Shown here: positions 1-58,056 of the stretch, one piece after another
Numbering within the stretch: the first letter of the stretch is position 1
Layout of the letters: each line of letters starts with the position of its first letter
IMG/VR virus record: IMGVR_UViG_3300022841_000510
Location: 1 to 58,056 of that record
DNA length: 58,056 nucleotides
Reading direction: 5' to 3' (one strand)
DNA from: a virus
Position numbers and translations under genes: made by a program
Notes under the pieces: generated by a model
The model's input: only the letters and a program-made list of their open reading frames with translations
Databases searched by the model: none
What the model was told of the DNA's origin: nothing

Positions 1-64
1 CTGCTCCTTCAATTGAAATATTACATTCAAAGCATTCTTCTTTATCTTTATATAATCTGTACAT
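1..64 (-). CDS. Partial small protein running off the left edge
   Basis: An ATG at 64 opens a frame that stays open to the window edge (21 codons). It begins MYRLYKDKEECFECNISIEGA. A TATTTATAAT box lies 23 nt upstream, as for many genes here. The start vaguely recalls small T4-like capsid or prohead proteins that open with a short ECxISVEGA-type segment, but so little is visible that I assign no function. Confidence 0.5.
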   Translation of the reverse strand, partial: MYRLYKDKEECFECNISIEGA

Positions 65-87
65 GTACTACGTTAGTATGTTTATGT

Positions 88-97
88 ATTATAAATA
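88..97 (-). promoter_or_regulatory. TATTTATAAT box (putative late-type promoter)
   Basis: The minus strand reads TATTTATAAT 23 nt before the ATG at 64. The same box precedes several virion genes. Promoter function is inferred from recurrence and position only. Confidence 0.4.
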
Positions 98-126
98 TGG
101 AGTATTCATCAAGTACGTTACTTTGT

Positions 127-282
127 TTAGTTTAATACTGTGTTTTCTAAGACTCTTTCTCCCTCTAACTGTAGGTCAAGAGATAATAACGTACATAGGT
201 TACAGAATACTTCTGGTGTTCTTAAACATAACTGTACTAAGTCTTCATCTGCTACGTGTTTAAACATTTCTTTTAGTTCCAT
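127..282 (-). CDS. Small hypothetical protein, 51 aa
   Basis: An ATG at 282 lies 3 nt after the stop of the glucosaminidase gene and opens a 51-residue frame ending in TAA. The product starts MELKEMFKHVADEDLVQLCL and ends ENTVLN. It is acidic, probably helical, with three cysteines in the middle. The tight spacing fits translational coupling. I do not recognise a family. Confidence 0.55.
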   Translation of the reverse strand: MELKEMFKHVADEDLVQLCLRTPEVFCNLCTLLSLDLQLEGERVLENTVLN

Positions 283-285
283 AGA

Positions 286-813
286 TTAGTTAAAGTACTC
301 AGTTAGATTTTCTCTTAGTACTACTCTCTTTAGGTTTTTTACGTAGGTTGGACTTTCTGCGTAAGACTTTCCTAAGGCTTTATAGTACTGCTTCTTCGTT
401 TTTGCTTTATTCATATAACGGGCTTGGTAGAATGCGTAATCATATACAGACTCCTTCCAGTTCTTATAAAATGCATGATTATACCTTGTACCTTGAGCAG
501 TTCTTATTCTAGCTGCTGCTTCACGCATTCCAAAAAGGTTATTGTTAACCTTATATATCTTACTTTCCCAGTGACCAGTTTCTAGTATCGACTGTGCTAA
601 TACTATTGATGGGAACCGTACATGTAGGTCCTTGAGAAGTTTTATTAGATTAGCTTGGCTAAAAGTATCAGTGTTTACGTATACAGTGTCATATTGAGTT
701 TTAACATGTGCTTCACTAAAAGCATTTACTTGTTGAGTCACTCTGGATGCTCCTACTATAATACAAATAATCCCTAAAATTAATAGTGTTGTGGTTTTAC
801 TTTTAAATAACAT
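286..813 (-). CDS. Membrane-anchored glucosaminidase-like peptidoglycan hydrolase
   Basis: The 175-aa product has an N-terminal hydrophobic segment (about residues 8-22), a signal anchor or signal peptide, followed by a glucosaminidase/FlgJ-type muramidase domain. The core motif SIVLAQSILETGHWES puts the likely catalytic glutamate at E78. NNLFGM (about 91-96) and the later YxxAFYQARY region are also typical of the family, which cleaves the glycan strand of peptidoglycan. It lies outside the amidase/holin lysis pair at 26-27.5 kb. It could therefore act on the cell wall during lysis, or be a secreted or virion-associated lysin; the sequence does not decide between these. The upstream gap (814-901) shows nothing definite. 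Confidence 0.8.
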   Translation of the reverse strand: MLFKSKTTTLLILGIICIIVGASRVTQQVNAFSEAHVKTQYDTVYVNTDTFSQANLIKLLKDLHVRFPSIVLAQSILETGHWESKIYKVNNNLFGMREAAARIRTAQGTRYNHAFYKNWKESVYDYAFYQARYMNKAKTKKQYYKALGKSYAESPTYVKNLKRVVLRENLTEYFN

Positions 814-901
814 AACTTTATTTTTCTTTTATCTATTACTTAATATAAGCAAAATACATCTTGAAAACAACTATTATACAAACTATTGTAATATAATCTG
901 C

Positions 902-1558
902 TTATCCGGGCTTACTTATATAATCCTCTGGTTCTTCTTTCTGTGATAACCCTAACTTTTCATACATTTCCTGCTGGTATTCGTCAAGTTCCCATGTCGG
1001 TTCAGTGCCGTGTGTATCTTTTGCGGCATAGTCCTCTATGTGTATGATTTCTTTTGGTGTAAACATATTACCAACTGTAAGGAAGTAGCAGTTATAACAT
1101 ATAAGTTGAATATTAGCTAACAGGTAGTTTGATTTATTACCGTCTAAGAAGTTTAGAAGTAGAGGCATTTTATAATCCGTAACTCTTCTCTCTGCCATCT
1201 TACACGTAATACACTCTTCTGCTATAAATCCCTCTGCGATAAGTCTATGCTTTATCTTTTCAGGTTTAAAAGAGTGCGGGGTAGCTCTCCCTTCTATAAT
1301 GTCCATTAAGCTTATAACATCATTCTTCCTCTTAGCATTCAAGTACTTAGGAATACCTTTTCCGTGTTGGTTTAAATGTTGCTCAAATAGGTTATTGTAA
1401 CCTTCCTCTGTAGCGTCATAAAACTTTGCCCACTTTTTATAGTGAGGGTATGAGACAGATAAATACCTAGCTCCAGCTCTGTTGGACTGAGTTTTACTCA
1501 TAGCAGTTAGCATCTGCTCTTTGCTTAGGTCCTTACGTGGTCTTCCTTCTGATGGCAT
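902..1558 (-). CDS. HNH-fold-like protein with degenerate active site
   Basis: A 218-aa protein. Residues about 17-48 look like a helix-turn-helix segment (SNRAGARYLSVSYPHYKKW). A treble-clef zinc-binding core follows, with CITC near residue 116 and CYNC near 154, separated by LLLNFLDGNKSN and NIQLIC. This spacing matches HNH homing-type nucleases, where LxxDHxDGNxxNN precedes NLxxLCxNCH. Here the first histidine position is occupied by N/F and the last CH is CY. The fold looks kept while the catalytic histidines are gone, so it may be a DNA-binding protein derived from an HNH nuclease. The C-terminus is acidic. It lies upstream of a small zinc-finger gene, spaced 7 nt. Confidence 0.6.
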   Translation of the reverse strand: MPSEGRPRKDLSKEQMLTAMSKTQSNRAGARYLSVSYPHYKKWAKFYDATEEGYNNLFEQHLNQHGKGIPKYLNAKRKNDVISLMDIIEGRATPHSFKPEKIKHRLIAEGFIAEECITCKMAERRVTDYKMPLLLNFLDGNKSNYLLANIQLICYNCYFLTVGNMFTPKEIIHIEDYAAKDTHGTEPTWELDEYQQEMYEKLGLSQKEEPEDYISKPG

Positions 1559-1565
1559 CCTTAAT

Positions 1566-1781
1566 TTAATCTTCGTTTTTTACTTCATCCTTAAAGATAT
1601 GTTTATACTCGTTATGATCTAGTATTACTGTCTCCTGGTATGTATTATCTCCCTTACCTTTAGTTATAGTTACCGGTCTTTTAGGTTTTACTGTAGAACA
1701 TTCTACACACACCTTAGTGTTCGGGAGGGCTTTGAGTCTCCCCGGTGCTATCTCTTCACCGCATCCATTACAACTTTGCAT
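1566..1781 (-). CDS. Small DksA/TraR-like zinc-finger protein, 71 aa
   Basis: I place the start at the ATG at 1781 (MQSCNGCGEEI). The longer reading from 1874 would overlap the preceding gene by 77 nt and adds a sequence that looks non-coding. The product has CxxC...CxxC (C4, C7, C24, C27), a single C4 zinc finger of the DksA/TraR or zinc-ribbon type, followed by a basic linker and an acidic tail. Such small phage proteins may bind RNA polymerase or DNA. There is no direct evidence of role here. Confidence 0.6.
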   Translation of the reverse strand: MQSCNGCGEEIAPGRLKALPNTKVCVECSTVKPKRPVTITKGKGDNTYQETVILDHNEYKHIFKDEVKNED

Positions 1782-1797
1782 AAGTATTTTTATTTTA

Positions 1798-2190
1798 TTA
1801 TTCACTTGTATATATATAGGCGTAAAGTTCAGATGAGTCTTTAAAGGTATATGATTCACCGTCCCCGTCTTCATCTACCCACTTCAAAATTTCCCCTTTA
1901 CTACCTTTCCTGCTGTGAAGATACCACCAAACTACATCTGCTATTTCTGGTTCACTTGTAAAGTCTATTAGGTCTTCAATAGCATCCCAGTATGGATTTA
2001 CTAACGTACTTGTGTCGACTCCATGCTCTCGAAGCATAGCTCTTTCACTATCTATTAGCTTCTCTAAACAGTCTATAAGATTGCAGAATCCTTTCTGCTC
2101 ACCTTCGCTATTTCCTTCTAACTTCTCTGTAACTAATTTTACACCGAGTAGCTTTTCTAAATTACTTTTTATAAAGTTATCGTCTGTCAT
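1798..2190 (-). CDS. Acidic hypothetical protein, 130 aa
   Basis: The ATG at 2190 overlaps the stop of the preceding small gene in an ATGA arrangement, suggesting coupled translation. The product is acidic and predicted mainly helical, with a WWYLHSRKGS segment near residue 88 and an acidic stretch WVDEDGDGESY. I do not recognise a domain. Confidence 0.6.
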   Translation of the reverse strand: MTDDNFIKSNLEKLLGVKLVTEKLEGNSEGEQKGFCNLIDCLEKLIDSERAMLREHGVDTSTLVNPYWDAIEDLIDFTSEPEIADVVWWYLHSRKGSKGEILKWVDEDGDGESYTFKDSSELYAYIYTSE

Positions 2191-2348
2191 GTCTTTACTA
2201 CTCGTAAGCTAAATAATTCTAGGAAGTTTGTTACTGTTAGATTCTTTGTTTGAGCAAAAGTTTCAATAGCAGTTGTCATGTTAGGAAACTCTTTAACTGA
2301 TATCATCTCTTCTATAGCTTCTCCTTTAATGTAAAATCCAATATTCAT
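2187..2348 (-). CDS. Small hypothetical protein, 53 aa
   Basis: An ATG at 2348 overlaps the stop of the upstream gene (ATGA), and its own TGA overlaps the ATG of the downstream gene (ATGA). This double coupling strongly suggests a real gene. The product starts MNIGFYIKGEAIEEMISVKE and ends SLRVVKT. It is short and helical with no recognised family. Confidence 0.65.
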   Translation of the reverse strand: MNIGFYIKGEAIEEMISVKEFPNMTTAIETFAQTKNLTVTNFLELFSLRVVKT

Positions 2349-2671
2349 ATATTTTCTATTAATTTTTTAATTTCACCACACTTAGTATAGTCTTCATCCT
2401 CTTCTGCGTACCGTAGCATAGTGTATAACAGGTCTCTGTACTGATTCTTCTTTATTACATAGTCTTGGTTATGGTAAGGGATTCTAAACGCTATAAACCT
2501 ATCTTTACCTTTCTCAATAGCAGTTAACAAGTTTACGTATAAAGTACTAGTCAGCACTTCTCTAAAAGAATCACCGTTGAGAGACTCTATAACTGCATCT
2601 CTCAGTTCTTGATCCTCTTCCCCTCCTAGTAATTCTATATCTAGGTATATAATAGGTGTATCTTCTTTCAT
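2345..2671 (-). CDS. Hypothetical protein, 108 aa
   Basis: A small acidic protein with a C-terminal DEDYTKCGEIKKLIE segment, resembling the short helical UVR-type motif (EDYxxCAxIRDxI) that many unrelated proteins carry. A TATTTATAGC box lies just upstream (2673-2682), so it may head the small-gene operon down to position 1566. No function is assigned. Confidence 0.6.
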   Translation of the reverse strand: MKEDTPIIYLDIELLGGEEDQELRDAVIESLNGDSFREVLTSTLYVNLLTAIEKGKDRFIAFRIPYHNQDYVIKKNQYRDLLYTMLRYAEEDEDYTKCGEIKKLIENI

Positions 2672-2672
2672 G

Positions 2673-2682
2673 GCTATAAATA
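2673..2682 (-). promoter_or_regulatory. TATTTATA-type box
   Basis: The minus strand reads TATTTATAGC immediately upstream of the ATG at 2671, with one base between. If it is a promoter, the mRNA would be nearly leaderless, as inferred for the boxes at 45845 and 55161. Confidence 0.35.
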
Positions 2683-2724
2683 TAGTTACTTATTAGGTCT
2701 CATACAACTATTAAGTTATTTTTA

Positions 2725-3915
2725 TTAACTTAGATTAATTAAACTATTCTGGTATTCATTCATTTTTGATATAGTGATTGTTAAACTTCCTATTGTAAAG
2801 CTACCTACCTCACCACTATCTTTAATAATACGGGATAGTATTTGTAGAGTATTTAGATCTTCTTGAACAAACGTATTACCGTCTACCTTTACTAAAATCT
2901 CATTAGTCTTCTCAGCTTCTAAAGGTTTTACCCTTTCATTCAAGTCTATGATAGTATTAGGCTGTTCCTCTTTAATATAATTTTTAATTAGAGTTGGCAT
3001 GTTTCCTTCATCGACATAAATCGTATCACACCAAGGTTCTAATACTTCTAAAAGACCAGGGTACCCTTTTAAAACTACTATTCCGATATTGTATTTAGGA
3101 GGTACGATAGGTTTCATTAACGAATCGTGCATTACGAAATGCCCCCACTTCCGTATAAAGTTACGGGTTGATCTTTTATTCTGTGCTAACCATTCTGGAC
3201 TATCCTCATATATGGACTTTGCTTTGTCTACTGTATTTCTCCTACTCCCTCTACAGGTCATATGATAAACTGTACCATGCCAGGTCTGTACAAAGGTTAT
3301 ACCGTCTAGCAAAAACCTATTAAAAATATCCGAGTCTTCTTTTGACTGCGGTGCATATAAAGGATCATGTCCTCCAATAGATTGAAAATCTTCTACGTAA
3401 AAAGCCCAGGGAGCAAATATACCTTCAGTTGTATCTTGCTCAGGGAAAGCATTTGATAAGTACTTTAGTAATTCTTCTTCTTTAAATTCTTCAGGCTCTA
3501 CTCCGAAGTCTTTTAAAATCTTCTCAGGTCCGTCAGGATGCAGTGGAGGTTCGATACGAGTTAGTGATACGATTGTACGAGGTTTTAGTTCCATTTCAAT
3601 AGCATCTAACGCACCAGGACATAAATACATGTCAGCATGGTATATCATTGCTATTTTATTAGTAGCTACTTCGTTGATTAGAGTATCGTAGAGTATAGTA
3701 TGTCCTAATCTATCAGGGCCTGGGTTTCTATGTGCTTTGAATAACGGGTCTTTATCCATCATTTCTAGACACCAGTCCCAAGTACCGTCTGAGGAGGCAT
3801 CATCTGCAACACATATTTCTACTTCATGTCTTCCTTGGTGTTTACGGATAGAATCGTAAGACCATTTGAGATATTTTAGATTGTTCCTTCCGGGTTGAAT
3901 TAGACTTATTTTCAT
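2725..3915 (-). CDS. GT2-family glycosyltransferase
   Basis: A 396-aa protein starting MKISLIQPGRNNLKYLKWSY. The nucleotide-binding half shows CVADDASSDGTWDW (about 35-48), the usual GT-A D-D-S/A-D pattern. A DxD-like ADMY follows near residue 94, which would hold the metal and sugar nucleotide. A segment near 190 (HDPLYAPQSKEDSDIF) fits the acceptor side with its conserved ED. The last ~130 residues form a separate alpha/beta region of unknown function. It is the last gene of a glycan module of five glycosyltransferases, an aminotransferase and two methyltransferases. Donor and acceptor cannot be told from sequence. Confidence 0.8.
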   Translation of the reverse strand: MKISLIQPGRNNLKYLKWSYDSIRKHQGRHEVEICVADDASSDGTWDWCLEMMDKDPLFKAHRNPGPDRLGHTILYDTLINEVATNKIAMIYHADMYLCPGALDAIEMELKPRTIVSLTRIEPPLHPDGPEKILKDFGVEPEEFKEEELLKYLSNAFPEQDTTEGIFAPWAFYVEDFQSIGGHDPLYAPQSKEDSDIFNRFLLDGITFVQTWHGTVYHMTCRGSRRNTVDKAKSIYEDSPEWLAQNKRSTRNFIRKWGHFVMHDSLMKPIVPPKYNIGIVVLKGYPGLLEVLEPWCDTIYVDEGNMPTLIKNYIKEEQPNTIIDLNERVKPLEAEKTNEILVKVDGNTFVQEDLNTLQILSRIIKDSGEVGSFTIGSLTITISKMNEYQNSLINLS

Positions 3916-3931
3916 TGGTTTTTATATTGTC

Positions 3932-4825
3932 TTATAGTTCTATGTTAAAGTATTTCTTAGCGTAGAGTTTCCTAACTTCTGGGTAGAAGTCTATGTCTCT
4001 ACCAACACGTTTCCAGCACCTACCGTCTTTACCTAGTATTATGTCGCTATTCTCTAAAGGCTCTTTTCTCAGGTCTACAGGTTCCCATTTTTTATGGTGA
4101 AATTGTATTCCGTTCATTTCAAGATGGGGGTTAGAGTTAATATTATTTCTACTTCCAGCATCATCTTCATTACCTGTTATTGTAGACTTCCCTATTATCT
4201 TATGTTTTGAATATGGAGAGTTACAGAAGTATGTAAAGTTATCGCTCCTATCGTGTAAGGATGCTACTTTGTTTAGGAACGGCTTAATAAGTTTAATGTG
4301 GTAGTCTGGAAATATTAAGTGTTTAGGCATTTTAGTGTACGGGGAATATTCTAACAGTTCAACTGTTCTTAAGTACCAGTCGTCATCTTCCATACTCGGA
4401 TAGTACCTATACCTTTCATCCCACCATCCCATCCGAACAATAGTTTTTTTATGTAAAGCAATACAGTTGAACGAGTTTAAGTGTATCTGTTCTAGTTGAG
4501 GTTTTGAACTAAGTATGTTATTTAGTACTTGAAACCAGTCCTCATCGAAAATCATATCGTCACAGGTTAGTATTACCCAGTCTGTTTTACTTTCCACTGT
4601 GACACGGTTCCAGGCCTTAGTTAAACCCTCATTTTCAGGATTATAAATAACCCTTACGTTTGAAAAGTTCTTATCAATCTCTTTAATGTCTTCTAAGTCT
4701 TCTCCTGTTGTATTATTATCGAATACGATAATGTTAAATAACGGCGACAGGGACTCGATACATCTCTTAAGAGCTTTTCCCCGGTAATAACTTACAATTC
4801 CTATTGTTATATCTTGCTCTTTCAT
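3932..4825 (-). CDS. GT2-family glycosyltransferase
   Basis: A 297-aa GT-A enzyme. IGIVSYYRGKALKRCIESL opens the fold, IVFDNNTTGED gives the first acidic motif, NEGLTKAWNR is the conserved loop, and LTCDDM near residue 90 is the DxD equivalent. MEDDDWYLR near 165 is the ED motif of inverting GT2 enzymes. Its start overlaps the stop of the methyltransferase gene in an ATGA arrangement, so the two are probably made together. Confidence 0.8.
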   Translation of the reverse strand: MKEQDITIGIVSYYRGKALKRCIESLSPLFNIIVFDNNTTGEDLEDIKEIDKNFSNVRVIYNPENEGLTKAWNRVTVESKTDWVILTCDDMIFDEDWFQVLNNILSSKPQLEQIHLNSFNCIALHKKTIVRMGWWDERYRYYPSMEDDDWYLRTVELLEYSPYTKMPKHLIFPDYHIKLIKPFLNKVASLHDRSDNFTYFCNSPYSKHKIIGKSTITGNEDDAGSRNNINSNPHLEMNGIQFHHKKWEPVDLRKEPLENSDIILGKDGRCWKRVGRDIDFYPEVRKLYAKKYFNIEL

Positions 4826-5367
4826 TTTGTAAATATTGATATAGAGGGCCAGTTTGAGTTTAGTACTTTATAACCTACCTTCTCCTTTACTGAATTTATA
4901 GGTGTATATTTGTAAGTCTTCATCCATTCTACGTCATCTCTTTGTTTACTACCGCCTTCGAAAATAACGGTACTTCCGTTAGGAACAGCTTCGTATGTTT
5001 TAGCTATAGTATCTCCGGTGTTAGAGATATCTAAATGCAGGAGGTCGAAAGGTTCTGGTTCTCTAAGCCACTCGTAATAGTCTTGATGCTTAAATTCTAC
5101 GTACTCACTTAGGTCATGGTTCTCTAAGTTTCTTTTTGTTTCCTCTAGAGTTGTATGTTTATATTCGTAACTCTCCCATAAGTCATAACAGTATATTTTA
5201 CCTCTCCCTAATTGTTTTAAAGCTAAAGCTATTGATACTGTTGAATAACCGTATAGACATCCAAATTCAATTACTTTAAGGGGTTTTAATTCTAAAATAG
5301 TTTCATACAGAGTCTTACCTAGGTTATTTTTAGAGTAAGATGATGTAATTTGTATAGGCGAGTACAT
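4822..5367 (-). CDS. SAM-dependent methyltransferase
   Basis: A 181-aa class I (Rossmann) methyltransferase. The SAM-binding motif is VIEFGCLYGYSTVSIAL (about 34-50), with E/D at strand 2 (IYCYDLWE) and LLHLDISNTGD near 110. The domain resembles the Methyltransf_24 type often placed beside glycosyltransferases. Within the sugar module it probably O-methylates a sugar or transferred glycan (inference). It couples to the downstream glycosyltransferase by ATGA. Confidence 0.7.
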   Translation of the reverse strand: MYSPIQITSSYSKNNLGKTLYETILELKPLKVIEFGCLYGYSTVSIALALKQLGRGKIYCYDLWESYEYKHTTLEETKRNLENHDLSEYVEFKHQDYYEWLREPEPFDLLHLDISNTGDTIAKTYEAVPNGSTVIFEGGSKQRDDVEWMKTYKYTPINSVKEKVGYKVLNSNWPSISIFTK

Positions 5368-5369
5368 TT

Positions 5370-5972
5370 TTACTTAGTTGCAACTGTTTTTAACATAGGG
5401 TCTCTATCTCCTTTCCAATTCCACTCAGTAACTATAGTATCTGAGAAACCTAACTTTGTCATCATAGCATGTATTTTAGGAGAAGTATAGCAGTTCTGAT
5501 GATATTGACCTTCACCGTGTTGACTTCCAAATAACATTGCTGTAATGTATCCCCATCTATTATCTTGATTATATGAATATGTGCCGAACCAGTGTTGTTT
5601 ATTAATATCTTTCTCTTCAAGACTGTAGAAGTCTTTCCAGTCGTCTTTCGCTGCTAACCATGCTATGACTACCTTTTCAAAATTAGGTACAGAGAATTCT
5701 ATTTTACCTCCTGGTTTTAATACTCTTTTAATTTCTTCGAATATTTTCTTCTCTTCGATAAAGGATAAATGTTCTATAAATCCATCTGCTATAATTTCAT
5801 CTACTTCCCCATCTCTGTAAGGTAGGTTGAACACATCATAGTTAAATATCTTAGCATCATAAGGAAATTCTAAGTATGGGTACCTTTTCCTAATAACTTC
5901 CATACTGTCTTGATCGATGTTAACATAACCCTCTAATAGGTTAGAAGCACATCCTAAATTTAATTTAATCAT
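5370..5972 (-). CDS. SAM-dependent methyltransferase (Methyltransf_11/COG4627-like)
   Basis: A 200-aa protein starting MIKLNLGCASNLLEGYVNID. The N-terminal LNLGCA plus GYVNID pattern is typical of the short predicted methyltransferases found in polysaccharide clusters. FIEHL and LKPGGKIEFSVPNF follow as motifs IV and V. It lies 2 nt from the aminotransferase stop and probably acts on the same product. The exact substrate is unknown. Confidence 0.75.
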   Translation of the reverse strand: MIKLNLGCASNLLEGYVNIDQDSMEVIRKRYPYLEFPYDAKIFNYDVFNLPYRDGEVDEIIADGFIEHLSFIEEKKIFEEIKRVLKPGGKIEFSVPNFEKVVIAWLAAKDDWKDFYSLEEKDINKQHWFGTYSYNQDNRWGYITAMLFGSQHGEGQYHQNCYTSPKIHAMMTKLGFSDTIVTEWNWKGDRDPMLKTVATK

Positions 5973-5973
5973 A

Positions 5974-7167
5974 TTAATATCCTTTCTTTATTGTCTTAAC
6001 TATATATTCTCTCTCTTTATCAGTTACCCACCACCCTACAGGTATAGATACTACTTTCCCAATCGTTTTCTCTAACGTAGGTAAACTCGACCTAAACTCC
6101 TGTAAGCAGCTATGCTGATCGTTCCTTTCATGAACTTGTGATACAGTTATACCATTGTTTTTCATATGTTTTGTAAAAGCATCTCTATCTTCTACTAGTA
6201 AACTATATATCCAGAAAGCAGATTCCATGTTACTATGTCGTTTTAGTAATGTAATGTTCTTTACATTCTGTAGATGTTTGTCGTAGTACTTCGCATTACT
6301 TTTATGCCTACCTACTATCTCTTTAAAATAGTTTAAGTTCTCAATACCTACTGTAGCGCTTACATCGTTCATATGGAACTTAAAACCCCATTCCGGTATG
6401 TCTTGTTCGCATCTAAAATCTTTTCTATCTGATTCTCTATCTATACCATACCATCTTTGAAGCTTAGCTCTTTTGTATAATCGTTCATGAGGGAGTGATA
6501 ATAAACCTCCATCAATAGAAGTAATATGTTTGGTAGCTTGAAATGAATGCATTACTATATTACCGTGGTTACCTATATACTTTCCTTTGTACTTAGACCC
6601 GAAAGAATGAGCTCCGTCTTCAATAACGGCAGGAGCGAATCCGTAGAGGTGTTTCGCTTTTTTCTGAATTTCTTTAATTTTATCTAGGTCGTTTGGGTAA
6701 CCTCCCCAATGTACTAACATAATAGCTTTAGTTTTTGAAGTAATCTTTCTCTCTAAGTCATCTAAGTCCATATTAAGAGTTTCAGGGTCTATATCTACCC
6801 ACTTTATTTTTAAACCGTTACCTAGTATAGGGAAGTTAGAAGCAGTACAGGTTAACGGAGTAGCTAAAACTTCATCTCCTTCTTCTAATCCAGGCCAGTT
6901 CTCATCCCAAGAAGCTATTCCCTCGTACTGTGCAACATTAGTCTGTGGTGATCTAAGTAGGTGTAATGCTAGATGTAAGGCAGAGGTTCCGGAATTAACT
7001 GTTATTAGTTTATCATTACCGAGTAAGTCTTTTAAATTCTCTTCAAACTCATCTACTTTAGGTCCCTGTCCTATAAAGCCGCTATTTAATACCTTTCCAA
7101 CTTCAACTGCTGCCGAAGGAGCCATAAATACCTTAAATAAAGGTATAGCCGGTTTCTTATTTTTCAT
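5974..7167 (-). CDS. DegT/DnrJ/EryC1/StrS-family sugar aminotransferase
   Basis: A 397-aa PLP enzyme of fold type I that aminates keto-sugar nucleotides. NSGTSALHLAL (about 58-68) binds the cofactor phosphate, VIEDGAHSFGSKYKGK carries the pyridine-nitrogen aspartate D184, and SFQATKHITSIDGG has the Schiff-base lysine at K213. The acceptor region FRCEQDIPEWGFKFHMNDVSATVG is also typical. Length and motif order are those of a full active enzyme. Its presence means the module builds an amino sugar and does not only transfer host sugars. A matching 4,6-dehydratase is not in this window. Confidence 0.88.
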   Translation of the reverse strand: MKNKKPAIPLFKVFMAPSAAVEVGKVLNSGFIGQGPKVDEFEENLKDLLGNDKLITVNSGTSALHLALHLLRSPQTNVAQYEGIASWDENWPGLEEGDEVLATPLTCTASNFPILGNGLKIKWVDIDPETLNMDLDDLERKITSKTKAIMLVHWGGYPNDLDKIKEIQKKAKHLYGFAPAVIEDGAHSFGSKYKGKYIGNHGNIVMHSFQATKHITSIDGGLLSLPHERLYKRAKLQRWYGIDRESDRKDFRCEQDIPEWGFKFHMNDVSATVGIENLNYFKEIVGRHKSNAKYYDKHLQNVKNITLLKRHSNMESAFWIYSLLVEDRDAFTKHMKNNGITVSQVHERNDQHSCLQEFRSSLPTLEKTIGKVVSIPVGWWVTDKEREYIVKTIKKGY

Positions 7168-7787
7168 AATGTTTCGTAAAATTTATTTTGTTTTTCTTGC
7201 TTCTCGATACTTTTCTCATGTTTAAAGGCATATTCCTCCCTAAGTGGTAATGCACTTTCAAGTAAGTAACCCTCTAGAACCTCATGCACTTTATTCTTCC
7301 ACTTAATTTTCCCGTTATTAGCGTAGATACGGCTTTGTAAGTCTGGGAAATTAATCCATCCTTTATCGTTAACATTCCATCTCCACTTTAGTATATGTTC
7401 TTTTGTGATTCCTTTAACAGTATTAACCCTAGGTACTAGTATCATGTCTACATCGTTATTTTCTAGTATCTGAGGTATCTTTTTCATAAAAGTCTCTGTA
7501 GGCATTTCATCTGCATCGATGTTTATTATGAAGTCTCCTGTGCAGAGAGCAGTTAGGTGGTTTTTAAACCTATCAAAATGCCCGTCAAACGGGTAGTTAT
7601 GCCATCGGTAAGTATTTACATTAACTGTAGATGTTCTTAAGTACCATTCTACCTCAGAAGAACCGTTTAAATTATCGTAAAGAACGACTATTTCATCCTC
7701 AGACCGTTTGTGTTTAGTTAAAAAAGAAACTAACTTCTCTATTTCCGGTAACTCGTCTTTTACTGTGATTGCATATGATAATTTCAT
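7164..7787 (-). CDS. GT2-family glycosyltransferase
   Basis: I place the start at the ATG at 7787 (MKLSYAITVKDE), giving 207 aa. The upstream in-frame ATG at 7817 would read through a terminator hairpin and the promoter-like box at 7790-7801. Motifs: EIVVLYDNLNGSSE (first acidic motif), FDRFKNHLTALCTGDFIINIDADEM with the DxD equivalent IDADE near residue 116. W/H-rich segments near 160-180 are like those in WaaE/LPS-type transferases. It overlaps the aminotransferase start by 4 nt (ATGA). Confidence 0.78.
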   Translation of the reverse strand: MKLSYAITVKDELPEIEKLVSFLTKHKRSEDEIVVLYDNLNGSSEVEWYLRTSTVNVNTYRWHNYPFDGHFDRFKNHLTALCTGDFIINIDADEMPTETFMKKIPQILENNDVDMILVPRVNTVKGITKEHILKWRWNVNDKGWINFPDLQSRIYANNGKIKWKNKVHEVLEGYLLESALPLREEYAFKHEKSIEKQEKQNKFYETL

Positions 7788-7789
7788 TA

Positions 7790-7801
7790 CTGTAATATAC
7801 G
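7790..7801 (-). promoter_or_regulatory. TATATTACAG box behind a terminator
   Basis: The minus strand reads CGTATATTACAG, close to TATATTAAAG, 2 nt upstream of the ATG at 7787 and directly after the terminator at 7802-7825. The pairing supports a new transcript starting here for the sugar aminotransferase group. Confidence 0.45.
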
Positions 7802-7825
7802 AAAAAAACCCTTGCAATGCAAAGG
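7802..7825 (-). terminator. Intrinsic terminator
   Basis: Reading on the minus strand, CCTTTGC and GCAAGGG form a 7-bp stem (one G-T pair) with a 3-nt loop, followed by seven T. It ends transcripts coming from 11.0-7.86 kb. Confidence 0.75.
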
Positions 7826-7855
7826 CTTTCTACTATTCTTATAAAGTTTATTATG

Positions 7856-8326
7856 CTAATTTTCAAATATGCCAATATACTGTAGGGCATCCATATAGTC
7901 TCTTTCTTCAAAGTCCTTACGTGTTGACATGTCCATTCTAAAAGCAAGGAACTCCCCTTCCTTCCCGGGTATTGGTATTTTTTTATCACCCTCTGTGACC
8001 AGTACAGCTTTAACTGCTGACCATTTCCATTCATCTCCGCTAGGTCCATTTGCAAAGACCATTCCTTTCTCAACTAAATTTACCGCCTGTGGCATCCATA
8101 TCTCTTTTGTTTCAGGATCAGTCCACATAAGGTCTTTATATAGTTCAGGGAGGGATTCTAACTGTGCTTCGTAGAACTCACTACCTTCTACCATTAAGGA
8201 AGTACATTGAAAACCGCATCCCAAACAGTGCTTAATATTAATGTCTACTGTAACCTGTTGAGTATAGCAAGCATCTCCAGCACATCGTCTACATATTATA
8301 AGTGAGTCTTTATCTTTTTTAATCAT
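7856..8326 (-). CDS. Zinc-binding hypothetical protein, 156 aa
   Basis: The N-terminus carries two CxxC knuckles (CRRC near 12-15 and CLGC near 34-37) plus C20 and C41, forming a zinc ribbon. The rest includes a conserved-looking WKWSAVKAV and FRMDMSTRKDF. It starts 4 nt inside the preceding glycosyltransferase (overlap) and sits within the glycan module. I do not recognise a named family. Proteins with this ribbon are common in large phages near glycosyltransferases, but no role is known to me. Confidence 0.6.
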   Translation of the reverse strand: MIKKDKDSLIICRRCAGDACYTQQVTVDINIKHCLGCGFQCTSLMVEGSEFYEAQLESLPELYKDLMWTDPETKEIWMPQAVNLVEKGMVFANGPSGDEWKWSAVKAVLVTEGDKKIPIPGKEGEFLAFRMDMSTRKDFEERDYMDALQYIGIFEN

Positions 8327-9612
8327 ATTTTGTTTAATTTTGGTAATTTTAATTCTGGTATTTTTAATTCAACCTTGCTAGAGAATTCAGGAAGTATACT
8401 ATCTAACTTCTGCTCTAATAACTCTTTCATCTTATTCCAACTGAATTGATTATTTGATATGTAAGCCTGTCGCTTAGCCTTGCCCCTGTATTTCTTGTAA
8501 TTTTCATATACATCTCTAAAGTAACCTCCTGCTTGCATAAAATCAACAGTAAACCACTGTGCTTCTTTTAATAACCATTTATTAGCAGCTGAAGGGTGAA
8601 TATTAGTTAACTCTCCTTTTAGTAGTGTAGTATGTTCTGGGTTTAAAAAATCTAAATGTCCAGACCAGTTAGTTGTTATTAGAGGCTTCTGTGAGGTAGT
8701 AAACTCTAGTAAAGGTCTTCCAAAACCTTCTCCTTTAGTTAAGCTAACCATAGCTTTAATTTTAGGGTGGTTGTAGAGGTTATTCATCTCCTCATCTGTA
8801 AGATCTCCATTTAGTAGGTAGATGTTCGGTAAGTTGTTTGACTTAACTGTTTTCTTAATAGCTGCTATTTTAGCTAAGACCTTATCCCTATTCATATAGG
8901 AACTACTACCTGCAGTTACTTTCAAAAGTAATGCTGGTTTCTTAGCTTTATTTTTAAAGGTCTCATAGAAGGCTTTTACAGTAAGACCTATATTTTTTCT
9001 ATCTTCTCCTATTATTCCTTCAAGCCACATACCGCAATGTAAGAAAACAAAGCTTTCCTTTATGTCTCCTAGGTTTAGACAGTTGTCAGGCACATTACTC
9101 TCTAACTTGTAAGTATCGGTGTCTACCCCTTCGAAAAGTACTTCAACAGGCTTTTTAACTTCTACCGTCCCTACTACTTCTTGAGTTTGGTTATTCTTCT
9201 GTTCGAACCTTAGACTTTCAAATATGTCTTTTGAATGCTTGGAAGATACAAAGTTCATATCCATCCTGTTTAAACCTTCTATCCAGTCAGGAGCACATAC
9301 AGTAGCTTCTATTCCGGCAGTAAACCCGATATTATATTTACCGACAGGGTTAAATTCTGAAGGAATTGTGACTTGAGCCCATATGTCCGGTTTCTCTGTA
9401 AGGGTTTGGACTATGTGAGCGTTAAGGAATTGCCATTCCGGATGAGCGTCTATAAAACCGGTAGGAGTATTACCCCAAGCCTGAGGTAATACCTTAACGT
9501 CATATTTATCCATCTTTATAATTGCCTTAACTAAATCTCTCGATCTAGCTCCATATCCTGAGAAAGTCAGGATCGGGCAGGAGATTACAAAGGTGTTTCT
9601 TGATTTTTTCAT
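8323..9612 (-). CDS. GT4-like glycosyltransferase (GT-B fold)
   Basis: A 429-aa protein. The N-terminal half opens with ISCPILTFSGYGARSRDLVKA, a glycine-rich GT-B acceptor-side loop. The C-terminal half has LHCGMW, LLLKVTAGSS and the donor-binding GEGFGRPLLEFTTSQKPLITTNW motif (near 295-317), the GT4 ExxxxxxxE region. It couples to the zinc protein downstream by overlap. It resembles phage- and Bacteroidota-encoded group 1 glycosyltransferases. Substrate unknown. Confidence 0.8.
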   Translation of the reverse strand: MKKSRNTFVISCPILTFSGYGARSRDLVKAIIKMDKYDVKVLPQAWGNTPTGFIDAHPEWQFLNAHIVQTLTEKPDIWAQVTIPSEFNPVGKYNIGFTAGIEATVCAPDWIEGLNRMDMNFVSSKHSKDIFESLRFEQKNNQTQEVVGTVEVKKPVEVLFEGVDTDTYKLESNVPDNCLNLGDIKESFVFLHCGMWLEGIIGEDRKNIGLTVKAFYETFKNKAKKPALLLKVTAGSSSYMNRDKVLAKIAAIKKTVKSNNLPNIYLLNGDLTDEEMNNLYNHPKIKAMVSLTKGEGFGRPLLEFTTSQKPLITTNWSGHLDFLNPEHTTLLKGELTNIHPSAANKWLLKEAQWFTVDFMQAGGYFRDVYENYKKYRGKAKRQAYISNNQFSWNKMKELLEQKLDSILPEFSSKVELKIPELKLPKLNKI

Positions 9613-9617
9613 TATGC

Positions 9618-11060
9618 TTAGTATACTAGTTTATGTGGTACAACTTTCTTTTCTAATTCTCCGGCAAGGATTAATTCAAAACCCTCTCTAGGTTTCCATT
9701 CATCAAACAGCCTATCTACACTCTTGATTATTCTCTGACCCATTAACTCTGAGGTGAACCCTGCTTCCGTTCCAGTAGCCCATTCTCTACCTTTTAAACC
9801 TCTGGATACTCTTTGATCAGGTGTTAATTCATATATCTCTCTAAACCTATCAGCTACATGAACTGGATCACATCGATCATCCCATATATAAGGAGTAGCA
9901 GGAGATCCTACCATTGATATTGAAGTAGGGTATACTGGGAATACCCATTCCCCACACTCGGTAAGAGTTTTATTATGGTTAGAAGGAAAATCTGCATCTA
10001 ACTCCGCCCACTTACCGTCCTTAACGAATCTCATCTGATCTTGCATACCCCCGGTTACGTTAGCAACAAAAGGCGTACCGGATAGCAAAGATTCAGTTAA
10101 TGCCAATCCCCACCCTTCATTAGATGATAGTAGTACAACAGAATCAGCTAGGTTATAAAGAAAGTTCATTTCCTCTACCTCTAAAGGTCTATCGGTAAGA
10201 TGTACGTTGTAACCCTGATCTTCAGGTGTTAGCAACTCAATAACGGCAGGTAAATCCGTTCCATTAGGATCTACGGCTTGAGTATGTAATAGTAACATAG
10301 CCTTCTCTTTTTGACCTACAGGAAGACCGTCCACGAAATGTTTGAAGGCTAATATAGTATCCGGTATCTGCTTACGTCTAATGTTACGCGAATTGAAAAG
10401 AATGGTGAAGTCTATGTCCTTTCCTTGCTTACACCTATTGATAAAAGAAGTATATTTATCTCCCGTCTTCTCAAGAGAGGTTAAAGGTCTAAAATCCTTC
10501 TCATCAACACCATGGGGAACATACTCAATGACCTTGCTATCCCCTTTGTCTCCCAAGACTAACCTGTTAATGTTAACTGTCTGTTTGGAAATGCCTAGAA
10601 GTGCGTCACAACTTTCATAGAAGGTCTTGTTGTACATAGGTGCCGGGTAGTTATCCCATATGTTTAAGTAGATGATTGGAATATGTTTCCTAATCTCTGC
10701 CTCCATGTCAAATAACCATAACCAATACCTAGGATCGGTAATAATAAAAATTGCATCCGGTTTCTCGGTCTTAAGCATGACACGCAAAAGTTCCGGCGTA
10801 CCATACCCCGATGTTGGATAGATTATGACAGACGAATCTTCTATACCCGCTTTTTTATTGGTATCACCGGATACGTCTAACTTTTGACCTGCTTCAGGAT
10901 GGTTCACCGAACCCCCGATGTTGACCCAATTGTAATGGTGACAGGTCTTTGTTACCATCTCCCTGCCCATATGTCCTATGCCCGAATGAGCTCGTATGTC
11001 ATCACAGAATAGAAGTATCTTCTTCCTGTTCTCTTTTTTAATATAACTTCCTTCTATCAT
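9618..11060 (-). CDS. GT4-family glycosyltransferase (GT-B fold)
   Basis: A 480-aa glycosyltransferase. KILLFCDDIRAHSGIGHMGREM forms the acceptor-domain loop, YVPHGVDEKDF the linker typical of group 1 enzymes, LFNSRNIRRKQIPDTILAF the donor-domain start, and SSNEGWGLALTESLLSGTPFVAN (about 310-332) the nucleotide-sugar motif with the two key glutamates. It is the first gene of the glycan operon, with its own TATATTAAAG box at 11071-11080 behind a hairpin. The +5 context is AT-rich with no Shine-Dalgarno. Confidence 0.85.
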   Translation of the reverse strand: MIEGSYIKKENRKKILLFCDDIRAHSGIGHMGREMVTKTCHHYNWVNIGGSVNHPEAGQKLDVSGDTNKKAGIEDSSVIIYPTSGYGTPELLRVMLKTEKPDAIFIITDPRYWLWLFDMEAEIRKHIPIIYLNIWDNYPAPMYNKTFYESCDALLGISKQTVNINRLVLGDKGDSKVIEYVPHGVDEKDFRPLTSLEKTGDKYTSFINRCKQGKDIDFTILFNSRNIRRKQIPDTILAFKHFVDGLPVGQKEKAMLLLHTQAVDPNGTDLPAVIELLTPEDQGYNVHLTDRPLEVEEMNFLYNLADSVVLLSSNEGWGLALTESLLSGTPFVANVTGGMQDQMRFVKDGKWAELDADFPSNHNKTLTECGEWVFPVYPTSISMVGSPATPYIWDDRCDPVHVADRFREIYELTPDQRVSRGLKGREWATGTEAGFTSELMGQRIIKSVDRLFDEWKPREGFELILAGELEKKVVPHKLVY

Positions 11061-11070
11061 TTCTTTATAA

Positions 11071-11080
11071 CTTTAATATA
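11071..11080 (-). promoter_or_regulatory. TATATTAAAG box (putative early/middle promoter)
   Basis: A perfect TATATTAAAG on the minus strand, 10 nt before the ATG at 11060 and just after the hairpin at 11084-11106. It would drive the glycan module. Confidence 0.55.
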
Positions 11081-11083
11081 AAC

Positions 11084-11106
11084 ACCTTACCCCAGGCAGG
11101 CAAGGT
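11084..11106 (-). terminator. Terminator-like hairpin
   Basis: ACCTTGCC pairs with GGGGTAAGGT across a short loop on the minus strand (8 bp with one G-T pair). The T-tract that follows is weak (GTTTAT). It lies between the small ribbon-helix-helix gene and the glycosyltransferase operon and may end the former's transcript. Confidence 0.45.
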
Positions 11107-11147
11107 CTTTAAGATACTTTGTTAAGTATTCTTTGAGACTCTTTTTA

Positions 11148-11327
11148 TTAAGTGTTTCTACGCGAGAGTACCTCTTTCCTAAAGTCCTCGTTTGTTAAAT
11201 ACTCGGTCATACACAGATCCACTAGATGCGTTAAAGTGAACTTGTCACGTATACATTCTACTTTGAAATCCTCAAATTTAACTCGATCTACCTTGACCGA
11301 CGTTAGCACTCTTTCAATCTTATTCAT
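11148..11327 (-). CDS. Ribbon-helix-helix-like small DNA-binding protein, 59 aa
   Basis: The ATG at 11327 opens a 59-codon frame. The sequence RVLTSVKVDRVKFEDFK then CIRDKFTLTHLVDLCMTEYL fits the ribbon-helix-helix plan: a short beta strand (TSVKVD), helix A (about 15-28), a turn at KFT, helix B ending in TEYL. Arc/CopG/Omega-type proteins of this shape bind tandem operator repeats as dimers. Directly upstream (11381-11500) lie twelve 10-bp tandem repeats, the arrangement expected of an autoregulated or centromere-binding RHH protein. The RHH call is from pattern only. Confidence 0.6.
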   Translation of the reverse strand: MNKIERVLTSVKVDRVKFEDFKVECIRDKFTLTHLVDLCMTEYLTNEDFRKEVLSRRNT

Positions 11328-11336
11328 ACTTGTTTA

Positions 11337-11346
11337 TATATAAATA
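11337..11346 (-). promoter_or_regulatory. TATTTATATA box upstream of the RHH gene
   Basis: The minus strand reads TATTTATATA 9 nt before the ATG at 11327 and 34 nt downstream of the decamer array. A repressor bound to the array would sit just upstream of this promoter-like box. Confidence 0.35.
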
Positions 11347-11380
11347 TACGTTACTTTCCTTTTTGGTGCCTATGTCATTT

Positions 11381-11500
11381 TAGATTCTCTTAGACTCTTT
11401 TAGATTCTGTTGGATTCTGTTGGATTCCTTTAGACTCCTTTAGACTCCTTTAGACTCTGTTGGATTCTTTTAGATTCTGTTGGATTCTTTTAGACTCCTA
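11381..11500. repeat. Array of twelve 10-bp tandem repeats, each with a GANTC site
   Basis: Twelve consecutive decamers with no indels follow the plus-strand pattern TRGAYTCYKT (examples TAGACTCCTT, TGGATTCTGT). Every unit contains GATTC or GACTC, so there are 12 GANTC sites spaced exactly 10 bp, about one helical turn, facing one side of the DNA. The array fills most of the non-coding gap 11328-11541 between the nuclease gene and the RHH gene. Possible roles are operator array, centromere-like site or origin iterons. Slippage repeats without function are the alternative. Confidence 0.9.
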
Positions 11501-11541
11501 GTAAGGATATATATGGTATATAATTTGCGGGACTTTGTTTG

Positions 11542-12498
11542 TTATGCAGCCCCCCTCTTCCTATCGCAGAGATCTGGCCTGTCTTTAAAGTTGCAGTATT
11601 TACAGTTAGTCTGTGATGGTTCCTTAGCGTACGTAGTGTCTGCATACGAACCGTCTTTGTTAAAGCTTCTTTCGATGAAGTCTTTAACTAGGTTGACTGC
11701 TTTCTTTGTCTTTATTGGTCCGGATAAAAGTCTGGATTCGGATATCCTTGGTTGAGGGTAATCACTGTTTGCGAATACCTTACGCTTTAGTATCATAAAC
11801 TTCACATCTATCTTTTCTTTAGGCACGTTAAATTGTCGTGCAAAGAATTCTTTGTATAAGATGAGTTGGTTTTGTGTCATTACGTCTTTCTTCTTCTTTG
11901 CATTCCAACCTCTGGTCGAGGTTTTGAAGTCAACCAAAATGAAAGATTCTGTTGGTTCGTGGTATAGTACTGCATCTATAAAGCCTTTAAATAGAATGTT
12001 TTCATAGTCTTTTTCTGGCGTTACCATTATAGGTATTTCAATTCCGGCAAGGTGCCATCCGGTTTTAGTTAAGTAGCTAGCTCTCCTCCTTTTAAACTCT
12101 CGAAGGATCTCTACCCCGTCTTCATAAAATTCGGATAAATCTTTCGCTGTTGAGAAGTGACCTCCGCTCTTCTTTACACTTTCTGCGTAGTTAGTTCTCA
12201 TTTGACTCTCTAGATTTTCTTCTAGGTTCATTTCGTCTGCTGCTTTTACAGAGTTGTTGTAGAACGTTTCATAGTACTCTTGTATTACGAAATGGAAACT
12301 GCTCCCAAAAAGTGTATGGATCGATTCGGTATACTCTCGTAAGTTTTCTTTATAAGACAGCTCCCATTGTTTAGGACACTGGGTGTACATAGATATTTGT
12401 GAGTATGATATATGATTCTGTCCTTTCTCCTTGTCTGGTATGACTGGACTATAATCTTTTATCTCTTTTAATATCTTTGGGAGCTGCTTCTTTGCCAT
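11542..12498 (-). CDS. Cas4/RecB-like PD-(D/E)XK nuclease with probable Fe-S cluster
   Basis: A 318-aa protein. It opens with ISYSQISMYTQCPKQWELSY (C41), the usual RecB/Cas4 start. The PD-(D/E)XK core is FKGFIDAVLYH (catalytic D) and FILVDFKTSTRGW (D-x-K). C299, C302 and C311 at the C-terminus, together with C41, match the four cysteines that hold a 4Fe-4S cluster in Cas4/AddB nucleases. Such phage nucleases process DNA ends in recombination or degrade host DNA. The gene ends a short operon with the NTP-PPase-like gene (2 nt apart). Confidence 0.85.
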   Translation of the reverse strand: MAKKQLPKILKEIKDYSPVIPDKEKGQNHISYSQISMYTQCPKQWELSYKENLREYTESIHTLFGSSFHFVIQEYYETFYNNSVKAADEMNLEENLESQMRTNYAESVKKSGGHFSTAKDLSEFYEDGVEILREFKRRRASYLTKTGWHLAGIEIPIMVTPEKDYENILFKGFIDAVLYHEPTESFILVDFKTSTRGWNAKKKKDVMTQNQLILYKEFFARQFNVPKEKIDVKFMILKRKVFANSDYPQPRISESRLLSGPIKTKKAVNLVKDFIERSFNKDGSYADTTYAKEPSQTNCKYCNFKDRPDLCDRKRGAA

Positions 12499-12500
12499 AC

Positions 12501-12725
12501 TTATTTACTGTTCTTTAAGAGTTCTACTTTTAGCTTTTGTAGGTATAGTAACTGGTCCATTACTTCCTCGATAGCGTGCGTGATCCAATCTACCGGAGTA
12601 AGGTCATCCCTGTCCATAGTTGCTCCGTATTTAAGGAAACCTACTTCGGCTCGTTTAACTAGATCCTCGTTTATACTCTTTACTATAGAGTCAGGTTGAA
12701 ATCCTGAATACTTAATGCTATTCAC
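12501..12725 (-). CDS. Small MazG/NTP-PPase-like helical protein, 74 aa
   Basis: The start is GTG at 12725, overlapping the upstream gene by 8 nt. The product contains KYGATMDRDDLTPVDWITHAIEEVMDQLLYLQKL. The HAIEEVMDQLLYL helix with ExxxD spacing resembles the metal-binding helix of all-alpha NTP pyrophosphohydrolases, but only one such helix is present in 74 residues. It may be a minimal or partial domain. Function is uncertain. Confidence 0.5.
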   Translation of the reverse strand: MNSIKYSGFQPDSIVKSINEDLVKRAEVGFLKYGATMDRDDLTPVDWITHAIEEVMDQLLYLQKLKVELLKNSK

Positions 12726-12966
12726 CTTCTTCGGTTTCGTTTAAGAATTCACTTCTTAATGCTTTTGGTAAGGTTTCAGATAGTATCTCTCCTGTTTTTA
12801 CGTCGTAGAATACTGGTATTGGTAGCATTCCGTCTTCCGCAGTTCCAGATACAAATTTAGAAACTTTGCGAAGAATTACTCCTTCTGCAAAAAGTTGGTT
12901 ACCGGTTGAGCTTTTGATAGCGGTTGTGTTTTTTAAATCAATGTTTGGTTGGCTTGGTTGTTCCAT
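12718..12966 (-). CDS. Hypothetical protein, 82 aa
   Basis: I choose the ATG at 12966 (MEQPSQPNIDLKN), preceded by an A-rich stretch. The longer reading from 13017 overlaps the previous gene by 17 nt and adds a Lys-rich tail unlike its neighbours. The product has a beta-rich middle (VFYDVKTGEIL) and an acidic end. No family recognised. Confidence 0.55.
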   Translation of the reverse strand: MEQPSQPNIDLKNTTAIKSSTGNQLFAEGVILRKVSKFVSGTAEDGMLPIPVFYDVKTGEILSETLPKALRSEFLNETEEGE

Positions 12967-13000
12967 ATGTTTTTTTTCTTTAGTATGTTTTAATTTAATT

Positions 13001-13255
13001 TTATAGAGAGTAATCACCGTATATGGAGAAGCTCTTTATCTCCTCTTTCACTTCTACTGCAATAGTTGAAATAGCATAGAGCTTTCCTTTTAGAGGTTCG
13101 AGTTGAAAGTCTGACTTTAGTCCGGTCTTATCAAACCAGGCTTGCAAGGTTTGTGTTATACCTTCGTGAGTATCGCTTTCTCCCTCAAGTACCCACCTGT
13201 CACCAGGCGGGTTTCTTTTTGCTATGAGAGTGAGTTGTTGTTTATCCTCAGTCAT
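13001..13255 (-). CDS. Hypothetical protein, 84 aa
   Basis: A small protein starting MTEDKQQLTLIAKRNPPGDRWVLEGE. It is mixed alpha/beta with no recognised domain. It follows the GroEL stop by 6 nt and is probably on the chaperonin transcript. Confidence 0.55.
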   Translation of the reverse strand: MTEDKQQLTLIAKRNPPGDRWVLEGESDTHEGITQTLQAWFDKTGLKSDFQLEPLKGKLYAISTIAVEVKEEIKSFSIYGDYSL

Positions 13256-13261
13256 TTTAGT

Positions 13262-14875
13262 TTAACCTAGCATTAGTTCTTCTGGCGAACCTTCCTTTGT
13301 TGGTGTAATAGTAGGTTCGTCTGCTACTACTGCTTCGGTTAGCATAATTGTACCTGCTACGGAAGATGCATTCTCTAAAGCAGTCCTAGTTACTTTAAAA
13401 GGATCAATTATACCTGCTTCCTTCATATTAACAACTTCTTTATCGTATACATGGTAACCGTACCAAGGTCCCTTAGCTACTACATCTTCTATTATCGTCT
13501 CAATCTCGCTTTGTTCGTATCCTGCGTTAGAGAGTATTTTAATAAAAGGTGCTTGACATGCTTGCTTAACTATACTTGCTCCTGTAGAAGTTTTAAGTAT
13601 ACTTCGACTTGCATGTAGTAATGCTGCTCCACCTCCAGGTACTATTCCTTGTTCAATTGCTGCTCTGGTAGCATGTAAAGAGTCTTCAACTCTATCTTTA
13701 GTCTCTTTCATTTCTAATTCAGAGTTACCTCCTACATGTATGATAGAAACTCCGCCAGTAAACTTACCTAAGCGTTCTTGTAGTTTTTCAGTTTCAAAAG
13801 GAGACTTAGAATGATCTATTTGTAATTTTAATTCATCTAGTCTTTTAGCTATATTATCAGCTTCTCCTTTACCGTCTATAATGATAGTATTCTCTTTCAT
13901 TATATTTGCTTTTCTTGCTTGACCGAACCAGGATTTATCTAACCTACTTAGCTTCATACCTTTTTCCGGACTAATTACCTGTCCTCCGGTTAATATAGCT
14001 ATGTCTTCCATAATAAGCTTTCTACGGTCCCCAAAGTCTGGTGCTTTTACTGCTACTACTTTTAAAGTACCTCTCATCTTATTTACAATCAAAGTCGCTA
14101 ATGCTTCGTTATCAATATCCTCACATACTATTAACAGAGATTTGTTCTCTGATGATACATATTCTAATACTGGTAGGAGGTCTTTAGCTTGTGATAGTTT
14201 CCCATCGTATATTAAGATGTAAGGTGAGTCTAAGATTGCAGACATCGATGCATTATCACTAACAAAGTATGGAGATTTATAACCCCTATCGAATTGAATA
14301 CCTTCTACAGTTTCAAGATAAGTTTCTCCTGTCCTTGATTCTTCGATAGTTACAATACCGTCTCTCCCCACTGCTTCTAAGGCTGATGTAATAAGATTAC
14401 CTACCTCTTCGTCATTGTTGGCAGACACTGTGGCAACCTGCTTTAACTGCTCTTCTGATGTTATCTCTGTAACTACATTCTCTTTAAGGTACTTCATAAC
14501 CTTCTTCACTGTTTCATCTAGCTCTCTTTTTACTTGTACTGCATTCTCTCTCTGATCTAAAGCGTTCAACCCTTTAGTAGTTATTATCTGAGCTAGTAAT
14601 GTTGCTGTAGTTGTTCCGTCTCCTGCTGTATTAGCAGTGTTAATTGCAACCTGCTTTATCATATCTATCGCTATAGATCTAACAGGGTCGCTAAACTCTA
14701 TTACCTTTGCTACTGTTACACCGTCTTTAGTAGATCTAACTTCTCCAGTCTCGTCTCTATACACTACGTTTCGACCATTCGGACCTAAGGTAGCGGTTAC
14801 TGCATTTGCTAGTAAGTCAATACCGTCAAGTAGTTGCTTCCTAGCTTCGTTTGAATATTTTATGTGTTTGCTCAT
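13262..14875 (-). CDS. groL: GroEL chaperonin (Hsp60), phage-encoded
   Basis: A full-length 537-aa chaperonin. The ATPase motif GDGTTTATLLA contains the catalytic aspartate equivalent to E. coli D87, and RVEDSLHATRAA contains the D398 equivalent. The apical segment RGYKSPYFVSDN with PVLEYVSS matches the hydrophobic substrate/GroES-binding surface. GIVPGGGAALL is conserved. The C-terminus ends PEELMLG without the usual Gly-Gly-Met tail, so the cavity tail is absent. It follows GroES by 3 nt, as in bacterial groESL operons. It may fold phage virion proteins or replace the host chaperonin. All key residues I checked are intact. Confidence 0.97.
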   Translation of the reverse strand: MSKHIKYSNEARKQLLDGIDLLANAVTATLGPNGRNVVYRDETGEVRSTKDGVTVAKVIEFSDPVRSIAIDMIKQVAINTANTAGDGTTTATLLAQIITTKGLNALDQRENAVQVKRELDETVKKVMKYLKENVVTEITSEEQLKQVATVSANNDEEVGNLITSALEAVGRDGIVTIEESRTGETYLETVEGIQFDRGYKSPYFVSDNASMSAILDSPYILIYDGKLSQAKDLLPVLEYVSSENKSLLIVCEDIDNEALATLIVNKMRGTLKVVAVKAPDFGDRRKLIMEDIAILTGGQVISPEKGMKLSRLDKSWFGQARKANIMKENTIIIDGKGEADNIAKRLDELKLQIDHSKSPFETEKLQERLGKFTGGVSIIHVGGNSELEMKETKDRVEDSLHATRAAIEQGIVPGGGAALLHASRSILKTSTGASIVKQACQAPFIKILSNAGYEQSEIETIIEDVVAKGPWYGYHVYDKEVVNMKEAGIIDPFKVTRTALENASSVAGTIMLTEAVVADEPTITPTKEGSPEELMLG

Positions 14876-14878
14876 GTT

Positions 14879-15178
14879 TTACTCTTCTTCTTTTTCTAAT
14901 AGTGCTAATATTTGGTTCTCAGGTCCTATGAAGTACTCTTCTCCTTTGAATTCAAACCTAGTGAATCCCATTGCTGGTAGTACTACCTGATCCCCTTCTT
15001 TTAACAGGGTGGGTATAAAACCTACGCCTGGCATATTATGCCCTGGACCTATACTTGTTACTTCTCCCATCTTGTTCTTCTCGCTGCCGAGGTCCGGTAC
15101 TATGATGTTTCCGTGATACTCGTCTCCTAGCTCTATAGGTTTGACGATAACTGCATTGTAAACTGCTTTTAGTTTCAT
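14879..15178 (-). CDS. groS: GroES co-chaperonin, phage-encoded
   Basis: A 99-aa GroES. KAVYNAVIVKPIELGDEYHGNIIVPDLG places the mobile loop at about 17-32, with IIV in place of the usual IVL contact tripeptide. GEVTSIGPG and LKEGDQVVLPAMG are the core barrel strands, and GEEYFIGPENQILALLE closes the fold. Unlike the short T4 gp31 replacement it looks like a true bacterial-type GroES. It overlaps the previous gene by ATGA and is followed by GroEL, so both are likely expressed in ratio. Confidence 0.95.
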   Translation of the reverse strand: MKLKAVYNAVIVKPIELGDEYHGNIIVPDLGSEKNKMGEVTSIGPGHNMPGVGFIPTLLKEGDQVVLPAMGFTRFEFKGEEYFIGPENQILALLEKEEE

Positions 15179-15459
15179 GTTAATTGTATTGAATTTAAGT
15201 TATCTATAATTGTTGACATTTTATCTATATACTCGTGTAGACTTTTATAATCTTCATCTTTAAGTGCGTCGTGTTTAATCATCTGAAATCCTTTCTCTAT
15301 CCCTGTGGTGTAACCTAGAGTTATTATACGTCTATTACCTGACTTTTTAGCTTTTACTTCTTTATATACTGCATAGCAGTATTGATCCATTTGAAAGCTG
15401 TAAGGATGTAGCTTAGGATCAGTTAAGAATTTCATGTTAGTGGTTTGTTCCTTATTCAT
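15175..15459 (-). CDS. Hypothetical protein, 94 aa
   Basis: First gene of the groESL operon, with a TATATTAAAG box 4 nt upstream of its ATG and an ATGA overlap with GroES. Starts MNKEQTTNMKFLTDPKLHPY; the C-terminal half is helical. The central NRRIITLGYTTGIEKGFQMI looks beta-strand. No family recognised. Confidence 0.6.
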   Translation of the reverse strand: MNKEQTTNMKFLTDPKLHPYSFQMDQYCYAVYKEVKAKKSGNRRIITLGYTTGIEKGFQMIKHDALKDEDYKSLHEYIDKMSTIIDNLNSIQLT

Positions 15460-15463
15460 ATAA

Positions 15464-15473
15464 CTTTAATATA
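15464..15473 (-). promoter_or_regulatory. TATATTAAAG box upstream of the groESL operon
   Basis: A perfect TATATTAAAG on the minus strand, 4 nt before the ATG at 15459. If the box is a -10-like element, transcription would begin at or very near the start codon. Confidence 0.55.
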
Positions 15474-15527
15474 GTTTCTTTTTTAATGGTTTACAACTTT
15501 AATCTTTAATGTATAACTACTTATTTA

Positions 15528-17867
15528 CTAGTGAGCTTCAGCCATGTTCTTTCCTATTTCTGGAGGTGCTTTTAATGTTACACCTTTCATTTTCGTAGTA
15601 TTTTCCATTAAGTCTTGAACCCACGGTAGACATTCTTCTGCTTTATCTGCTGGACATTTTATTACTAATTGGTCATGTATTTGTGCTATTACAACTCCAC
15701 CTATTCCTAACTCTTTAAATTTTCTATTTATAGCTAAAGCTGCTCTATTTACTACGGATGCAGCCATACTTTGTAGTTGGTAATTTAACGAACTGTTTAA
15801 TGCGTTCTTATAATCTCTATACCATTGAAGTACTTGGTCTTTACCGTACTCTCTCCCTAACTCTCCTCGAACTTTCCAGTCCATAATAGAATCTCCAAAT
15901 ATATCGTAGACTGCTTTACCTTTATCCAGGTGTCTAATACGTCCTACTTCGTTTTTGATAAAACCATCTCTCTTGAAAGATTCTCTCGAATTAATTATCC
16001 ATTGAGCCACTCCGGGGAAACCGTCTAGATAACCTTGGTGTAAACGTTTACCTTCTTCTTTAGATACTCCTAGAGACATTGATAAAGCAAAAGCAGACAT
16101 TCCGTACGCTATACCTAAGGAATACCCTTTAGCTGTATTTCTCTTAGGTGCGTCTATTTTCTTAAGGTAGTTAGGTGCTTTAGTATCAGCAGATACTCCG
16201 TTAGGGTATTTAGTTGTCTGATCGTTTAACTTCTCGGTTCGTATTGCTACGGTAGAGTAGAAATCATGTTCCTTGTTAAAGATCTCTTGTAACGCTTTGT
16301 CATCTGATACTGAAGCGAATAAGTGAGGCTCTAAAGAAGTATAATCGCTATCGATAAATACATGTTCAGGATCTGATATAAAGAAGGCTCTAATCGTATT
16401 TGTATACTTTACAATTATTGGATCTGCTTCTCCTTCTTCTTTAGGTTTTGGTAGTTGTTGAAGGTCTGATCCGTATCTCCCGGATACAGTTCCGTTCTGT
16501 TTAAAGTAGGGGTAAAATCTTCCATCTTCTGCTGCGGTATAAAACCTGTCTATGTAGGTTGATTTTATCTTAAGTAGTTTGTTGTATAGACGTAGGTTCT
16601 GCAACCATTCGTACTTTCCGGAAAGTGCTTGAATAGTATCGTCGTCAAATTGAGGTTGACCCTTTGCAGTTTTTGATAGAGGTTTCTCTTTTAGGTAATT
16701 AAATGTTATCTCTGCTAACTGCTTCTTAGACTGTATATTGATTAATACTCCGTCGTTAGCATCTTTCCAAAGCTTCATTGAAACTCTAAGTACTACTTCT
16801 TCTTTGAGGTGGTTAAGTTCTCCACTAAGTAGGTACTCTCTTACTGGATGGTCATCAAGCGCTTCGACGTTAGATTGCTTAAGTGAATAACCTCTTGCTG
16901 TTTTAGGCATCGGGAGTCCATATAAATCTACTAGGGTAGATGCCCATTTACCTTTTGGAGAGGGTGGGAATGCTTTTAAGGCCGAGTCCATTATCCAACT
17001 CTTTACTTCGCTTAACTTTAATAACTCTGTCATTACTGAGTCTTTAAAATTAGCTTGGTCTTTTACAATGGCTTCTCTGGTTTCTTCTATAAGTGGTATA
17101 TCTAGAGCAATACCTTCTATCTCCATAGGTATAGTAACTTCTCTATACAGGGGCATTACCTCATCTTCAAAGAATAGTTTCTCGAGTCCTTCCTTTTCTA
17201 ATACTTTTAAGAAGTGATTACATATCCTTAAAGTTAGATCTGTATCCGCAGCTGCATACTTTGATAGTATATCTATGTCGGCTTTGTAGATTTCGTATAA
17301 TACTCTTGTAGTTACTCCTCCGTTCTCCTTAATGGAAGCTTTAAGTTCTAATTGCTCTTGGTTTGCTGATTCTTTTACATCTAATCCGATTTCGTCTTGA
17401 ATCATAATTGCTATTGACTTTAGTCCGAAAGGATTTCCGTATCCGAAAGCACCTTCTTCCTTTACCGTATGTACTAGCAGTGCTGTATCTACCCATATGT
17501 CCGGGATCAAGTTGACACCGTAGAAATACATGATAAATTTACAATCGAATGCAAGATTGTGTCCGATTAACTTCTTACCTATTAAAGTCTTTAATAACTT
17601 AACCATTATACTGTCTACACCTACTCCATCTATAAATACCTCATCTAACGTCTCCGTCTCTTTATTCCATATCCTAGAAGGTATATACCAACCGTTACCT
17701 TCTTCTGTAGAGAAGGAAACACCTATTATCTTACCCTTCCGAGTGTTTAGTGAGGTAGTCTCAGTATCTATTGCAATCTTATCATGACTTTCTAGTTCCT
17801 TCCAGAGTACTAGTAGTTCCTCTCTTGTCCTGACATTAACGTATTCTTTTTGTATAACCTTTTCCAT
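15528..17867 (-). CDS. polA: DNA polymerase I (family A) with 3'-5' exonuclease
   Basis: I place the start at the ATG at 17867 (MEKVIQKEYVNV), 779 aa. The in-frame ATG at 17903 lies inside a terminator hairpin. The exonuclease domain has IAIDTETTSLN (D34, E36), HNLAFDCKF and YAAADTDLT. The polymerase domain has motif A DSDYTSLEPHLFA (near 508), motif B RNTAKGYSLGIAYG (R576, K580, L584, Y588) and motif C QIHDQLVI (731-733, HDQ where HDE is usual). The residue matching E. coli F762 is leucine. There is no 5' nuclease domain; a separate FEN-type gene lies at 31567-32607. This is the probable replicative polymerase. Confidence 0.95.
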   Translation of the reverse strand: MEKVIQKEYVNVRTREELLVLWKELESHDKIAIDTETTSLNTRKGKIIGVSFSTEEGNGWYIPSRIWNKETETLDEVFIDGVGVDSIMVKLLKTLIGKKLIGHNLAFDCKFIMYFYGVNLIPDIWVDTALLVHTVKEEGAFGYGNPFGLKSIAIMIQDEIGLDVKESANQEQLELKASIKENGGVTTRVLYEIYKADIDILSKYAAADTDLTLRICNHFLKVLEKEGLEKLFFEDEVMPLYREVTIPMEIEGIALDIPLIEETREAIVKDQANFKDSVMTELLKLSEVKSWIMDSALKAFPPSPKGKWASTLVDLYGLPMPKTARGYSLKQSNVEALDDHPVREYLLSGELNHLKEEVVLRVSMKLWKDANDGVLINIQSKKQLAEITFNYLKEKPLSKTAKGQPQFDDDTIQALSGKYEWLQNLRLYNKLLKIKSTYIDRFYTAAEDGRFYPYFKQNGTVSGRYGSDLQQLPKPKEEGEADPIIVKYTNTIRAFFISDPEHVFIDSDYTSLEPHLFASVSDDKALQEIFNKEHDFYSTVAIRTEKLNDQTTKYPNGVSADTKAPNYLKKIDAPKRNTAKGYSLGIAYGMSAFALSMSLGVSKEEGKRLHQGYLDGFPGVAQWIINSRESFKRDGFIKNEVGRIRHLDKGKAVYDIFGDSIMDWKVRGELGREYGKDQVLQWYRDYKNALNSSLNYQLQSMAASVVNRAALAINRKFKELGIGGVVIAQIHDQLVIKCPADKAEECLPWVQDLMENTTKMKGVTLKAPPEIGKNMAEAH

Positions 17868-17870
17868 TAA

Positions 17871-17880
17871 CTTAAATATA
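17871..17880 (-). promoter_or_regulatory. TATATTTAAG box upstream of polA
   Basis: A one-base variant of the TATATTAAAG box, 3 nt before the polA ATG and directly behind the terminator at 17883-17906. Confidence 0.45.
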
Positions 17881-17882
17881 AT

Positions 17883-17906
17883 AAAAAAAGCCTGCCAAAG
17901 CAAGCT
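17883..17906 (-). terminator. Intrinsic terminator between two operons
   Basis: On the minus strand AGCTTGC and GCAGGCT form a 7-bp stem (one G-T pair) with loop TTTG, followed by a seven-T run. It terminates the 17930-18334 transcript before polA. Confidence 0.75.
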
Positions 17907-17929
17907 TAATTTAGGGTATTAGTAGTGTT

Positions 17930-18334
17930 CTATTTTTGAATGTAACGTGCTACTATTGCATCAGCTTTTTTAACTGCTTCTGTCATAGTATCTTCCTTCA
18001 TTGTTTTTTTATGGGTAGCTTCTTCTAAGTCATCTTCTTCGTCGTATCCACGTATACCTAACCCTTCTAATCCCATATCTCCTAGTTCCTCACGACTAAA
18101 TTCGTCAGATAGTTTCTCTCGGAAGTTTGGTACTTCTGCTATCCATTGTACCATTACTTCTGTACAGCCTGGATTATCTTCTATAAACTCATCAAATCCT
18201 CCGCTATAACCTAGAGCACTAAATAAATCGTCTAGGTCTCCTGCTGTTGATTCATTAAGAGTTCGCTTACTTTCTGAGTTTTTCATCTCAAGTAGGTTCT
18301 GTTTTATCAGTTCTCTAAGTTCTGTTCTTTTCAT
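17930..18334 (-). CDS. Acidic hypothetical protein, 134 aa
   Basis: Opens MKRTELRELIKQNLLEMKN, a basic helix seen at the start of many small T4-like marine phage proteins. It continues with acidic, low-complexity regions (GYDEEDDLEEA) and a C-terminal helix. A GTTATAAATA-complement box (TATTTATAAC) lies 17 nt upstream. No function recognised. Confidence 0.55.
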   Translation of the reverse strand: MKRTELRELIKQNLLEMKNSESKRTLNESTAGDLDDLFSALGYSGGFDEFIEDNPGCTEVMVQWIAEVPNFREKLSDEFSREELGDMGLEGLGIRGYDEEDDLEEATHKKTMKEDTMTEAVKKADAIVARYIQK

Positions 18335-18351
18335 TTTAGTTTAGTATATAT

Positions 18352-18361
18352 GTTATAAATA
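18352..18361 (-). promoter_or_regulatory. TATTTATAAC box
   Basis: The minus strand reads TATTTATAAC 17 nt upstream of the ATG at 18334. It is one of the few late-type boxes in the metabolic half, so this acidic protein may be a late product. Confidence 0.4.
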
Positions 18362-18366
18362 GGCAG

Positions 18367-18876
18367 TTAAGACGCTTTTTCAAACCCTGTTGTACCTCCT
18401 TGAAACTGTCCGTCGTATAGTTTATCTACTTCGTTATTCTCGTGGAAGATTATCTGACAAACTCTAGCGTTTCGCTCTACAATAAGCTTTACTGTCACTA
18501 TCATAACTGTACCCATTTTCTCTGTTCGGTAACCAGGATCCCATACAGGTGATACTATCTGTGTACCTGTTCTATATAGAGAACTTCTATGTAGCATAAG
18601 TCCGGTGCAATTACTCGGTATAGAGCAACCTTCGTTAAAGGATAAAGCATACGTTCCTGGTTCTAGTATCCAGCAGTCTCTTCCATCTACTCGTGAAGTT
18701 TCTACGTCTACGAAAAAGTCGGGATTTATTATTGTCGTCTCTTTGTAGACTACTGAACCTCCTGTAATCTTTTCAACCTTTCCTAGGCTAAGGTCGATTC
18801 CTACCTGTGCTTCCTTCGAGTGTTCTGAAGGAATAATTATTCCTCTCTCTAGAATATCTCTGCTGTTTAGTATCAT
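18367..18876 (-). CDS. dcd: dCTP deaminase/dUTPase-superfamily enzyme
   Basis: A 169-aa protein of the trimeric Dcd/dUTPase fold. Evidence: AQVGIDLSLG near residues 23-32 (the GVDL strand), LEPGTYALSFNEGCSIP, the nucleotide-binding HRSSLYR, and SPVWDPGYRTEKMG. The active-site glutamate of classical Dcd lies in PGxE; here the sequence is PGYRTE, closer to the DYRGE pattern of dUTPase. It could deaminate dCTP, hydrolyse dUTP or do both. It would feed dUMP/dTTP synthesis with the ribonucleotide reductase. The gene symbol reflects the fold; the activity is not settled. Confidence 0.75.
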   Translation of the reverse strand: MILNSRDILERGIIIPSEHSKEAQVGIDLSLGKVEKITGGSVVYKETTIINPDFFVDVETSRVDGRDCWILEPGTYALSFNEGCSIPSNCTGLMLHRSSLYRTGTQIVSPVWDPGYRTEKMGTVMIVTVKLIVERNARVCQIIFHENNEVDKLYDGQFQGGTTGFEKAS

Positions 18877-18912
18877 ACGTATAATATAGTATAAAGTTAT
18901 ATGTTCTCCTAC

Positions 18913-19443
18913 TTAGAGTGAAAATATAGAAGGTAGGTTTCTATTATGTCCGTGTTCGTCGTCGCATCCCATTCCTACAATCCACTCATCTTTAATAGTA
19001 AATCCCCAAGTGAAGTGTCTAATAGTAGGTACTTCGTCATCGTAGGGGTCCCATTCATTTTCTAGCCTCTTAACTAAAGTCACAATGTTTATAGATGCTG
19101 GCTTCTTAACTTGTAGGTATTCTGATACTGCTTTCATAGTATTCCCTGTATCGTATATATCATCTACAAGGTAGATATGTTTACCTTTTACTGCAGTTTC
19201 CAAGTCTTTCGTAATTTGGATATCTCCTTGTTTCCGTTTACTTATATAAGATTTAACTCTCATAAAGTCGCATTCAATATCAACGTCTAATGCGCGTACA
19301 AGTTCTGAGTAGAACATAAAGCAGCCGTTAAGTAAACCTACCATTACGACTGGTGTTTTATCTCCTCTATGTTCGTCTGCTATCTGCTTAGCTAGTATCT
19401 TGGTCTTAATTTCTATAGCTTTGCGATTAATTAGTTCTTGCAT
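18913..19443 (-). CDS. hpt: Hypoxanthine-type phosphoribosyltransferase
   Basis: A 176-aa type I phosphoribosyltransferase. VVMVGLLNGCFMFYSELVRAL matches the HPRT strand/helix before the flexible loop, DFMRVKSYISKRKQGDI is the loop region, and IYLVDDIYDTGNTM (near 90-103) is the PRPP motif with the two acidic residues. KPASINIVTLVKR with the conserved lysine supports a 6-oxopurine enzyme. It sits between Dcd and QueE, 3 nt after the latter. It may salvage guanine or hypoxanthine, or handle a deazapurine base, given the neighbours (inference). Confidence 0.85.
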   Translation of the reverse strand: MQELINRKAIEIKTKILAKQIADEHRGDKTPVVMVGLLNGCFMFYSELVRALDVDIECDFMRVKSYISKRKQGDIQITKDLETAVKGKHIYLVDDIYDTGNTMKAVSEYLQVKKPASINIVTLVKRLENEWDPYDDEVPTIRHFTWGFTIKDEWIVGMGCDDEHGHNRNLPSIFSL

Positions 19444-19446
19444 CTG

Positions 19447-20283
19447 TTATACCATTCTGTTTTTACCGAACATCATAATATGTAATCTTGGAGTGAATCT
19501 CCAACCTCTCTTAAGTGCTTCTTCACTAGCCCATCTAGTTCTACTGTTTAATGCATCTACGTCAACTCCTTCTGGCATTAAACATACGTCTGAAGGTTCC
19601 CATCCTGTTAATTGTTCAAGTATTTCTTCAATCTCTACAATATCATCGTCTTCTAATACTACGAATTTTAACTGAAAGTCATTATTAAATAGTTTCCTGC
19701 CGTTAATAAAGCTTTGCATTGCTTCTATATTAATTCTAGTTAGCTCATGTTTGTCTGCCCATTTTAAACTATACTCAATACCAGTATTCTTTAAGTTCTT
19801 TATCCACGGAGTAGAGGTTGAAAGTTTAGGGGACATTGAGACTAAGTCAGTGTATTTAGCTACTTCGTCTGTGTATATGGTAGCGTTGGTTTCTATAGTT
19901 GTATGTAACCCTATCTCTTTAAACTTCTGTAAGAGTTCTGCTAATCCTTTATGCTGTATTGTCGGCTCTCCTCCACTAACTACAACATACTTAATACCTT
20001 GATCTAAAGTATTCTCAGATACGATTCTAACTATTTCATCGACTTCTATCTTATTTTTTTCTGGATTGTGGGAAGAGTACGGGGTATCACAAGGGGATCC
20101 GTTTCCATCTACCCCAACCCATGAACATCTTAAGTTACATCCTGAGGTTCTTACAAACAAGCAAGGAGTTCCTGTAAGTTTTCCTTCGCCTTGAAAAGTT
20201 CCCGGTACAGAGTAACCAGTAGAGTCCTTTGCAAGTTGACCTTTAATCGGGAAGATCCCGTTTTCTACTAAATTTATCTTCAT
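19447..20283 (-). CDS. queE: 7-carboxy-7-deazaguanine synthase QueE (radical SAM)
   Basis: A 278-aa QueE, forming the 7-deazaguanine ring from carboxytetrahydropterin. The N-terminal VPGTFQGEGKLTGTPCLFVRTSGCNLRC is the QueE signature. The cluster cysteines are C49, C53 and C65: CxxxC followed by SWVGVDGNGSP before C65, so the usual CxxxCxxC is interrupted by nine extra residues. VVVSGGEPTIQ is the GGEP SAM motif and TIETNATI follows. The C-terminus LHIMMFGKNRMV is typical. It has its own TATATTAAAG box. Its partners QueC and QueF lie upstream, but QueD and FolE are not in this window. Confidence 0.92.
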   Translation of the reverse strand: MKINLVENGIFPIKGQLAKDSTGYSVPGTFQGEGKLTGTPCLFVRTSGCNLRCSWVGVDGNGSPCDTPYSSHNPEKNKIEVDEIVRIVSENTLDQGIKYVVVSGGEPTIQHKGLAELLQKFKEIGLHTTIETNATIYTDEVAKYTDLVSMSPKLSTSTPWIKNLKNTGIEYSLKWADKHELTRINIEAMQSFINGRKLFNNDFQLKFVVLEDDDIVEIEEILEQLTGWEPSDVCLMPEGVDVDALNSRTRWASEEALKRGWRFTPRLHIMMFGKNRMV

Positions 20284-20294
20284 TTTTTATTTTT

Positions 20295-20304
20295 CTTTAA
20301 TATA
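20295..20304 (-). promoter_or_regulatory. TATATTAAAG box upstream of queE
   Basis: Perfect minus-strand TATATTAAAG, 11 nt before the ATG at 20283. Confidence 0.55.
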
Positions 20305-20340
20305 CAACCTTCTTACTTACTATACTACTTTTAAAGTATT

Positions 20341-20505
20341 TTATTTTGTTTTACTTTTCTTTAAACTCTCGAGTGACATGTTTTGCATCATCTTAGATAG
20401 GATTTTTTCGTCTTCTTCTGTAAAGCCTTGTTTAGGTTCTGACATTTTCCATTTACTATCCTTGGCAAGGTCGTCTTCCTGTTCTGTTGTTTTACAATCT
20501 CCCAC
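20341..20505 (-). CDS. Small hypothetical protein, 54 aa, GTG start
   Basis: A GTG at 20505, 7 nt after the thioredoxin stop, opens 54 codons ending in TAA at 20341. The product is charged: DDLAKDSKWKMSEPKQ, then FTEEDEKILSKMMQN. A shorter ATG start at KMSEP is possible. The acidic helical C-terminus and operon position make it plausible. No family recognised. Confidence 0.5.
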   Translation of the reverse strand: MGDCKTTEQEDDLAKDSKWKMSEPKQGFTEEDEKILSKMMQNMSLESLKKSKTK

Positions 20506-20512
20506 CGTTTAC

Positions 20513-20764
20513 TTACTGGTTGTAGAAGTTAACAACTTCTTGAAATGTCTTCAACCCAGTAAGTTTTCCTACGATTGTACCAGAAGAGTTCATTTTTAGT
20601 AGTGTAGGTACTGTTTTAACTCCGTACTTTACTAATTCCTGCTTATCCCTATCTGCATCTAACTTAGTTACGGGTATTCCAACACCTTGTACTTTGCTTA
20701 TAATTGGACTAAAGGATTTACAAGGTTGACACCATTCTGCGCTTATATAAATTAATTCACTCAT
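20513..20764 (-). CDS. Thioredoxin-like protein
   Basis: A short 83-aa thioredoxin fold. ISAEWCQPCKSFSP gives a CxxC active site (C11, C14) with the sequence CQPC, unlike the CGPC of classical thioredoxin. VKTVPTLL contains the cis-proline and GLKTFQEVV the terminal helix. It is close in length to phage glutaredoxin/thioredoxin hybrids such as T4 NrdC. The likely role is reducing the class II ribonucleotide reductase encoded at 27.6-29.5 kb. Confidence 0.88.
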   Translation of the reverse strand: MSELIYISAEWCQPCKSFSPIISKVQGVGIPVTKLDADRDKQELVKYGVKTVPTLLKMNSSGTIVGKLTGLKTFQEVVNFYNQ

Positions 20765-20767
20765 AAC

Positions 20768-21037
20768 TTAAACCATTTCCTCTATTATACCTACTACTTC
20801 ACTTGCTACTAGTATAACTATTGCTGTTACTGGATCTACTACTAAAAAACCGTACCCTATTATTCGAATCCCTGATTTAATAAAGGATATGATTTGGTGT
20901 TTTTTAGGATGGGGGGTTAATGTAGCAATAGGTCTTGTACGTCCTGTACTATGGTATTTGTATGTGTTAACTCCAAGATCTGACTTTCTGGATGTTCTAC
21001 TATACTCTTTACTACTCATTATTTCTCTTTCGCTCAT
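20768..21037 (-). CDS. Small membrane protein, 89 aa
   Basis: I place the start at the ATG at 21037 (MSEREIMSSKEYSRTS), 1 nt after the QueC stop. The longer reading from 21076 overlaps QueC by 38 nt. The N-terminal half is basic and polar (RKSDLGVNTYKYHSTGRTR). Residues about 55-85 form one or two hydrophobic segments (IIGYGFLVVD, AIVILVASEVVGI). The membrane role is unknown. Confidence 0.6.
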   Translation of the reverse strand: MSEREIMSSKEYSRTSRKSDLGVNTYKYHSTGRTRPIATLTPHPKKHQIISFIKSGIRIIGYGFLVVDPVTAIVILVASEVVGIIEEMV

Positions 21038-21038
21038 A

Positions 21039-21860
21039 TTATAGTTTTTGTTTTTCTGTTTTAAAGTAAGCAACAATTGTCTTCTGTGCTTGGTATTTAG
21101 CGTATTCCCAGGTTACAAGTCCGGTTCCGTCTTCATACTGGATTGGATCAGGTCTTCCTAGTTTTATAAATGCTTCGATACGTTCAATAGAGCTAGCAGA
21201 GTATATATCACTATTTCCTGATGGGTATGGCTTATAAGACGTATTTGTTCTTTTATAAACCTCGTCAAAGTCAAGACCTAAGCTTTTACATAGTTTTTCT
21301 CCGTCTTGAAGTATAGTAAATTTATCTCCCTCTAAGTATGGTGTAAAGTAATTTACTTTTTCTGCATCCCAGTTACCTTCTCTAAAAGCAGCATCGTCTG
21401 CATCTCTAAACTCCTGTCTACAGTCTGGGTATATTTCATGATCTCCTGAATGTATTCCTAAAGCTATATCTGTACTCTCTTGGGTTCGGTTAGCGATTGA
21501 TAAAGCTACTGCTTGAGTAATTGAAGCGAATATTTTATTTCTATTAGGTACAACCGTTGCTTTTTGATTCTCCTCAGCATAATAACCTTCTGGTACATCT
21601 TCTCCTCCTTCTACTAGAGCTGATTCTAATAAGTCTGCTAGTCCGTTTAGTTGTATCTGCCTATATGTTACTTTATGTCCTTTGGAACTTAAATAGTCTA
21701 CTAGTTGTTGAGCTCTTTCTAACTCTACTCTATGTTTCTGACCGTAATCAAATGAAATACCGGTGACAGTGTTGTACTCTTTTAAGCACTTTAGTAATAG
21801 AGTGCTTGAATCCATTCCTCCTGAGAGGGATACTACTGCGTTTTTCTTTTCTTTATTCAT
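21039..21860 (-). CDS. queC: 7-cyano-7-deazaguanine (preQ0) synthase QueC, zinc-cysteine-less variant
   Basis: A 273-aa PP-loop ATPase that turns 7-carboxy-7-deazaguanine and ammonia into preQ0. VVSLSGGMDSSTLLLK holds the PP-loop (13-18), FDYGQKHRVELERA and VVPNRN are QueC-specific, and IALGIHSGDHEIYPDCR is the substrate region. In usual QueC the C-terminal domain has TxSCY and CGxCxxC binding zinc. Here those positions read TNTSY and DIYSASS, so all four cysteines (aligned with S208, D218, S221, S224) are replaced. The rest, including SIERIEAF and DPIQY, keeps the QueC pattern. It may still be active with a zinc-free domain or have another amidating role. Confidence 0.85.
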   Translation of the reverse strand: MNKEKKNAVVSLSGGMDSSTLLLKCLKEYNTVTGISFDYGQKHRVELERAQQLVDYLSSKGHKVTYRQIQLNGLADLLESALVEGGEDVPEGYYAEENQKATVVPNRNKIFASITQAVALSIANRTQESTDIALGIHSGDHEIYPDCRQEFRDADDAAFREGNWDAEKVNYFTPYLEGDKFTILQDGEKLCKSLGLDFDEVYKRTNTSYKPYPSGNSDIYSASSIERIEAFIKLGRPDPIQYEDGTGLVTWEYAKYQAQKTIVAYFKTEKQKL

Positions 21861-21893
21861 ACTTCTTAACTTATAACTTTTACTTTTACTTTT

Positions 21894-22118
21894 TTAATAT
21901 TTTAACGCTAAAGTTTTAACCCATTCTTCATCTTCCTTTAAAAGCTGTAGTCTTACTTGAGCTAGTTTACTTAGTACGTTGTCCCACTCTTCATCGTATA
22001 TGTTAGGGCGGTTTTTTAAGTGTACTGCTTCTAAAATATGCCCTTCCCTTTCTAAGATAGTTAGTAACTCTTCCATATCGGCGTAGGTTAAGGTGTTGTA
22101 TAGTTCTTGTATATTCAT
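21894..22118 (-). CDS. Hypothetical protein, 74 aa
   Basis: A helical acidic protein, MNIQELYNTLTYADMEELL to LLKEDEEWVKTLALKY. A TATATTAATG variant of the early box lies 2 nt upstream of the ATG. No family recognised. Confidence 0.55.
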   Translation of the reverse strand: MNIQELYNTLTYADMEELLTILEREGHILEAVHLKNRPNIYDEEWDNVLSKLAQVRLQLLKEDEEWVKTLALKY

Positions 22119-22120
22119 AA

Positions 22121-22130
22121 CATTAATATA
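22121..22130 (-). promoter_or_regulatory. TATATTAATG box
   Basis: A one-base variant of TATATTAAAG, 2 nt before the ATG at 22118. The spacing resembles that of other boxes of this class. Confidence 0.4.
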
Positions 22131-22162
22131 AGTTTAATATCTCTTTTAAGCAACTATTAAGA

Positions 22163-22387
22163 CTAAGCTGTTTTGTCACTGACTGGTCTCTGTGTTTCTT
22201 CTTTATTCACTCTAAGGGTGTCTTCTCTTATTCTACAGGCACCTCCTTGGGAAAGTACTTTCTTAAAGAGAATTATTTCCTTCTCAGCCCAGTTATAACT
22301 TAATCCTACCAACTCTTCCTTTGTTGTAAGTTTTCCGTTTAACGTTACTTCTTCAATTCTACGAATACTTTGTTTTCTCAGTACCAT
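22163..22387 (-). CDS. Hypothetical protein, 74 aa
   Basis: A basic protein starting MVLRKQSIRRIEEVTLNGKL; the C-terminus is polar. It lies 3 nt downstream of the nuclease-like gene and is probably co-transcribed with it. No domain recognised. Confidence 0.5.
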   Translation of the reverse strand: MVLRKQSIRRIEEVTLNGKLTTKEELVGLSYNWAEKEIILFKKVLSQGGACRIREDTLRVNKEETQRPVSDKTA

Positions 22388-22390
22388 TAT

Positions 22391-22831
22391 TTAATCTTCT
22401 TGTTTAGTGTTTGCTGCTACTCTGACTTCATGCCAGTGGACTCTTCCGGCAGCTATAGCTTTTTTAATATTTTTCTGCTTTGTTGATAGAAAAGCTTTAC
22501 CACTCTTAACTTCTATAAAATGGACTGAGCATTTTGTAGGAGATCCTGTGTCTTTGTAACCTACGAAGTCTATCGGCTTGCCTAAGAAAGTGACGTCTTC
22601 TGGTGGAAGTGGAAACTTATCTATAAAAGGAGCGAAGTTTTCTATAGCAAGACCCCAGTTTACTGAGGATGATCTAAACTTTGCTTTTCTTATAATACCT
22701 TCTCTCTCACTGTCAAACTTCGCAGCTTGTGTTGTTATGTGGGCTTGTGCTGCTAATAGGGTGACCCTTAGGTAAGACATTGCTATGAAGAGGATTCCTA
22801 TTACTATTACTAATACTGTTACTGTTGTCAT
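22391..22831 (-). CDS. Membrane-anchored Holliday-junction-resolvase-like nuclease
   Basis: A 146-aa protein with an N-terminal transmembrane segment (about 5-27). The remaining domain resembles the predicted endonucleases related to archaeal Holliday junction resolvases: IDFVGYKD supplies the acidic residue, HFIEVKSGKAFLSTKQK supplies E-x-K (near 107-109), and VHWHEVRV follows. The order D...ExK fits the PD-(D/E)XK fold. Anchoring a DNA nuclease at the membrane is unusual, but this family often has the same short N-terminal helix. Possible roles are branch resolution before packaging or host DNA breakdown. Confidence 0.75.
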   Translation of the reverse strand: MTTVTVLVIVIGILFIAMSYLRVTLLAAQAHITTQAAKFDSEREGIIRKAKFRSSSVNWGLAIENFAPFIDKFPLPPEDVTFLGKPIDFVGYKDTGSPTKCSVHFIEVKSGKAFLSTKQKNIKKAIAAGRVHWHEVRVAANTKQED

Positions 22832-22846
22832 TTATTTTTTTTTAAA

Positions 22847-23122
22847 TTAAACCAGTCCTAAGTTCCTAGCACGTGCGTAGGAGACCTCTCTTCCGGTTTT
22901 AGGGTTTAAATACGTTCGTTGTGATTTTGCTATTTTTACGTTTCGGTAAAATTTATAACCCGGCGGGTACTTTGTAGTTGTAGAGTACGGTCCATATGCG
23001 TTTTTTTTCTTGTCGTACTTCCATACACATATTGAACCGTCTTCATTTTCCATCTCTAACTGGTAAGTAGTTGCTCTTTCGTATACTTTCGGCACATAAG
23101 TGTTTTTCTTTTTTCCTTCCAT
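22847..23122 (-). CDS. Hypothetical protein, 91 aa
   Basis: A basic, aromatic-rich protein: TYQLEMENEDGSICVWKYDKK then YPPGYKFYRNVKI and RTYLNPKTGREVSYARAR. The pattern suggests a small beta-rich nucleic-acid-binding protein, but no family is recognised. Confidence 0.5.
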   Translation of the reverse strand: MEGKKKNTYVPKVYERATTYQLEMENEDGSICVWKYDKKKNAYGPYSTTTKYPPGYKFYRNVKIAKSQRTYLNPKTGREVSYARARNLGLV

Positions 23123-23166
23123 GCCTAAATATACGAATACTTTTAAGACTCTACAACTATAAGATT

Positions 23167-24087
23167 TTACTGCCTAAGAGTTTTTTTATTTCTAAAATCT
23201 ACTCCTACAAATTCTACTGGTATCATGTCTTGATGTGTTGCTCTTATAGGATTAATATCTAACCCTCCTCTTCTTGTATATAGTGCGCAAACCATTAATT
23301 TGTCTGGTCTATATGCTTCGTTAAGGTGTGTAAAAACCATCTCTACAATCTCTTCGTGAAAGTGAGAAACTTGTCGATGTGATACAATATATCTTGCGAT
23401 TGATGCATAGTCTGGTTGCTTTACTCCTTCCATGTGGATGTATACATCTCCCCAGTCGGGTTGGTTTGTTACTCTACAATTAGATCTTAAAAGATCGGAC
23501 TGTACTTTTACCACTTTATCTGAGACTTCTTGGTCTAAGCTTTCTAATTGATTTGCATCTGATTTGAATACATTAAACTTTATAGTATCTAGGTCTACTA
23601 GTTGGTCAAGGTTTGTAAAACCTGTTCTGAAATCTGCCTCTGCTTTAAAGTCGTTGTAGAAGAACTTTACTTCTACTTCAGTATTAAGGCAGAGAGATAA
23701 GTCATTTGCTACTCTATCTTCAAATTCGCTAATACATTCGTTGGCAGTATTGCCCATACGAGTCATATTGAAGGAATTGAAGTACAGTTTTATAGATTTA
23801 GACTCTACATGCAGTGGTGAGTTAGCAGGATATACTATTTTCATCATACCTGCTACAGGTCTCCCTTTCTGTGTGATAGCTGATACTTCGTATGCATTCC
23901 ATACGTCGCTTCCTACGAAAGGTAAACTGTCTTCCTTAATACCGTACCCTTCTCTATTAAGGTTTCTAGGGATAGCTACTAATAGTGCGGGGTTGTATAT
24001 GTCGCTGTACCCAGCTCCACCTACTTTACCAAGGTGATGCCCAGCGATTTTAACTACTTTTTCTTGGTTTGTACTTTGATCTTGCAT
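23167..24087 (-). CDS. queF: NADPH-dependent preQ0 reductase QueF, bimodular type
   Basis: A 306-aa QueF that reduces the nitrile of preQ0 to the aminomethyl of preQ1. It is the long, bimodular E. coli type. ESKSIKLYFNSFNMTR is the QueF motif in the N-terminal module. SNCRVTNQPDWGDV contains the catalytic cysteine and HFHEEIVE the substrate-binding glutamate. YTRRGGLDINPIR closes the C-terminal module. All catalytic residues I can check are present. Flavobacteria-type hosts more often carry the ~150-aa unimodular form, so its source may be elsewhere (inference). With QueE and QueC it completes the route from CDG to preQ1. Confidence 0.93.
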   Translation of the reverse strand: MQDQSTNQEKVVKIAGHHLGKVGGAGYSDIYNPALLVAIPRNLNREGYGIKEDSLPFVGSDVWNAYEVSAITQKGRPVAGMMKIVYPANSPLHVESKSIKLYFNSFNMTRMGNTANECISEFEDRVANDLSLCLNTEVEVKFFYNDFKAEADFRTGFTNLDQLVDLDTIKFNVFKSDANQLESLDQEVSDKVVKVQSDLLRSNCRVTNQPDWGDVYIHMEGVKQPDYASIARYIVSHRQVSHFHEEIVEMVFTHLNEAYRPDKLMVCALYTRRGGLDINPIRATHQDMIPVEFVGVDFRNKKTLRQ

Positions 24088-24114
24088 TTTCTTTACTTAT
24101 AACTTTTAAATATT

Positions 24115-24124
24115 CTTTAATATA
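24115..24124 (-). promoter_or_regulatory. TATATTAAAG box upstream of queF
   Basis: Perfect minus-strand TATATTAAAG, 27 nt before the ATG at 24087, in the 68-nt gap behind the membrane-protein gene. Confidence 0.55.
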
Positions 24125-24155
24125 ACACTCCTTTTAGTCTTTTACAACTTTGCTG

Positions 24156-25406
24156 TTAGTAAATTTTAACATCGTCATCCGGAGGTGCTTTTCTCACAGT
24201 AGACTTGTTCTTACTCCTTTCAAGTTCTTCTAACTTACGTTTACGGTAACTAGATAGTTGAGAAGGGTCTTTATATGTTCCTAAAACTCCTTTTTCTTTA
24301 TTAATAGTGGTTTCAACAAGTTTACTGTCTTCAAAGGTGTTTATGTAAGGAGCTTTATCTTGAATTGGTTTACTTTCCGGCTTGTCTGTTAACACCTTCA
24401 CTAAATCTTCTTCAAAGGCAATGTCTGCTTCTTCAAACTCCTCTCCTAACTCAGTAGCGCTATTGTCTACGATACCCTCTTCTAAATCTTCTCTAAAGGT
24501 AGTTTCTTCGTATTCATCTAAGGAGTTTGAAAGACTATCGTAAGAATCAACTACGTTTCGCATATTCTCTACTACATCCTCTATAGGGATAGCTTTTTTA
24601 CTTTTTATCCTACTAAATGCGAAGTTGGCAGCTATTACAAGTGCTATTGCTAGAGGATCAAAGACGAAGATAATAATTAACAGTAGGCAGTTTATAATTT
24701 TATCCATCGGTATACCGGTAAGTCCTGATAAGTACTTTAACGAGTTTAGTTCTTCAGATACATCGTTGTTAGTTGAGACTTCTATAATTTCAGTTTCATA
24801 GTCGAATAGTTTAATGTTCAAAGCGTCTACCTTACTGTTAATGCTAGTTTGCCTATTCATTGAATGGTCTAGTTGTTTTTCTAACGCTCTTCGGGTTGAT
24901 GAGGAGGTAGTAGTTACTAATTCACCGTTTGCATTCGTATACTGTATTGTATTGTTTGCTAATCCGGATCGTAACTCTGCTACAGCTTTATCAATACCTT
25001 TCTTTTCATTAGCATAAACTACAAGCTGTTCTTTAGTGTTATCTCTTCTAGTTTCTATTAAAGTAATCTGTGAATCAACAGCTCCGGATTTTAAAGCTGT
25101 TGCTTGGTATGCTGAGGATAGAAATCCGTAAATTCCCATACTTGTTATTAATATTAATATAAAACAAGCTGCTGAAAGATACGCTTTTAAGACTACAGGT
25201 AGTGATTTACGGTACTGATATAGTAGGGAAGCAATCACTAGTTTAGCTACTTCTAAGGAGGTAGCCATTACTATAACTGCAAATGCTGCTCCTGCAAATA
25301 GTTTACTAAGGCCGCTAACTGAGTAGAAAGCAGCGGAAGCAGATACGGATAATGCTGAGAGAGCTATTATGAATGGTAACACTCTTTTTTGTATTTCTTC
25401 TAACAT
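24156..25406 (-). CDS. Multi-span membrane protein with a long coiled coil
   Basis: A 416-aa protein. Residues about 10-120 form three or four transmembrane segments. Residues about 130-240 are a polar coiled coil (TRRDNTKEQLVVYANEKKG...), followed by another hydrophobic stretch near 255-280 (IINCLLLIIIFVFDPLAIALVIAANFAF). The last 130 residues are acidic and disordered, ending KAPPDDDVKIY. Similar proteins are common in T4-like phages of marine bacteria, without assigned function. It heads a block of membrane proteins down to the amidase. Confidence 0.65.
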   Translation of the reverse strand: MLEEIQKRVLPFIIALSALSVSASAAFYSVSGLSKLFAGAAFAVIVMATSLEVAKLVIASLLYQYRKSLPVVLKAYLSAACFILILITSMGIYGFLSSAYQATALKSGAVDSQITLIETRRDNTKEQLVVYANEKKGIDKAVAELRSGLANNTIQYTNANGELVTTTSSSTRRALEKQLDHSMNRQTSINSKVDALNIKLFDYETEIIEVSTNNDVSEELNSLKYLSGLTGIPMDKIINCLLLIIIFVFDPLAIALVIAANFAFSRIKSKKAIPIEDVVENMRNVVDSYDSLSNSLDEYEETTFREDLEEGIVDNSATELGEEFEEADIAFEEDLVKVLTDKPESKPIQDKAPYINTFEDSKLVETTINKEKGVLGTYKDPSQLSSYRKRKLEELERSKNKSTVRKAPPDDDVKIY

Positions 25407-25417
25407 TTAAGGGGTGT

Positions 25418-25621
25418 TTATCCTTTTGCGAATTGACTCTTAAACAGTTCCCAGTTCTTACATGCAAATACTCCAAATGCAAACCCTGCGTAAATAGGGA
25501 AACCAGTACTCCAGAGTATAATTCCAGCTATCACAGCTACTATACCTTCAATTCTGTTTGATACAATCCAACTTTTAACAGCGGTGTATGTTGTTTTAAT
25601 AAAACTTAATACTTTTTTCAT
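25418..25621 (-). CDS. Small membrane protein, 67 aa
   Basis: Residues about 24-54 form two hydrophobic helices (GIVAVIAGIILWSTGFPIYAG, FAFGVFA). N- and C-termini are basic. It is part of the membrane block next to the lysis genes; a second holin or pinholin role is possible but unproven. Confidence 0.55.
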   Translation of the reverse strand: MKKVLSFIKTTYTAVKSWIVSNRIEGIVAVIAGIILWSTGFPIYAGFAFGVFACKNWELFKSQFAKG

Positions 25622-25693
25622 GTTTACTTATTTTAATTTACTATTTTTATAATAGTAATAATACGAATAAGTACCTGTGTAATCAAGCTAATT

Positions 25694-26299
25694 TTAAACT
25701 TTTAGGTAATCATTGAGGAGTGTGCCGACTGCTGCTGCTTTTTGTTTAAGATATGCCCAGTTCTCTTTAGTAAGTTTATAATCTGTGTTATAAGCTACAG
25801 ATAGAGTTCCTATAAAGTGTCCTTCTAAGTCCTGTAGTGCTACCATGTAGAAAGACTTAGTTCCATATTGCTCTGCAAACTGACTGAGTCCGTAATCTTC
25901 TGCTGTGGTGGAAGGTACTGATATTTCTCCTTTATCACTTAGCTCTGACATTGCTTTTGGAAAAAGGGAGCATGGTATATTTTGAAATACCATTTGGCTA
26001 GGTATAGTGTGTAATGAGGTTTTTTCGTAGAATATAGAGAACTTTTGGATTGATTTACTGGTAGGGTAAAAGTGGCCGCCGTTATGAAATTGGGTTACCC
26101 ATACTCTATCAGCTCTTAAGTCTGCTCTTACCGTTTCTAACTGGTCGTCTACTACTGAGTTTAGTGCAATTGCTTCTCCAAGAGGGTAGGCTTTTTTAAC
26201 AGGGTCTATTTTCTTTTTAAACCAAGCTACTACTATAGGTCCTAATACTGCTGTTATTAATGCAACTACGATAGTGGTAATCATTACTATAATATCCAT
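25694..26299 (-). CDS. Membrane-anchored GAF-domain-like protein
   Basis: A 201-aa protein: an N-terminal transmembrane helix (about 3-28), a basic cytoplasmic linker, then a GAF-like fold. Support: RADRVWVTQFHNGGHFYPT (the strand-loop typical of GAF), ISVPSTTAEDYGLSQFAEQYGTKSFYMVALQDLEGHFIGTLSVAY (the last strands), and a final helix. GAF domains sense small molecules or mediate dimerisation. Ligand and role are unknown. It lies between the amidase and the membrane block. Confidence 0.65.
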   Translation of the reverse strand: MDIIVMITTIVVALITAVLGPIVVAWFKKKIDPVKKAYPLGEAIALNSVVDDQLETVRADLRADRVWVTQFHNGGHFYPTSKSIQKFSIFYEKTSLHTIPSQMVFQNIPCSLFPKAMSELSDKGEISVPSTTAEDYGLSQFAEQYGTKSFYMVALQDLEGHFIGTLSVAYNTDYKLTKENWAYLKQKAAAVGTLLNDYLKV

Positions 26300-26338
26300 T
26301 TATTTTTGTTTACTGTGTTTATTTTGTTAACTTTATTA

Positions 26339-27220
26339 CTATAAACTTACAAGCATGTCTAGTAATTCCGGTTGTGGAAACATATCAAACTTATCTTTAC
26401 GGGTATTTGTATGTGTCCAGGTGCCTTTAACTCTTCCGTAAAAAGCATCTTCGTTAAATTCAAAAGCATCTGCTCCTAGGCTCTTAACCAAAGTAGGTAA
26501 TCCTGCTCTAATGTCTATGTTGTCTCTCTCTCCTATAAAAAGAAGCCATTTCTGTAAAGATTCTATTTGAGTATTAGAATACCTGTGCCAGGTTAAATGA
26601 CCTCTGAAAGGTTTAGGTAGTGTTACTATCTGAGATTCCTTTGCTACTGTTCCAGCATAGGTTCTTCCGTTAATAATGTATCCGAAATTGCAGAGTTCCA
26701 TTCCTACTGAGTTTTTATGCATCGTTCTAGACCCGTTTCTGCCTAAATGGTACCCGTAGTTACCTTCAGGGAATGCTTGAACCGTAACACCATCATAGTC
26801 GACACTTCCGTCTGATACTTTAGGTCCTCCGAGGGTAAATTCTGTACAGATAGCACCGCGGGTGTCATTGCTCCAGTTGTCTATAGTTTTAAATGGATTA
26901 TTCCAGCCTGCTGTATGATGTATAAATACCCACTCTGGGTTTGTCGGTCCTTTCTTATACTCGTGACTTGGTAAAAAATGTCTATTTACGATTAGTCCGT
27001 TTTGTGTTGTATAGGTTTTTTCGAAAGCATCAGTAGTTGCTATACCCATAGCGTCCCAGGTATTAGGGCCTACAATGCCGTCCGGTATTAGATGATTTGC
27101 AAGTTGCCAGTTCTTAACGGCTTCTTCTGTACCTTTTCCGAAAATACCGTCTGCAGGTGAATTTAGAAACTTTTGTAACTGTTTAACTTCTGTGTTTCTT
27201 GAGTTAAGTCTTAAAATCAT
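26339..27220 (-). CDS. N-acetylmuramoyl-L-alanine amidase endolysin
   Basis: A 293-aa endolysin. Residues 8-60 form a PG_binding_1 domain (VKQLQKFLNSPADGIFGKGTEEAV, IVGPNTWDAMG). An amidase_2 domain starts at WVFIHHTAGWNNPF (zinc histidine at H101 or H102), with GYHLGRNGSRTMHKNSVGMELCNFG in the middle and HLTWHRYSNTQIESL as the third zinc-ligand region. It cleaves the bond between MurNAc and L-Ala. No signal peptide is visible, so a holin is needed. The holin-like gene is directly upstream (38 nt). Confidence 0.9.
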   Translation of the reverse strand: MILRLNSRNTEVKQLQKFLNSPADGIFGKGTEEAVKNWQLANHLIPDGIVGPNTWDAMGIATTDAFEKTYTTQNGLIVNRHFLPSHEYKKGPTNPEWVFIHHTAGWNNPFKTIDNWSNDTRGAICTEFTLGGPKVSDGSVDYDGVTVQAFPEGNYGYHLGRNGSRTMHKNSVGMELCNFGYIINGRTYAGTVAKESQIVTLPKPFRGHLTWHRYSNTQIESLQKWLLFIGERDNIDIRAGLPTLVKSLGADAFEFNEDAFYGRVKGTWTHTNTRKDKFDMFPQPELLDMLVSL

Positions 27221-27258
27221 AATAGGGTGTTATTTGTTCAAATACTGGTTATTAATTA

Positions 27259-27501
27259 CTAGCTCTGATTATTTTTATTATTCCAGATTTTATCTATAGA
27301 TGTTAGTCCAAGTGCTCCGAATGTTAGAGCTGCTACTGCATTAACTAAGGCAGTTGAAGGAGCTACGGATACGTCTGTAAAACTGTTTACAATCATTGTA
27401 GCACATAAACAAATACCTGCGATAAGTCCCATAATTCTTTTAGAAGAAGGACTTCCTTTTTCATCTTCTAATACCCCTTTTATCCAGTTTAATAATTTCA
27501 T
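27259..27501 (-). CDS. Holin-like small membrane protein
   Basis: An 80-aa protein with a basic N-terminus (LLNWIKGVLEDEKGSPSSKR), two hydrophobic helices (about 22-42 and 50-68) and a polar tail. Size, topology and location next to the amidase endolysin are those of class II holins. The hairpin at 27570-27594 lies upstream. Confidence 0.65.
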   Translation of the reverse strand: MKLLNWIKGVLEDEKGSPSSKRIMGLIAGICLCATMIVNSFTDVSVAPSTALVNAVAALTFGALGLTSIDKIWNNKNNQS

Positions 27502-27569
27502 AAATGACTTGTTTATAAGGTAAGCACTATATAAATGTTTAATGTAATACTTATTTTAGTATACATAGG

Positions 27570-27594
27570 GATAGGGGCTATTAACACCCCTATC
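27570..27594. terminator. Strong hairpin between nrdJ and the lysis genes
   Basis: GATAGGGG and CCCCTATC form a perfect 8-bp inverted repeat with a 9-nt loop, but without a downstream T-tract. It lies between the nrdJ stop (27613) and the holin start (27501), so it may be a transcript boundary or mRNA-end stabiliser. Confidence 0.4.
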
Positions 27595-27612
27595 TTCTGT
27601 ATGTTTATTTAA

Positions 27613-29469
27613 TTATTCTACGTGACATCCAAGAGGTCCACAAGCTACTTCGCCTGCTAGTTCTGTATTGTCATCCATTTCAACTACTTTCGATAAATCT
27701 ACTCCTACTAGAGTTTTCATTAACTTTTCATATTCTTCCTTAGTACAATCTTCAAAGGGACTCTGAATATATGTATGCGAGGAGTGTGGTAATACTGATA
27801 GTCCATTATAGTTCTTACGTTCTTTCCACATCCACTCTGCTACTTCTTCCCAACCGTCGTCTTTAATTGAGATAGTTGCAGATACGTTATGTGCATTACT
27901 TCCGTTCCTATGCCCTGGTTTAACCCATTCTATGTAGACCTTCTTAACTCTCTCTAAAAGTTCTATTGCACTTTCAGTTCTTAGTATTGCTCCTTCTGGT
28001 GCTTTCTGCGGTATCGTTATAACAGCGGTATCGTGGGGTCTGAAGTATTCATCTTCTATTAGTTCAGGATGGTATTTTGCTAGGTGTATGTATAGAGACT
28101 CGTTCTTACCTATTCTTATTCTCCTTAAGTAGTAGTCGTTATGCCAAGCATGTATTCCTGATGATGTCCCTAATGTTAGTGAGGTTGTCCCTGCAGGCTT
28201 CACGGTTGTTACACGAGCAGCTTTGTTTATATTAATAAGTGCAGCAACCCTTTCATTCTCCTCTGTAGCAACAGTTGCTGCTTCGGTAATATCTAGCTTC
28301 AGTACTGCTGCAGAAGCTATACCTGTCATCGATACTCCTATTAATGCATCCTTTTCTGTAGTACGTCTCCAAACCTCTCTTAAGTAGTGGAAGTCTGTAT
28401 AACCTGCTTGAAGTGTTCCTAGAAAGGATGCAGCCTTTACTCTTTCGTTTAGTTCTTTCTGAGTACCTACGTCACTTACGTTAACTTCACATAGGTTACA
28501 AAATGAATAAGGTCTAAGTGCTATTTCTGCGCATGGATTTGTTCCCCAGTCTTTATTGTTCGTAAAGATTATACCTGGTTCACCTGCTCCGGATGCTTTT
28601 ACTCTACTCCAAAGTTCTAAGAAATATTCTTTAGTAACTTTTCTTCGTAGTAGAGTTGCAGAGTTATTAGCTCTACCTCGTTGTGGGTTTAACTCCCACC
28701 AGTTACCTGATTTACAGGATATCATTTCTTCATCATCTGCGGAGAATAGGGATATTAAAGCTGCTCGTCTAATACCTCCTGCAAGAACTGCATCAGCTAT
28801 ATGACATACAATATCATGTACTTCGATAGGTTCTAACTTATCTCCATCTTCTTTAAGGTCTAATATACCTTGTATCTTAACTAAACATTCTTTAAGTGGC
28901 TGCGGTCCTGGTGCTTTCCCTCCAGATGTTATTAAGGCTGCTCCTTTAGGTCTTATATCTAAATAATCAAACCGTAAGGTAGATCCTCCGTGGAAGTGAG
29001 ATTTCATTAATGCTTTTACAGCGTCTGCCCACCCTTCGATAGAGTCTCCAATTAGGAACCTCCTAAACTTAGTAGGGTTCGGTCTACGTATTTCTGGTAG
29101 TTTTTCGATGTGGTGCCTTTGTACGCTGTATCCCATACCTGTACCTCCTAAGAGTAGGAACATAATCTCACCGAAGGTTCTCCAATCGTCTATAGGAGCG
29201 TATGCACAATTGTATATACGGTTTGGACTTATTTCAACTGGCTTGCCGGCAAATTGCATACTCCGCATAGAAGGTAGAGTCTTCTTATCGTATACGAATT
29301 TATAAGCGTTTTCTATTTCTTCCGACAGGTCCGGGTATTTCTTTAGGTGCATATTCTTGTTCCTGTTAACAAGTTCTTCCCATACTTCTCTTCTATTAAG
29401 CTCTGGCGTGTATTTTGCGTACTTGAGGAAGACTGTAATGTCTGATAGGATTTTTTGACTGATGTCCAT
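27613..29469 (-). CDS. nrdJ: Class II (B12-dependent) ribonucleotide reductase, monomeric type
   Basis: A 618-aa NrdJ similar to the monomeric adenosylcobalamin-dependent ribonucleoside triphosphate reductases. The redox pair is C88 (YNCAY) and C324 (FCNLC). The thiyl cysteine and base are C313 and E315 in NPCAEI, with the 11-residue spacing C313-C324 found in the Lactobacillus enzyme. GGGTGMGYSV-type loop, GGIRRAALIS and KPAGTTSLTLGTSSG are conserved substrate/radical-site segments. The tail CGPLGC is the mobile thiol pair for re-reduction by thioredoxin (encoded at 20.5 kb). No ATP cone is seen. It works aerobically or anaerobically if the host supplies B12. Confidence 0.93.
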   Translation of the reverse strand: MDISQKILSDITVFLKYAKYTPELNRREVWEELVNRNKNMHLKKYPDLSEEIENAYKFVYDKKTLPSMRSMQFAGKPVEISPNRIYNCAYAPIDDWRTFGEIMFLLLGGTGMGYSVQRHHIEKLPEIRRPNPTKFRRFLIGDSIEGWADAVKALMKSHFHGGSTLRFDYLDIRPKGAALITSGGKAPGPQPLKECLVKIQGILDLKEDGDKLEPIEVHDIVCHIADAVLAGGIRRAALISLFSADDEEMISCKSGNWWELNPQRGRANNSATLLRRKVTKEYFLELWSRVKASGAGEPGIIFTNNKDWGTNPCAEIALRPYSFCNLCEVNVSDVGTQKELNERVKAASFLGTLQAGYTDFHYLREVWRRTTEKDALIGVSMTGIASAAVLKLDITEAATVATEENERVAALININKAARVTTVKPAGTTSLTLGTSSGIHAWHNDYYLRRIRIGKNESLYIHLAKYHPELIEDEYFRPHDTAVITIPQKAPEGAILRTESAIELLERVKKVYIEWVKPGHRNGSNAHNVSATISIKDDGWEEVAEWMWKERKNYNGLSVLPHSSHTYIQSPFEDCTKEEYEKLMKTLVGVDLSKVVEMDDNTELAGEVACGPLGCHVE

Positions 29470-29531
29470 TTTTTTATTTATTTTTAAATTGTATATAATA
29501 CTTATGTGGTTTTTAAAAAAAATTAGGTTTT

Positions 29532-30713
29532 CTACGAAGAAAACGTAGAAAGTTGTGAGAATTTCTTAGAGAGTTCTTTTTTATCGAAACTATCCATAAG
29601 GTTAAAAGACTTAGCATTACCAGGAGCTGGTGTGTCATCATAGGTAGGTACATCTTCTGTAAGCTCAATGTGTCCGTTAGAGGTGTCCATCTTTGCTCCA
29701 AACGTCATACCGTCCATCCCGTATCTATTTTTCATAATATGAACTCTACCTGTTCCATTTAACTTATCTTCTTTCTTCCTTGATAAGGACATGCAGAAGT
29801 CGGAAACCATTATCTTATCGTAAGATCCTGCTGCTTTGTCTCCTTCAATTATATCATCCTTAGCTCCCATTCTGTTTACTTGTGAAGGTGATATGATAGG
29901 TATTTTAAGTTCCTTTGCTAGACCTTTACATGCTACGTATACATCATCTATTTCATCTTTCCTCTCTGCAAACTTACTACTCACATTTCCTCTTAGGTAA
30001 TCGATATAGTCTATAATTACAAGGTCTGGTTTTAGTTCTGAGTCTGTGCATTTTTGTAAGTGAGCTCTTATTGTAGATACCGATGCCATCTTAGGCGGAT
30101 ACTCTTTAATTATAAGCTTTCCGGGAAGTGATTCTACCATACCTTCTACCTTAGTTCTATGGTCTGCTATATGTTCGATATCTACCCCTGTTAAGTAACA
30201 ATCAACCCTTTTTCCTACGTAGTCTTCTCCAAGTTCTAGAGTATAATATACTACGTTGTAACCTAACCGTACTGCATGAGCTGCCATTGCTACCATAAGC
30301 CATGAGTTATGAGATAGTATTCCGTTACTATAATAACAATGTACATCCACTACAGAAAGGTCGTAGAGTACTTCCTCTTTTTTATCCTTAGTTTGTTTTG
30401 TTAAGGTAGTTGTTCCGGTTTCTGTTATAACTAAATCTTCTGAGGTTATCTCATCAGCCATTACCCAGTCTCTATTCTCTGTCTTGAATTGGTGTTTACC
30501 TGATGTTTGTATGTCTGTACCGTTACTGAAGTAGCTTCTTACTGAGGATTGTCTTTCTGTTGTGAACAGAGTCATTATAGGTTTATAACCGTAGGGGGTT
30601 TTAACTTTTATATCGAACTCAGGAAGGTAAAGGTTATTTTGATAAGGTTCTACCCCTAGTTTAAAGAATAGATCTCCAATCTTAATCTTACGTGTTTTAA
30701 TTCTTACTTTCAT
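29532..30713 (-). CDS. Replicative DnaB/gp41-type helicase, C-terminal half with C-terminal split-intein fragment
   Basis: A 393-aa product. Residues 1-136 are intein: KIGDLFFKLG (11-20), block B SGKHQFKTENRDWVMADEI (71-89), block F YDLSVVDVHCYYSN and the end LSHN, with H135-N136 followed by S137 as +1 extein residue. From S137 the helicase continues: SWLMVAMAAHAVRLGYNVVYYTLELGED (after the Walker A lysine), LVIIDYIDYL Walker B, SPSQVNRMGA (sensor/arginine region). The other half, ending in the N-intein, is the gene just upstream, 11 nt away. An in-frame TAA directly precedes this ATG, so the break is not a simple frameshift. Trans-splicing would restore GGGK-S, a full Walker A. Confidence 0.9.
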   Translation of the reverse strand: MKVRIKTRKIKIGDLFFKLGVEPYQNNLYLPEFDIKVKTPYGYKPIMTLFTTERQSSVRSYFSNGTDIQTSGKHQFKTENRDWVMADEITSEDLVITETGTTTLTKQTKDKKEEVLYDLSVVDVHCYYSNGILSHNSWLMVAMAAHAVRLGYNVVYYTLELGEDYVGKRVDCYLTGVDIEHIADHRTKVEGMVESLPGKLIIKEYPPKMASVSTIRAHLQKCTDSELKPDLVIIDYIDYLRGNVSSKFAERKDEIDDVYVACKGLAKELKIPIISPSQVNRMGAKDDIIEGDKAAGSYDKIMVSDFCMSLSRKKEDKLNGTGRVHIMKNRYGMDGMTFGAKMDTSNGHIELTEDVPTYDDTPAPGNAKSFNLMDSFDKKELSKKFSQLSTFSS

Positions 30714-30724
30714 TTATTTATAAC

Positions 30725-31519
30725 TTATTTAGTTTTATTATCTTCTATGTACCCAAAGATCTTAGCCATTTGCCATCCGTATAAATGGTTACCGTCGATA
30801 TTAAACTCATCCCAAGGCTCTACCCACATAGTTATTTCTTCTCCGTCATTATTAGTTATAGGTAAACCGTATTCAGGATACTCTATTTCTATGGTTGAGT
30901 CATACCCTAAGCATTTACCTCCTCCTGGGTTTCCGAAAACTATACCTAAGTCTCCAGGTCCGAAACCACCTTGAAGTATATTATTAATATCTGGCCACGG
31001 TGTTGGTATAGTAGGTCTTGAATCTTCTCTGTATCGTGTTTCTATATCTTTATTGTACTCGTGTCCGATATTCTTATCAGTACCTGCTTTTAATGCGCTA
31101 TCTATTAGGAATCTAATACTATCATACTCTCCTATGTTAAGCAAGTCTACAGAATCCAAAAGAGCTCCTTTTAGTTTTTGATTCTTACAGAAAGTAGTGA
31201 ACTCTTCCTCTACGTATGCTAACTCAGCATCTGAATGTCTATATGCTTCTTTTAACTGTTCCCTAATGGATGTTTGAAGTATTTCATTCTCTAGCTTTTT
31301 AACCTCTATGGTTAGTATCTCCATAGATATTACTGTATGGTATTTATGCCAGTACTTAAGTATCTGATTTATTACCCATTTGTGTGCTGGATTAGGAAAG
31401 TGTTCGTCTGTTAATATATCGTTTATATTTTGAATAAACTCTTTCTTTGAGAGTAGTGCTCCTATCGCTTTTACTTGGAACACCGGACCGTAGTCGGATA
31501 ATACTTTTAATGCTGCCAT
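30725..31519 (-). CDS. Replicative DnaB/gp41-type helicase, N-terminal half with N-terminal split-intein fragment
   Basis: A 264-aa product. Residues 1-202 are the helicase N-terminal domain (helical) and start of the RecA-like ATPase, ending GNPGGGK (196-202), most of Walker A. C203 begins an intein N-fragment of 62 residues: CLGYDSTIEIEYPEYG is block A, followed by an acidic stretch (NNDGEEITMWVEPWDEF) and a tail ending EDNKTK. There is no block B or homing endonuclease here; block B is in the partner gene. The acidic N-part and basic C-part start suggest charge-driven association. The insertion at the Walker A lysine/serine junction is the known gp41/DnaB intein site. Confidence 0.9.
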   Translation of the reverse strand: MAALKVLSDYGPVFQVKAIGALLSKKEFIQNINDILTDEHFPNPAHKWVINQILKYWHKYHTVISMEILTIEVKKLENEILQTSIREQLKEAYRHSDAELAYVEEEFTTFCKNQKLKGALLDSVDLLNIGEYDSIRFLIDSALKAGTDKNIGHEYNKDIETRYREDSRPTIPTPWPDINNILQGGFGPGDLGIVFGNPGGGKCLGYDSTIEIEYPEYGLPITNNDGEEITMWVEPWDEFNIDGNHLYGWQMAKIFGYIEDNKTK

Positions 31520-31551
31520 AACTTTTTATCTTATTGTTTACTATTATTTAA

Positions 31552-31561
31552 CTTTAATATA
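31552..31561 (-). promoter_or_regulatory. TATATTAAAG box upstream of the split helicase
   Basis: Perfect minus-strand TATATTAAAG about 32 nt before the ATG at 31519. It would drive both halves of the helicase from one transcript. Confidence 0.5.
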
Positions 31562-31566
31562 AGTGT

Positions 31567-32607
31567 TTATTTTAGAGTACTCAACTTAAAAAAGTTTTCT
31601 GTAACCCATCCTTCTATATCTCTAATAAAATGATCGATTCCGTCTATTTCGTAGAGTTGTAAAAATTCTTTTTTATGAAACGGGTTGTTATCTTCAGCGA
31701 GTAGCGTTTCTATATACTCTATCTGCCTTTTATCTAATATCGGATTTTTTAAATCCATTAACTTGTATGAATTCCTTAACATAGTTTCAGCTTGTAATAC
31801 TTGCGCGTATGTTTTGTGTTGGGTAAGTTTAGCTTCACATATTTCAAAGATCTCATCTAACGTTAGGGAATGGTTTATTAGTTCTGGGAATCTCTTTAGT
31901 AAGGTTTTAGGTCCCAGTCCTCTTATTCCGTTTATTGCATCTGACTTATCCCCTAGTAAAGTTTTATATATTATAAAGTTGTCGGAATGTATTCCGAATT
32001 CATCTGCTACTTCTTTTTGTTTGTAGAACTTCTTACCTATTGGTCTATAAACTGTTACTTTGTTATTTACTAGTTGAAGGTAGTCTTTATCTGAAGATAC
32101 TATTACCACGTCTGAATTCTCTCTTTTAGGTAGTTCTACAGCCATGTATGCAATCATATCATCCGCCTCTGCTTTATCTATCATTCCGGTCTTTACTGGT
32201 AAGCATTGAAGGTAGTGTATGAGTCTTGTTACTTGGTCTATTTTAGACTCTCCTTCCTCTTCTACGTTATCGTAAGTATCCCAGTTTGTTATTCTAGTTA
32301 TACCTCTATTAGACTTGTATTCTGGTAGGAGGTTTTTTCTGTTGGTTGATGAACCTACTCCGTCGAATATTACATAAACCCCGGTCGGTTGTATTAGTTG
32401 AATTAGAGATCCTAAAGATCTTATAAACCCTGCCATCCCTCCGATTGGAACTCCTTGCTTGTTTAAGAAGTTTATTGTTGCAAAGTTTCGAAAAAAGAGG
32501 TTTAGTGCGTCTATTACTAAAACTCTTGAATGAAATTTTTTCTCTACTACAGGTGCACTTTCCTGCTCTGTAATGGTTGCGAGCATTGCTCTTAGATCCT
32601 GTGACAT
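31567..32607 (-). CDS. 5'-3' exonuclease/RNase H (FEN-1 family)
   Basis: A 346-aa FEN/T4-RNase-H-type nuclease that removes RNA primers. RVLVIDALNLFFRN has the first metal aspartate, YVIFDGVGSSTNRK follows, MIDKAEADDMIAYMA holds the acidic cluster (near 145), VVIVSSDKDYLQLV the next pair, and GDKSDAINGIRGLGPKTLLKRF the H3TH DNA-binding motif. Order and spacing are complete. It complements the phage PolA, which lacks a 5' nuclease domain. It is preceded by a terminator and a TATATTAAAG box. Confidence 0.9.
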   Translation of the reverse strand: MSQDLRAMLATITEQESAPVVEKKFHSRVLVIDALNLFFRNFATINFLNKQGVPIGGMAGFIRSLGSLIQLIQPTGVYVIFDGVGSSTNRKNLLPEYKSNRGITRITNWDTYDNVEEEGESKIDQVTRLIHYLQCLPVKTGMIDKAEADDMIAYMAVELPKRENSDVVIVSSDKDYLQLVNNKVTVYRPIGKKFYKQKEVADEFGIHSDNFIIYKTLLGDKSDAINGIRGLGPKTLLKRFPELINHSLTLDEIFEICEAKLTQHKTYAQVLQAETMLRNSYKLMDLKNPILDKRQIEYIETLLAEDNNPFHKKEFLQLYEIDGIDHFIRDIEGWVTENFFKLSTLK

Positions 32608-32613
32608 ATATTA

Positions 32614-32623
32614 CTTTAATATA
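32614..32623 (-). promoter_or_regulatory. TATATTAAAG box behind a terminator
   Basis: Perfect TATATTAAAG on the minus strand, 6 nt before the ATG at 32607 and immediately downstream of the terminator at 32625-32650. This terminator-then-box arrangement is the best local support for promoter function. Confidence 0.6.
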
Positions 32624-32624
32624 A

Positions 32625-32650
32625 CAAAAAACCCCTGCATAAGCAAGGGT
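32625..32650 (-). terminator. Intrinsic terminator
   Basis: On the minus strand ACCCTTGC and GCAGGGGT form an 8-bp stem with loop TTAT followed by a T-run. The core is identical to the terminator at 33035-33059. Confidence 0.8.
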
Positions 32651-32681
32651 AATTGTAACTTTAATTAATTATCTTTTAATA

Positions 32682-32999
32682 CTACTCTTCTTTTGTTAAG
32701 TGAAGTTGTATTAACTCTTCCATATAGTCTAAGTCGTCTAGTTCTTCAGATCTAAGCTCTTCTCCTTTTATTATAGTATCAATAAACCAGTCTTCAGACT
32801 TCCCGTACTTTTTTAAGATCGTATTTATTTCTCCATTTCCATTCTCAAAATCAGTATCGTCATAAGGAGATGTTGAATCGGTTTCTTCCAGTTCTTCAGT
32901 ACCACGTAGAGACATTTTACGTTCACTGTGTTCACCTTCTTTTTCTTCTTTTAGCAGCTTCCCTTCGGCTAAGTACTTTCGTAAATTAAAATCTTCCAT
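32682..32999 (-). CDS. Acidic hypothetical protein, 105 aa
   Basis: A highly acidic protein (MEDFNLRKYLAEGKLLKEE at the start; EELEETDSTSPYDDTDFENGN in the middle). The opening resembles the basic/helical N-terminus of other small proteins here. It stands alone between two near-identical terminators and has its own TATTTATAAA box, so it is independently expressed. Function unknown. Confidence 0.55.
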   Translation of the reverse strand: MEDFNLRKYLAEGKLLKEEKEGEHSERKMSLRGTEELEETDSTSPYDDTDFENGNGEINTILKKYGKSEDWFIDTIIKGEELRSEELDDLDYMEELIQLHLTKEE

Positions 33000-33011
33000 A
33001 TTTTCTTATGT

Positions 33012-33021
33012 TTTATAAATA
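33012..33021 (-). promoter_or_regulatory. TATTTATAAA box
   Basis: The minus strand reads TATTTATAAA 12 nt before the ATG at 32999, just after the terminator at 33035-33059. Late-type box in the replication region. Confidence 0.45.
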
Positions 33022-33034
33022 TACTTAAAGATAA

Positions 33035-33059
33035 TAAAAAACCCCTGCATAAGCAAGGG
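33035..33059 (-). terminator. Intrinsic terminator
   Basis: CCCTTGC and GCAGGGG stem with loop TTAT and six T on the minus strand. It ends the uvsX/ssb transcript. A copy of the same hairpin is at 32625-32650. Confidence 0.8.
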
Positions 33060-33087
33060 CTTCTTTTCAGTTATGTGTTATACTAAC

Positions 33088-34137
33088 TTAGATACTCTCT
33101 TCTAGTTCTTCTACTATTTCAAAGTCTCCTCCTCCTAGTATTCTCTCCCAGTTTTCTTGGTTGGTTGCTTTATAGTCCTTAAGTGCTTTATCATCGTCTA
33201 GTATGAAACCGTGAGGGGTCATAATAATCTTACCTCGAGTTGTAAGCCCGTTAATATGATTCTTATCTATCTGAATATTAGCTCTCTTAGCGAACTCTAT
33301 CTGTTTTCCGTTCTTCACTGCTTTTATCTTAGAAGTTCCGGCATTAGATATATTTCCGAATGTAATTATTAAAGTAGAGTCGTACCAGAGAGTCTTACCT
33401 CCTTTGTTCTCTAACTTAGGTTGTCCCATCGGGTTATCCGGTTTTGCAGTCCATACCTTGTTTACTACTACTAGTGAATTTGTATATGGACAAGATTCCT
33501 TCCTAGACATTACAATTCGTTGATTTACCTGATTACCAAATTGAGTAGACATTGCTCCTGCATTCCATTCGTTATTGTTCTTATTAGAACGTACTGATAG
33601 TTCACACGGTACAGATCCTACAGAATCCCATAGGAATAAAAGGTCGTAAGGAAGTGCTCCTTTTTTCTGCTCGTCAATTAGATCTAAGATAAAGCTAGCT
33701 ACGTCTTCTATTGTATTTAGAGTTTCTCTATCTACGTAAATAAAAGTTCCTCGGTAATCTAAAACCTCTCCTGTTTGTTCGTCTACTACCTCCTCTACCT
33801 GTAATCCCATCTGGATAGCATGCTCCCAGTTCCATTTCATCTCTGTGATGATAAAAACAGGGAGTATTCCTACCTTCTGTGCAGATATTGCTGCTTCCAA
33901 TAGTGCAGTGGACTTTCCAGTGTCTGAGTGCCCTCTTAACATGGTTATATGCCCCATAGGGATACCCGGTATAGAAGTGACTTCTTGAAACGCTGGAGAT
34001 AAAGGGATCCACTTTTGGTCTTTAAACCTGACGTTTTTACTTAGCATCTTACTATCTTTGAACTTTTCCAGGTTAAACCCTTTTTTAAGTTCGGCGGATA
34101 CGGCTGCTGTTAGTGATTTACTTTGTGTCTTCGCCAT
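33088..34137 (-). CDS. uvsX: UvsX/RecA-type recombinase
   Basis: A 349-aa RecA-fold ATPase. Walker A is GHSDTGKST (69-77). LLFLWDSVGSV (near 168-178) is Walker B. ELSVRSNKNNNEWNAGAMSTQFGNQVNQRIV includes loop L1. SLVVVNKVW and NPMGQPKLENKGGKTLWY match L2 and the following strand of UvsX/RecA. The C-terminus is acidic. It promotes strand exchange in recombination-dependent replication. It follows the SSB by 7 nt, so partner proteins are made together. Confidence 0.9.
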   Translation of the reverse strand: MAKTQSKSLTAAVSAELKKGFNLEKFKDSKMLSKNVRFKDQKWIPLSPAFQEVTSIPGIPMGHITMLRGHSDTGKSTALLEAAISAQKVGILPVFIITEMKWNWEHAIQMGLQVEEVVDEQTGEVLDYRGTFIYVDRETLNTIEDVASFILDLIDEQKKGALPYDLLFLWDSVGSVPCELSVRSNKNNNEWNAGAMSTQFGNQVNQRIVMSRKESCPYTNSLVVVNKVWTAKPDNPMGQPKLENKGGKTLWYDSTLIITFGNISNAGTSKIKAVKNGKQIEFAKRANIQIDKNHINGLTTRGKIIMTPHGFILDDDKALKDYKATNQENWERILGGGDFEIVEELEESI

Positions 34138-34144
34138 AGTTTAC

Positions 34145-34972
34145 TTAAAACGGTAGGTCGTCGTTTTTTCCGTTAAAAAGACTATCAAACTTATCTTCTT
34201 TAGATTCTTTAGGTTTACCTTGTTTTTCTAGAGAGAACTTATTCGTAGGTGATGAAGGTGTTTCAAAAGCTACATCAGGTATCTTGCTTTCAGAAGTATC
34301 TTCGTCTGGCGCTAAATATTCGTGTAGTATCTCTTTCATCCTGTCAAATTCCATCTTAGTAAAAGATTCTATTGGATCAGGTTGATTTTCAAGTAGTATC
34401 TTTACTGTTTCGTTCTCTTCTGCTAAAGGAGTTTGTGCAGTCCTAGGTCGTAGTGTTGTTTTACTATATCCTGTACCTGTTTGTGTTGAATCTACGGTAG
34501 TCAATGTTAGATCTCTACCGGTAAGAATATCAGTATAGTCTCCTATGTCTTCGTCCTCTACCATAGAGAGTAGTTCCATGTAGATCTCTTTTCCGAAACC
34601 CCACAACCTAACGCCTTCGTCTTCCTTACCTCTTACGATTACAGGAACGAATACTCTCATCTTAGGTTCTAACTTTCTTGCAAGTCTCCAATTTTCCTTA
34701 TCATTGGTTTCTCTTAATTGTTTAACGAATTCAACTATCGGATCCTTATCTCCTGTATTAATAGGTGAGAACATTGGGAACTTATGTATACCGTAATGGA
34801 AATACAATTCCGAAAATGGATTCGACTTGTTAAACTTGGAAGGTAGTATTCTAATAACTTCCTTACCTACGCTTGGTCTAAAGAATATATCTTTAGAGCT
34901 TTTCCCTGAAGAGCTAGCGTTTTTTTGAGTTTGCAAAGCTTGTAGCTTCGACTTAATTTCACTTATGTTCAT
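34145..34972 (-). CDS. gp32-like single-strand DNA-binding protein
   Basis: A 275-aa protein with the T4 gp32 layout. A basic N-terminal arm contains LQALQTQKNASSSGKSS. The core OB-fold follows with FFRPSVGKEVIRILPSKFNKSNPFSELYFHYGIHKFPMFSPIN. VRLWGFGKEIYMELLSMVEDED lies near 125-145. An acidic tail ends KFDSLFNGKNDDLPF, the conserved protein-binding tip of phage and bacterial SSBs. The zinc cysteines of T4 gp32 are absent. It coats single strands for replication and for loading of UvsX. Confidence 0.85.
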   Translation of the reverse strand: MNISEIKSKLQALQTQKNASSSGKSSKDIFFRPSVGKEVIRILPSKFNKSNPFSELYFHYGIHKFPMFSPINTGDKDPIVEFVKQLRETNDKENWRLARKLEPKMRVFVPVIVRGKEDEGVRLWGFGKEIYMELLSMVEDEDIGDYTDILTGRDLTLTTVDSTQTGTGYSKTTLRPRTAQTPLAEENETVKILLENQPDPIESFTKMEFDRMKEILHEYLAPDEDTSESKIPDVAFETPSSPTNKFSLEKQGKPKESKEDKFDSLFNGKNDDLPF

Positions 34973-34988
34973 TAGTATAACTTATTTA

Positions 34989-34998
34989 ATTTAATATA
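34989..34998 (-). promoter_or_regulatory. TATATTAAAT box upstream of the SSB gene
   Basis: A one-base variant of TATATTAAAG, 16 nt before the ATG at 34972. Confidence 0.45.
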
Positions 34999-35024
34999 GA
35001 GCTTATTTTACTAGAAAGCAACTT

Positions 35025-35450
35025 TTATTGTACGTTTCTTATTTCGTAAATCTTTGTTTTTACTAGTTTTAAATTTCCTTGTGTTGTTAGTAGTATTGTA
35101 TTTTTATAATGGTTCCAGTTTACTCTGAATCTTGTATCCACTACTCCTCCGTTTAACTCTTTTATAAGTTCGTTAAGAGCGTTTATCGTATATAACGTGT
35201 TTGAGGTTTTTTTCCGATGCACTAGAATTGTGTTGTCTGGAAGGGTATCTATATTAGGTTCTTCTAGATTATACGTGCAGGCTAATTCTTCTGAATCTTT
35301 TACCTCTAATACGAATATCTTTCCGTAGAGTATAGAGTGTCTTGAGGTAATATCTTCGATAAAGTAATTTAAGTCCTCAACTTGTACGAAAGTACACAGT
35401 AGTTTATTCTTTAACATCTCCTGATTTTTTATTATTTCTTTATCATACAT
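35025..35450 (-). CDS. Hypothetical protein, 141 aa
   Basis: I choose the ATG at 35450 (MYDKEIIKNQEM), 1 nt after the upstream stop. The ATG at 35489 would overlap the polymerase-like gene by 38 nt. The product contains ITSRHSILYGKIFVLEVKD and HRKKTSNTLYTINALNELIKELNGG, then VDTRFRVNWNHYKNTILL. This pattern occurs in unannotated proteins of T4-like phages. It is alpha/beta with no catalytic motif visible. Its place between the second polymerase and SSB suggests a replication role (inference). Confidence 0.6.
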   Translation of the reverse strand: MYDKEIIKNQEMLKNKLLCTFVQVEDLNYFIEDITSRHSILYGKIFVLEVKDSEELACTYNLEEPNIDTLPDNTILVHRKKTSNTLYTINALNELIKELNGGVVDTRFRVNWNHYKNTILLTTQGNLKLVKTKIYEIRNVQ

Positions 35451-35451
35451 A

Positions 35452-36723
35452 TTAGAAGGGGTGTAAAGAGTTATAGTTTTTTCCAACATTCATTGTTATT
35501 TTTAAATTCTCGTTCTTAAAGACGTCTACTATTTTACGTAGGGTTCCTGTATCTTCCTCTGCTAGGTCTAGTAGTATTGCATCATAAGTATACAGTACGA
35601 TCTTAGACCGTTTATCTTCTAAAAGATAGAGTATTTTCTCTATTAAGCCAACATTACTTACAGTTTCGTAATTTTGTATGATGTAGTTAAATAGCTTTTG
35701 AGGGTTCATATTAAGTAGATCTTTACTGTGAAACCTGTACTTATTATCTACTCCGTCTACATAACCCTGTGCTTTATATTTACTCCAAAGCTCATCTATG
35801 TATTTAGTTGTTAGTTTAAAAAAGGGGAAATCTTGATACTGTTTAAATACATTACCGTATAGTTGCTTAAATACTAGTTTCTTAGATTCACCCCTATCCA
35901 TTCCGTAAATTTTACCAAAGTCTTCGTATATATCTCCGGTAGGTGATTCATAGTTTACTAGTTTTGATATTAAGGTAGGGTGGTAGGCGACTAGATCTAT
36001 CTCCATTAAGAGGTCATTTCTAGGTATGAATACGCTTCTACATCCGTTTTCTTTATTAAGTGCTGCGAAATTAATACTATTAAAGTTGTTAGATGGCCTG
36101 CCTGTAGTATTATTAAGGCGATACTGTGTTAAGATGTAGTTGTCATATAGGTTTAGAAAGGGTCTCTCTATGTTAAAATAGTCTCCTACTGTACCGTTCA
36201 TCTTTAACCCGTTTCTTTCTATACCCCAGAATATACCTTCTACCTTTCTACGGAAATCGTCGGGTTTAAAAGAGCTAAGTACTTCTAAGTATTGCTTTGA
36301 TATTTTCTCACAGTATTCGTAATGTTTCACTATCGGCACTATGTTTCCTTGGTCCGGGTCGTTATAGTATCTCCTGGAGAAGTAGTTTAATGCTTGTACT
36401 GTTTCTTCTTTTATTATAGGGAGGGTGGTAGTTTCTTTACTCTGGTGAAAGTACCTAAAAGCTTTACCGTCCGGTGTATAGACTGTATCTATGTCGTTTA
36501 ACCACTCTTTAACTTTTATAGGGTCTATTTTCATAGCTTCACTGTGTAAGAAGTTCAAAAGGTATCCTTCTTCAGTCTGTATATCTTTTACATATAAACC
36601 TAGGGGGGAGTATATAGCCGGGTGTCCGTCCGGGTGCCTATTAATAGGTATAGCTATTATATTTGCTAGCTTAACGCTTTTTAGTTCATCGAACTGCTCT
36701 TGTGTCTCTATTAACCAAAACAT
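35452..36723 (-). CDS. Divergent family A DNA polymerase-like protein (second PolA)
   Basis: A 423-aa protein. Residues 1-170 match nothing I know and contain no exonuclease DxE motif. The C-terminal half has family A polymerase features in order. GRPSNNFNSINF (208-219) precedes motif A MEIDLVAYHPTL (D243), though the usual glutamate is lost. Motif B R277-GES-K281-KLV-F285-KQL-Y289-G290 fits the O-helix pattern RxxxKxxxFxxxYG exactly. Motif C is LYTYDAILL (D381, YD where HD is usual). Both metal aspartates are present. It may be an active accessory polymerase or a structural paralogue. It differs strongly from the full PolA at 15.5-17.9 kb. Confidence 0.75.
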   Translation of the reverse strand: MFWLIETQEQFDELKSVKLANIIAIPINRHPDGHPAIYSPLGLYVKDIQTEEGYLLNFLHSEAMKIDPIKVKEWLNDIDTVYTPDGKAFRYFHQSKETTTLPIIKEETVQALNYFSRRYYNDPDQGNIVPIVKHYEYCEKISKQYLEVLSSFKPDDFRRKVEGIFWGIERNGLKMNGTVGDYFNIERPFLNLYDNYILTQYRLNNTTGRPSNNFNSINFAALNKENGCRSVFIPRNDLLMEIDLVAYHPTLISKLVNYESPTGDIYEDFGKIYGMDRGESKKLVFKQLYGNVFKQYQDFPFFKLTTKYIDELWSKYKAQGYVDGVDNKYRFHSKDLLNMNPQKLFNYIIQNYETVSNVGLIEKILYLLEDKRSKIVLYTYDAILLDLAEEDTGTLRKIVDVFKNENLKITMNVGKNYNSLHPF

Positions 36724-36731
36724 AACCTTTT

Positions 36732-36741
36732 CTTTAATATA
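36732..36741 (-). promoter_or_regulatory. TATATTAAAG box upstream of the second polymerase
   Basis: Perfect minus-strand TATATTAAAG, 8 nt before the ATG at 36723. It marks the right edge of the replication module. Confidence 0.55.
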
Positions 36742-36765
36742 AGAAAAGTAGGTCGGGTATACAAC

Positions 36766-37356
36766 TTAGACTGTGAACTCGGTATAATTTGTAATGTACT
36801 GTGAGAGACCGTATACTTTAAACCTGCCTTCTACTAGAGTTACCATTCTTCTATTAATGCCTTCTAAATCTACACCAGAGGTCGTCCACGTTAATTGAAA
36901 TGGAATGTATATACCCCAATTGTATGAGGCGTTTTTAGATTGTACCATCTCATAATCTTCCTTACTTACTTCTGTAAATATTGCGTTATTTGTTCTTCTT
37001 AAGAAGTAGCGGGTAAAGGAAGGGAAGTTACCTAATGGTTTACTATATTGAGGTTCTATTAGTTCGAGGTTCGGTCTTTCAATTTGCTGCTTCTCTCTAA
37101 TATAATCATACGTGGTATTTGATACTATATCTGTAGCTTGTACTGTTGAGGTATCTCCGGTACTGTCTGCAAAGATTGTAGCGTTCGAAGGTTTAAGTCT
37201 TCGTTGTTGACCATCGCTAGGTGTCTTACCTGTGGTAATATTGCCGTTTGAAAGTATATGGTATTCTCCTATATAAGGTTGTTCCGTATCTACATAGACA
37301 AGTTCGTTTCCATTTGTAAATAAGTCGGTTATTATTTTAGATTTCGGATAGTACAT
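36766..37356 (-). CDS. Virion-associated hypothetical protein, 196 aa
   Basis: A 196-aa protein starting MYYPKSKIITDLFTNGNELV, beta-rich, with SNGNITTGKTPSDGQQRRL and NPGIYIPF-like strands (YNWGIYIPFQL). It is the last gene of the virion operon, 13 nt from the hub-peptidase gene. Proteins of this kind sit at the end of baseplate clusters in T4-like phages of Bacteroidota, but the exact role is not known. Confidence 0.5.
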   Translation of the reverse strand: MYYPKSKIITDLFTNGNELVYVDTEQPYIGEYHILSNGNITTGKTPSDGQQRRLKPSNATIFADSTGDTSTVQATDIVSNTTYDYIREKQQIERPNLELIEPQYSKPLGNFPSFTRYFLRRTNNAIFTEVSKEDYEMVQSKNASYNWGIYIPFQLTWTTSGVDLEGINRRMVTLVEGRFKVYGLSQYITNYTEFTV

Positions 37357-37369
37357 TTTACATTTATTT

Positions 37370-39361
37370 TTAGGTACCTGTCTTTATTTCTCCTGGGTTT
37401 ATATTTTGCCAATGCCAGGCTTCCCAGTTCTCAAGGTCTTTTTTGTCTTTCCAGTTTGGTAACCTTTTAAAACCGTATTTCCCAGCATTTACCTTAAGCC
37501 ATTTATATTGCGACATATCTACTTTCAGCTTTGTTCCACTACTATTTGCAAAATCTATTGCCATACCGAATCCGTGTTTTGATGTTCCAGCAGTAGCTGC
37601 TTTTGCTCCGTCACCGGCTTTTAACCACAAGTCCTTAATAGCTACTTGATTTTCAAAAGTTCTATATGCAGAATTTATACGCATTGGAGTGTTTGGATTA
37701 TCTTTACTGTATGCTGTGAGCATTTTCTCTAAGTTTGACATTACCGGTCTTAATAACCTTATCCTACCTTTATCGCTCGTTAAGGTACTACCTTTCCACT
37801 TATTATAAGGGAATAATTCTTTATTTAGTTCTCTCATATACTCAGCAGGAACTTCACCGTTTATAACAGCTTTTTTTGTTGCGTTTACAGTAAGTATTGT
37901 AATAGCTTGCTTATCATTCTTATCAGGCTTTGCTATGGTTTGAGTTTTTTCTAAGTTTAATTGAGGGGCAAAAGCTTCTTCATTACTAAGTCTTGTTGCT
38001 CTATCTGCAGGTAGTGCTTCTAATCCCATTATAGAAGATATGGTTGTTACCCATTTTGAATTATCTACAGTATGACTTACGCCGGTTACTGTAAAGTCAT
38101 ACTTCTGGTCGTACGAAAAGGGAAGTACGTCGTCTGTAATTTTAAACTTTTGGAATATCTTTATTCCGCTTATTCCGTATATGGATAGGTTTAATTTTAT
38201 TGGTATGAACCCTGTGCTTGTTTGGTTTGTTTCTGTGAATGCTCCTAGTAGGTATTTGTAAAGCTCTACTGGTATATTCTCCATACCTTCTTTACTATTC
38301 GACTCTAAACTTATATGACTAAAAATACCGTCTGTACCGGGTTGTTGGTTTAATGCTAGTTTTGCGTAGGCATCTAAGTTTCCTTCGAATTTACTTAAGG
38401 CTTTCTTAGCTCTCTCTTCTTTCTTTGTTACTGCTGCTACTTTGACCTGCTCTCCTATTTGTTTACTCGGATACACTCTATCGGTTAACCCTTTACTTAG
38501 TCTCGAGAAAGATACAGCTTCCTCTCCTAATACTTCTCCCTGCGCTTGAGCTCCGGTAGAGATTACAGTAGCAAGGTCAGGGGTAATGGAGGATTGTGCA
38601 GATATGTTTGTAACCATGCTTTTCAATCCTTGAGCTTGTATAGTTACTGCTTTGTACTGGTCGACGTTTGAACTCTTCGAAAGACCTTTTATACGTACTT
38701 GTTGAAAATCTACTATAGTTAGTATATTCTGAATACCGTCTACATCTCCTACTACTTGTAGGTCGTTAACACTTCCTAAGGCTTTAGTTACCCCGTCGCA
38801 TATACTTTGTAAGAATTCACGTATTGAGACTTTATTACTTTCATTATCGCTTAACTTATGTAGTTGTCCGGAAAGGAATGCAGCATTTATGTAGATGTTG
38901 TTTATATTACCTATAGTAGGAAAAATATAAGTTAGGTTTGAATCGGTAGATACCTTTTGTCCGTCTGAATCTAGAGATTCTTTAAGAGTCCTAAGTCGGC
39001 TTTGGTTAAATGCGCTTATATCGTTAAAAGGTGCTGGTAGAGTTGCGTTTCGTTCTAATCGTGGACTCCGGAATAATGTACCTTGTGTTGTATTAAGGTA
39101 TGTGTTCCGTATGTAGCATTTTTGTAGATTGGCGGACAAAGAGGTAGAGAACATAAACATAGGTTTATCAGATTCGAAGTCTATTTTTATTAATTCTTCA
39201 GTGTCTGAGAATAAGTTTACATTACTGTTTGTCCATTCTAAAAGAGCTTTAAAGGAGAGGTATACTTCTAACCCTCCATCTGCATACTCTATGGCGTTAA
39301 AACCTCCGTATGTTTTCTCCTTTATTTTGTTTATAAAGTCTGTATTGCTTTCTGTGCTCAT
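37370..39361 (-). CDS. Baseplate hub-like protein with C-terminal M15 (VanY-type) peptidase
   Basis: A 663-aa protein. Residues 1-500 are unfamiliar and beta-rich, with KPMFMFSTSLSANL near 50, a mix of strands and a helix near 300-330, and NLSIYGISGIKIFQKF near 390, like tail hub proteins. Residues about 550-663 are a metallopeptidase of the D-Ala-D-Ala/L-Ala-D-Glu type: NSAYRTFENQVAI, SKHGFGMAIDF (zinc H596 and D603) and WEAWHWQ (zinc H650). It probably cuts cross-links during infection. It lies among baseplate genes and overlaps its neighbour by one base. Confidence 0.75.
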   Translation of the reverse strand: MSTESNTDFINKIKEKTYGGFNAIEYADGGLEVYLSFKALLEWTNSNVNLFSDTEELIKIDFESDKPMFMFSTSLSANLQKCYIRNTYLNTTQGTLFRSPRLERNATLPAPFNDISAFNQSRLRTLKESLDSDGQKVSTDSNLTYIFPTIGNINNIYINAAFLSGQLHKLSDNESNKVSIREFLQSICDGVTKALGSVNDLQVVGDVDGIQNILTIVDFQQVRIKGLSKSSNVDQYKAVTIQAQGLKSMVTNISAQSSITPDLATVISTGAQAQGEVLGEEAVSFSRLSKGLTDRVYPSKQIGEQVKVAAVTKKEERAKKALSKFEGNLDAYAKLALNQQPGTDGIFSHISLESNSKEGMENIPVELYKYLLGAFTETNQTSTGFIPIKLNLSIYGISGIKIFQKFKITDDVLPFSYDQKYDFTVTGVSHTVDNSKWVTTISSIMGLEALPADRATRLSNEEAFAPQLNLEKTQTIAKPDKNDKQAITILTVNATKKAVINGEVPAEYMRELNKELFPYNKWKGSTLTSDKGRIRLLRPVMSNLEKMLTAYSKDNPNTPMRINSAYRTFENQVAIKDLWLKAGDGAKAATAGTSKHGFGMAIDFANSSGTKLKVDMSQYKWLKVNAGKYGFKRLPNWKDKKDLENWEAWHWQNINPGEIKTGT

Positions 39362-41049
39362 TATCGATCTCTTTTTATAAACTCTAAGAACTGGTTCCTA
39401 CTAGTTGAATTTTTTAGTTTTAGGTTGTTATGCTCATACTTTAGAGGAGTACCTGTCGAAAGGCCAAATAGATTTCTTCCGTTTCCTTCCCATGCTCCGT
39501 ATTCATAAAGGTTAATTAGTACGGAGTTCCTAGAGGGTAAGGACTTGATTAGGAAGTTTATTTCGTCTGTGTTTGTCTGAATGTCTTTTTCTTCAGTGTT
39601 AGTTACTCCAGTAACGTTAAGGTTTTTAATGTAATTTTCCGTATCAGCAAGTACTTGTTTAAAGTTTTCAAAGGTTGCCGATATTCTTTTTGTAGTGTCT
39701 CTCTTTAATGTCAGTTCTGAGTTCATATTATTATTTATTAACTCGTAACCTAATGTTTTTATAAATCTATGTGTATATATATAATCCACTTGGTTAACAT
39801 ACGTAAACGGGGGAAGTTCGAGGGCTAGAGTAAGGTACTTCTTTAGTAACTTACTGCTTGTAGCTTCTGAGTTTATATACTTAAAGGTTACTTGATCTGT
39901 TCTGTCATTTTTTATTAATATTTTACCGTTGAGAAATTCTATTAATTTGTCGTATGGTTCGGTAAAGGCAGAACGTTGGGCTTTAATCGTACTTATGTAA
40001 TTAGCTTTTAACTTTTTATCTTCTGCCTCTTCTACTAACGTCTCTACTAGGTTTAAGTCCTCCACTATCTTCTGGGTTGTTTTTTGAAACTGGGTTTTTG
40101 ATGTCTTTGTTAGCAGTTCGTCTGTTAGGTCATAAAGGAATGCGTTTAGTAGTGACACTTCTTTACTTAACCGTAGGTTTAATATGTTTTGTAACCCTTG
40201 ATTAACTTTACCGTTGACTTTACTATTCTCTTTGCTAACCCCTCTACCTCCACCTAGGTTCATTTTTAAAGAGTCAATAACGTCTCCTACTGATACTAAA
40301 TTTAATATTATATCGTAACTTAAGTCGTTGTTTAGAGTCCAGGAGAAGTTACTTACTTTTGCAACTATTGCATCGTAGTTACCTCCTGTTCTATCTTTAT
40401 TATCTGCTATACTCTTAGTGAGTATTTTACTACCTATGTTACTGTCTGTTTGAAAAAGAGCGTTAGGTATTTCTAAAGAACTCATATTCTGCTTCTCAGT
40501 AGAGTTATCGTAGTACATAGAGTGTCCCCATTCTAGAATTAAGGTATAACCTAATCTTAAATACAGGGTCTCAAGTGCTTCAAATTGACCCTTACTAAAA
40601 CATTTAATGTTTACTTGAGCTTGTTTTAGCGATCCGTTGTTTTTATAGTTTACGTTGACATTACTTAGTCCAGGCATTGGTTTATAACCTTGAGTCTTAG
40701 GATCTGATAAAAATCCGTAACTTCCATCGAACCCTCCTCGAGTTAAACCCCCTCTTATCTTACTATCTAATGCTTCTGAAGAACCTGCAAATAAGACTAG
40801 GTTTTTAGCTAGATTGTAACCCTGTACTTGTTCGGTAGTTACATTTGGACCTAACCTCTCTGCTAACTTCTTAGCTCTTGTAGCGTCTACACTTACTGAT
40901 GAGCTTAGTCTTATCCACGGGGTACTTGCATTAAAGACTTTTAAATCGTCTGCAGTCTTTTGTGATGTTCCTAAACGGTTCTGTCTTACTTCGATTTGTT
41001 TACTTACATATTCATCGAACGGTTCTCCTAGTATTTTTGACTTAGCCAT
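39361..41049 (-). CDS. Baseplate/tail structural protein, 562 aa
   Basis: Starts MAKSKILGEPFDEYVSKQIE. It contains KVFNASTPWIRLSSSV near 43, GFDGSYGFLSDPKTQGYKPMPGLSNVNV near 108, then a repeated beta pattern and a helical region (about 270-350). The middle LEWGHSMYYDN is unusual. It overlaps the LysM gene by 8 nt and the hub-peptidase gene by one base. The combination suggests a baseplate hub or wedge protein. I recognise no named family. Confidence 0.6.
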   Translation of the reverse strand: MAKSKILGEPFDEYVSKQIEVRQNRLGTSQKTADDLKVFNASTPWIRLSSSVSVDATRAKKLAERLGPNVTTEQVQGYNLAKNLVLFAGSSEALDSKIRGGLTRGGFDGSYGFLSDPKTQGYKPMPGLSNVNVNYKNNGSLKQAQVNIKCFSKGQFEALETLYLRLGYTLILEWGHSMYYDNSTEKQNMSSLEIPNALFQTDSNIGSKILTKSIADNKDRTGGNYDAIVAKVSNFSWTLNNDLSYDIILNLVSVGDVIDSLKMNLGGGRGVSKENSKVNGKVNQGLQNILNLRLSKEVSLLNAFLYDLTDELLTKTSKTQFQKTTQKIVEDLNLVETLVEEAEDKKLKANYISTIKAQRSAFTEPYDKLIEFLNGKILIKNDRTDQVTFKYINSEATSSKLLKKYLTLALELPPFTYVNQVDYIYTHRFIKTLGYELINNNMNSELTLKRDTTKRISATFENFKQVLADTENYIKNLNVTGVTNTEEKDIQTNTDEINFLIKSLPSRNSVLINLYEYGAWEGNGRNLFGLSTGTPLKYEHNNLKLKNSTSRNQFLEFIKRDR

Positions 41050-41344
41050 TATTTATATTGTTAAAACTGTTTATAACATCTTCGGGGTTACCTGGTATCC
41101 GAATCTGTACTCCTAATGTAGGGTATAATGAGTTAGAAGGCAAGCTAGGGTTAGCTGATGCGATTATCCAGTAAAGTCTCCAGTCTTTATAATATTGGTT
41201 TGCTAATAAGTCTAACCTATCACCGTAAGTTGTAATCACGTATGTATCGTTCTCAGTCTCCGGTATTTCCGGGTACCTGGTAACTCCCTGATAAGTCGGT
41301 CCTTCCTTTTGTTTATATGTCTCTGTATCTGTGTATCTGTTCAC
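41042..41344 (-). CDS. LysM-like baseplate wedge protein (gp53-like)
   Basis: A 100-aa protein with a GTG start at 41344 overlapping the upstream stop (TAGTG). The segment DTYVITTYGDRLDLLANQYYKDWRLYWIIASANP (about 33-66) is a LysM-type fold, followed by LYPTLGVQIRIPG. This resembles T4 gp53 and the tail LysM proteins of other phages, which sit in the baseplate and link tube and hub. The gene lies between two large baseplate genes. Confidence 0.75.
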   Translation of the reverse strand: MNRYTDTETYKQKEGPTYQGVTRYPEIPETENDTYVITTYGDRLDLLANQYYKDWRLYWIIASANPSLPSNSLYPTLGVQIRIPGNPEDVINSFNNINNG

Positions 41345-43182
41345 TATGTTAAATTTAGAGGTTTGATAAACGTAGGCTGTCTTCCACCGTTTAGATTAAG
41401 TCCCGGGTCTTTTTGATTATCTAAACCGAAGTCTACTTCTTTACTTTTCACTGTAGGAGGTGGAGCATTAAGTGCTTTATTTAGTACATTCTCTGCTAAG
41501 TCAGCATCAGCAGAGATGACACTCGTTCCGTCTTTCGTAGGCAGGTAGGGGTTAGGCTGGCCTGAGTTTGCTTGGTCCGGTGGTGTGAAGAGAGCGTATT
41601 TCCTTGTCCCATCCATCAACTGCGGTGCGAAGTCGTGTATAGGAGTGAAGCTTAACTGTACATCAAAGTGTCTTGGTGCTTCCAGTTGGTCTGATTCAGT
41701 TCCTTTTTCCGGTTCATTGTATGCTATTTCCCAAGATGCATTTTCAGGTACGGTATAGGTTAGACTTGTTATAAAACCTGGTATTCTGTAAAGGTAGCTG
41801 CCAACTACTAGCCTTACTATATTACCTCTCATGTAACCGCCGTTTGAACTGTAGTCAGGTGCTAGTGTTGATGCAAGGTAGGTGAGTTTTTGGTACATTG
41901 CCTTCATCTCGTCTCTTGTTTGAGGATGTACTGTGAAACTCAAACTTATGGTTCGGGTAAATCCTGTATAGCTGTAAAGGTTATCTGCTCTACCTACGAA
42001 TCTAGTGGGGTTCCAATCTCCCCCGAAATTATCTGTTATCGCTCCTAAAAAAGCTCTAAAGTGTATGTTAGTGTTAGTATCTTCATCATTATCTAATACT
42101 TCGAATCTAAATCTTATAAAATCTCTTGTATATCCGTCTTCCGCTGCTATAGGTCCTTTGTATAAGGGCATAGCAGCTACTTTATCTACACTTTCAAAGT
42201 CACCTCTATACAGGTTACTCCTGTTTCTAGCTCTTCTACCTGGATCTCCTAAACCTACTCTGGTTATCTTGTTTACTTTAGCAGAGGAGTAGTCTACTGT
42301 ATTTTCGCCGAAGATTCCAGCTGTCTTATTTACAGTAGTTGCTGCAATACTACTCCTAAAATCAGGTAGTATTGTGGGTCCAGAGTTATTCTTTGATGCC
42401 GGTATTACGTTATTAAAGTCTTTCTGGTTCCAAGTGTATATTGAATCACCTAGTCCTGAGCCATTATATACGCCGTGGTTTGTTGCTCTAATAATGGTTT
42501 TAGATATACCCGGCCCTCCTTGGTACTCTATTAAGTAATTCTCGTTTAATGAAATACCAGTTAGTTTTAAAGTAGCTTGATCTGCTTTTTTGAGTTCTTC
42601 CTTTGCAATTTTATACCTATAGAGGTTGGAGAGTCTTCCTTTATCTTCCTTATCTAATTTTAAGTATACTTTTTCATACTTAACTTGATTATCTTGTAGA
42701 GCTATAGGTACTAGTCCTTGTTTTTCTAAATGTAGCCCGGTACCGCTTGCTGCAACTTGAACTAACGTTGATAATGGGTTATATCTTCCTTTTGTCGGGT
42801 CTGTCCTATTAGGTCTCCCCGGCACTATGGGGTTTTGAGCTGAGAGTATCTCTTGTTTTCCTATAAAGAGTAGTCCCTTAGGTGTTGTTAGGAATTGAGA
42901 TATTCTTGATAGGTCCTGTAATCTATTTTCAACTTGTCTCTGTATGCCTCCTATCAACCCCGTACCTGCTTGAGGGTTAGAGTTAACGTCAGGTATGTTT
43001 GAGGTTATAAAAGGTTGTCTACTGTTAGCATTACCCGGTCTATCGTTAGTAAACTTTAAACTTCTTTGGTTAAACCCGTACTTTTGAGCATAGGTAGGTC
43101 CGGCCTTGGTTTTATACTTAGCTGCGAATGGGTTATTTTCATAAAACGACCCTAAATCTGTTAAGAGGTCTTTTAGTGCCAT
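41344..43182 (-). CDS. Tail/baseplate structural protein, 612 aa
   Basis: Starts MALKDLLTDLGSFYENNPF. It contains SLKFTNDRPGNANSRQPFITSNIP, a helical LIGGIQRQVENRLQDLSRISQF near 85, and a beta-rich C-half with RFEVLDNDEDTNTNIHFRAFLGAI and YTGFTRTISLSFTVHPQTRDEM, like baseplate or tube-initiator proteins. The last 80 residues are Pro/Asn-rich. It overlaps the small gene upstream by one base. No named family. Confidence 0.6.
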   Translation of the reverse strand: MALKDLLTDLGSFYENNPFAAKYKTKAGPTYAQKYGFNQRSLKFTNDRPGNANSRQPFITSNIPDVNSNPQAGTGLIGGIQRQVENRLQDLSRISQFLTTPKGLLFIGKQEILSAQNPIVPGRPNRTDPTKGRYNPLSTLVQVAASGTGLHLEKQGLVPIALQDNQVKYEKVYLKLDKEDKGRLSNLYRYKIAKEELKKADQATLKLTGISLNENYLIEYQGGPGISKTIIRATNHGVYNGSGLGDSIYTWNQKDFNNVIPASKNNSGPTILPDFRSSIAATTVNKTAGIFGENTVDYSSAKVNKITRVGLGDPGRRARNRSNLYRGDFESVDKVAAMPLYKGPIAAEDGYTRDFIRFRFEVLDNDEDTNTNIHFRAFLGAITDNFGGDWNPTRFVGRADNLYSYTGFTRTISLSFTVHPQTRDEMKAMYQKLTYLASTLAPDYSSNGGYMRGNIVRLVVGSYLYRIPGFITSLTYTVPENASWEIAYNEPEKGTESDQLEAPRHFDVQLSFTPIHDFAPQLMDGTRKYALFTPPDQANSGQPNPYLPTKDGTSVISADADLAENVLNKALNAPPPTVKSKEVDFGLDNQKDPGLNLNGGRQPTFIKPLNLT

Positions 43183-43469
43183 TAAGGGTAAGTTACTCCG
43201 GTCTCAGGGTGTTTGTATCCTTTTGGCTGCTTTCCGTTTAGGTCTAAATTAGATGGTTGGGGTAATGCGTTAATCTGCCCATCATCATACTGGTGGTATG
43301 CTTGGTTAACTTCTCCTTGAAAGGCTCCATTTAAAGAGTATCCCGCTAATCCGTCGGTTGTTGAGTGTAGTTTTGATAATTTTGAAGATAGAGGGTTTGT
43401 TGGTGGGGTTGCTCCGTTATGCTTCGATAGTTCTGACCCTTTGTCTCTTAGTAAGTCTAGTATTCCCAT
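43182..43469 (-). CDS. Small tail-region protein, 95 aa
   Basis: Starts MGILDLLRDKGSELSKHNG. It is Pro/Asn/Gly-rich and probably partly disordered (TPPTNPLSSKLSKLHSTTDG, KHPETGVTYP). It sits just after the tape measure gene with its own TATTTATAAT box 13 nt upstream. A short linker or scaffolding part of the baseplate is likely, but unproven. Confidence 0.55.
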   Translation of the reverse strand: MGILDLLRDKGSELSKHNGATPPTNPLSSKLSKLHSTTDGLAGYSLNGAFQGEVNQAYHQYDDGQINALPQPSNLDLNGKQPKGYKHPETGVTYP

Positions 43470-43482
43470 GATTTTTTAATTT

Positions 43483-43492
43483 ATTATAAATA
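43483..43492 (-). promoter_or_regulatory. TATTTATAAT box (putative late promoter)
   Basis: Perfect TATTTATAAT on the minus strand, 13 nt before the ATG at 43469. Confidence 0.5.
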
Positions 43493-43508
43493 TGAACGTT
43501 TGTTAATT

Positions 43509-45842
43509 TTAAGTGTAAGCACTCATATCTACATTACCTCCAAATGCTTTTACATTACTACCTACTCTGTAGGATTGTCGTGCATTTGCATTACCTATCG
43601 ACTGTCCGTCTAAGGTTAAGGTTATGTTTGTATTTGAAGGAGTGATGTTTACCTTATTCTCTATTTGTTGAGAGTTGTTACTATTATTGTTATTAGAGTT
43701 ACTTCTAACAGTCTTAGCTATTCCTGGAGCTACTATTATGTCGTCGTTAGGACTAACTTGAAATAAACCTCCTTCTTTCGGAGAGATTGTTGTTTTACCT
43801 TCTGCAGGAAATATTCCGTCCCCTATTGTAGTAAGGAATGCAAGTGCTGCTACTCCTGCTACTGTTGCTATTATTCCAGCAGCTCCAGCCGAAAGAGCAG
43901 CGGCGCCGGCGATGTTGGCTACTGCGGCTGCTATACTTGCTGCTTTATAGGCTACCATCAATGGGATTACAAGTTTTAGAGCGGTTACTATGCCGTTAAT
44001 ATTATCCCCTATGAATTTAAAGATTGTACTTATTACAGGTAGTACTCCAGAAGCTAATGGTACAAGTGCTTCTTGAAGTTTTACGCCTGCTGCTGCCATT
44101 TTATCTTGTAAGGAGACTGATTCCATTTGTGTAGCTAGGGCATCGTTACCTAATTGAAGTCTTGCTCCATCAACACCTAGCTGCTGTACTGCGGTTGCAT
44201 ACTTCTCTTTTTCAGTATTACCTTCGAATTGAGATAAGGCGAGCATTGCTTCCCTTTTCATTAAAGATTCAGCGAGGGAGTCTCTTGTTAATCCTACAGC
44301 TTGTGCTAAAGCTCCTTGTTCAATTACGTTCATACGTTGGAAGTCAGCTACTGTACCGAAGTTGCTTGCTAATTCCTCTGCTAGCATTCCTTGATCTCCT
44401 ATAAGAGCTGCATACCTTGCACCTTCTAGGTTTAACTGCTTACCTGTTAGGAGTTCCGCAGCTAATTCGTCTTCAATTGAGGATTGGAAGTTTAGAAGTG
44501 AACTACTGATGTTTTCAAGATCTTTCATCTCTACTCCTAATGCTTTTGCTTTAAAGACTGCGGTTGCTATAGCTTCTGCAGAGCCTCCTAGTTGTATCTT
44601 CGTTGCTGTAGATACATCTTTTATACTTTCTAGGATCTGTTTTTCGTTTAGAGCTAACCCTGTCGTGGCTTTTAAGATCTTTACCTGTCCTTTGTATTCA
44701 ATAGTCTGTTCTTTTAACGTCTTTCCTGTTAAGTAGGTAGTATCCTGTAGAGATTCTACTACATCTCCAGAAATACCTGCTTCTTTTGTAAGTCTTACGA
44801 AGGTTTTTAGGTTCTCTTCTCCGAACTTTGCAAATGTTCCGTACCTGTTGTTTAATACCTGGAATGCTTCATTTAGGTTTGTAGTACTTCCGAAGAGTCC
44901 TTCTTGTGTTGTTGCGGTTTCTGTTAGTTCTTTGTTAAGTTCTCCTGCTTGTTCATTACTTATACCGAAATTTCTTGCAGTCCCGGATGTTAAAGTATCC
45001 ATTCTCTTAAAGATACTTGCTATTTGAGTTGTTACGAAAGCTGCAGATACAAGAGGGTCTAGTAGTTTTTTAGCTAGGTCTTTACCTGTCTGCTTTACTA
45101 TCATGCTAAAGGTTTTGTAACTACTAGGAAGTTCTTCACCTGCATCGGCTATTTGCCGTAGTTTTTCCTCTACTATCCCTACACTTCCTTCAAGTCCCTT
45201 GAATCCGGGTATTTTACTCAGTCCTTTTGCTATTTGACCCGAAAGTCCCATAGCTGTTCCTATCTCTAGTATCGTATCCCGTTCTCGCTCTCGTTGAGCA
45301 GTTGCTTCAGTAAGGTTTTGAATAGCTTCATGCTGGAAGTATTCTGCTTGCTCTTGAAGAGTTAGTGCTTGTAGACCTAGATTGTACTGATCCTCTGTTG
45401 CTTGAACTATAGCCTGTTGGTCTTGAATCGCTTTTTCATTTAGCTCTCCGCTTTCAGCCTTCCTACTCTGTTCCTCTTGTAATCTTTTAAGTTGTTCTTT
45501 AAGTAAACTACTTTGTTGGATAGCTATCTTTACATTTTTACTCTCAAGTATACTTTGAGAAAGAGAGGTTCTTGCAATTAAAGCTTTATTTTTTTCAATT
45601 TGTTTATTCTTATCTGCTAAAGAAGTTAGGGATGTATTTTGATTACTTAACGCTTTTGCTATTTCCCGTGAGGTTTTAAGCTGTTCTCCTTCGAACTCTG
45701 TTAACCTAGTCTTTATACCTAAAGCTTCCTTCAAAGACTCTACAATACCTTGCTGGTTAAGGAGTTGGTCTCTAAGTAGAAGTCTTCTTTGGTCTTCTAT
45801 CTGTAAAGCTTCTTTTGAAATGTTACTTGAATCGTCAGCCAT
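43509..45842 (-). CDS. Tail tape measure-like protein
   Basis: A 777-aa protein. Residues 1-190 are coiled coil (DQRRLLLRDQLLNQQGIVESL, KNKQIEKNKALIARTSLSQ). A long helical middle includes TSGTARNFGISNEQAGELNKEL and AEALATAVFKAKALG-type stretches. Two adjoining hydrophobic segments lie near 625-690 (IFKFIGDNINGIVTALKLV, AAALSAGAAGIIATVAGV), and the C-terminus is Asn-rich. Coiled coil plus membrane-like helices, size and the position after the tail chaperone frameshift gene are the hallmarks of a tape measure protein that sets tail length. Confidence 0.8.
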   Translation of the reverse strand: MADDSSNISKEALQIEDQRRLLLRDQLLNQQGIVESLKEALGIKTRLTEFEGEQLKTSREIAKALSNQNTSLTSLADKNKQIEKNKALIARTSLSQSILESKNVKIAIQQSSLLKEQLKRLQEEQSRKAESGELNEKAIQDQQAIVQATEDQYNLGLQALTLQEQAEYFQHEAIQNLTEATAQRERERDTILEIGTAMGLSGQIAKGLSKIPGFKGLEGSVGIVEEKLRQIADAGEELPSSYKTFSMIVKQTGKDLAKKLLDPLVSAAFVTTQIASIFKRMDTLTSGTARNFGISNEQAGELNKELTETATTQEGLFGSTTNLNEAFQVLNNRYGTFAKFGEENLKTFVRLTKEAGISGDVVESLQDTTYLTGKTLKEQTIEYKGQVKILKATTGLALNEKQILESIKDVSTATKIQLGGSAEAIATAVFKAKALGVEMKDLENISSSLLNFQSSIEDELAAELLTGKQLNLEGARYAALIGDQGMLAEELASNFGTVADFQRMNVIEQGALAQAVGLTRDSLAESLMKREAMLALSQFEGNTEKEKYATAVQQLGVDGARLQLGNDALATQMESVSLQDKMAAAGVKLQEALVPLASGVLPVISTIFKFIGDNINGIVTALKLVIPLMVAYKAASIAAAVANIAGAAALSAGAAGIIATVAGVAALAFLTTIGDGIFPAEGKTTISPKEGGLFQVSPNDDIIVAPGIAKTVRSNSNNNNSNNSQQIENKVNITPSNTNITLTLDGQSIGNANARQSYRVGSNVKAFGGNVDMSAYT

Positions 45843-45844
45843 AT

Positions 45845-45854
45845 ATTATAAATA
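45845..45854 (-). promoter_or_regulatory. TATTTATAAT box (putative late promoter) before tape measure
   Basis: Perfect TATTTATAAT on the minus strand, 2 nt before the ATG at 45842, directly after the hairpin at 45860-45880. A transcript from this box would be essentially leaderless. Confidence 0.5.
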
Positions 45855-45859
45855 GTAAA

Positions 45860-45880
45860 GGGTAGTGTTTTAGACTACCC
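45860..45880 (-). terminator. Hairpin at the end of the tail chaperone ORF
   Basis: GGGTAGT and ACTACCC form a perfect 7-bp stem around a 7-nt loop, followed by TTTACTATTT on the minus strand. It includes the TAG stop of the frameshift ORF. It may end transcription or protect an mRNA end ahead of the tape measure gene. Confidence 0.5.
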
Positions 45881-46153
45881 TCCGTTATACTTTAACTTAC
45901 TCCCTCGTGCATACTCCGGTATTTGGATTGCACCGGATTTTATATCTGATGCTAAAGTTTCTGCGTTTGTTTCTGTATTATTCTCCTTATCGTAATGTTC
46001 TTTTATAGAACTGTGTATATACTTTCTTAAATGTATAGGAAGTTCGTAGAGTTCGGTGAACGAATACCCTCCTTTGCCGAAGAAGGTTATTTGATGTATT
46101 TGGTCGAATATATGTTTCCTATACTGTTGAGTCAGGCCAAAAAAAGGTGGCAG
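45875..46153 (-). CDS. Downstream frame of the tail assembly chaperone, reached by +1/-2 frameshift
   Basis: This frame is open for 93 codons but has no ATG, only CTG, and begins just after a TAA at 46154-46156. It overlaps the end of the baseplate/chaperone gene. The product reads YRKHIFDQIHQI, FFGKGGYSFTEL, ELPIHLRKYIHSSIKEHY, a pattern like the C-terminal part of T4-type tail chaperones. The overlap has a run of seven T (46139-46145). Phe-tRNA slipping +1 (or -2) on it gives FF then GLTQQ and a 327-aa fusion. A frameshifted chaperone directly upstream of the tape measure gene is a conserved tail-gene arrangement. Most known cases are -1; Mu is -2 and PSA is +1. Confidence 0.8.
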   Translation of the reverse strand: MPPFFGLTQQYRKHIFDQIHQITFFGKGGYSFTELYELPIHLRKYIHSSIKEHYDKENNTETNAETLASDIKSGAIQIPEYARGSKLKYNGG

Positions 46154-46859
46154 TTATTGGAAGAATAACGTCCTCCTCGCCGTTACTTGTTTCTACTGTT
46201 ACAATAAGGTTTATATCTGGCTGTACATCGCTTATATAACCCCTTAATGCTCTTGCATCTTTTGCAAGTAATGCTGTATCTACAAAGGTTCTAATTGTCT
46301 TAGCTTCTCTATCTCCATCAACAGAAGTTATTGTATGCTTAAGACGGGTAGTCATTTCCGGGTTATCGTTTTTATTGATTTTCTTTAAACCTTCTAACTC
46401 CCTTTTAATCTTACTACTATCACCTACGGTTAGTATTTTAAATGTTAATTCAACTTTTGAATGAGGTAGTGTAAAGGTGAATTCATTTACATTAGGGGTT
46501 ATAAGTGTTTCGTTAAATTCTTTATCTTCTAAACTTGTTAAGTCTATTACCTGTGTTACATTATCATGCTTGATTTCGTAATCTTTACCATACCCTAGTA
46601 TCCGTGCTGCGATCATGATTGCATTCTGGTCTCCCTGAATTAGGTCATTATAATCTACTTTTGATATAATTAGGGACTGTAGTAATTTGTCGATAACTAT
46701 TCCTTTAGCTAAGTAGTTGGGGTTAGTTAGTATGTCCTCTTCTTTAGCGGTCATATACTTCATCTCAACCTTACCGCTTGATAAGGGATTGTCTAGTGGA
46801 TAGAGTAATCCTTTTGAGGGGAGGTCTATCTCTTCTGTTGGAAACTTAAATTCTGCCAT
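46119..46859 (-). CDS. Tail assembly chaperone / T4 gp26-like baseplate protein (short form)
   Basis: A 246-aa protein. The start MAEFKFPTEEIDLPSKGLLYPLDNPLSSGKVEMKYMTAKEEDILTNPNY is the signature of the T4 base-plate/gp26-like (T4_baseplate) family, with the second conserved block FTFTLPHSKVELTFKILTVGD near 128. It ends ITATFFWPDSTV, with the TTTTTTT slip site in FF-W. The full tail chaperone is probably made in two forms: this one, and the frameshift extension to 45875. Expression is expected from the box at 46877. Confidence 0.85.
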   Translation of the reverse strand: MAEFKFPTEEIDLPSKGLLYPLDNPLSSGKVEMKYMTAKEEDILTNPNYLAKGIVIDKLLQSLIISKVDYNDLIQGDQNAIMIAARILGYGKDYEIKHDNVTQVIDLTSLEDKEFNETLITPNVNEFTFTLPHSKVELTFKILTVGDSSKIKRELEGLKKINKNDNPEMTTRLKHTITSVDGDREAKTIRTFVDTALLAKDARALRGYISDVQPDINLIVTVETSNGEEDVILPITATFFWPDSTV

Positions 46860-46876
46860 GTAGGTGTATTTATTTA

Positions 46877-46886
46877 ATTATAAATA
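46877..46886 (-). promoter_or_regulatory. TATTTATAAT box (putative late promoter)
   Basis: Perfect TATTTATAAT on the minus strand, 17 nt before the ATG at 46859. The preceding 180 nt (to 47070) are non-coding. Confidence 0.5.
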
Positions 46887-47070
46887 TATATGATTTCTAC
46901 TTTATTGCAACTTTGATGTTATAAAAGTAATGTTAACAGGTGTTACTTTACTTGTAGTAGTTTGATAGTGTTTCAGCAAGTTTTAATTCTATGCTTTACA
47001 TTGATACCTTATCCCTCTGTATATTGGGTCAGCACTAAGATACCTATCGTTTCTATGCGTTGAGTATATG
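46887..47070. other. Non-coding stretch between tail genes
   Basis: A gap in an otherwise packed genome with no open frame on either strand longer than about 15 codons. A 7-bp inverted pair (TAGTGTT at 46966-46972 with AGCACTA at 47031-47037 on the plus strand) would close a 72-nt domain, but inside it I find no canonical T-arm, D-arm or anticodon arm. It may be a leader or structured RNA. I see nothing firm. Confidence 0.4.
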
Positions 47071-47454
47071 TTATAATACTCGAAGATTGATGACTTCTAG
47101 GTTTGGGTATAAATGTTTACTTTTTAAACCTTCTATATAAACTCTACCGTTTCTAGGGTAATCTAAAGGTACTGGTATTCCTTTAAATGATCCGTAGTGT
47201 CCTAGGTTTGTCTCAAGTATTATTTTTAAATCTTCTCCTGAAAGATTTATTTTACTTCTAGAATAAAGGTAACGGGCTTCGTAGAATAACCTAAAGTACT
47301 CTTCCGAACCTTTTTCATATAGGGTATTAGATAGATGTTGCTTTTTGTCTAAGTGGTACCTCATACCTTCTGATAAATTCTCTTTATTTATTAACCTTTT
47401 GTTTAGTGTTACTGTTACTCCTGTCTCACATGTATTACATCCGCATCCGCACAT
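47071..47454 (-). CDS. Cys-rich N-terminus hypothetical protein, 127 aa
   Basis: Opens MCGCGCNTCETGVTVTLNKR, with four cysteines in the first ten residues, possibly binding metal. The rest is helical then beta (GSEEYFRLFYEARYLYSRSKI, YGSFKGIPVPLDYPRNGRVYI). Such proteins occur among tail genes of marine T4-like phages. It has a TATTTATAAT box and sits behind the bidirectional terminator at 47513-47541. Function unknown. Confidence 0.6.
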   Translation of the reverse strand: MCGCGCNTCETGVTVTLNKRLINKENLSEGMRYHLDKKQHLSNTLYEKGSEEYFRLFYEARYLYSRSKINLSGEDLKIILETNLGHYGSFKGIPVPLDYPRNGRVYIEGLKSKHLYPNLEVINLRVL

Positions 47455-47465
47455 AGTTTTATTTT

Positions 47466-47475
47466 ATTATAAATA
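47466..47475 (-). promoter_or_regulatory. TATTTATAAT box (putative late promoter)
   Basis: The minus strand reads TATTTATAAT 11 nt before the ATG at 47454, downstream of the tail tube terminator. Confidence 0.5.
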
Positions 47476-47512
47476 TAATGTTATCGCTTTTAATCAGTTA
47501 GTGAATATACAT

Positions 47513-47541
47513 AAAAAAAACACAGTATCAAACTGTGTTTT
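47513..47541 (-). terminator. Intrinsic terminator after the tail tube gene
   Basis: AAAACACAGT and ACTGTGTTTT form a 10-bp perfect stem around a 5-nt loop, with eight T following on the minus strand. It would limit transcription beyond the tube gene and help give high tube/sheath output. Confidence 0.85.
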
Positions 47542-47596
47542 AATTAAGTTGTATGTTATTCTAGTTAGGTATATAACTAGGGTGTTGTATGTTCTA

Positions 47597-48085
47597 TTAG
47601 AAGTTTAAGATACAGCTATCACATCCGAGAGTTAATCCAATGGTCTGTACTGCAGAGTCATTATCGTAATCTAGATCTCCGAATGTTGCACTCTTAATAA
47701 ATGCTCCTTTTATTACCCATTCTGAGATTACATCTCCTACAGGTCCTACTAGGTCTAATACTATTTCTTTCTTATAAAAGTCAGAATAACCATCTCTTCC
47801 GGTTACGGATTCGTGATGTAGTCTAGTCCATTCCATTACTGCTTGAGCTCCGGACGGCGTGATTGGATCAAATAACGTCATGCTAATATCGTTCCATCTA
47901 AGTTTACCTTTCACCTTTCTGTAGGTGTTTATATGGTTAAGTACGATCTCCCCTTGTTCGAATCCTAATCCAGTTAATCCTTTTATCATGTAGGAAGGTA
48001 TACCGTCCATATACATAATAAACCTATTCTGTGTTTTAGGTTCAAATTGAGTGAAGAAAATCTCATCTTGGGTTAATATTGCCAT
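47597..48085 (-). CDS. Tail tube protein (T4 gp19-like)
   Basis: A 162-aa protein with the T4 gp19 layout: QNRFIMYMDGIPSYMIKGLTGLGF near the start, KGKLRWNDISMTLFDPITPSGAQAVMEW in the middle, GYSDFYKKEIVLDLVGPVGDVISEWVIKGAF and an end with CDSCILNF. It polymerises as hexameric rings inside the sheath. Length is right for the family. It lies right after the sheath genes, as in T4 (gp18-gp19), with its own box and a terminator, consistent with high-level expression. Confidence 0.93.
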   Translation of the reverse strand: MAILTQDEIFFTQFEPKTQNRFIMYMDGIPSYMIKGLTGLGFEQGEIVLNHINTYRKVKGKLRWNDISMTLFDPITPSGAQAVMEWTRLHHESVTGRDGYSDFYKKEIVLDLVGPVGDVISEWVIKGAFIKSATFGDLDYDNDSAVQTIGLTLGCDSCILNF

Positions 48086-48101
48086 GTTGTTGTCTTATTT
48101 G

Positions 48102-48111
48102 ATTATAAATA
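48102..48111 (-). promoter_or_regulatory. TATTTATAAT box upstream of the tail tube gene
   Basis: Perfect TATTTATAAT on the minus strand, 16 nt before the ATG at 48085 in the short gap after the sheath gene. Confidence 0.55.
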
Positions 48112-48137
48112 GTCGGATTTAACTTTTAATTAGTGTC

Positions 48138-50531
48138 TTAATCCGGAAAAGCTACTCCAGTAGGTGTTATATTGAAGTCTAAGTAGACGTATTCTGCTGT
48201 TCTTGTTGGTTGTACATAGATCTGACCTATTAGTATATTTCTATCAATTACGTCTGCAGTATTATTAGTATCGTCCATTATTATCTTGTAAGCATAAAGA
48301 CCTTGCTTCTGTTGGATACTTTCTAGATACGGGTTAACTTGTGCTAAGAAATTGTTTCTAGTAGAAGTTGAATTCTGTTCGAATACTAGGTTTTGAGATA
48401 CTTGAGAGATGTAAGACTTCATTGTAATTAAAAGTCTTCTAACATTAACTCTACCTAAAGCACTTGCTTTTGTTTGTAATGTCTTTTGTCCGTACACTAC
48501 GGTTCCTAGCTTACTAACAGAGGTGATTGGATTTACTTTACTTGTATAGAGTTCGTCTCTTGTAGTTTGAGCTAATTTTCTTTCTCCTACTGCGCCATTA
48601 CCTAAAAGCCCTCTCTTAGTTCCAGCTGGTGCGAACCAAGGAGCTGCTACCTTGTCTGTGTAGGTGTATACTCCGGGTATTAATGTTGATGGAGGTACTT
48701 CTATCTGCAGTCCAGTACTTGGGTCTTGTACTGTTAGCCATGGCCAGTAGGTAGCTGCATAGGAAGAATCTAAAGCTGTTGCTTTTGCTTTTACGTTTGA
48801 TACTGTGGATCCATAGTTTACTACGTCTACTACAGCTATTGCATCTCCTCTATTTTGTGTATTGTCTATTAAGGTGTTAAGAGTTGAGGTGTGATTGGAG
48901 TTGTCGTAAGTTAGGCCCGGTACTGATATTACATTGTACCTGTATTCGTCTTTATTAGCTAATAGAGCTATAGCAGAAGCGTAGCTTGCTGCCGGTACTC
49001 CTTGAGAGGTGTATACACTATCTTCTACTATATCTTTATAGAATGTTGCGTTCCCGTTTGGTGTTTCTGCTCCGTTTGCACCTGCAAAAGATCCGCTCTG
49101 CACTACTGGTATGTATGTTTGGAAGGTTGTGTTGGGTGTTCCGTCGTTGTTTAAGTAGCTTGGTGTTTTGTAAGCTACAGACTTTACTCTTACGTGTTTA
49201 GATTTATTTGGATACTGTCCTACGGTTTCTAGATATGTATCTGTCCCTTCGGTTGTTATGGTTTGAACCTGGTCTCCGATTTTCCTACTTATGTAGTTTG
49301 GTGATTTAGGGTCTAAGGATAGGTTAGTAAATGTTTCCAGTACTACTTTATCTGATGCTTTATCATCTCCTCTACGTATTAGGAGTGTGAATTCTCCGGA
49401 TGTTGTATCTACTTCTGAGATTTCCCATCTTACGTTATCTTTAGTACCTTTCTCCAGTATATCTGTACCGGTACTATTACTGTTCATTAACTCTCCTCTA
49501 GATAGAGTAGCTAGTTCGAAAGCTATATCTCCGGTCTGTACTGCTATATCTTTACTCTGTAATGTTATTACTAATGGAGTATGTGCTTCAAAGTTATCTG
49601 CTGTTAAGGTCCAGGTTATGTAGCGCCACCTTCCACCGGCGTAGAATGCTACAGCGTATTTTTCTCCTATGTCGAAGTTATTATCGTGAGTTGTCTTACC
49701 TCCAGCAGGTGTTCCCATCTCTAAGGTACTAACTGTAGCGGTATAGGTGCCTGTTGATGTTATAACGTAGTTAACTTGTCCGGTCCCAAAAGACCCGGTT
49801 GCAAATGTCCATCCTCTTAAACTACTTCCTCCAGTAGTGTTGAGGTTTCTTACTCCGTCTACGGAGGAGGCGTCGGTTATACTCTGGCTTAAATTGTTTT
49901 CTCCGGTTATTAACCTACCTTGAGGTTTTAATCCCAACTGTACCCCTGGTATTGTTACTGTATCGCCTGCTAGGTATCCGGTACCTGGGTTTGTTACATT
50001 TAACTGGTATCCGTGGTATGGAGGACCTACTGTAAAGTCGAGGTGGGGATAGTACTGTAATTCTAGTCCGGATCCAGCACCGTCTGTTGTTGGAGTTACA
50101 TCAAAACTTCGGTTTAGCTGTACTCCTGTAGGGAATGTAGTTATGGAGGAAGTTAGATCTGTATCAAAGCCTACTTCTATTGAGGTTCCTATTGCTGCTG
50201 TATTGAGTATAGGTGTAGAGGTTGCTTCTGTGAACGATCCTGATACTACTCTAGTTACTAGAAGGGATTCTCCTCCGCTATTAAAATAGTTTTCTGCAGA
50301 TATAGAAGTTAAATATGTTACGTTTGTGTCTCCGTACTGACTTCCGAATACAAAGACGTCTCCGAAAGTATTTGCATATTCAGAATAGCTTGTAACTACT
50401 GTAGGAACTTCAACAGGACCTTTAACAGTAGGGCCTATGATTGCTGCTCCTACTGTTACTGGTTGCTGTGTTAGCTGTGAGGCGTCTATCTCTCTAGTAG
50501 AAACGCCGGGTGAACTTAGGCTTGTGCTCAT
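48138..50531 (-). CDS. Tail sheath protein, long paralogue (797 aa)
   Basis: An N-terminal SPGVSTREIDASQLTQQPVTVGAAIIGPTVKGPVEVP is the sheath start seen across T4-like phages. The C-terminal region carries QTKASALGRVNVRRLLITMKSYIS and EPGVAFPD-like end (TPTGVAFPD). Compared with the 566-aa paralogue upstream, it has about 230 extra residues inserted after the first domain (near 100-330), making an additional surface domain. The last ~118 residues differ from the paralogue at only about six positions. It assembles around the tube and contracts. Confidence 0.92.
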   Translation of the reverse strand: MSTSLSSPGVSTREIDASQLTQQPVTVGAAIIGPTVKGPVEVPTVVTSYSEYANTFGDVFVFGSQYGDTNVTYLTSISAENYFNSGGESLLVTRVVSGSFTEATSTPILNTAAIGTSIEVGFDTDLTSSITTFPTGVQLNRSFDVTPTTDGAGSGLELQYYPHLDFTVGPPYHGYQLNVTNPGTGYLAGDTVTIPGVQLGLKPQGRLITGENNLSQSITDASSVDGVRNLNTTGGSSLRGWTFATGSFGTGQVNYVITSTGTYTATVSTLEMGTPAGGKTTHDNNFDIGEKYAVAFYAGGRWRYITWTLTADNFEAHTPLVITLQSKDIAVQTGDIAFELATLSRGELMNSNSTGTDILEKGTKDNVRWEISEVDTTSGEFTLLIRRGDDKASDKVVLETFTNLSLDPKSPNYISRKIGDQVQTITTEGTDTYLETVGQYPNKSKHVRVKSVAYKTPSYLNNDGTPNTTFQTYIPVVQSGSFAGANGAETPNGNATFYKDIVEDSVYTSQGVPAASYASAIALLANKDEYRYNVISVPGLTYDNSNHTSTLNTLIDNTQNRGDAIAVVDVVNYGSTVSNVKAKATALDSSYAATYWPWLTVQDPSTGLQIEVPPSTLIPGVYTYTDKVAAPWFAPAGTKRGLLGNGAVGERKLAQTTRDELYTSKVNPITSVSKLGTVVYGQKTLQTKASALGRVNVRRLLITMKSYISQVSQNLVFEQNSTSTRNNFLAQVNPYLESIQQKQGLYAYKIIMDDTNNTADVIDRNILIGQIYVQPTRTAEYVYLDFNITPTGVAFPD
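48145..48507. repeat. Sheath C-terminal DNA repeat, copy A
   Basis: This 363-bp segment encodes the C-terminus of the long sheath. It aligns without gaps to 50558-50920 (offset 2413) with few base differences, much closer than the rest of the two genes. It points to recent duplication or gene conversion. Confidence 0.88.
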
Positions 50532-50550
50532 TTAAGTATCTTGTTTTTAT

Positions 50551-52251
50551 CTATGCTGGAAAAGCTACTCCTGTTGGTGTTATGTTGAAATCTAGATATA
50601 TAAATTCTGCTGTTCTTGTTGGTTGTACATAGATCTGGCCTATTAGTATGTTTCTATCAATTACGTCTGCAGTATTATTAGTATCGTCCATTATTACCTT
50701 ATAAGCGTAAAGACCTTGCTTCTGCTGGATACTTTCTAGGTACGGGTTAATCTGTGCTAAGAAATTGTTTCTCGTAGAGGTTGAATTCTGTTCGAATACT
50801 AGGTTTTGAGATACTTGAGAGATGTAAGACTTCATTGTAATTAAAAGTCTTCTAACATTAACTCTATCTAAAGCACTTGCTTTTGTTTGTAATGTCTTTT
50901 GTCCGTACACTACGGTTCCTGTTCCAGGAAAAGATGCTATTGGATTTACCTTATTACTATACAATGTATCTCTAGCTGCTTGTGCTAGTTTTCTTTCCGG
51001 TCTAACTACTTGACCTAAACCACCTCTGTTAATACCTGCTGGTGCGAACCAAGGATCTGATACTATATCTGTGTATGCGAAAACACCTCCCATTACGGTT
51101 GAAGCTGGTACCCATACTTGTGTTCCTGTATCAGGATCTATTACCTGTACCCATGGCCAATAGGAGGCTGCATATGATGTATTTCTACTTTTTGCTTGTC
51201 CGGTTACTGCAGTTACTGTCTGTCCGTACTTCACTAAATCAAGTATGTATAAATTATCTCCTCTACTTTGTGTATTAGATATTAAACTTGTTGCTTGAGA
51301 TGTATAGTCGGCATTGTATAATCCAGGTGTTAGTAATATGTTGAACTTGTAGTCGTCCATGTTAGAGAGTAGGTTGATCATGTTTGTATAATCAGCTCCT
51401 ACTACTCCTTGAGTATTCGAGCTATTGATTGTATCGTAGAAATTAGCTCCGCTCATTACACCTCCTACTGCGTCTTCAAATCCACCGCTTGCTGCTAGTG
51501 GTATAGATCCTGTGAATGCTGTTTTAGCAGTTCCTGTATTGTCTAGGTAGTTGGGAGTAGGTGAATTTACTGCGCTTACTCTTATGTATCTAGAAGCTAC
51601 TGGATATGCTCCTGTAGTTTGTAGATAGTAACTTGTACCGTCTGCAGCGTAAGTGAAGGATTGATCTCCAATTCTCTTGCTTACATAATTTGAAGATAAC
51701 GGATCTAACGAAAGGTTAGTCCATGTCTCTAATACTGATTTTTCTATTGTGTTGTCGTTTCCTCGTCTTACTAAGAGGTCAAATGTTCCTGATCCGCTAT
51801 TACTATTTACGACTTCCCATCTAACATTGTCTACAGACCCGCTATCCATTGACCCGTCAGAGTTTAGACTAGAAGAACTATTCATTAAAGTACCTTCTGC
51901 TAAGGTTTCAAACGTTACTGCTGCGGTAGTGCCTTCTCCGTAGAGTGTTGCATTAGCAGAAGAGAAAGATCCGGATTTAATTCTTGATACTAGTAGGGAT
52001 TCTCCTCCATTGTTGAAGTAGTTATAAGCTGCTATGGAAGTAAAGTATGTATAAACACCACTACCACTGGTGATGGTAGTACCGAATACGTTTTGATACT
52101 CGCTATAAGTAGTGACCACTGTTGGAACCTCTACAGGTCCTTTAGCTGTCGGTCCGATTATCGCCGCTCCTACCGTAATAGGTCCTTGAGTGATAAAAGA
52201 TTGGTCATTCTCCCTTGCGAGGGTGCCTGGGGATATTAAAGTTTCTGCCAT
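50551..52251 (-). CDS. Tail sheath protein, short paralogue (566 aa)
   Basis: Starts MAETLISPGTLARENDQSFITQGPITVGAAIIGPTAKGPVEVP, the same sheath N-terminus. It is about the usual sheath length for myoviruses and lacks the insert of the downstream paralogue. Its C-terminal 118 residues are nearly identical to the other copy. The middle, including LYGEGTTAAVTFETLAEGTL and SGSFSSANATLYGE, is more diverged. It has a TATTTATTAT box and a terminator upstream. Two sheath types may mix or serve different parts of the tail. Confidence 0.92.
   Translation of the reverse strand: MAETLISPGTLARENDQSFITQGPITVGAAIIGPTAKGPVEVPTVVTTYSEYQNVFGTTITSGSGVYTYFTSIAAYNYFNNGGESLLVSRIKSGSFSSANATLYGEGTTAAVTFETLAEGTLMNSSSSLNSDGSMDSGSVDNVRWEVVNSNSGSGTFDLLVRRGNDNTIEKSVLETWTNLSLDPLSSNYVSKRIGDQSFTYAADGTSYYLQTTGAYPVASRYIRVSAVNSPTPNYLDNTGTAKTAFTGSIPLAASGGFEDAVGGVMSGANFYDTINSSNTQGVVGADYTNMINLLSNMDDYKFNILLTPGLYNADYTSQATSLISNTQSRGDNLYILDLVKYGQTVTAVTGQAKSRNTSYAASYWPWVQVIDPDTGTQVWVPASTVMGGVFAYTDIVSDPWFAPAGINRGGLGQVVRPERKLAQAARDTLYSNKVNPIASFPGTGTVVYGQKTLQTKASALDRVNVRRLLITMKSYISQVSQNLVFEQNSTSTRNNFLAQINPYLESIQQKQGLYAYKVIMDDTNNTADVIDRNILIGQIYVQPTRTAEFIYLDFNITPTGVAFPA
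50558..50920. repeat. Sheath C-terminal DNA repeat, copy B
   Basis: The partner of 48145-48507, covering the C-terminus of the short sheath. Gap-free alignment with scattered single-base differences; several tracts of more than 40 bp look identical. Confidence 0.88.
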
Positions 52252-52267
52252 TTTAGATTAACGTTTA

Positions 52268-52277
52268 ATAATAAATA
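52268..52277 (-). promoter_or_regulatory. TATTTATTAT box upstream of the short sheath gene
   Basis: A one-base variant of TATTTATAAT, 16 nt before the ATG at 52251, downstream of the terminator at 52311-52337. Confidence 0.45.
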
Positions 52278-52310
52278 GATTGTTTTCTTTCGAAGGTTTA
52301 ATACCTTCTT

Positions 52311-52337
52311 AAAAAAAAAAGGATACTTTAAAAGTAT
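52311..52337 (-). terminator. Intrinsic terminator after the neck genes
   Basis: ATACTT and AAGTAT pair around a short loop on the minus strand, followed by CC and ten T. It lies between the end of the 52348-53202 gene and the short sheath promoter. Confidence 0.7.
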
Positions 52338-52347
52338 AGTGTTTTTA

Positions 52348-53202
52348 TTAAATATTCTCGATGTCTGATACACCTTCTGTTCCAAAGGAGATTTTACTAG
52401 ACGTGCTGAATTTTTTAATAGAGTTTAAATCTTTTTGTCTTGTGTTAGGTACTAGGTATCCGTTTAGTTTTACAGTAAAAGTACTTCTAACCACTCTTTC
52501 ACTATCTGCTGTAAGTTCTGTCTGAAATCCGAATTGTTCTATTGATGCTCTAAATTTAAACTTCTCAGGATCTCCCCAATAGGTATCGGATGCGTACTGT
52601 ATTGCTTCTACTATTGAATTTTGATGTTCCATGTAGTAGGTGTAAAGTATGAAAGTATAGCTAATTGTCAAGTAGTCGGGTACTACTATTGCGTAGTATT
52701 CTTTTTCTGGCTTTCTATTATTAAGTGCTTCGAAGTTAGAGTATGCATTTCTTGAAGTATAACTCTTAGCGGTAACCATGTAGTTAGCGGGAGAGTTTGC
52801 ATCTAATTTATTAGTTAGTGCTTTATTCTTTGCAATACTGTCTCTTTTAAATAATATTAGAGGGGCCATAATAGCGCCTTTAACATCTCTCAAGTAACCG
52901 TCCTTTTGGTATGATTTCCATTTTTCAGGAGATGAGATCATTATAGGTACTTGTATCTTCTCTCCGTTTTGAACGACTTGAGGTTTTAAGACTTCGTTAA
53001 AGTAATGTAATATTGCTTCGTCGTGATCTTGTAAAGATACTGTTAAGGGTTTACCTTTTTCGTTCTTCTCTGATAACTGTAATGCTCTATTGTTTTGGTT
53101 CTCTGTTGTATTATTAGGATTACCTTTGCTTTTAATGTAAGGGTCCACTAGCGAGTTACTAATGTCTTTTTGAGTCTTAGGTGTAGGTTTCTTGATACTC
53201 AT
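52348..53202 (-). CDS. Virion neck/tail-completion protein candidate, 284 aa
   Basis: A polar, Asn/Lys-rich N-terminus (SIKKPTPKTQKDISNSLVDPY) is followed by a folded region with ILHYFNEVLKPQVVQNGEKIQVPIMISSPEKW and YYAIVVPDYLTISYTFILYTYYMEHQNSIVEAIQY. The end carries FTVKLNGYLVPN. Such proteins lie between neck and sheath genes in Bacteroidota T4-like phages; gp15/gp3-type tail completion is plausible. No firm family. Confidence 0.55.
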   Translation of the reverse strand: MSIKKPTPKTQKDISNSLVDPYIKSKGNPNNTTENQNNRALQLSEKNEKGKPLTVSLQDHDEAILHYFNEVLKPQVVQNGEKIQVPIMISSPEKWKSYQKDGYLRDVKGAIMAPLILFKRDSIAKNKALTNKLDANSPANYMVTAKSYTSRNAYSNFEALNNRKPEKEYYAIVVPDYLTISYTFILYTYYMEHQNSIVEAIQYASDTYWGDPEKFKFRASIEQFGFQTELTADSERVVRSTFTVKLNGYLVPNTRQKDLNSIKKFSTSSKISFGTEGVSDIENI

Positions 53203-53471
53203 TAACTATAGTTTTTTGTTAAGTGTGTCTTCAACGACTTCTTTAACTTGCTTAAAACTTCTCCAAACTTTGCTAACTTTTCATCTTCTGAGCTTTCTAG
53301 TATTGCTTTTTCTAGAAGGTAAGTAGCTTTCTCTAATGCATCGATACTTCCTTTTAAAGGGGTAGGGGTAATATCCCAAGATACTGTTCCTGTTACTTTA
53401 TTAGTTACAGTAGGTTCAGAGGATTCATATCCCATATTAGCTTTCTCGTTTAACAATTCTCTTAGTTTCAT
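53202..53471 (-). CDS. Small virion-region protein, 89 aa
   Basis: An ATGA overlap with the upstream neck gene and a one-base overlap with the next gene show tight coupling. MKLRELLNEKANMGYESSEP opens it, then a helical domain of Leu-rich heptads (IDALEKATYLLEKAILES, LAKFGEVLSKLKKSL), probably a coiled coil. Scaffolding or neck role possible. Confidence 0.55.
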   Translation of the reverse strand: MKLRELLNEKANMGYESSEPTVTNKVTGTVSWDITPTPLKGSIDALEKATYLLEKAILESSEDEKLAKFGEVLSKLKKSLKTHLTKNYS

Positions 53472-53989
53472 AGTCTCTGTTTATCTATACCTACTCTATC
53501 TGCTGGTACATAATGTGCATTGCAGATTATTGAGAGGCTTGTTCCAAAATTCTCTAACCCACTCTCTAATGGGTTTGTTCCTGTACTGTCTGTGTTTGGA
53601 TATAGTGGGTCTTTACCTACAACGTATTGATTTGATATTACGTTATCAATCTCCCAGTAAGCATTTTGCCACTGTACTATATCCCCCTCCTCTACTAACA
53701 CGCTAGCATCTACTAAATCGTCTCTAAGGAATTTAAAAACAACCTTTTGGTTAAGGGTAGGTAAGCCGTCTTCTAGTACGGCGGTATTATCGTTTCTTTC
53801 TATTATAGTGTAAAGTATTACGGGTTCTTGAAAGATTCTTCCAGAAGTTGTTTCTCCGTAAATGTTTACTGTATTCTCTTCGAGATTGTATTTGTAATAT
53901 ATTACTTGCTGGGATATAATATCATGCATCAACTCTCGGTTAATGTGTCTGAATAGACTTATATCTCTTGATTCTCCGTATAGACTCAT
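53468..53989 (-). CDS. Neck protein candidate (T4 gp14-like)
   Basis: A 173-aa protein. INRELMHDIISQQVIYYKYNLEENTVNIYGETTSGRIFQEPVILYTIIERND is comparable in order to gp14-type neck proteins (NxxEQxxLExLIxExIxxYGxxxYYxPR...LYGE). EEGDIVQWQNAYWEIDNVI is also like neck/head-closure proteins. Length is shorter than T4 gp14. It lies next to a gp13-like gene. Assigned by pattern and context only. Confidence 0.55.
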   Translation of the reverse strand: MSLYGESRDISLFRHINRELMHDIISQQVIYYKYNLEENTVNIYGETTSGRIFQEPVILYTIIERNDNTAVLEDGLPTLNQKVVFKFLRDDLVDASVLVEEGDIVQWQNAYWEIDNVISNQYVVGKDPLYPNTDSTGTNPLESGLENFGTSLSIICNAHYVPADRVGIDKQRL

Positions 53990-54000
53990 AGTACTTTAAT

Positions 54001-55158
54001 TTATCCGATGAATATAGGTTGAGGCACTAAACTTAACTCTTTCTGCTTATAGTCTGCTTCTAATGCTCTTCTCTCTAATAACTTCTCTCTTGAGGTTTCT
54101 TCTAAATAACCTCTTAGTCGTTCTAGTAACGCTCCTTTTTCTAAGGTTGCAGCTGCAATAAGGTCTGCATGGTTTAGAGTAACTTCAGCACCGGGTATAG
54201 GTATTGTTCCATATTTACCTCGTACGTACCCTAGAACCTCTTTTACGAGCGCTAAAGTATATTCGAAGATCCACTGTCTACCTATTGAGTTAATTTCGGA
54301 ATAGGTTGGGTTTTTATAAGGTACATTAGATACGTTAGATACCCCTCCAGATGTGCCTGGAGCATTAATTGAATTTCTATCTGATTCTTTTATATACTCG
54401 AAGCGTAATTTACCTCCGGATACTTTAGGTATAGGGAATATTCTAATATTATTGTTTACAAGTTCAAAAGTGAATTGTGATTTTCTGATCTGGTCATTAA
54501 ACTCTATTGCTTGAAGTTTTTGAAGATCGTAATTCATAGGCATCATCATGAAGCTTATTGCTGGGGATTTATCTCCCCATCCAAATGTATCCATCATCTC
54601 TGCTGTTCCGGTACCGGTTCCTGCGTAAGGATCAAAGTAGCGTGTTATTGCAGGAGGTGCTTCGAAGAAAACTCTTTTTACTTCTATTCTATCTGTTGTA
54701 GATATAGAAGCAGAATCTTGAGCCCATAGGTTTAAATCGTAATTCTGTTGATCCTGTGTTACTACTAAAGATCCTGTATGCCATGTAACTGTACCTCCTA
54801 CTCCTGCTTCTGTTCCGTATTGGTGAGACATTCTGATAATAGAGCTAAGATTCGGCTGTATTACATCTGTATTTAGAGAGGTGTAGTTTGTGGGGGTACC
54901 TTCTAAGGAAAGGTAATCTTGTCGTATCTTATAGGCGTATATTTCGTTACCGTACGTTGTCACTGCTTCTTCAAAAGCTGCATAGAAATTTAGATCTTGT
55001 AATTCTATGTTCTCGATAGGGTACCCTAACCTCCGAGCACTAAAGGTTACAACCTTGTCTGCATCGGTTTGGAACTGGTAGTCGTTATCATAGAATCCGA
55101 ATGGCGTAGCACCTGGATAAAATAATGAAGTTCCGTCGTAAATTGAAATGTTAGCCAT
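54001..55158 (-). CDS. Neck/adaptor protein candidate (T4 gp13-like)
   Basis: A 385-aa protein starting MANISIYDGTSLFYPGATPFGFYDND. It has KVVTFSARRLGYPIENIELQDLNFYAAFEEAVTTYG near 35-70, a glycine-rich middle (DPYAGTGTGTAEM) and a C-terminal helical part, LNHADLIAAATLEKGALLERLRGYLEETSREKLLERRA. This arrangement recalls neck/adaptor proteins between portal and tail. It is preceded by a TATTTATAAC box 2 nt from its ATG. The exact homologue is uncertain. Confidence 0.6.
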   Translation of the reverse strand: MANISIYDGTSLFYPGATPFGFYDNDYQFQTDADKVVTFSARRLGYPIENIELQDLNFYAAFEEAVTTYGNEIYAYKIRQDYLSLEGTPTNYTSLNTDVIQPNLSSIIRMSHQYGTEAGVGGTVTWHTGSLVVTQDQQNYDLNLWAQDSASISTTDRIEVKRVFFEAPPAITRYFDPYAGTGTGTAEMMDTFGWGDKSPAISFMMMPMNYDLQKLQAIEFNDQIRKSQFTFELVNNNIRIFPIPKVSGGKLRFEYIKESDRNSINAPGTSGGVSNVSNVPYKNPTYSEINSIGRQWIFEYTLALVKEVLGYVRGKYGTIPIPGAEVTLNHADLIAAATLEKGALLERLRGYLEETSREKLLERRALEADYKQKELSLVPQPIFIG

Positions 55159-55160
55159 AT

Positions 55161-55170
55161 GTTATAAATA
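55161..55170 (-). promoter_or_regulatory. TATTTATAAC box (putative late promoter)
   Basis: The minus strand reads TATTTATAAC 2 nt before the ATG at 55158. A leaderless transcript is implied if it is a -10-type element. Confidence 0.5.
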
Positions 55171-55188
55171 GTCTACGTCTCGTTATTA

Positions 55189-55515
55189 CTATACTGTTGG
55201 GATGCCAACTACTGTAAAACCTGAGGTTGGATATAGTGTATTTAGTTCCTCGGCTACGTATTCGGTTACGTACAGTAAGTACTTACTTACTACATCTGCT
55301 CCGTTATTGTCAATAGAGCAGGAAACGTTAGATACATAGAACGGTAGGGTTGTGATTGACCCACTATTTGCTTGATATGCTTTCTTTGATTCGTACATTA
55401 CACAGTCTACAGGGGTAGAGTTTCCGTCTGCCGGTAGGTGTGTTACTAATCTAAAGTAAGGTTTATCGTAAGTTGCGTAATCGTGTTTAAACTTCTTAGT
55501 TGTTTGAATTGCCAT
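55189..55515 (-). CDS. Virion-region hypothetical protein, 108 aa
   Basis: Starts MAIQTTKKFKHDYATYDKPYF. Beta-rich with PFYVSNVSCSIDNNGADVVSKYLLYVTEYVAEELNTLYP near the end. It may be a small head-tail connector or decoration protein, but no family is recognised. A 6-nt gap separates it from the small gene upstream. Confidence 0.55.
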   Translation of the reverse strand: MAIQTTKKFKHDYATYDKPYFRLVTHLPADGNSTPVDCVMYESKKAYQANSGSITTLPFYVSNVSCSIDNNGADVVSKYLLYVTEYVAEELNTLYPTSGFTVVGIPTV

Positions 55516-55521
55516 TTTTAA

Positions 55522-55653
55522 TTATTGTTTATTTGTTCTATTGGTTTTTTTATGAAGGGGTAAGTCTTTATTTAATTCTTCTAACGTTATACGGATTAAC
55601 TTTTTACCGTGTGACTCTAATTTCTCTTTTAATTCATCAGTTAGTTTTATCAT
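55522..55653 (-). CDS. Small hypothetical protein, 43 aa
   Basis: An ATG at 55653 overlaps the stop of the fibre-like gene (TAATG) and opens a 43-residue frame: MIKLTDELKEKLESHGKKL to NRTNKQ. Charged, helical, with a basic end. The overlap supports a coupled real gene. Confidence 0.5.
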   Translation of the reverse strand: MIKLTDELKEKLESHGKKLIRITLEELNKDLPLHKKTNRTNKQ

Positions 55654-57047
55654 TACGGTAAGTAGGCAGGTATTACGTAATCTTGTCCGTTTATATTAAC
55701 TACTAACCACTGGTCAGGTTCAGATAAATATATTCCAGGGTTACCTGTATTTGATGCAATAGGGAAGTTTGGGGAAGTAGGTGATCCGGGGTTAGGACTA
55801 GTTCCTGCATTATTAACTGTTAATGCTCCTGTGATTGTATTACCACTTGTATTTATATTCCCTGTTAATGTTAAATTGCCTGTAAAGGTATCTGTTGTTT
55901 TCTTTAGGTACCCTGCACCGTTTGTTATGGCATTGTTGTTTAATGATATGTTAGAAGAACCATCGAAACTTACTCCTGCGATTGTTCTAGCGTTTGCTAA
56001 AACAGTAGCGCTTCCGGCATTACCACTTACAGTGGTCTGTACTATGTTAGGAGCAGTGTTTGTTATTGTAAGTGTTCCTGATGTTGTAATTGGTGAACCA
56101 CTTACAGAGATACCTGTTCCTGATGCTGCGGCAACACTAGTAACAGTTCCGCTATTGCTTGTTAGTATTACCCCATTTACTCTAATAGCTTTGTTAAAGT
56201 AGAAGGACGGTCTGTCAGTGTAAATGTGTGCGTAAGAGCTGTTAGCAGGTCCAATATCTATGTAACCATGCGGAGTAGTGTTTCTAGTCCAAGGTCCAGA
56301 ATTTACAAACCCTTTAGTAGTATCAAGATTTATTTGATTAGCTCCCATGTCTAAGTTACCAGTCATAGTGTCCCCTGATTTTGTTAGGTACCCAGCGCCG
56401 TTTGATATTTGATTATTATTAGTAATATAATTAGCATTAGTTGCACCTGTAAACCCTAGATTTGCTAAGGTTAATGTTCTAATGCTCATTGAAGTTATTA
56501 CACCATCAGTTACATTTATATTATCAAATATACTAGCACCAGTTGTATTAATACTTGTACTTGTACCGATAATAGTATTATATGTACCTACAATTTGGTT
56601 TCTTGTATCTCTTATTAATTGATTACCGTTAGTTAGTGAGATGGAAGTCCATACTGTTTGCCAGGATTGATATGTGTTAATAGCTGCATTGTTAAAGTTT
56701 CTGTAATAAATGTTGCCGTTAGAACTAAAGCCTAATTGACTGTAGTAGTTACCTGCATGTTTATTAAGTGTTATAATACTGTTTGCATTATTAATTGTTG
56801 CGAATAATCCTGTTGTTCCGCTACTTATCTGTCCTGTATGTATTAATGTACTTGTTCCACCTTGATACGTCATGGATTGAGCACCTAGTATCATACCTGC
56901 AGAATTAGAGGTACTGGCTGTTATACCTGTTATATTACTACCGTCTCCTTCAAAAGATCCTGTTATACCTCCTAGCACTTCTAAGGACCCTGTTACAGTT
57001 GCATTAGCTGCAACATCTATATTGTCTGTTATATACTTTTTACTCAT
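55653..57047 (-). CDS. Tail fibre-like protein, 464 aa
   Basis: Starts MSKKYITDNIDVAANATVTGSLEVLGGITG and carries many short beta-strand repeats such as SGDTMTGNLDMGANQI and LTGNLTLTGNINTSG, the shaft pattern of phage tail fibres and Bacteroidota adhesins. Asn/Thr/Ser content is very high. The last ~40 residues (PNPGSPTSPNF) are Pro-rich. No intramolecular chaperone or lectin tip is evident. It probably recognises the host surface together with the next gene. Confidence 0.75.
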   Translation of the reverse strand: MSKKYITDNIDVAANATVTGSLEVLGGITGSFEGDGSNITGITASTSNSAGMILGAQSMTYQGGTSTLIHTGQISSGTTGLFATINNANSIITLNKHAGNYYSQLGFSSNGNIYYRNFNNAAINTYQSWQTVWTSISLTNGNQLIRDTRNQIVGTYNTIIGTSTSINTTGASIFDNINVTDGVITSMSIRTLTLANLGFTGATNANYITNNNQISNGAGYLTKSGDTMTGNLDMGANQINLDTTKGFVNSGPWTRNTTPHGYIDIGPANSSYAHIYTDRPSFYFNKAIRVNGVILTSNSGTVTSVAAASGTGISVSGSPITTSGTLTITNTAPNIVQTTVSGNAGSATVLANARTIAGVSFDGSSNISLNNNAITNGAGYLKKTTDTFTGNLTLTGNINTSGNTITGALTVNNAGTSPNPGSPTSPNFPIASNTGNPGIYLSEPDQWLVVNINGQDYVIPAYLP

Positions 57048-57048
57048 T

Positions 57049-58056
57049 TTACCAGTTATTTTGTACTATATTAACCCATTCGTATGTTGTTATCCCTGTT
57101 TGCATACACATATCCACATAACTATTATTACCTAATGTTCTGTATCTCATTGTTCCAACCTTAGTTGCACTTGCTGTATCTGTATCATCAGCCATTTGTA
57201 TGCCACCATCTACTTGTAGTTTAGATTGAGGTGTTGTTGTTCCTATACCAACGTTACCATCTTGGTCAATACGCATTTTCTCTACAGACGCATCACCACC
57301 TGTACCGCTAGGATGTGTAAAAAAAGCCATACCCATTACATCAGAGTCAGTTGCTTCTTGAACCGCTGCAATAGCTACACTACCTGTTCCTTTGCTTAAA
57401 GCTATAGTACCATGATAATTTCCTACTCCTGCTGCTCCATCGCTCTTAATCCTAATACCTGCTGTAGCATGATTTCCTGTGTATAAACCTGATTGCTGCA
57501 CGTGTAGTAAGTTTTCAGGACTATCAGTTCCTATGCCTACACTTATATCTCCTGCTCCTGTATTTGTGAAATTAACAGACCTATTTTGACTGCTTCCATA
57601 TCCAATAGTTGCTTTTGTTGCTGCGTTTTTAACGTGAAAAACACTGCCATTAAGGCTGTACATTTGGATTTGAGTTTCATTCCCATTTGCACCTTCAATC
57701 CATATGCCATCTGTAGGTGTTATAGTTCCCGTATGGTCACCTACAAACAGAGCACCGTTAACCTCTAGCTTAGCACTTGGACTTGTAGTTCCAATACCTA
57801 CGTTTCCTGAGGAGTCTATTCTCATTTTTTCAGAACCATCTGTGGTAAATATTACATTGGAGCTGCCTCCTGTAAACTGGTTATCTTCATCAGCTCCTAA
57901 TATTAGGTTTTTTTGTGAGTATACTCCTATACCACCTGCTTCTTGTTTGATTACTCCTGCTTCACCATATGTATCTCTTGAAAAGACCAAAGCATCAGCA
58001 TTTCCTGGTGTATTTATATGAAGCTTTGCATCAGGACTAGTAGTTCCTATACCTAC
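57049..58056 (-). CDS. Fibre shaft-like protein, partial at the right edge
   Basis: The reading frame is open to the window end, so the start lies outside. The visible 336 residues contain at least three copies of the unit xMRIDxxGNVGIGTTxPxxKLxV (GNVGIGTTSPSAKLEVNG, GNVGIGTTTPQSKLQVDG, VGIGTTSPDAKLHI), separated by beta-rich stretches. This repeat is common in shaft proteins of Bacteroidota phages. It ends TTYEWVNIVQNNW. A frame beginning at 57990 has a TTG start, but the coding signal continues upstream of it. Confidence 0.75.
   Translation of the reverse strand, partial: VGIGTTSPDAKLHINTPGNADALVFSRDTYGEAGVIKQEAGGIGVYSQKNLILGADEDNQFTGGSSNVIFTTDGSEKMRIDSSGNVGIGTTSPSAKLEVNGALFVGDHTGTITPTDGIWIEGANGNETQIQMYSLNGSVFHVKNAATKATIGYGSSQNRSVNFTNTGAGDISVGIGTDSPENLLHVQQSGLYTGNHATAGIRIKSDGAAGVGNYHGTIALSKGTGSVAIAAVQEATDSDVMGMAFFTHPSGTGGDASVEKMRIDQDGNVGIGTTTPQSKLQVDGGIQMADDTDTASATKVGTMRYRTLGNNSYVDMCMQTGITTYEWVNIVQNNW

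What the first reader, a model, noticed from the sequence alone, without database searches (positions are those of the whole stretch)
29532..31519. Replicative helicase split into two genes by a mini split intein broken at an unusual point
The upstream gene ends in 62 residues after GNPGGGK that start with C203 and the block A segment CLGYDSTIEIEYPEYG. The downstream gene begins with 136 residues ending LSHN, then the +1 serine S137 and the rest of the ATPase. Joining the parts restores GGGK-S, the Walker A. The two genes are 11 nt apart in different frames, each with its own stop (a TAA directly precedes the second ATG), and no homing endonuclease separates them. KIGDLF and block B are both in the C-fragment, so the split falls before the point where most known split inteins (gp41-1 type) break. 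The acidic N-part and basic C-part favour pairing. Trans-splicing is inferred.
Basis: partly seen in the sequence, partly recalled or inferred. Interest (0 to 1): 0.88.

Follow-up and report, generated by a model that had tools for sequence, protein, structure and literature searches.

The report
Phage helicase built by split intein
In this uncultured phage the engine that unwinds DNA for replication is encoded as two separate proteins that must apparently be stitched together by a split intein at the exact ATP-binding loop; it belongs to a previously unlisted family of such inteins in which the gap between the halves holds, or once held, a homing endonuclease gene.

Summary
ORF 30725-31519(-) carries the N-half of a T4-type DnaB helicase ending GNPGGGK plus a 62-aa intein N-fragment. 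ORF 29532-30713(-) carries a 136-aa C-fragment ending SHN, then Ser+1 and the rest of the ATPase. Intein-free relatives show one clean 608-bp insertion between the Walker A Lys and Ser codons. At least 16 distinct relatives carry the same intein: most have an I-Bth0305I/Vsr-like endonuclease gene between the halves, some are split without it (as here), four are contiguous. The window's intein is sister to endonuclease-bearing ones, while its helicase is sister to an intein-free one: a mobile "fractured gene" without its endonuclease. The break lies between beta2 and alpha1 of the Hint fold, the known S1 position (VidaL, PolB16), so it is not unprecedented. What differs is a conserved ~40-residue arm on the N-fragment; a confident AlphaFold model of a contiguous homologue shows it as a small subdomain with the fracture at its tip. 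Purifying selection on both halves implies function; trans-splicing itself remains inferred. New variant of a known kind. By-product: endonuclease-bearing relatives carry a copy of the target P-loop abutting their late promoter, like the I-TevI operator.

The parts
30914..31519 (-). N-extein: residues 1-202 of the DnaB-like replicative helicase, ending in the Walker A GNPGGGK
   Evidence: phrog_19 positions 167-366, E 1.8e-28; 57.9% identity over residues 1-202 to the intact helicase of Flavobacterium phage immuto
30725..30913 (-). Intein N-fragment (62 aa + stop): Cys1, block A strands (CLGYDSTIEIEYPEYG, the equivalent of the 16-aa VidaL N-fragment) plus a conserved arm (MWxxPWxEFNIDGxHLYGWQ)
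   Evidence: alignments A2 and A4; empty-site boundary; arm folds as a subdomain in the model of contiguous homologue L093
30714..30724 (-). 11-nt spacer GTTATAAATAA between the half genes; in HEG-bearing relatives 750-1260 nt holding the endonuclease gene
30306..30713 (-). Intein C-fragment (136 aa): KIGDLF helix alpha1, block B His74, blocks F/G ending SHN
   Evidence: VidaL E 7e-5, profile E 2.5e-10; intein_Cterm; 52-68% identity to homologues
29532..30305 (-). C-extein: Ser+1 (Walker A Ser) and the rest of the RecA-type ATPase, 257 aa
   Evidence: phrog_19 positions 367-595, E 4.4e-43; DnaB_C E 5.3e-15
30306..30913 (-). Whole insertion (608 bp) relative to intein-free relatives L004/L005, exactly between the Lys and Ser codons
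   Evidence: empty-site alignment, flanks 86% and 84% identical

Best explanation
This is a naturally split class-1 intein in the P-loop of a phage DnaB-type replicative helicase. The two ORFs are translated separately. The 62-aa N-fragment (beta1-beta2 plus an arm subdomain) docks on the 136-aa C-fragment (return strand, alpha1, the rest of the Hint fold) and rebuilds a VidaL-like Hint domain. Cys1 makes the thioester, Ser137(+1) takes over the N-extein, and Asn136 cyclises with help of His135. This ligates GNPGGGK to SWLMVA and produces an intact, about 459-aa helicase; neither half alone has a complete Walker A. The element is a fractured-gene selfish element (split intein plus I-Bth0305I/Vsr-like homing endonuclease between the halves) whose endonuclease has most likely been lost here; the split intein persists because the phage needs the spliced helicase. 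Shown: anatomy, homology, empty site, alternative alleles, incongruent trees, selection. Inferred: docking, splicing, dependence of the phage on it.
For: Seamless helicase profile join 366|367; clean 608-bp insertion versus L004/L005; C-fragment and family profile match VidaL; contiguous alleles L093, L098, L101, L107 at the same site show both fragments form one intein; model of L093 intein pLDDT 93.3, pTM 0.88, best PDB match VidaL (TM 0.85 on VidaL length); HEG ORFs between halves in L002, L003, L015, L017, L094, L099, L100, L103, L105, L106, L108, Vsr/I-Bth0305I-like; HEG C-terminal remnant in the spacer of L008; intein tree WIN+L002+L003 99/99 versus helicase tree WIN+L004 (intein-free) 100/100; dN/dS 0.02-0.22 for both fragments, including the HEG-less pair L006/L008 at 0.09; catalytic Cys1, block-B His74, His135, Asn136, Ser+1 conserved.
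Against: No splicing or expression data. The N-fragment by itself hits no intein HMM. The structure was modelled on a contiguous homologue, not on the window's two chains. Charge complementarity is one-sided. The block F His is not invariant (F in L002, N in L008). No HEG remnant survives in the window, so loss rather than never-had rests on the tree and on L008.
Confidence: 0.92

Rival explanations
1. The break is an assembly or sequencing error, or a decayed pseudogene, and the real gene is contiguous (cis intein).
For: Contiguous alleles exist at the same site.
Against: Same arrangement in contig L082 and in many relatives with spacers of 10 to about 960 nt; both halves under purifying selection.
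Confidence: 0.02
2. One polypeptide is made from the two ORFs by programmed frameshifting, ribosomal bypass or stop readthrough, and the intein splices in cis.
For: Spacer of only 11 nt; 10-12 nt in L102 and L135.
Against: Spacers differ in length and sequence and are about 900 nt with a gene inside in sister loci; C-ORFs of the family begin with ATG and a short conserved lead; no shared slippery motif seen.
Confidence: 0.04
3. The intein halves no longer splice; the helicase halves assemble non-covalently or another helicase is used.
For: No functional data; the window is a fragment, so a second helicase elsewhere cannot be excluded.
Against: Splicing residues intact and fragments under purifying selection; Walker A is cut exactly between Lys and Ser, and a P-loop intein disrupts ATPase function in RadA (PMC6195587).
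Confidence: 0.03
4. The split P-loop intein is kept as a conditional switch that ties replication to splicing (for example redox), rather than as a relic of a selfish element. This is compatible with the best explanation and concerns why it is kept.
For: Precedent: P-loop DnaBi1 of mycobacteria is a redox-responsive splicer (PMC6195587); Cys1 is the nucleophile here.
Against: Nearest relatives do without the intein; the patchy, horizontally moving distribution is explained by homing alone.
Confidence: 0.08

Closest known systems
VidaL split intein (PDB 6vgv)
   Same: Best sequence and fold match; break between beta2 and alpha1 (S1), 16-aa block A equivalent; in its own phage loci it also sits in a Walker A (UvsX GESG|SGKS), with a Vsr-like HEG between the halves (L116) or only a remnant of one (L118), and with a contiguous relative (L120)
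   Different: Different host gene and exact site; VidaL N-fragment is 16 aa without the arm; about 29% identity
AceL-TerL / GOS-TerL (S2 atypical split)
   Same: N-terminally shifted natural split; the Cat consensus structure 6dsl is also matched
   Different: Broken after helix alpha1 (N-fragment 25-37 aa; PMC13014065, PMC11766414); here alpha1 (KIGDLF) is in the C-fragment
gp41-1 / gp41-8 / NrdJ-1 (S0 split)
   Same: Phage-type split inteins, gp41 also a DnaB-type helicase; gp41-1 structure matched at E 1e-4
   Different: Broken at the homing-endonuclease position (N about 100, C about 40 aa; PMC11923092); other helicase sites (from memory, not checked)
Fractured genes with free-standing Vsr/I-Bth0305I-type endonuclease (Dassa 2009; known to me by title and memory only)
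   Same: Sister loci have this arrangement; endonuclease fold nearest I-Bth0305I 3r3p
   Different: Window lacks the endonuclease; P-loop helicase site, arm, and mixture of cis, split and HEG alleles
Mycobacterial DnaBi1 (P-loop DnaB intein)
   Same: Same P-loop position, P-loop Ser is the +1 residue (PMC6195587)
   Different: Contiguous class 3 mini-intein in bacteria

Membership tests
Class 1 intein (Hint domain) | Cys/Ser1, block B His, C-terminal His-Asn, Cys/Ser/Thr +1 | tested here: met
   C203; H74; H135-N136; S137, invariant across the seven close homologues
Class 1 intein (Hint domain) | Hint fold | tested here: met
   Model of contiguous homologue L093 (pLDDT 93.3), best match VidaL; not modelled for the window's own two chains
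Naturally split intein | two fragments fused to the two halves of one host protein, encoded by separate genes | tested here: met
Naturally split intein | protein trans-splicing activity | not testable with these tools
   no experiment; purifying selection only
Atypical S1 split (VidaL, PolB16) | break between beta2 and alpha1 | tested here: met
   alignment with VidaL and natural VidaL loci; KIGDLF aligns with VTVQEL
Atypical S1 split (VidaL, PolB16) | short N-fragment (about 15-35 aa) | tested here: not met
   62 aa here, 45-74 aa in the helicase family
Fractured gene with free-standing Vsr-type HEG | endonuclease gene between the two half genes | tested here: not met
   11-nt spacer in the window; met in sister loci L002, L003 and others
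T4-type DnaB replicative helicase (phrog_19) | DnaB N-domain, RecA-type ATPase with Walker A | tested here: met
   synteny recA-exonuclease-helicase-RNR shared with phage immuto

The most novel reading that the evidence does not exclude
The conserved arm on the N-fragment is a dedicated association module that lets a split at the tip of an S1 insertion pair specifically and fast, and trans-splicing across the P-loop is used by the phage as a checkpoint on replication. The endonuclease of the family represses itself by binding a copy of its own target placed at its late promoter, so the intein, the nuclease and the host helicase form one timed circuit, from which this phage has kept only the splicing part.
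Probability: 0.12. Interest if true: 0.75.

Novelty: new variant of a known kind. Interest (0 to 1): 0.52.

Why it matters
The family gives, at one insertion site, the states contiguous, split, and split with a homing endonuclease, several of them in close relatives, so how inteins become split (and perhaps re-fuse) can be followed step by step. It adds naturally split inteins with a new geometry (N-fragment about 60 aa with its own subdomain) as candidates for orthogonal protein ligation tools, and it puts an essential phage enzyme fully under the control of trans-splicing. No isolate phage in the collection searched carries it.

Tried and rejected
(1) Nucleotide-level search for a duplicated insertion site across whole spacers gave almost nothing (one hit, p 0.02); only a protein-level test near the N-fragment stop was informative. 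(2) The TATAAATA in the window's spacer was considered as a promoter for the C-half and rejected: the enriched motif of this phage on the gene strand is TATTTATA, and the spacer sequence is not shared by other HEG-less members. (3) Bacterial genomes: no relative of the C-fragment. (4) Isolate phages: only distant Serratia TerL inteins, 28-30% identity. (5) Dassa 2009, Burton 2020, Bachmann 2015 and Neugebauer 2017 are not in the library, so exact published gp41 sites could not be checked. (6) No second intein found in the window by tblastn. (7) Nei-Gojobori dS is saturated for several pairs; those values were not used.

Full report
What is there. The window is a 58,056-bp record of an uncultured virus with tail sheaths, family A DNA polymerase, gp32-like SSB, RecA-like protein, GroEL and ribonucleotide reductase. 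Two minus-strand ORFs, 30725-31519 (264 aa) and 29532-30713 (393 aa), are separated by 11 nt and lie in different frames. Against phrog_19 (DnaB-like replicative helicase) the first matches positions 167-366 and the second, from residue 137, positions 367-595. So the helicase is complete once the 62-aa tail of the first and the 136-aa head of the second are removed. The nearest isolate, Flavobacterium phage immuto, has the same gene order (recA, exonuclease, helicase, ribonucleotide reductase) with one uninterrupted helicase gene, and its similarity to the window's first ORF stops exactly at residue 202.

Insertion site. Intein-free relatives L004/L005 are 86% and 84% identical in the two flanks. 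The alignment shows a single 608-bp insertion (+ strand 30306-30913) between GGTAAA (Lys) and TCA (Ser), that is, inside the Walker A motif. P-loop insertion with the P-loop Ser as +1 residue is known for mycobacterial DnaBi1 (PMC6195587).

Intein identity. The C-fragment matches intein models and, in the PDB, VidaL first (E 7e-5; family profile E 2.5e-10) and gp41-1 second. Cys1, block B His74, His135-Asn136 and Ser+1 are invariant in close homologues. The N-fragment alone matches no NCBIfam model, but contiguous homologues (L093, L098, L101, L107) have the equivalent residues in one ORF with the C-fragment. AlphaFold2 of the contiguous L093 intein (34-row alignment) gives mean pLDDT 93.3 and pTM 0.88. 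Foldseek returns VidaL first (TM 0.85 on VidaL length) and then other inteins.

Where it is broken. Published natural atypical breaks lie after beta2 (S1: VidaL, PolB16) or after alpha1 (S2: AceL-TerL, GOS-TerL) (PMC13014065). In the native VidaL loci recovered here (L116, L117; host gene UvsX, Walker A GESG|SGKS) the N-fragment is 16 aa (CLPKEAVVQIRLTKKG) and the C-fragment begins just before VTVQEL. The window's first 16 intein residues and its KIGDLF are the equivalents, so the break is S1 in kind. The difference is 46 additional residues on the N-fragment (39-46 in close homologues; consensus ExYGLxLVNxxGxxYTMWIxPWEEFNIDGxHLYGWQV), with W30, P33, W34, F37, D40 and HLYGWQ (43-48) of the intein invariant in seven homologues. 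In the model these form a small beta/alpha subdomain (strands 33-38, 43-46, 49-52, helix 53-60), followed by the strand 65-75 that leads into alpha1 (76-82). The fracture falls between helix and strand. The family is therefore split at the tip of an arm inserted at S1.

Relatives and history. In 11 distinct helicase relatives (L002, L003, L015, L017, L094, L099, L100, L103, L105, L106, L108) an ORF of about 240-340 aa lies between the halves, and L130 has it after the N-fragment. It has a Ros/MucR-like zinc finger in most members and a Vsr-like nuclease domain (PDB profile hits 1odg/1vsr E 1e-4; nearest fold I-Bth0305I 3r3p, E 4.7e-3, TM 0.69 on target; the model is moderate, pLDDT 77). Others are split without it: window (11 nt), L135 (10 nt), L102 (12 nt), L006 (41 nt) and L008 (108 nt, with a fragment, CFWESDWKSRKQEIILELK, resembling the nuclease C-terminus). 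On the intein tree the window is sister to nuclease-bearing L002/L003 (99/99) and L135 to nuclease-bearing L094 (100/100); at least 7 changes of nuclease presence and 5 between contiguous and split are needed. On the helicase tree the window is sister to intein-free L004 (100/100) and nuclease-bearing L003 to intein-free L023 (99/89): the intein moves between phages. The same intein kind also sits in a different ATPase, apparently gp46/SbcC-like, at its P-loop (L112-L115; host assignment by eye from the sequence). Counts of changes do not give direction; loss of the nuclease in the window is inferred from its position and from the L008 remnant.

Function. Nei-Gojobori dN/dS where dS is not saturated is 0.02-0.22 for both fragments, including the nuclease-less pair L006/L008 (0.095, 0.09) and window versus L002 (N-fragment 0.20) or L003 (C-fragment 0.13). 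Decaying fragments would not show this. With Walker A cut between Lys and Ser, neither product can be a normal ATPase, so trans-splicing is the most economical reading; it has not been shown. The C-half has no Shine-Dalgarno sequence, but only 3 of 44 large ORFs in the window do, in keeping with the flavobacterial nearest isolate, so its ATG is an ordinary start for this phage.

Known or new. Natural split inteins, S1 breaks, fractured genes with Vsr-like endonucleases and P-loop inteins are each known. The combination here (helicase P-loop family with an arm-bearing N-fragment of 45-74 aa, and all allelic states at one site) was not found in 50,697 isolate phage records nor in GTDB genomes, nor in the papers searched. 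I could not read Dassa 2009 or the VidaL papers, so prior listing of some members from metagenomes cannot be excluded.

Side result. In this phage TATTTATA is strongly enriched within 45 nt before ORF starts (9 of 14 sites, 0.55 expected), mainly in the structural gene region, and looks like its late promoter. It also precedes the endonuclease start in L002, L003, L130, L015, L017 and L094. In the first five, a copy of the target P-loop abuts it: in L003 AATCCCGGTGGGGGTAAGTCT encodes NPGGGKS and differs from that locus's own site at 6 of 21 bases, all third codon positions; in L015 and L017 the copy is on the opposite strand. P-loop-like matches close to the N-fragment stop exceed shuffles in 11 of 17 endonuclease-bearing loci, but in none of the four endonuclease-less ones without a remnant (window, L006, L102, L135). 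Against real DNA windows of the same loci the strongest (L002, L003, L130, L015, L106, L108) remain unmatched, while the weaker ones do not stand out. I-TevI has such an operator over its late promoter, 15/20 identical to its homing site (PMC2988022). An autorepression operator is the likely reading here, untested, and it concerns relatives rather than the window.

Noticed in passing
L003:1597-1660, L002:3061-3120, L130, L015, L017 (upstream of the endonuclease ATG): A copy of the homing target (P-loop, e.g. NPGGGKS with only third-position differences in L003; on the opposite strand in L015 and L017) directly abuts a TATTTATA promoter motif of the endonuclease gene; absent in members without the endonuclease. 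Looks like an I-TevI-type autorepression operator.
   Followed up: partly
window, sites upstream of ORFs starting at 2671, 18334, 32999, 43469, 45842, 46859, 47454, 48085, 55158 (-): TATTTATA within 45 nt before ORF starts, strongly enriched (9 of 14 sites; 0.55 expected): probable late promoter of this phage group, the reverse complement of the T4 late motif TATAAATA.
   Followed up: partly
L099:3205-3241, L106:3030-3063, L108:3014-3047: N-fragments of divergent relatives end in an in-frame P-loop-like GxGKT[TSM] tail resembling their own host P-loop.
   Followed up: partly
L112-L115: Related split inteins with an ORF between the halves in the P-loop of another ATPase, apparently gp46/SbcC-like; N-fragment only 29 aa ending KKLGFxPxELK or similar.
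   Followed up: no
L116-L120: Native VidaL loci: host gene UvsX at GESG|SGKS; endonuclease between the halves (L116, L117), only its C-terminal remnant (L118), and a contiguous relative (L120).
   Followed up: partly
window 13262-14875 (-): Phage-encoded GroEL chaperonin, phrog_5725 E 6e-148.
   Followed up: no
window, whole: Only 3 of 44 large ORFs have a Shine-Dalgarno-like sequence; with the immuto relationship this suggests a Bacteroidota host.
   Followed up: no
L101, L107: Contiguous alleles nested among endonuclease-bearing split ones on the intein tree: possible re-fusion of a split intein, or independent fractures.
   Followed up: no
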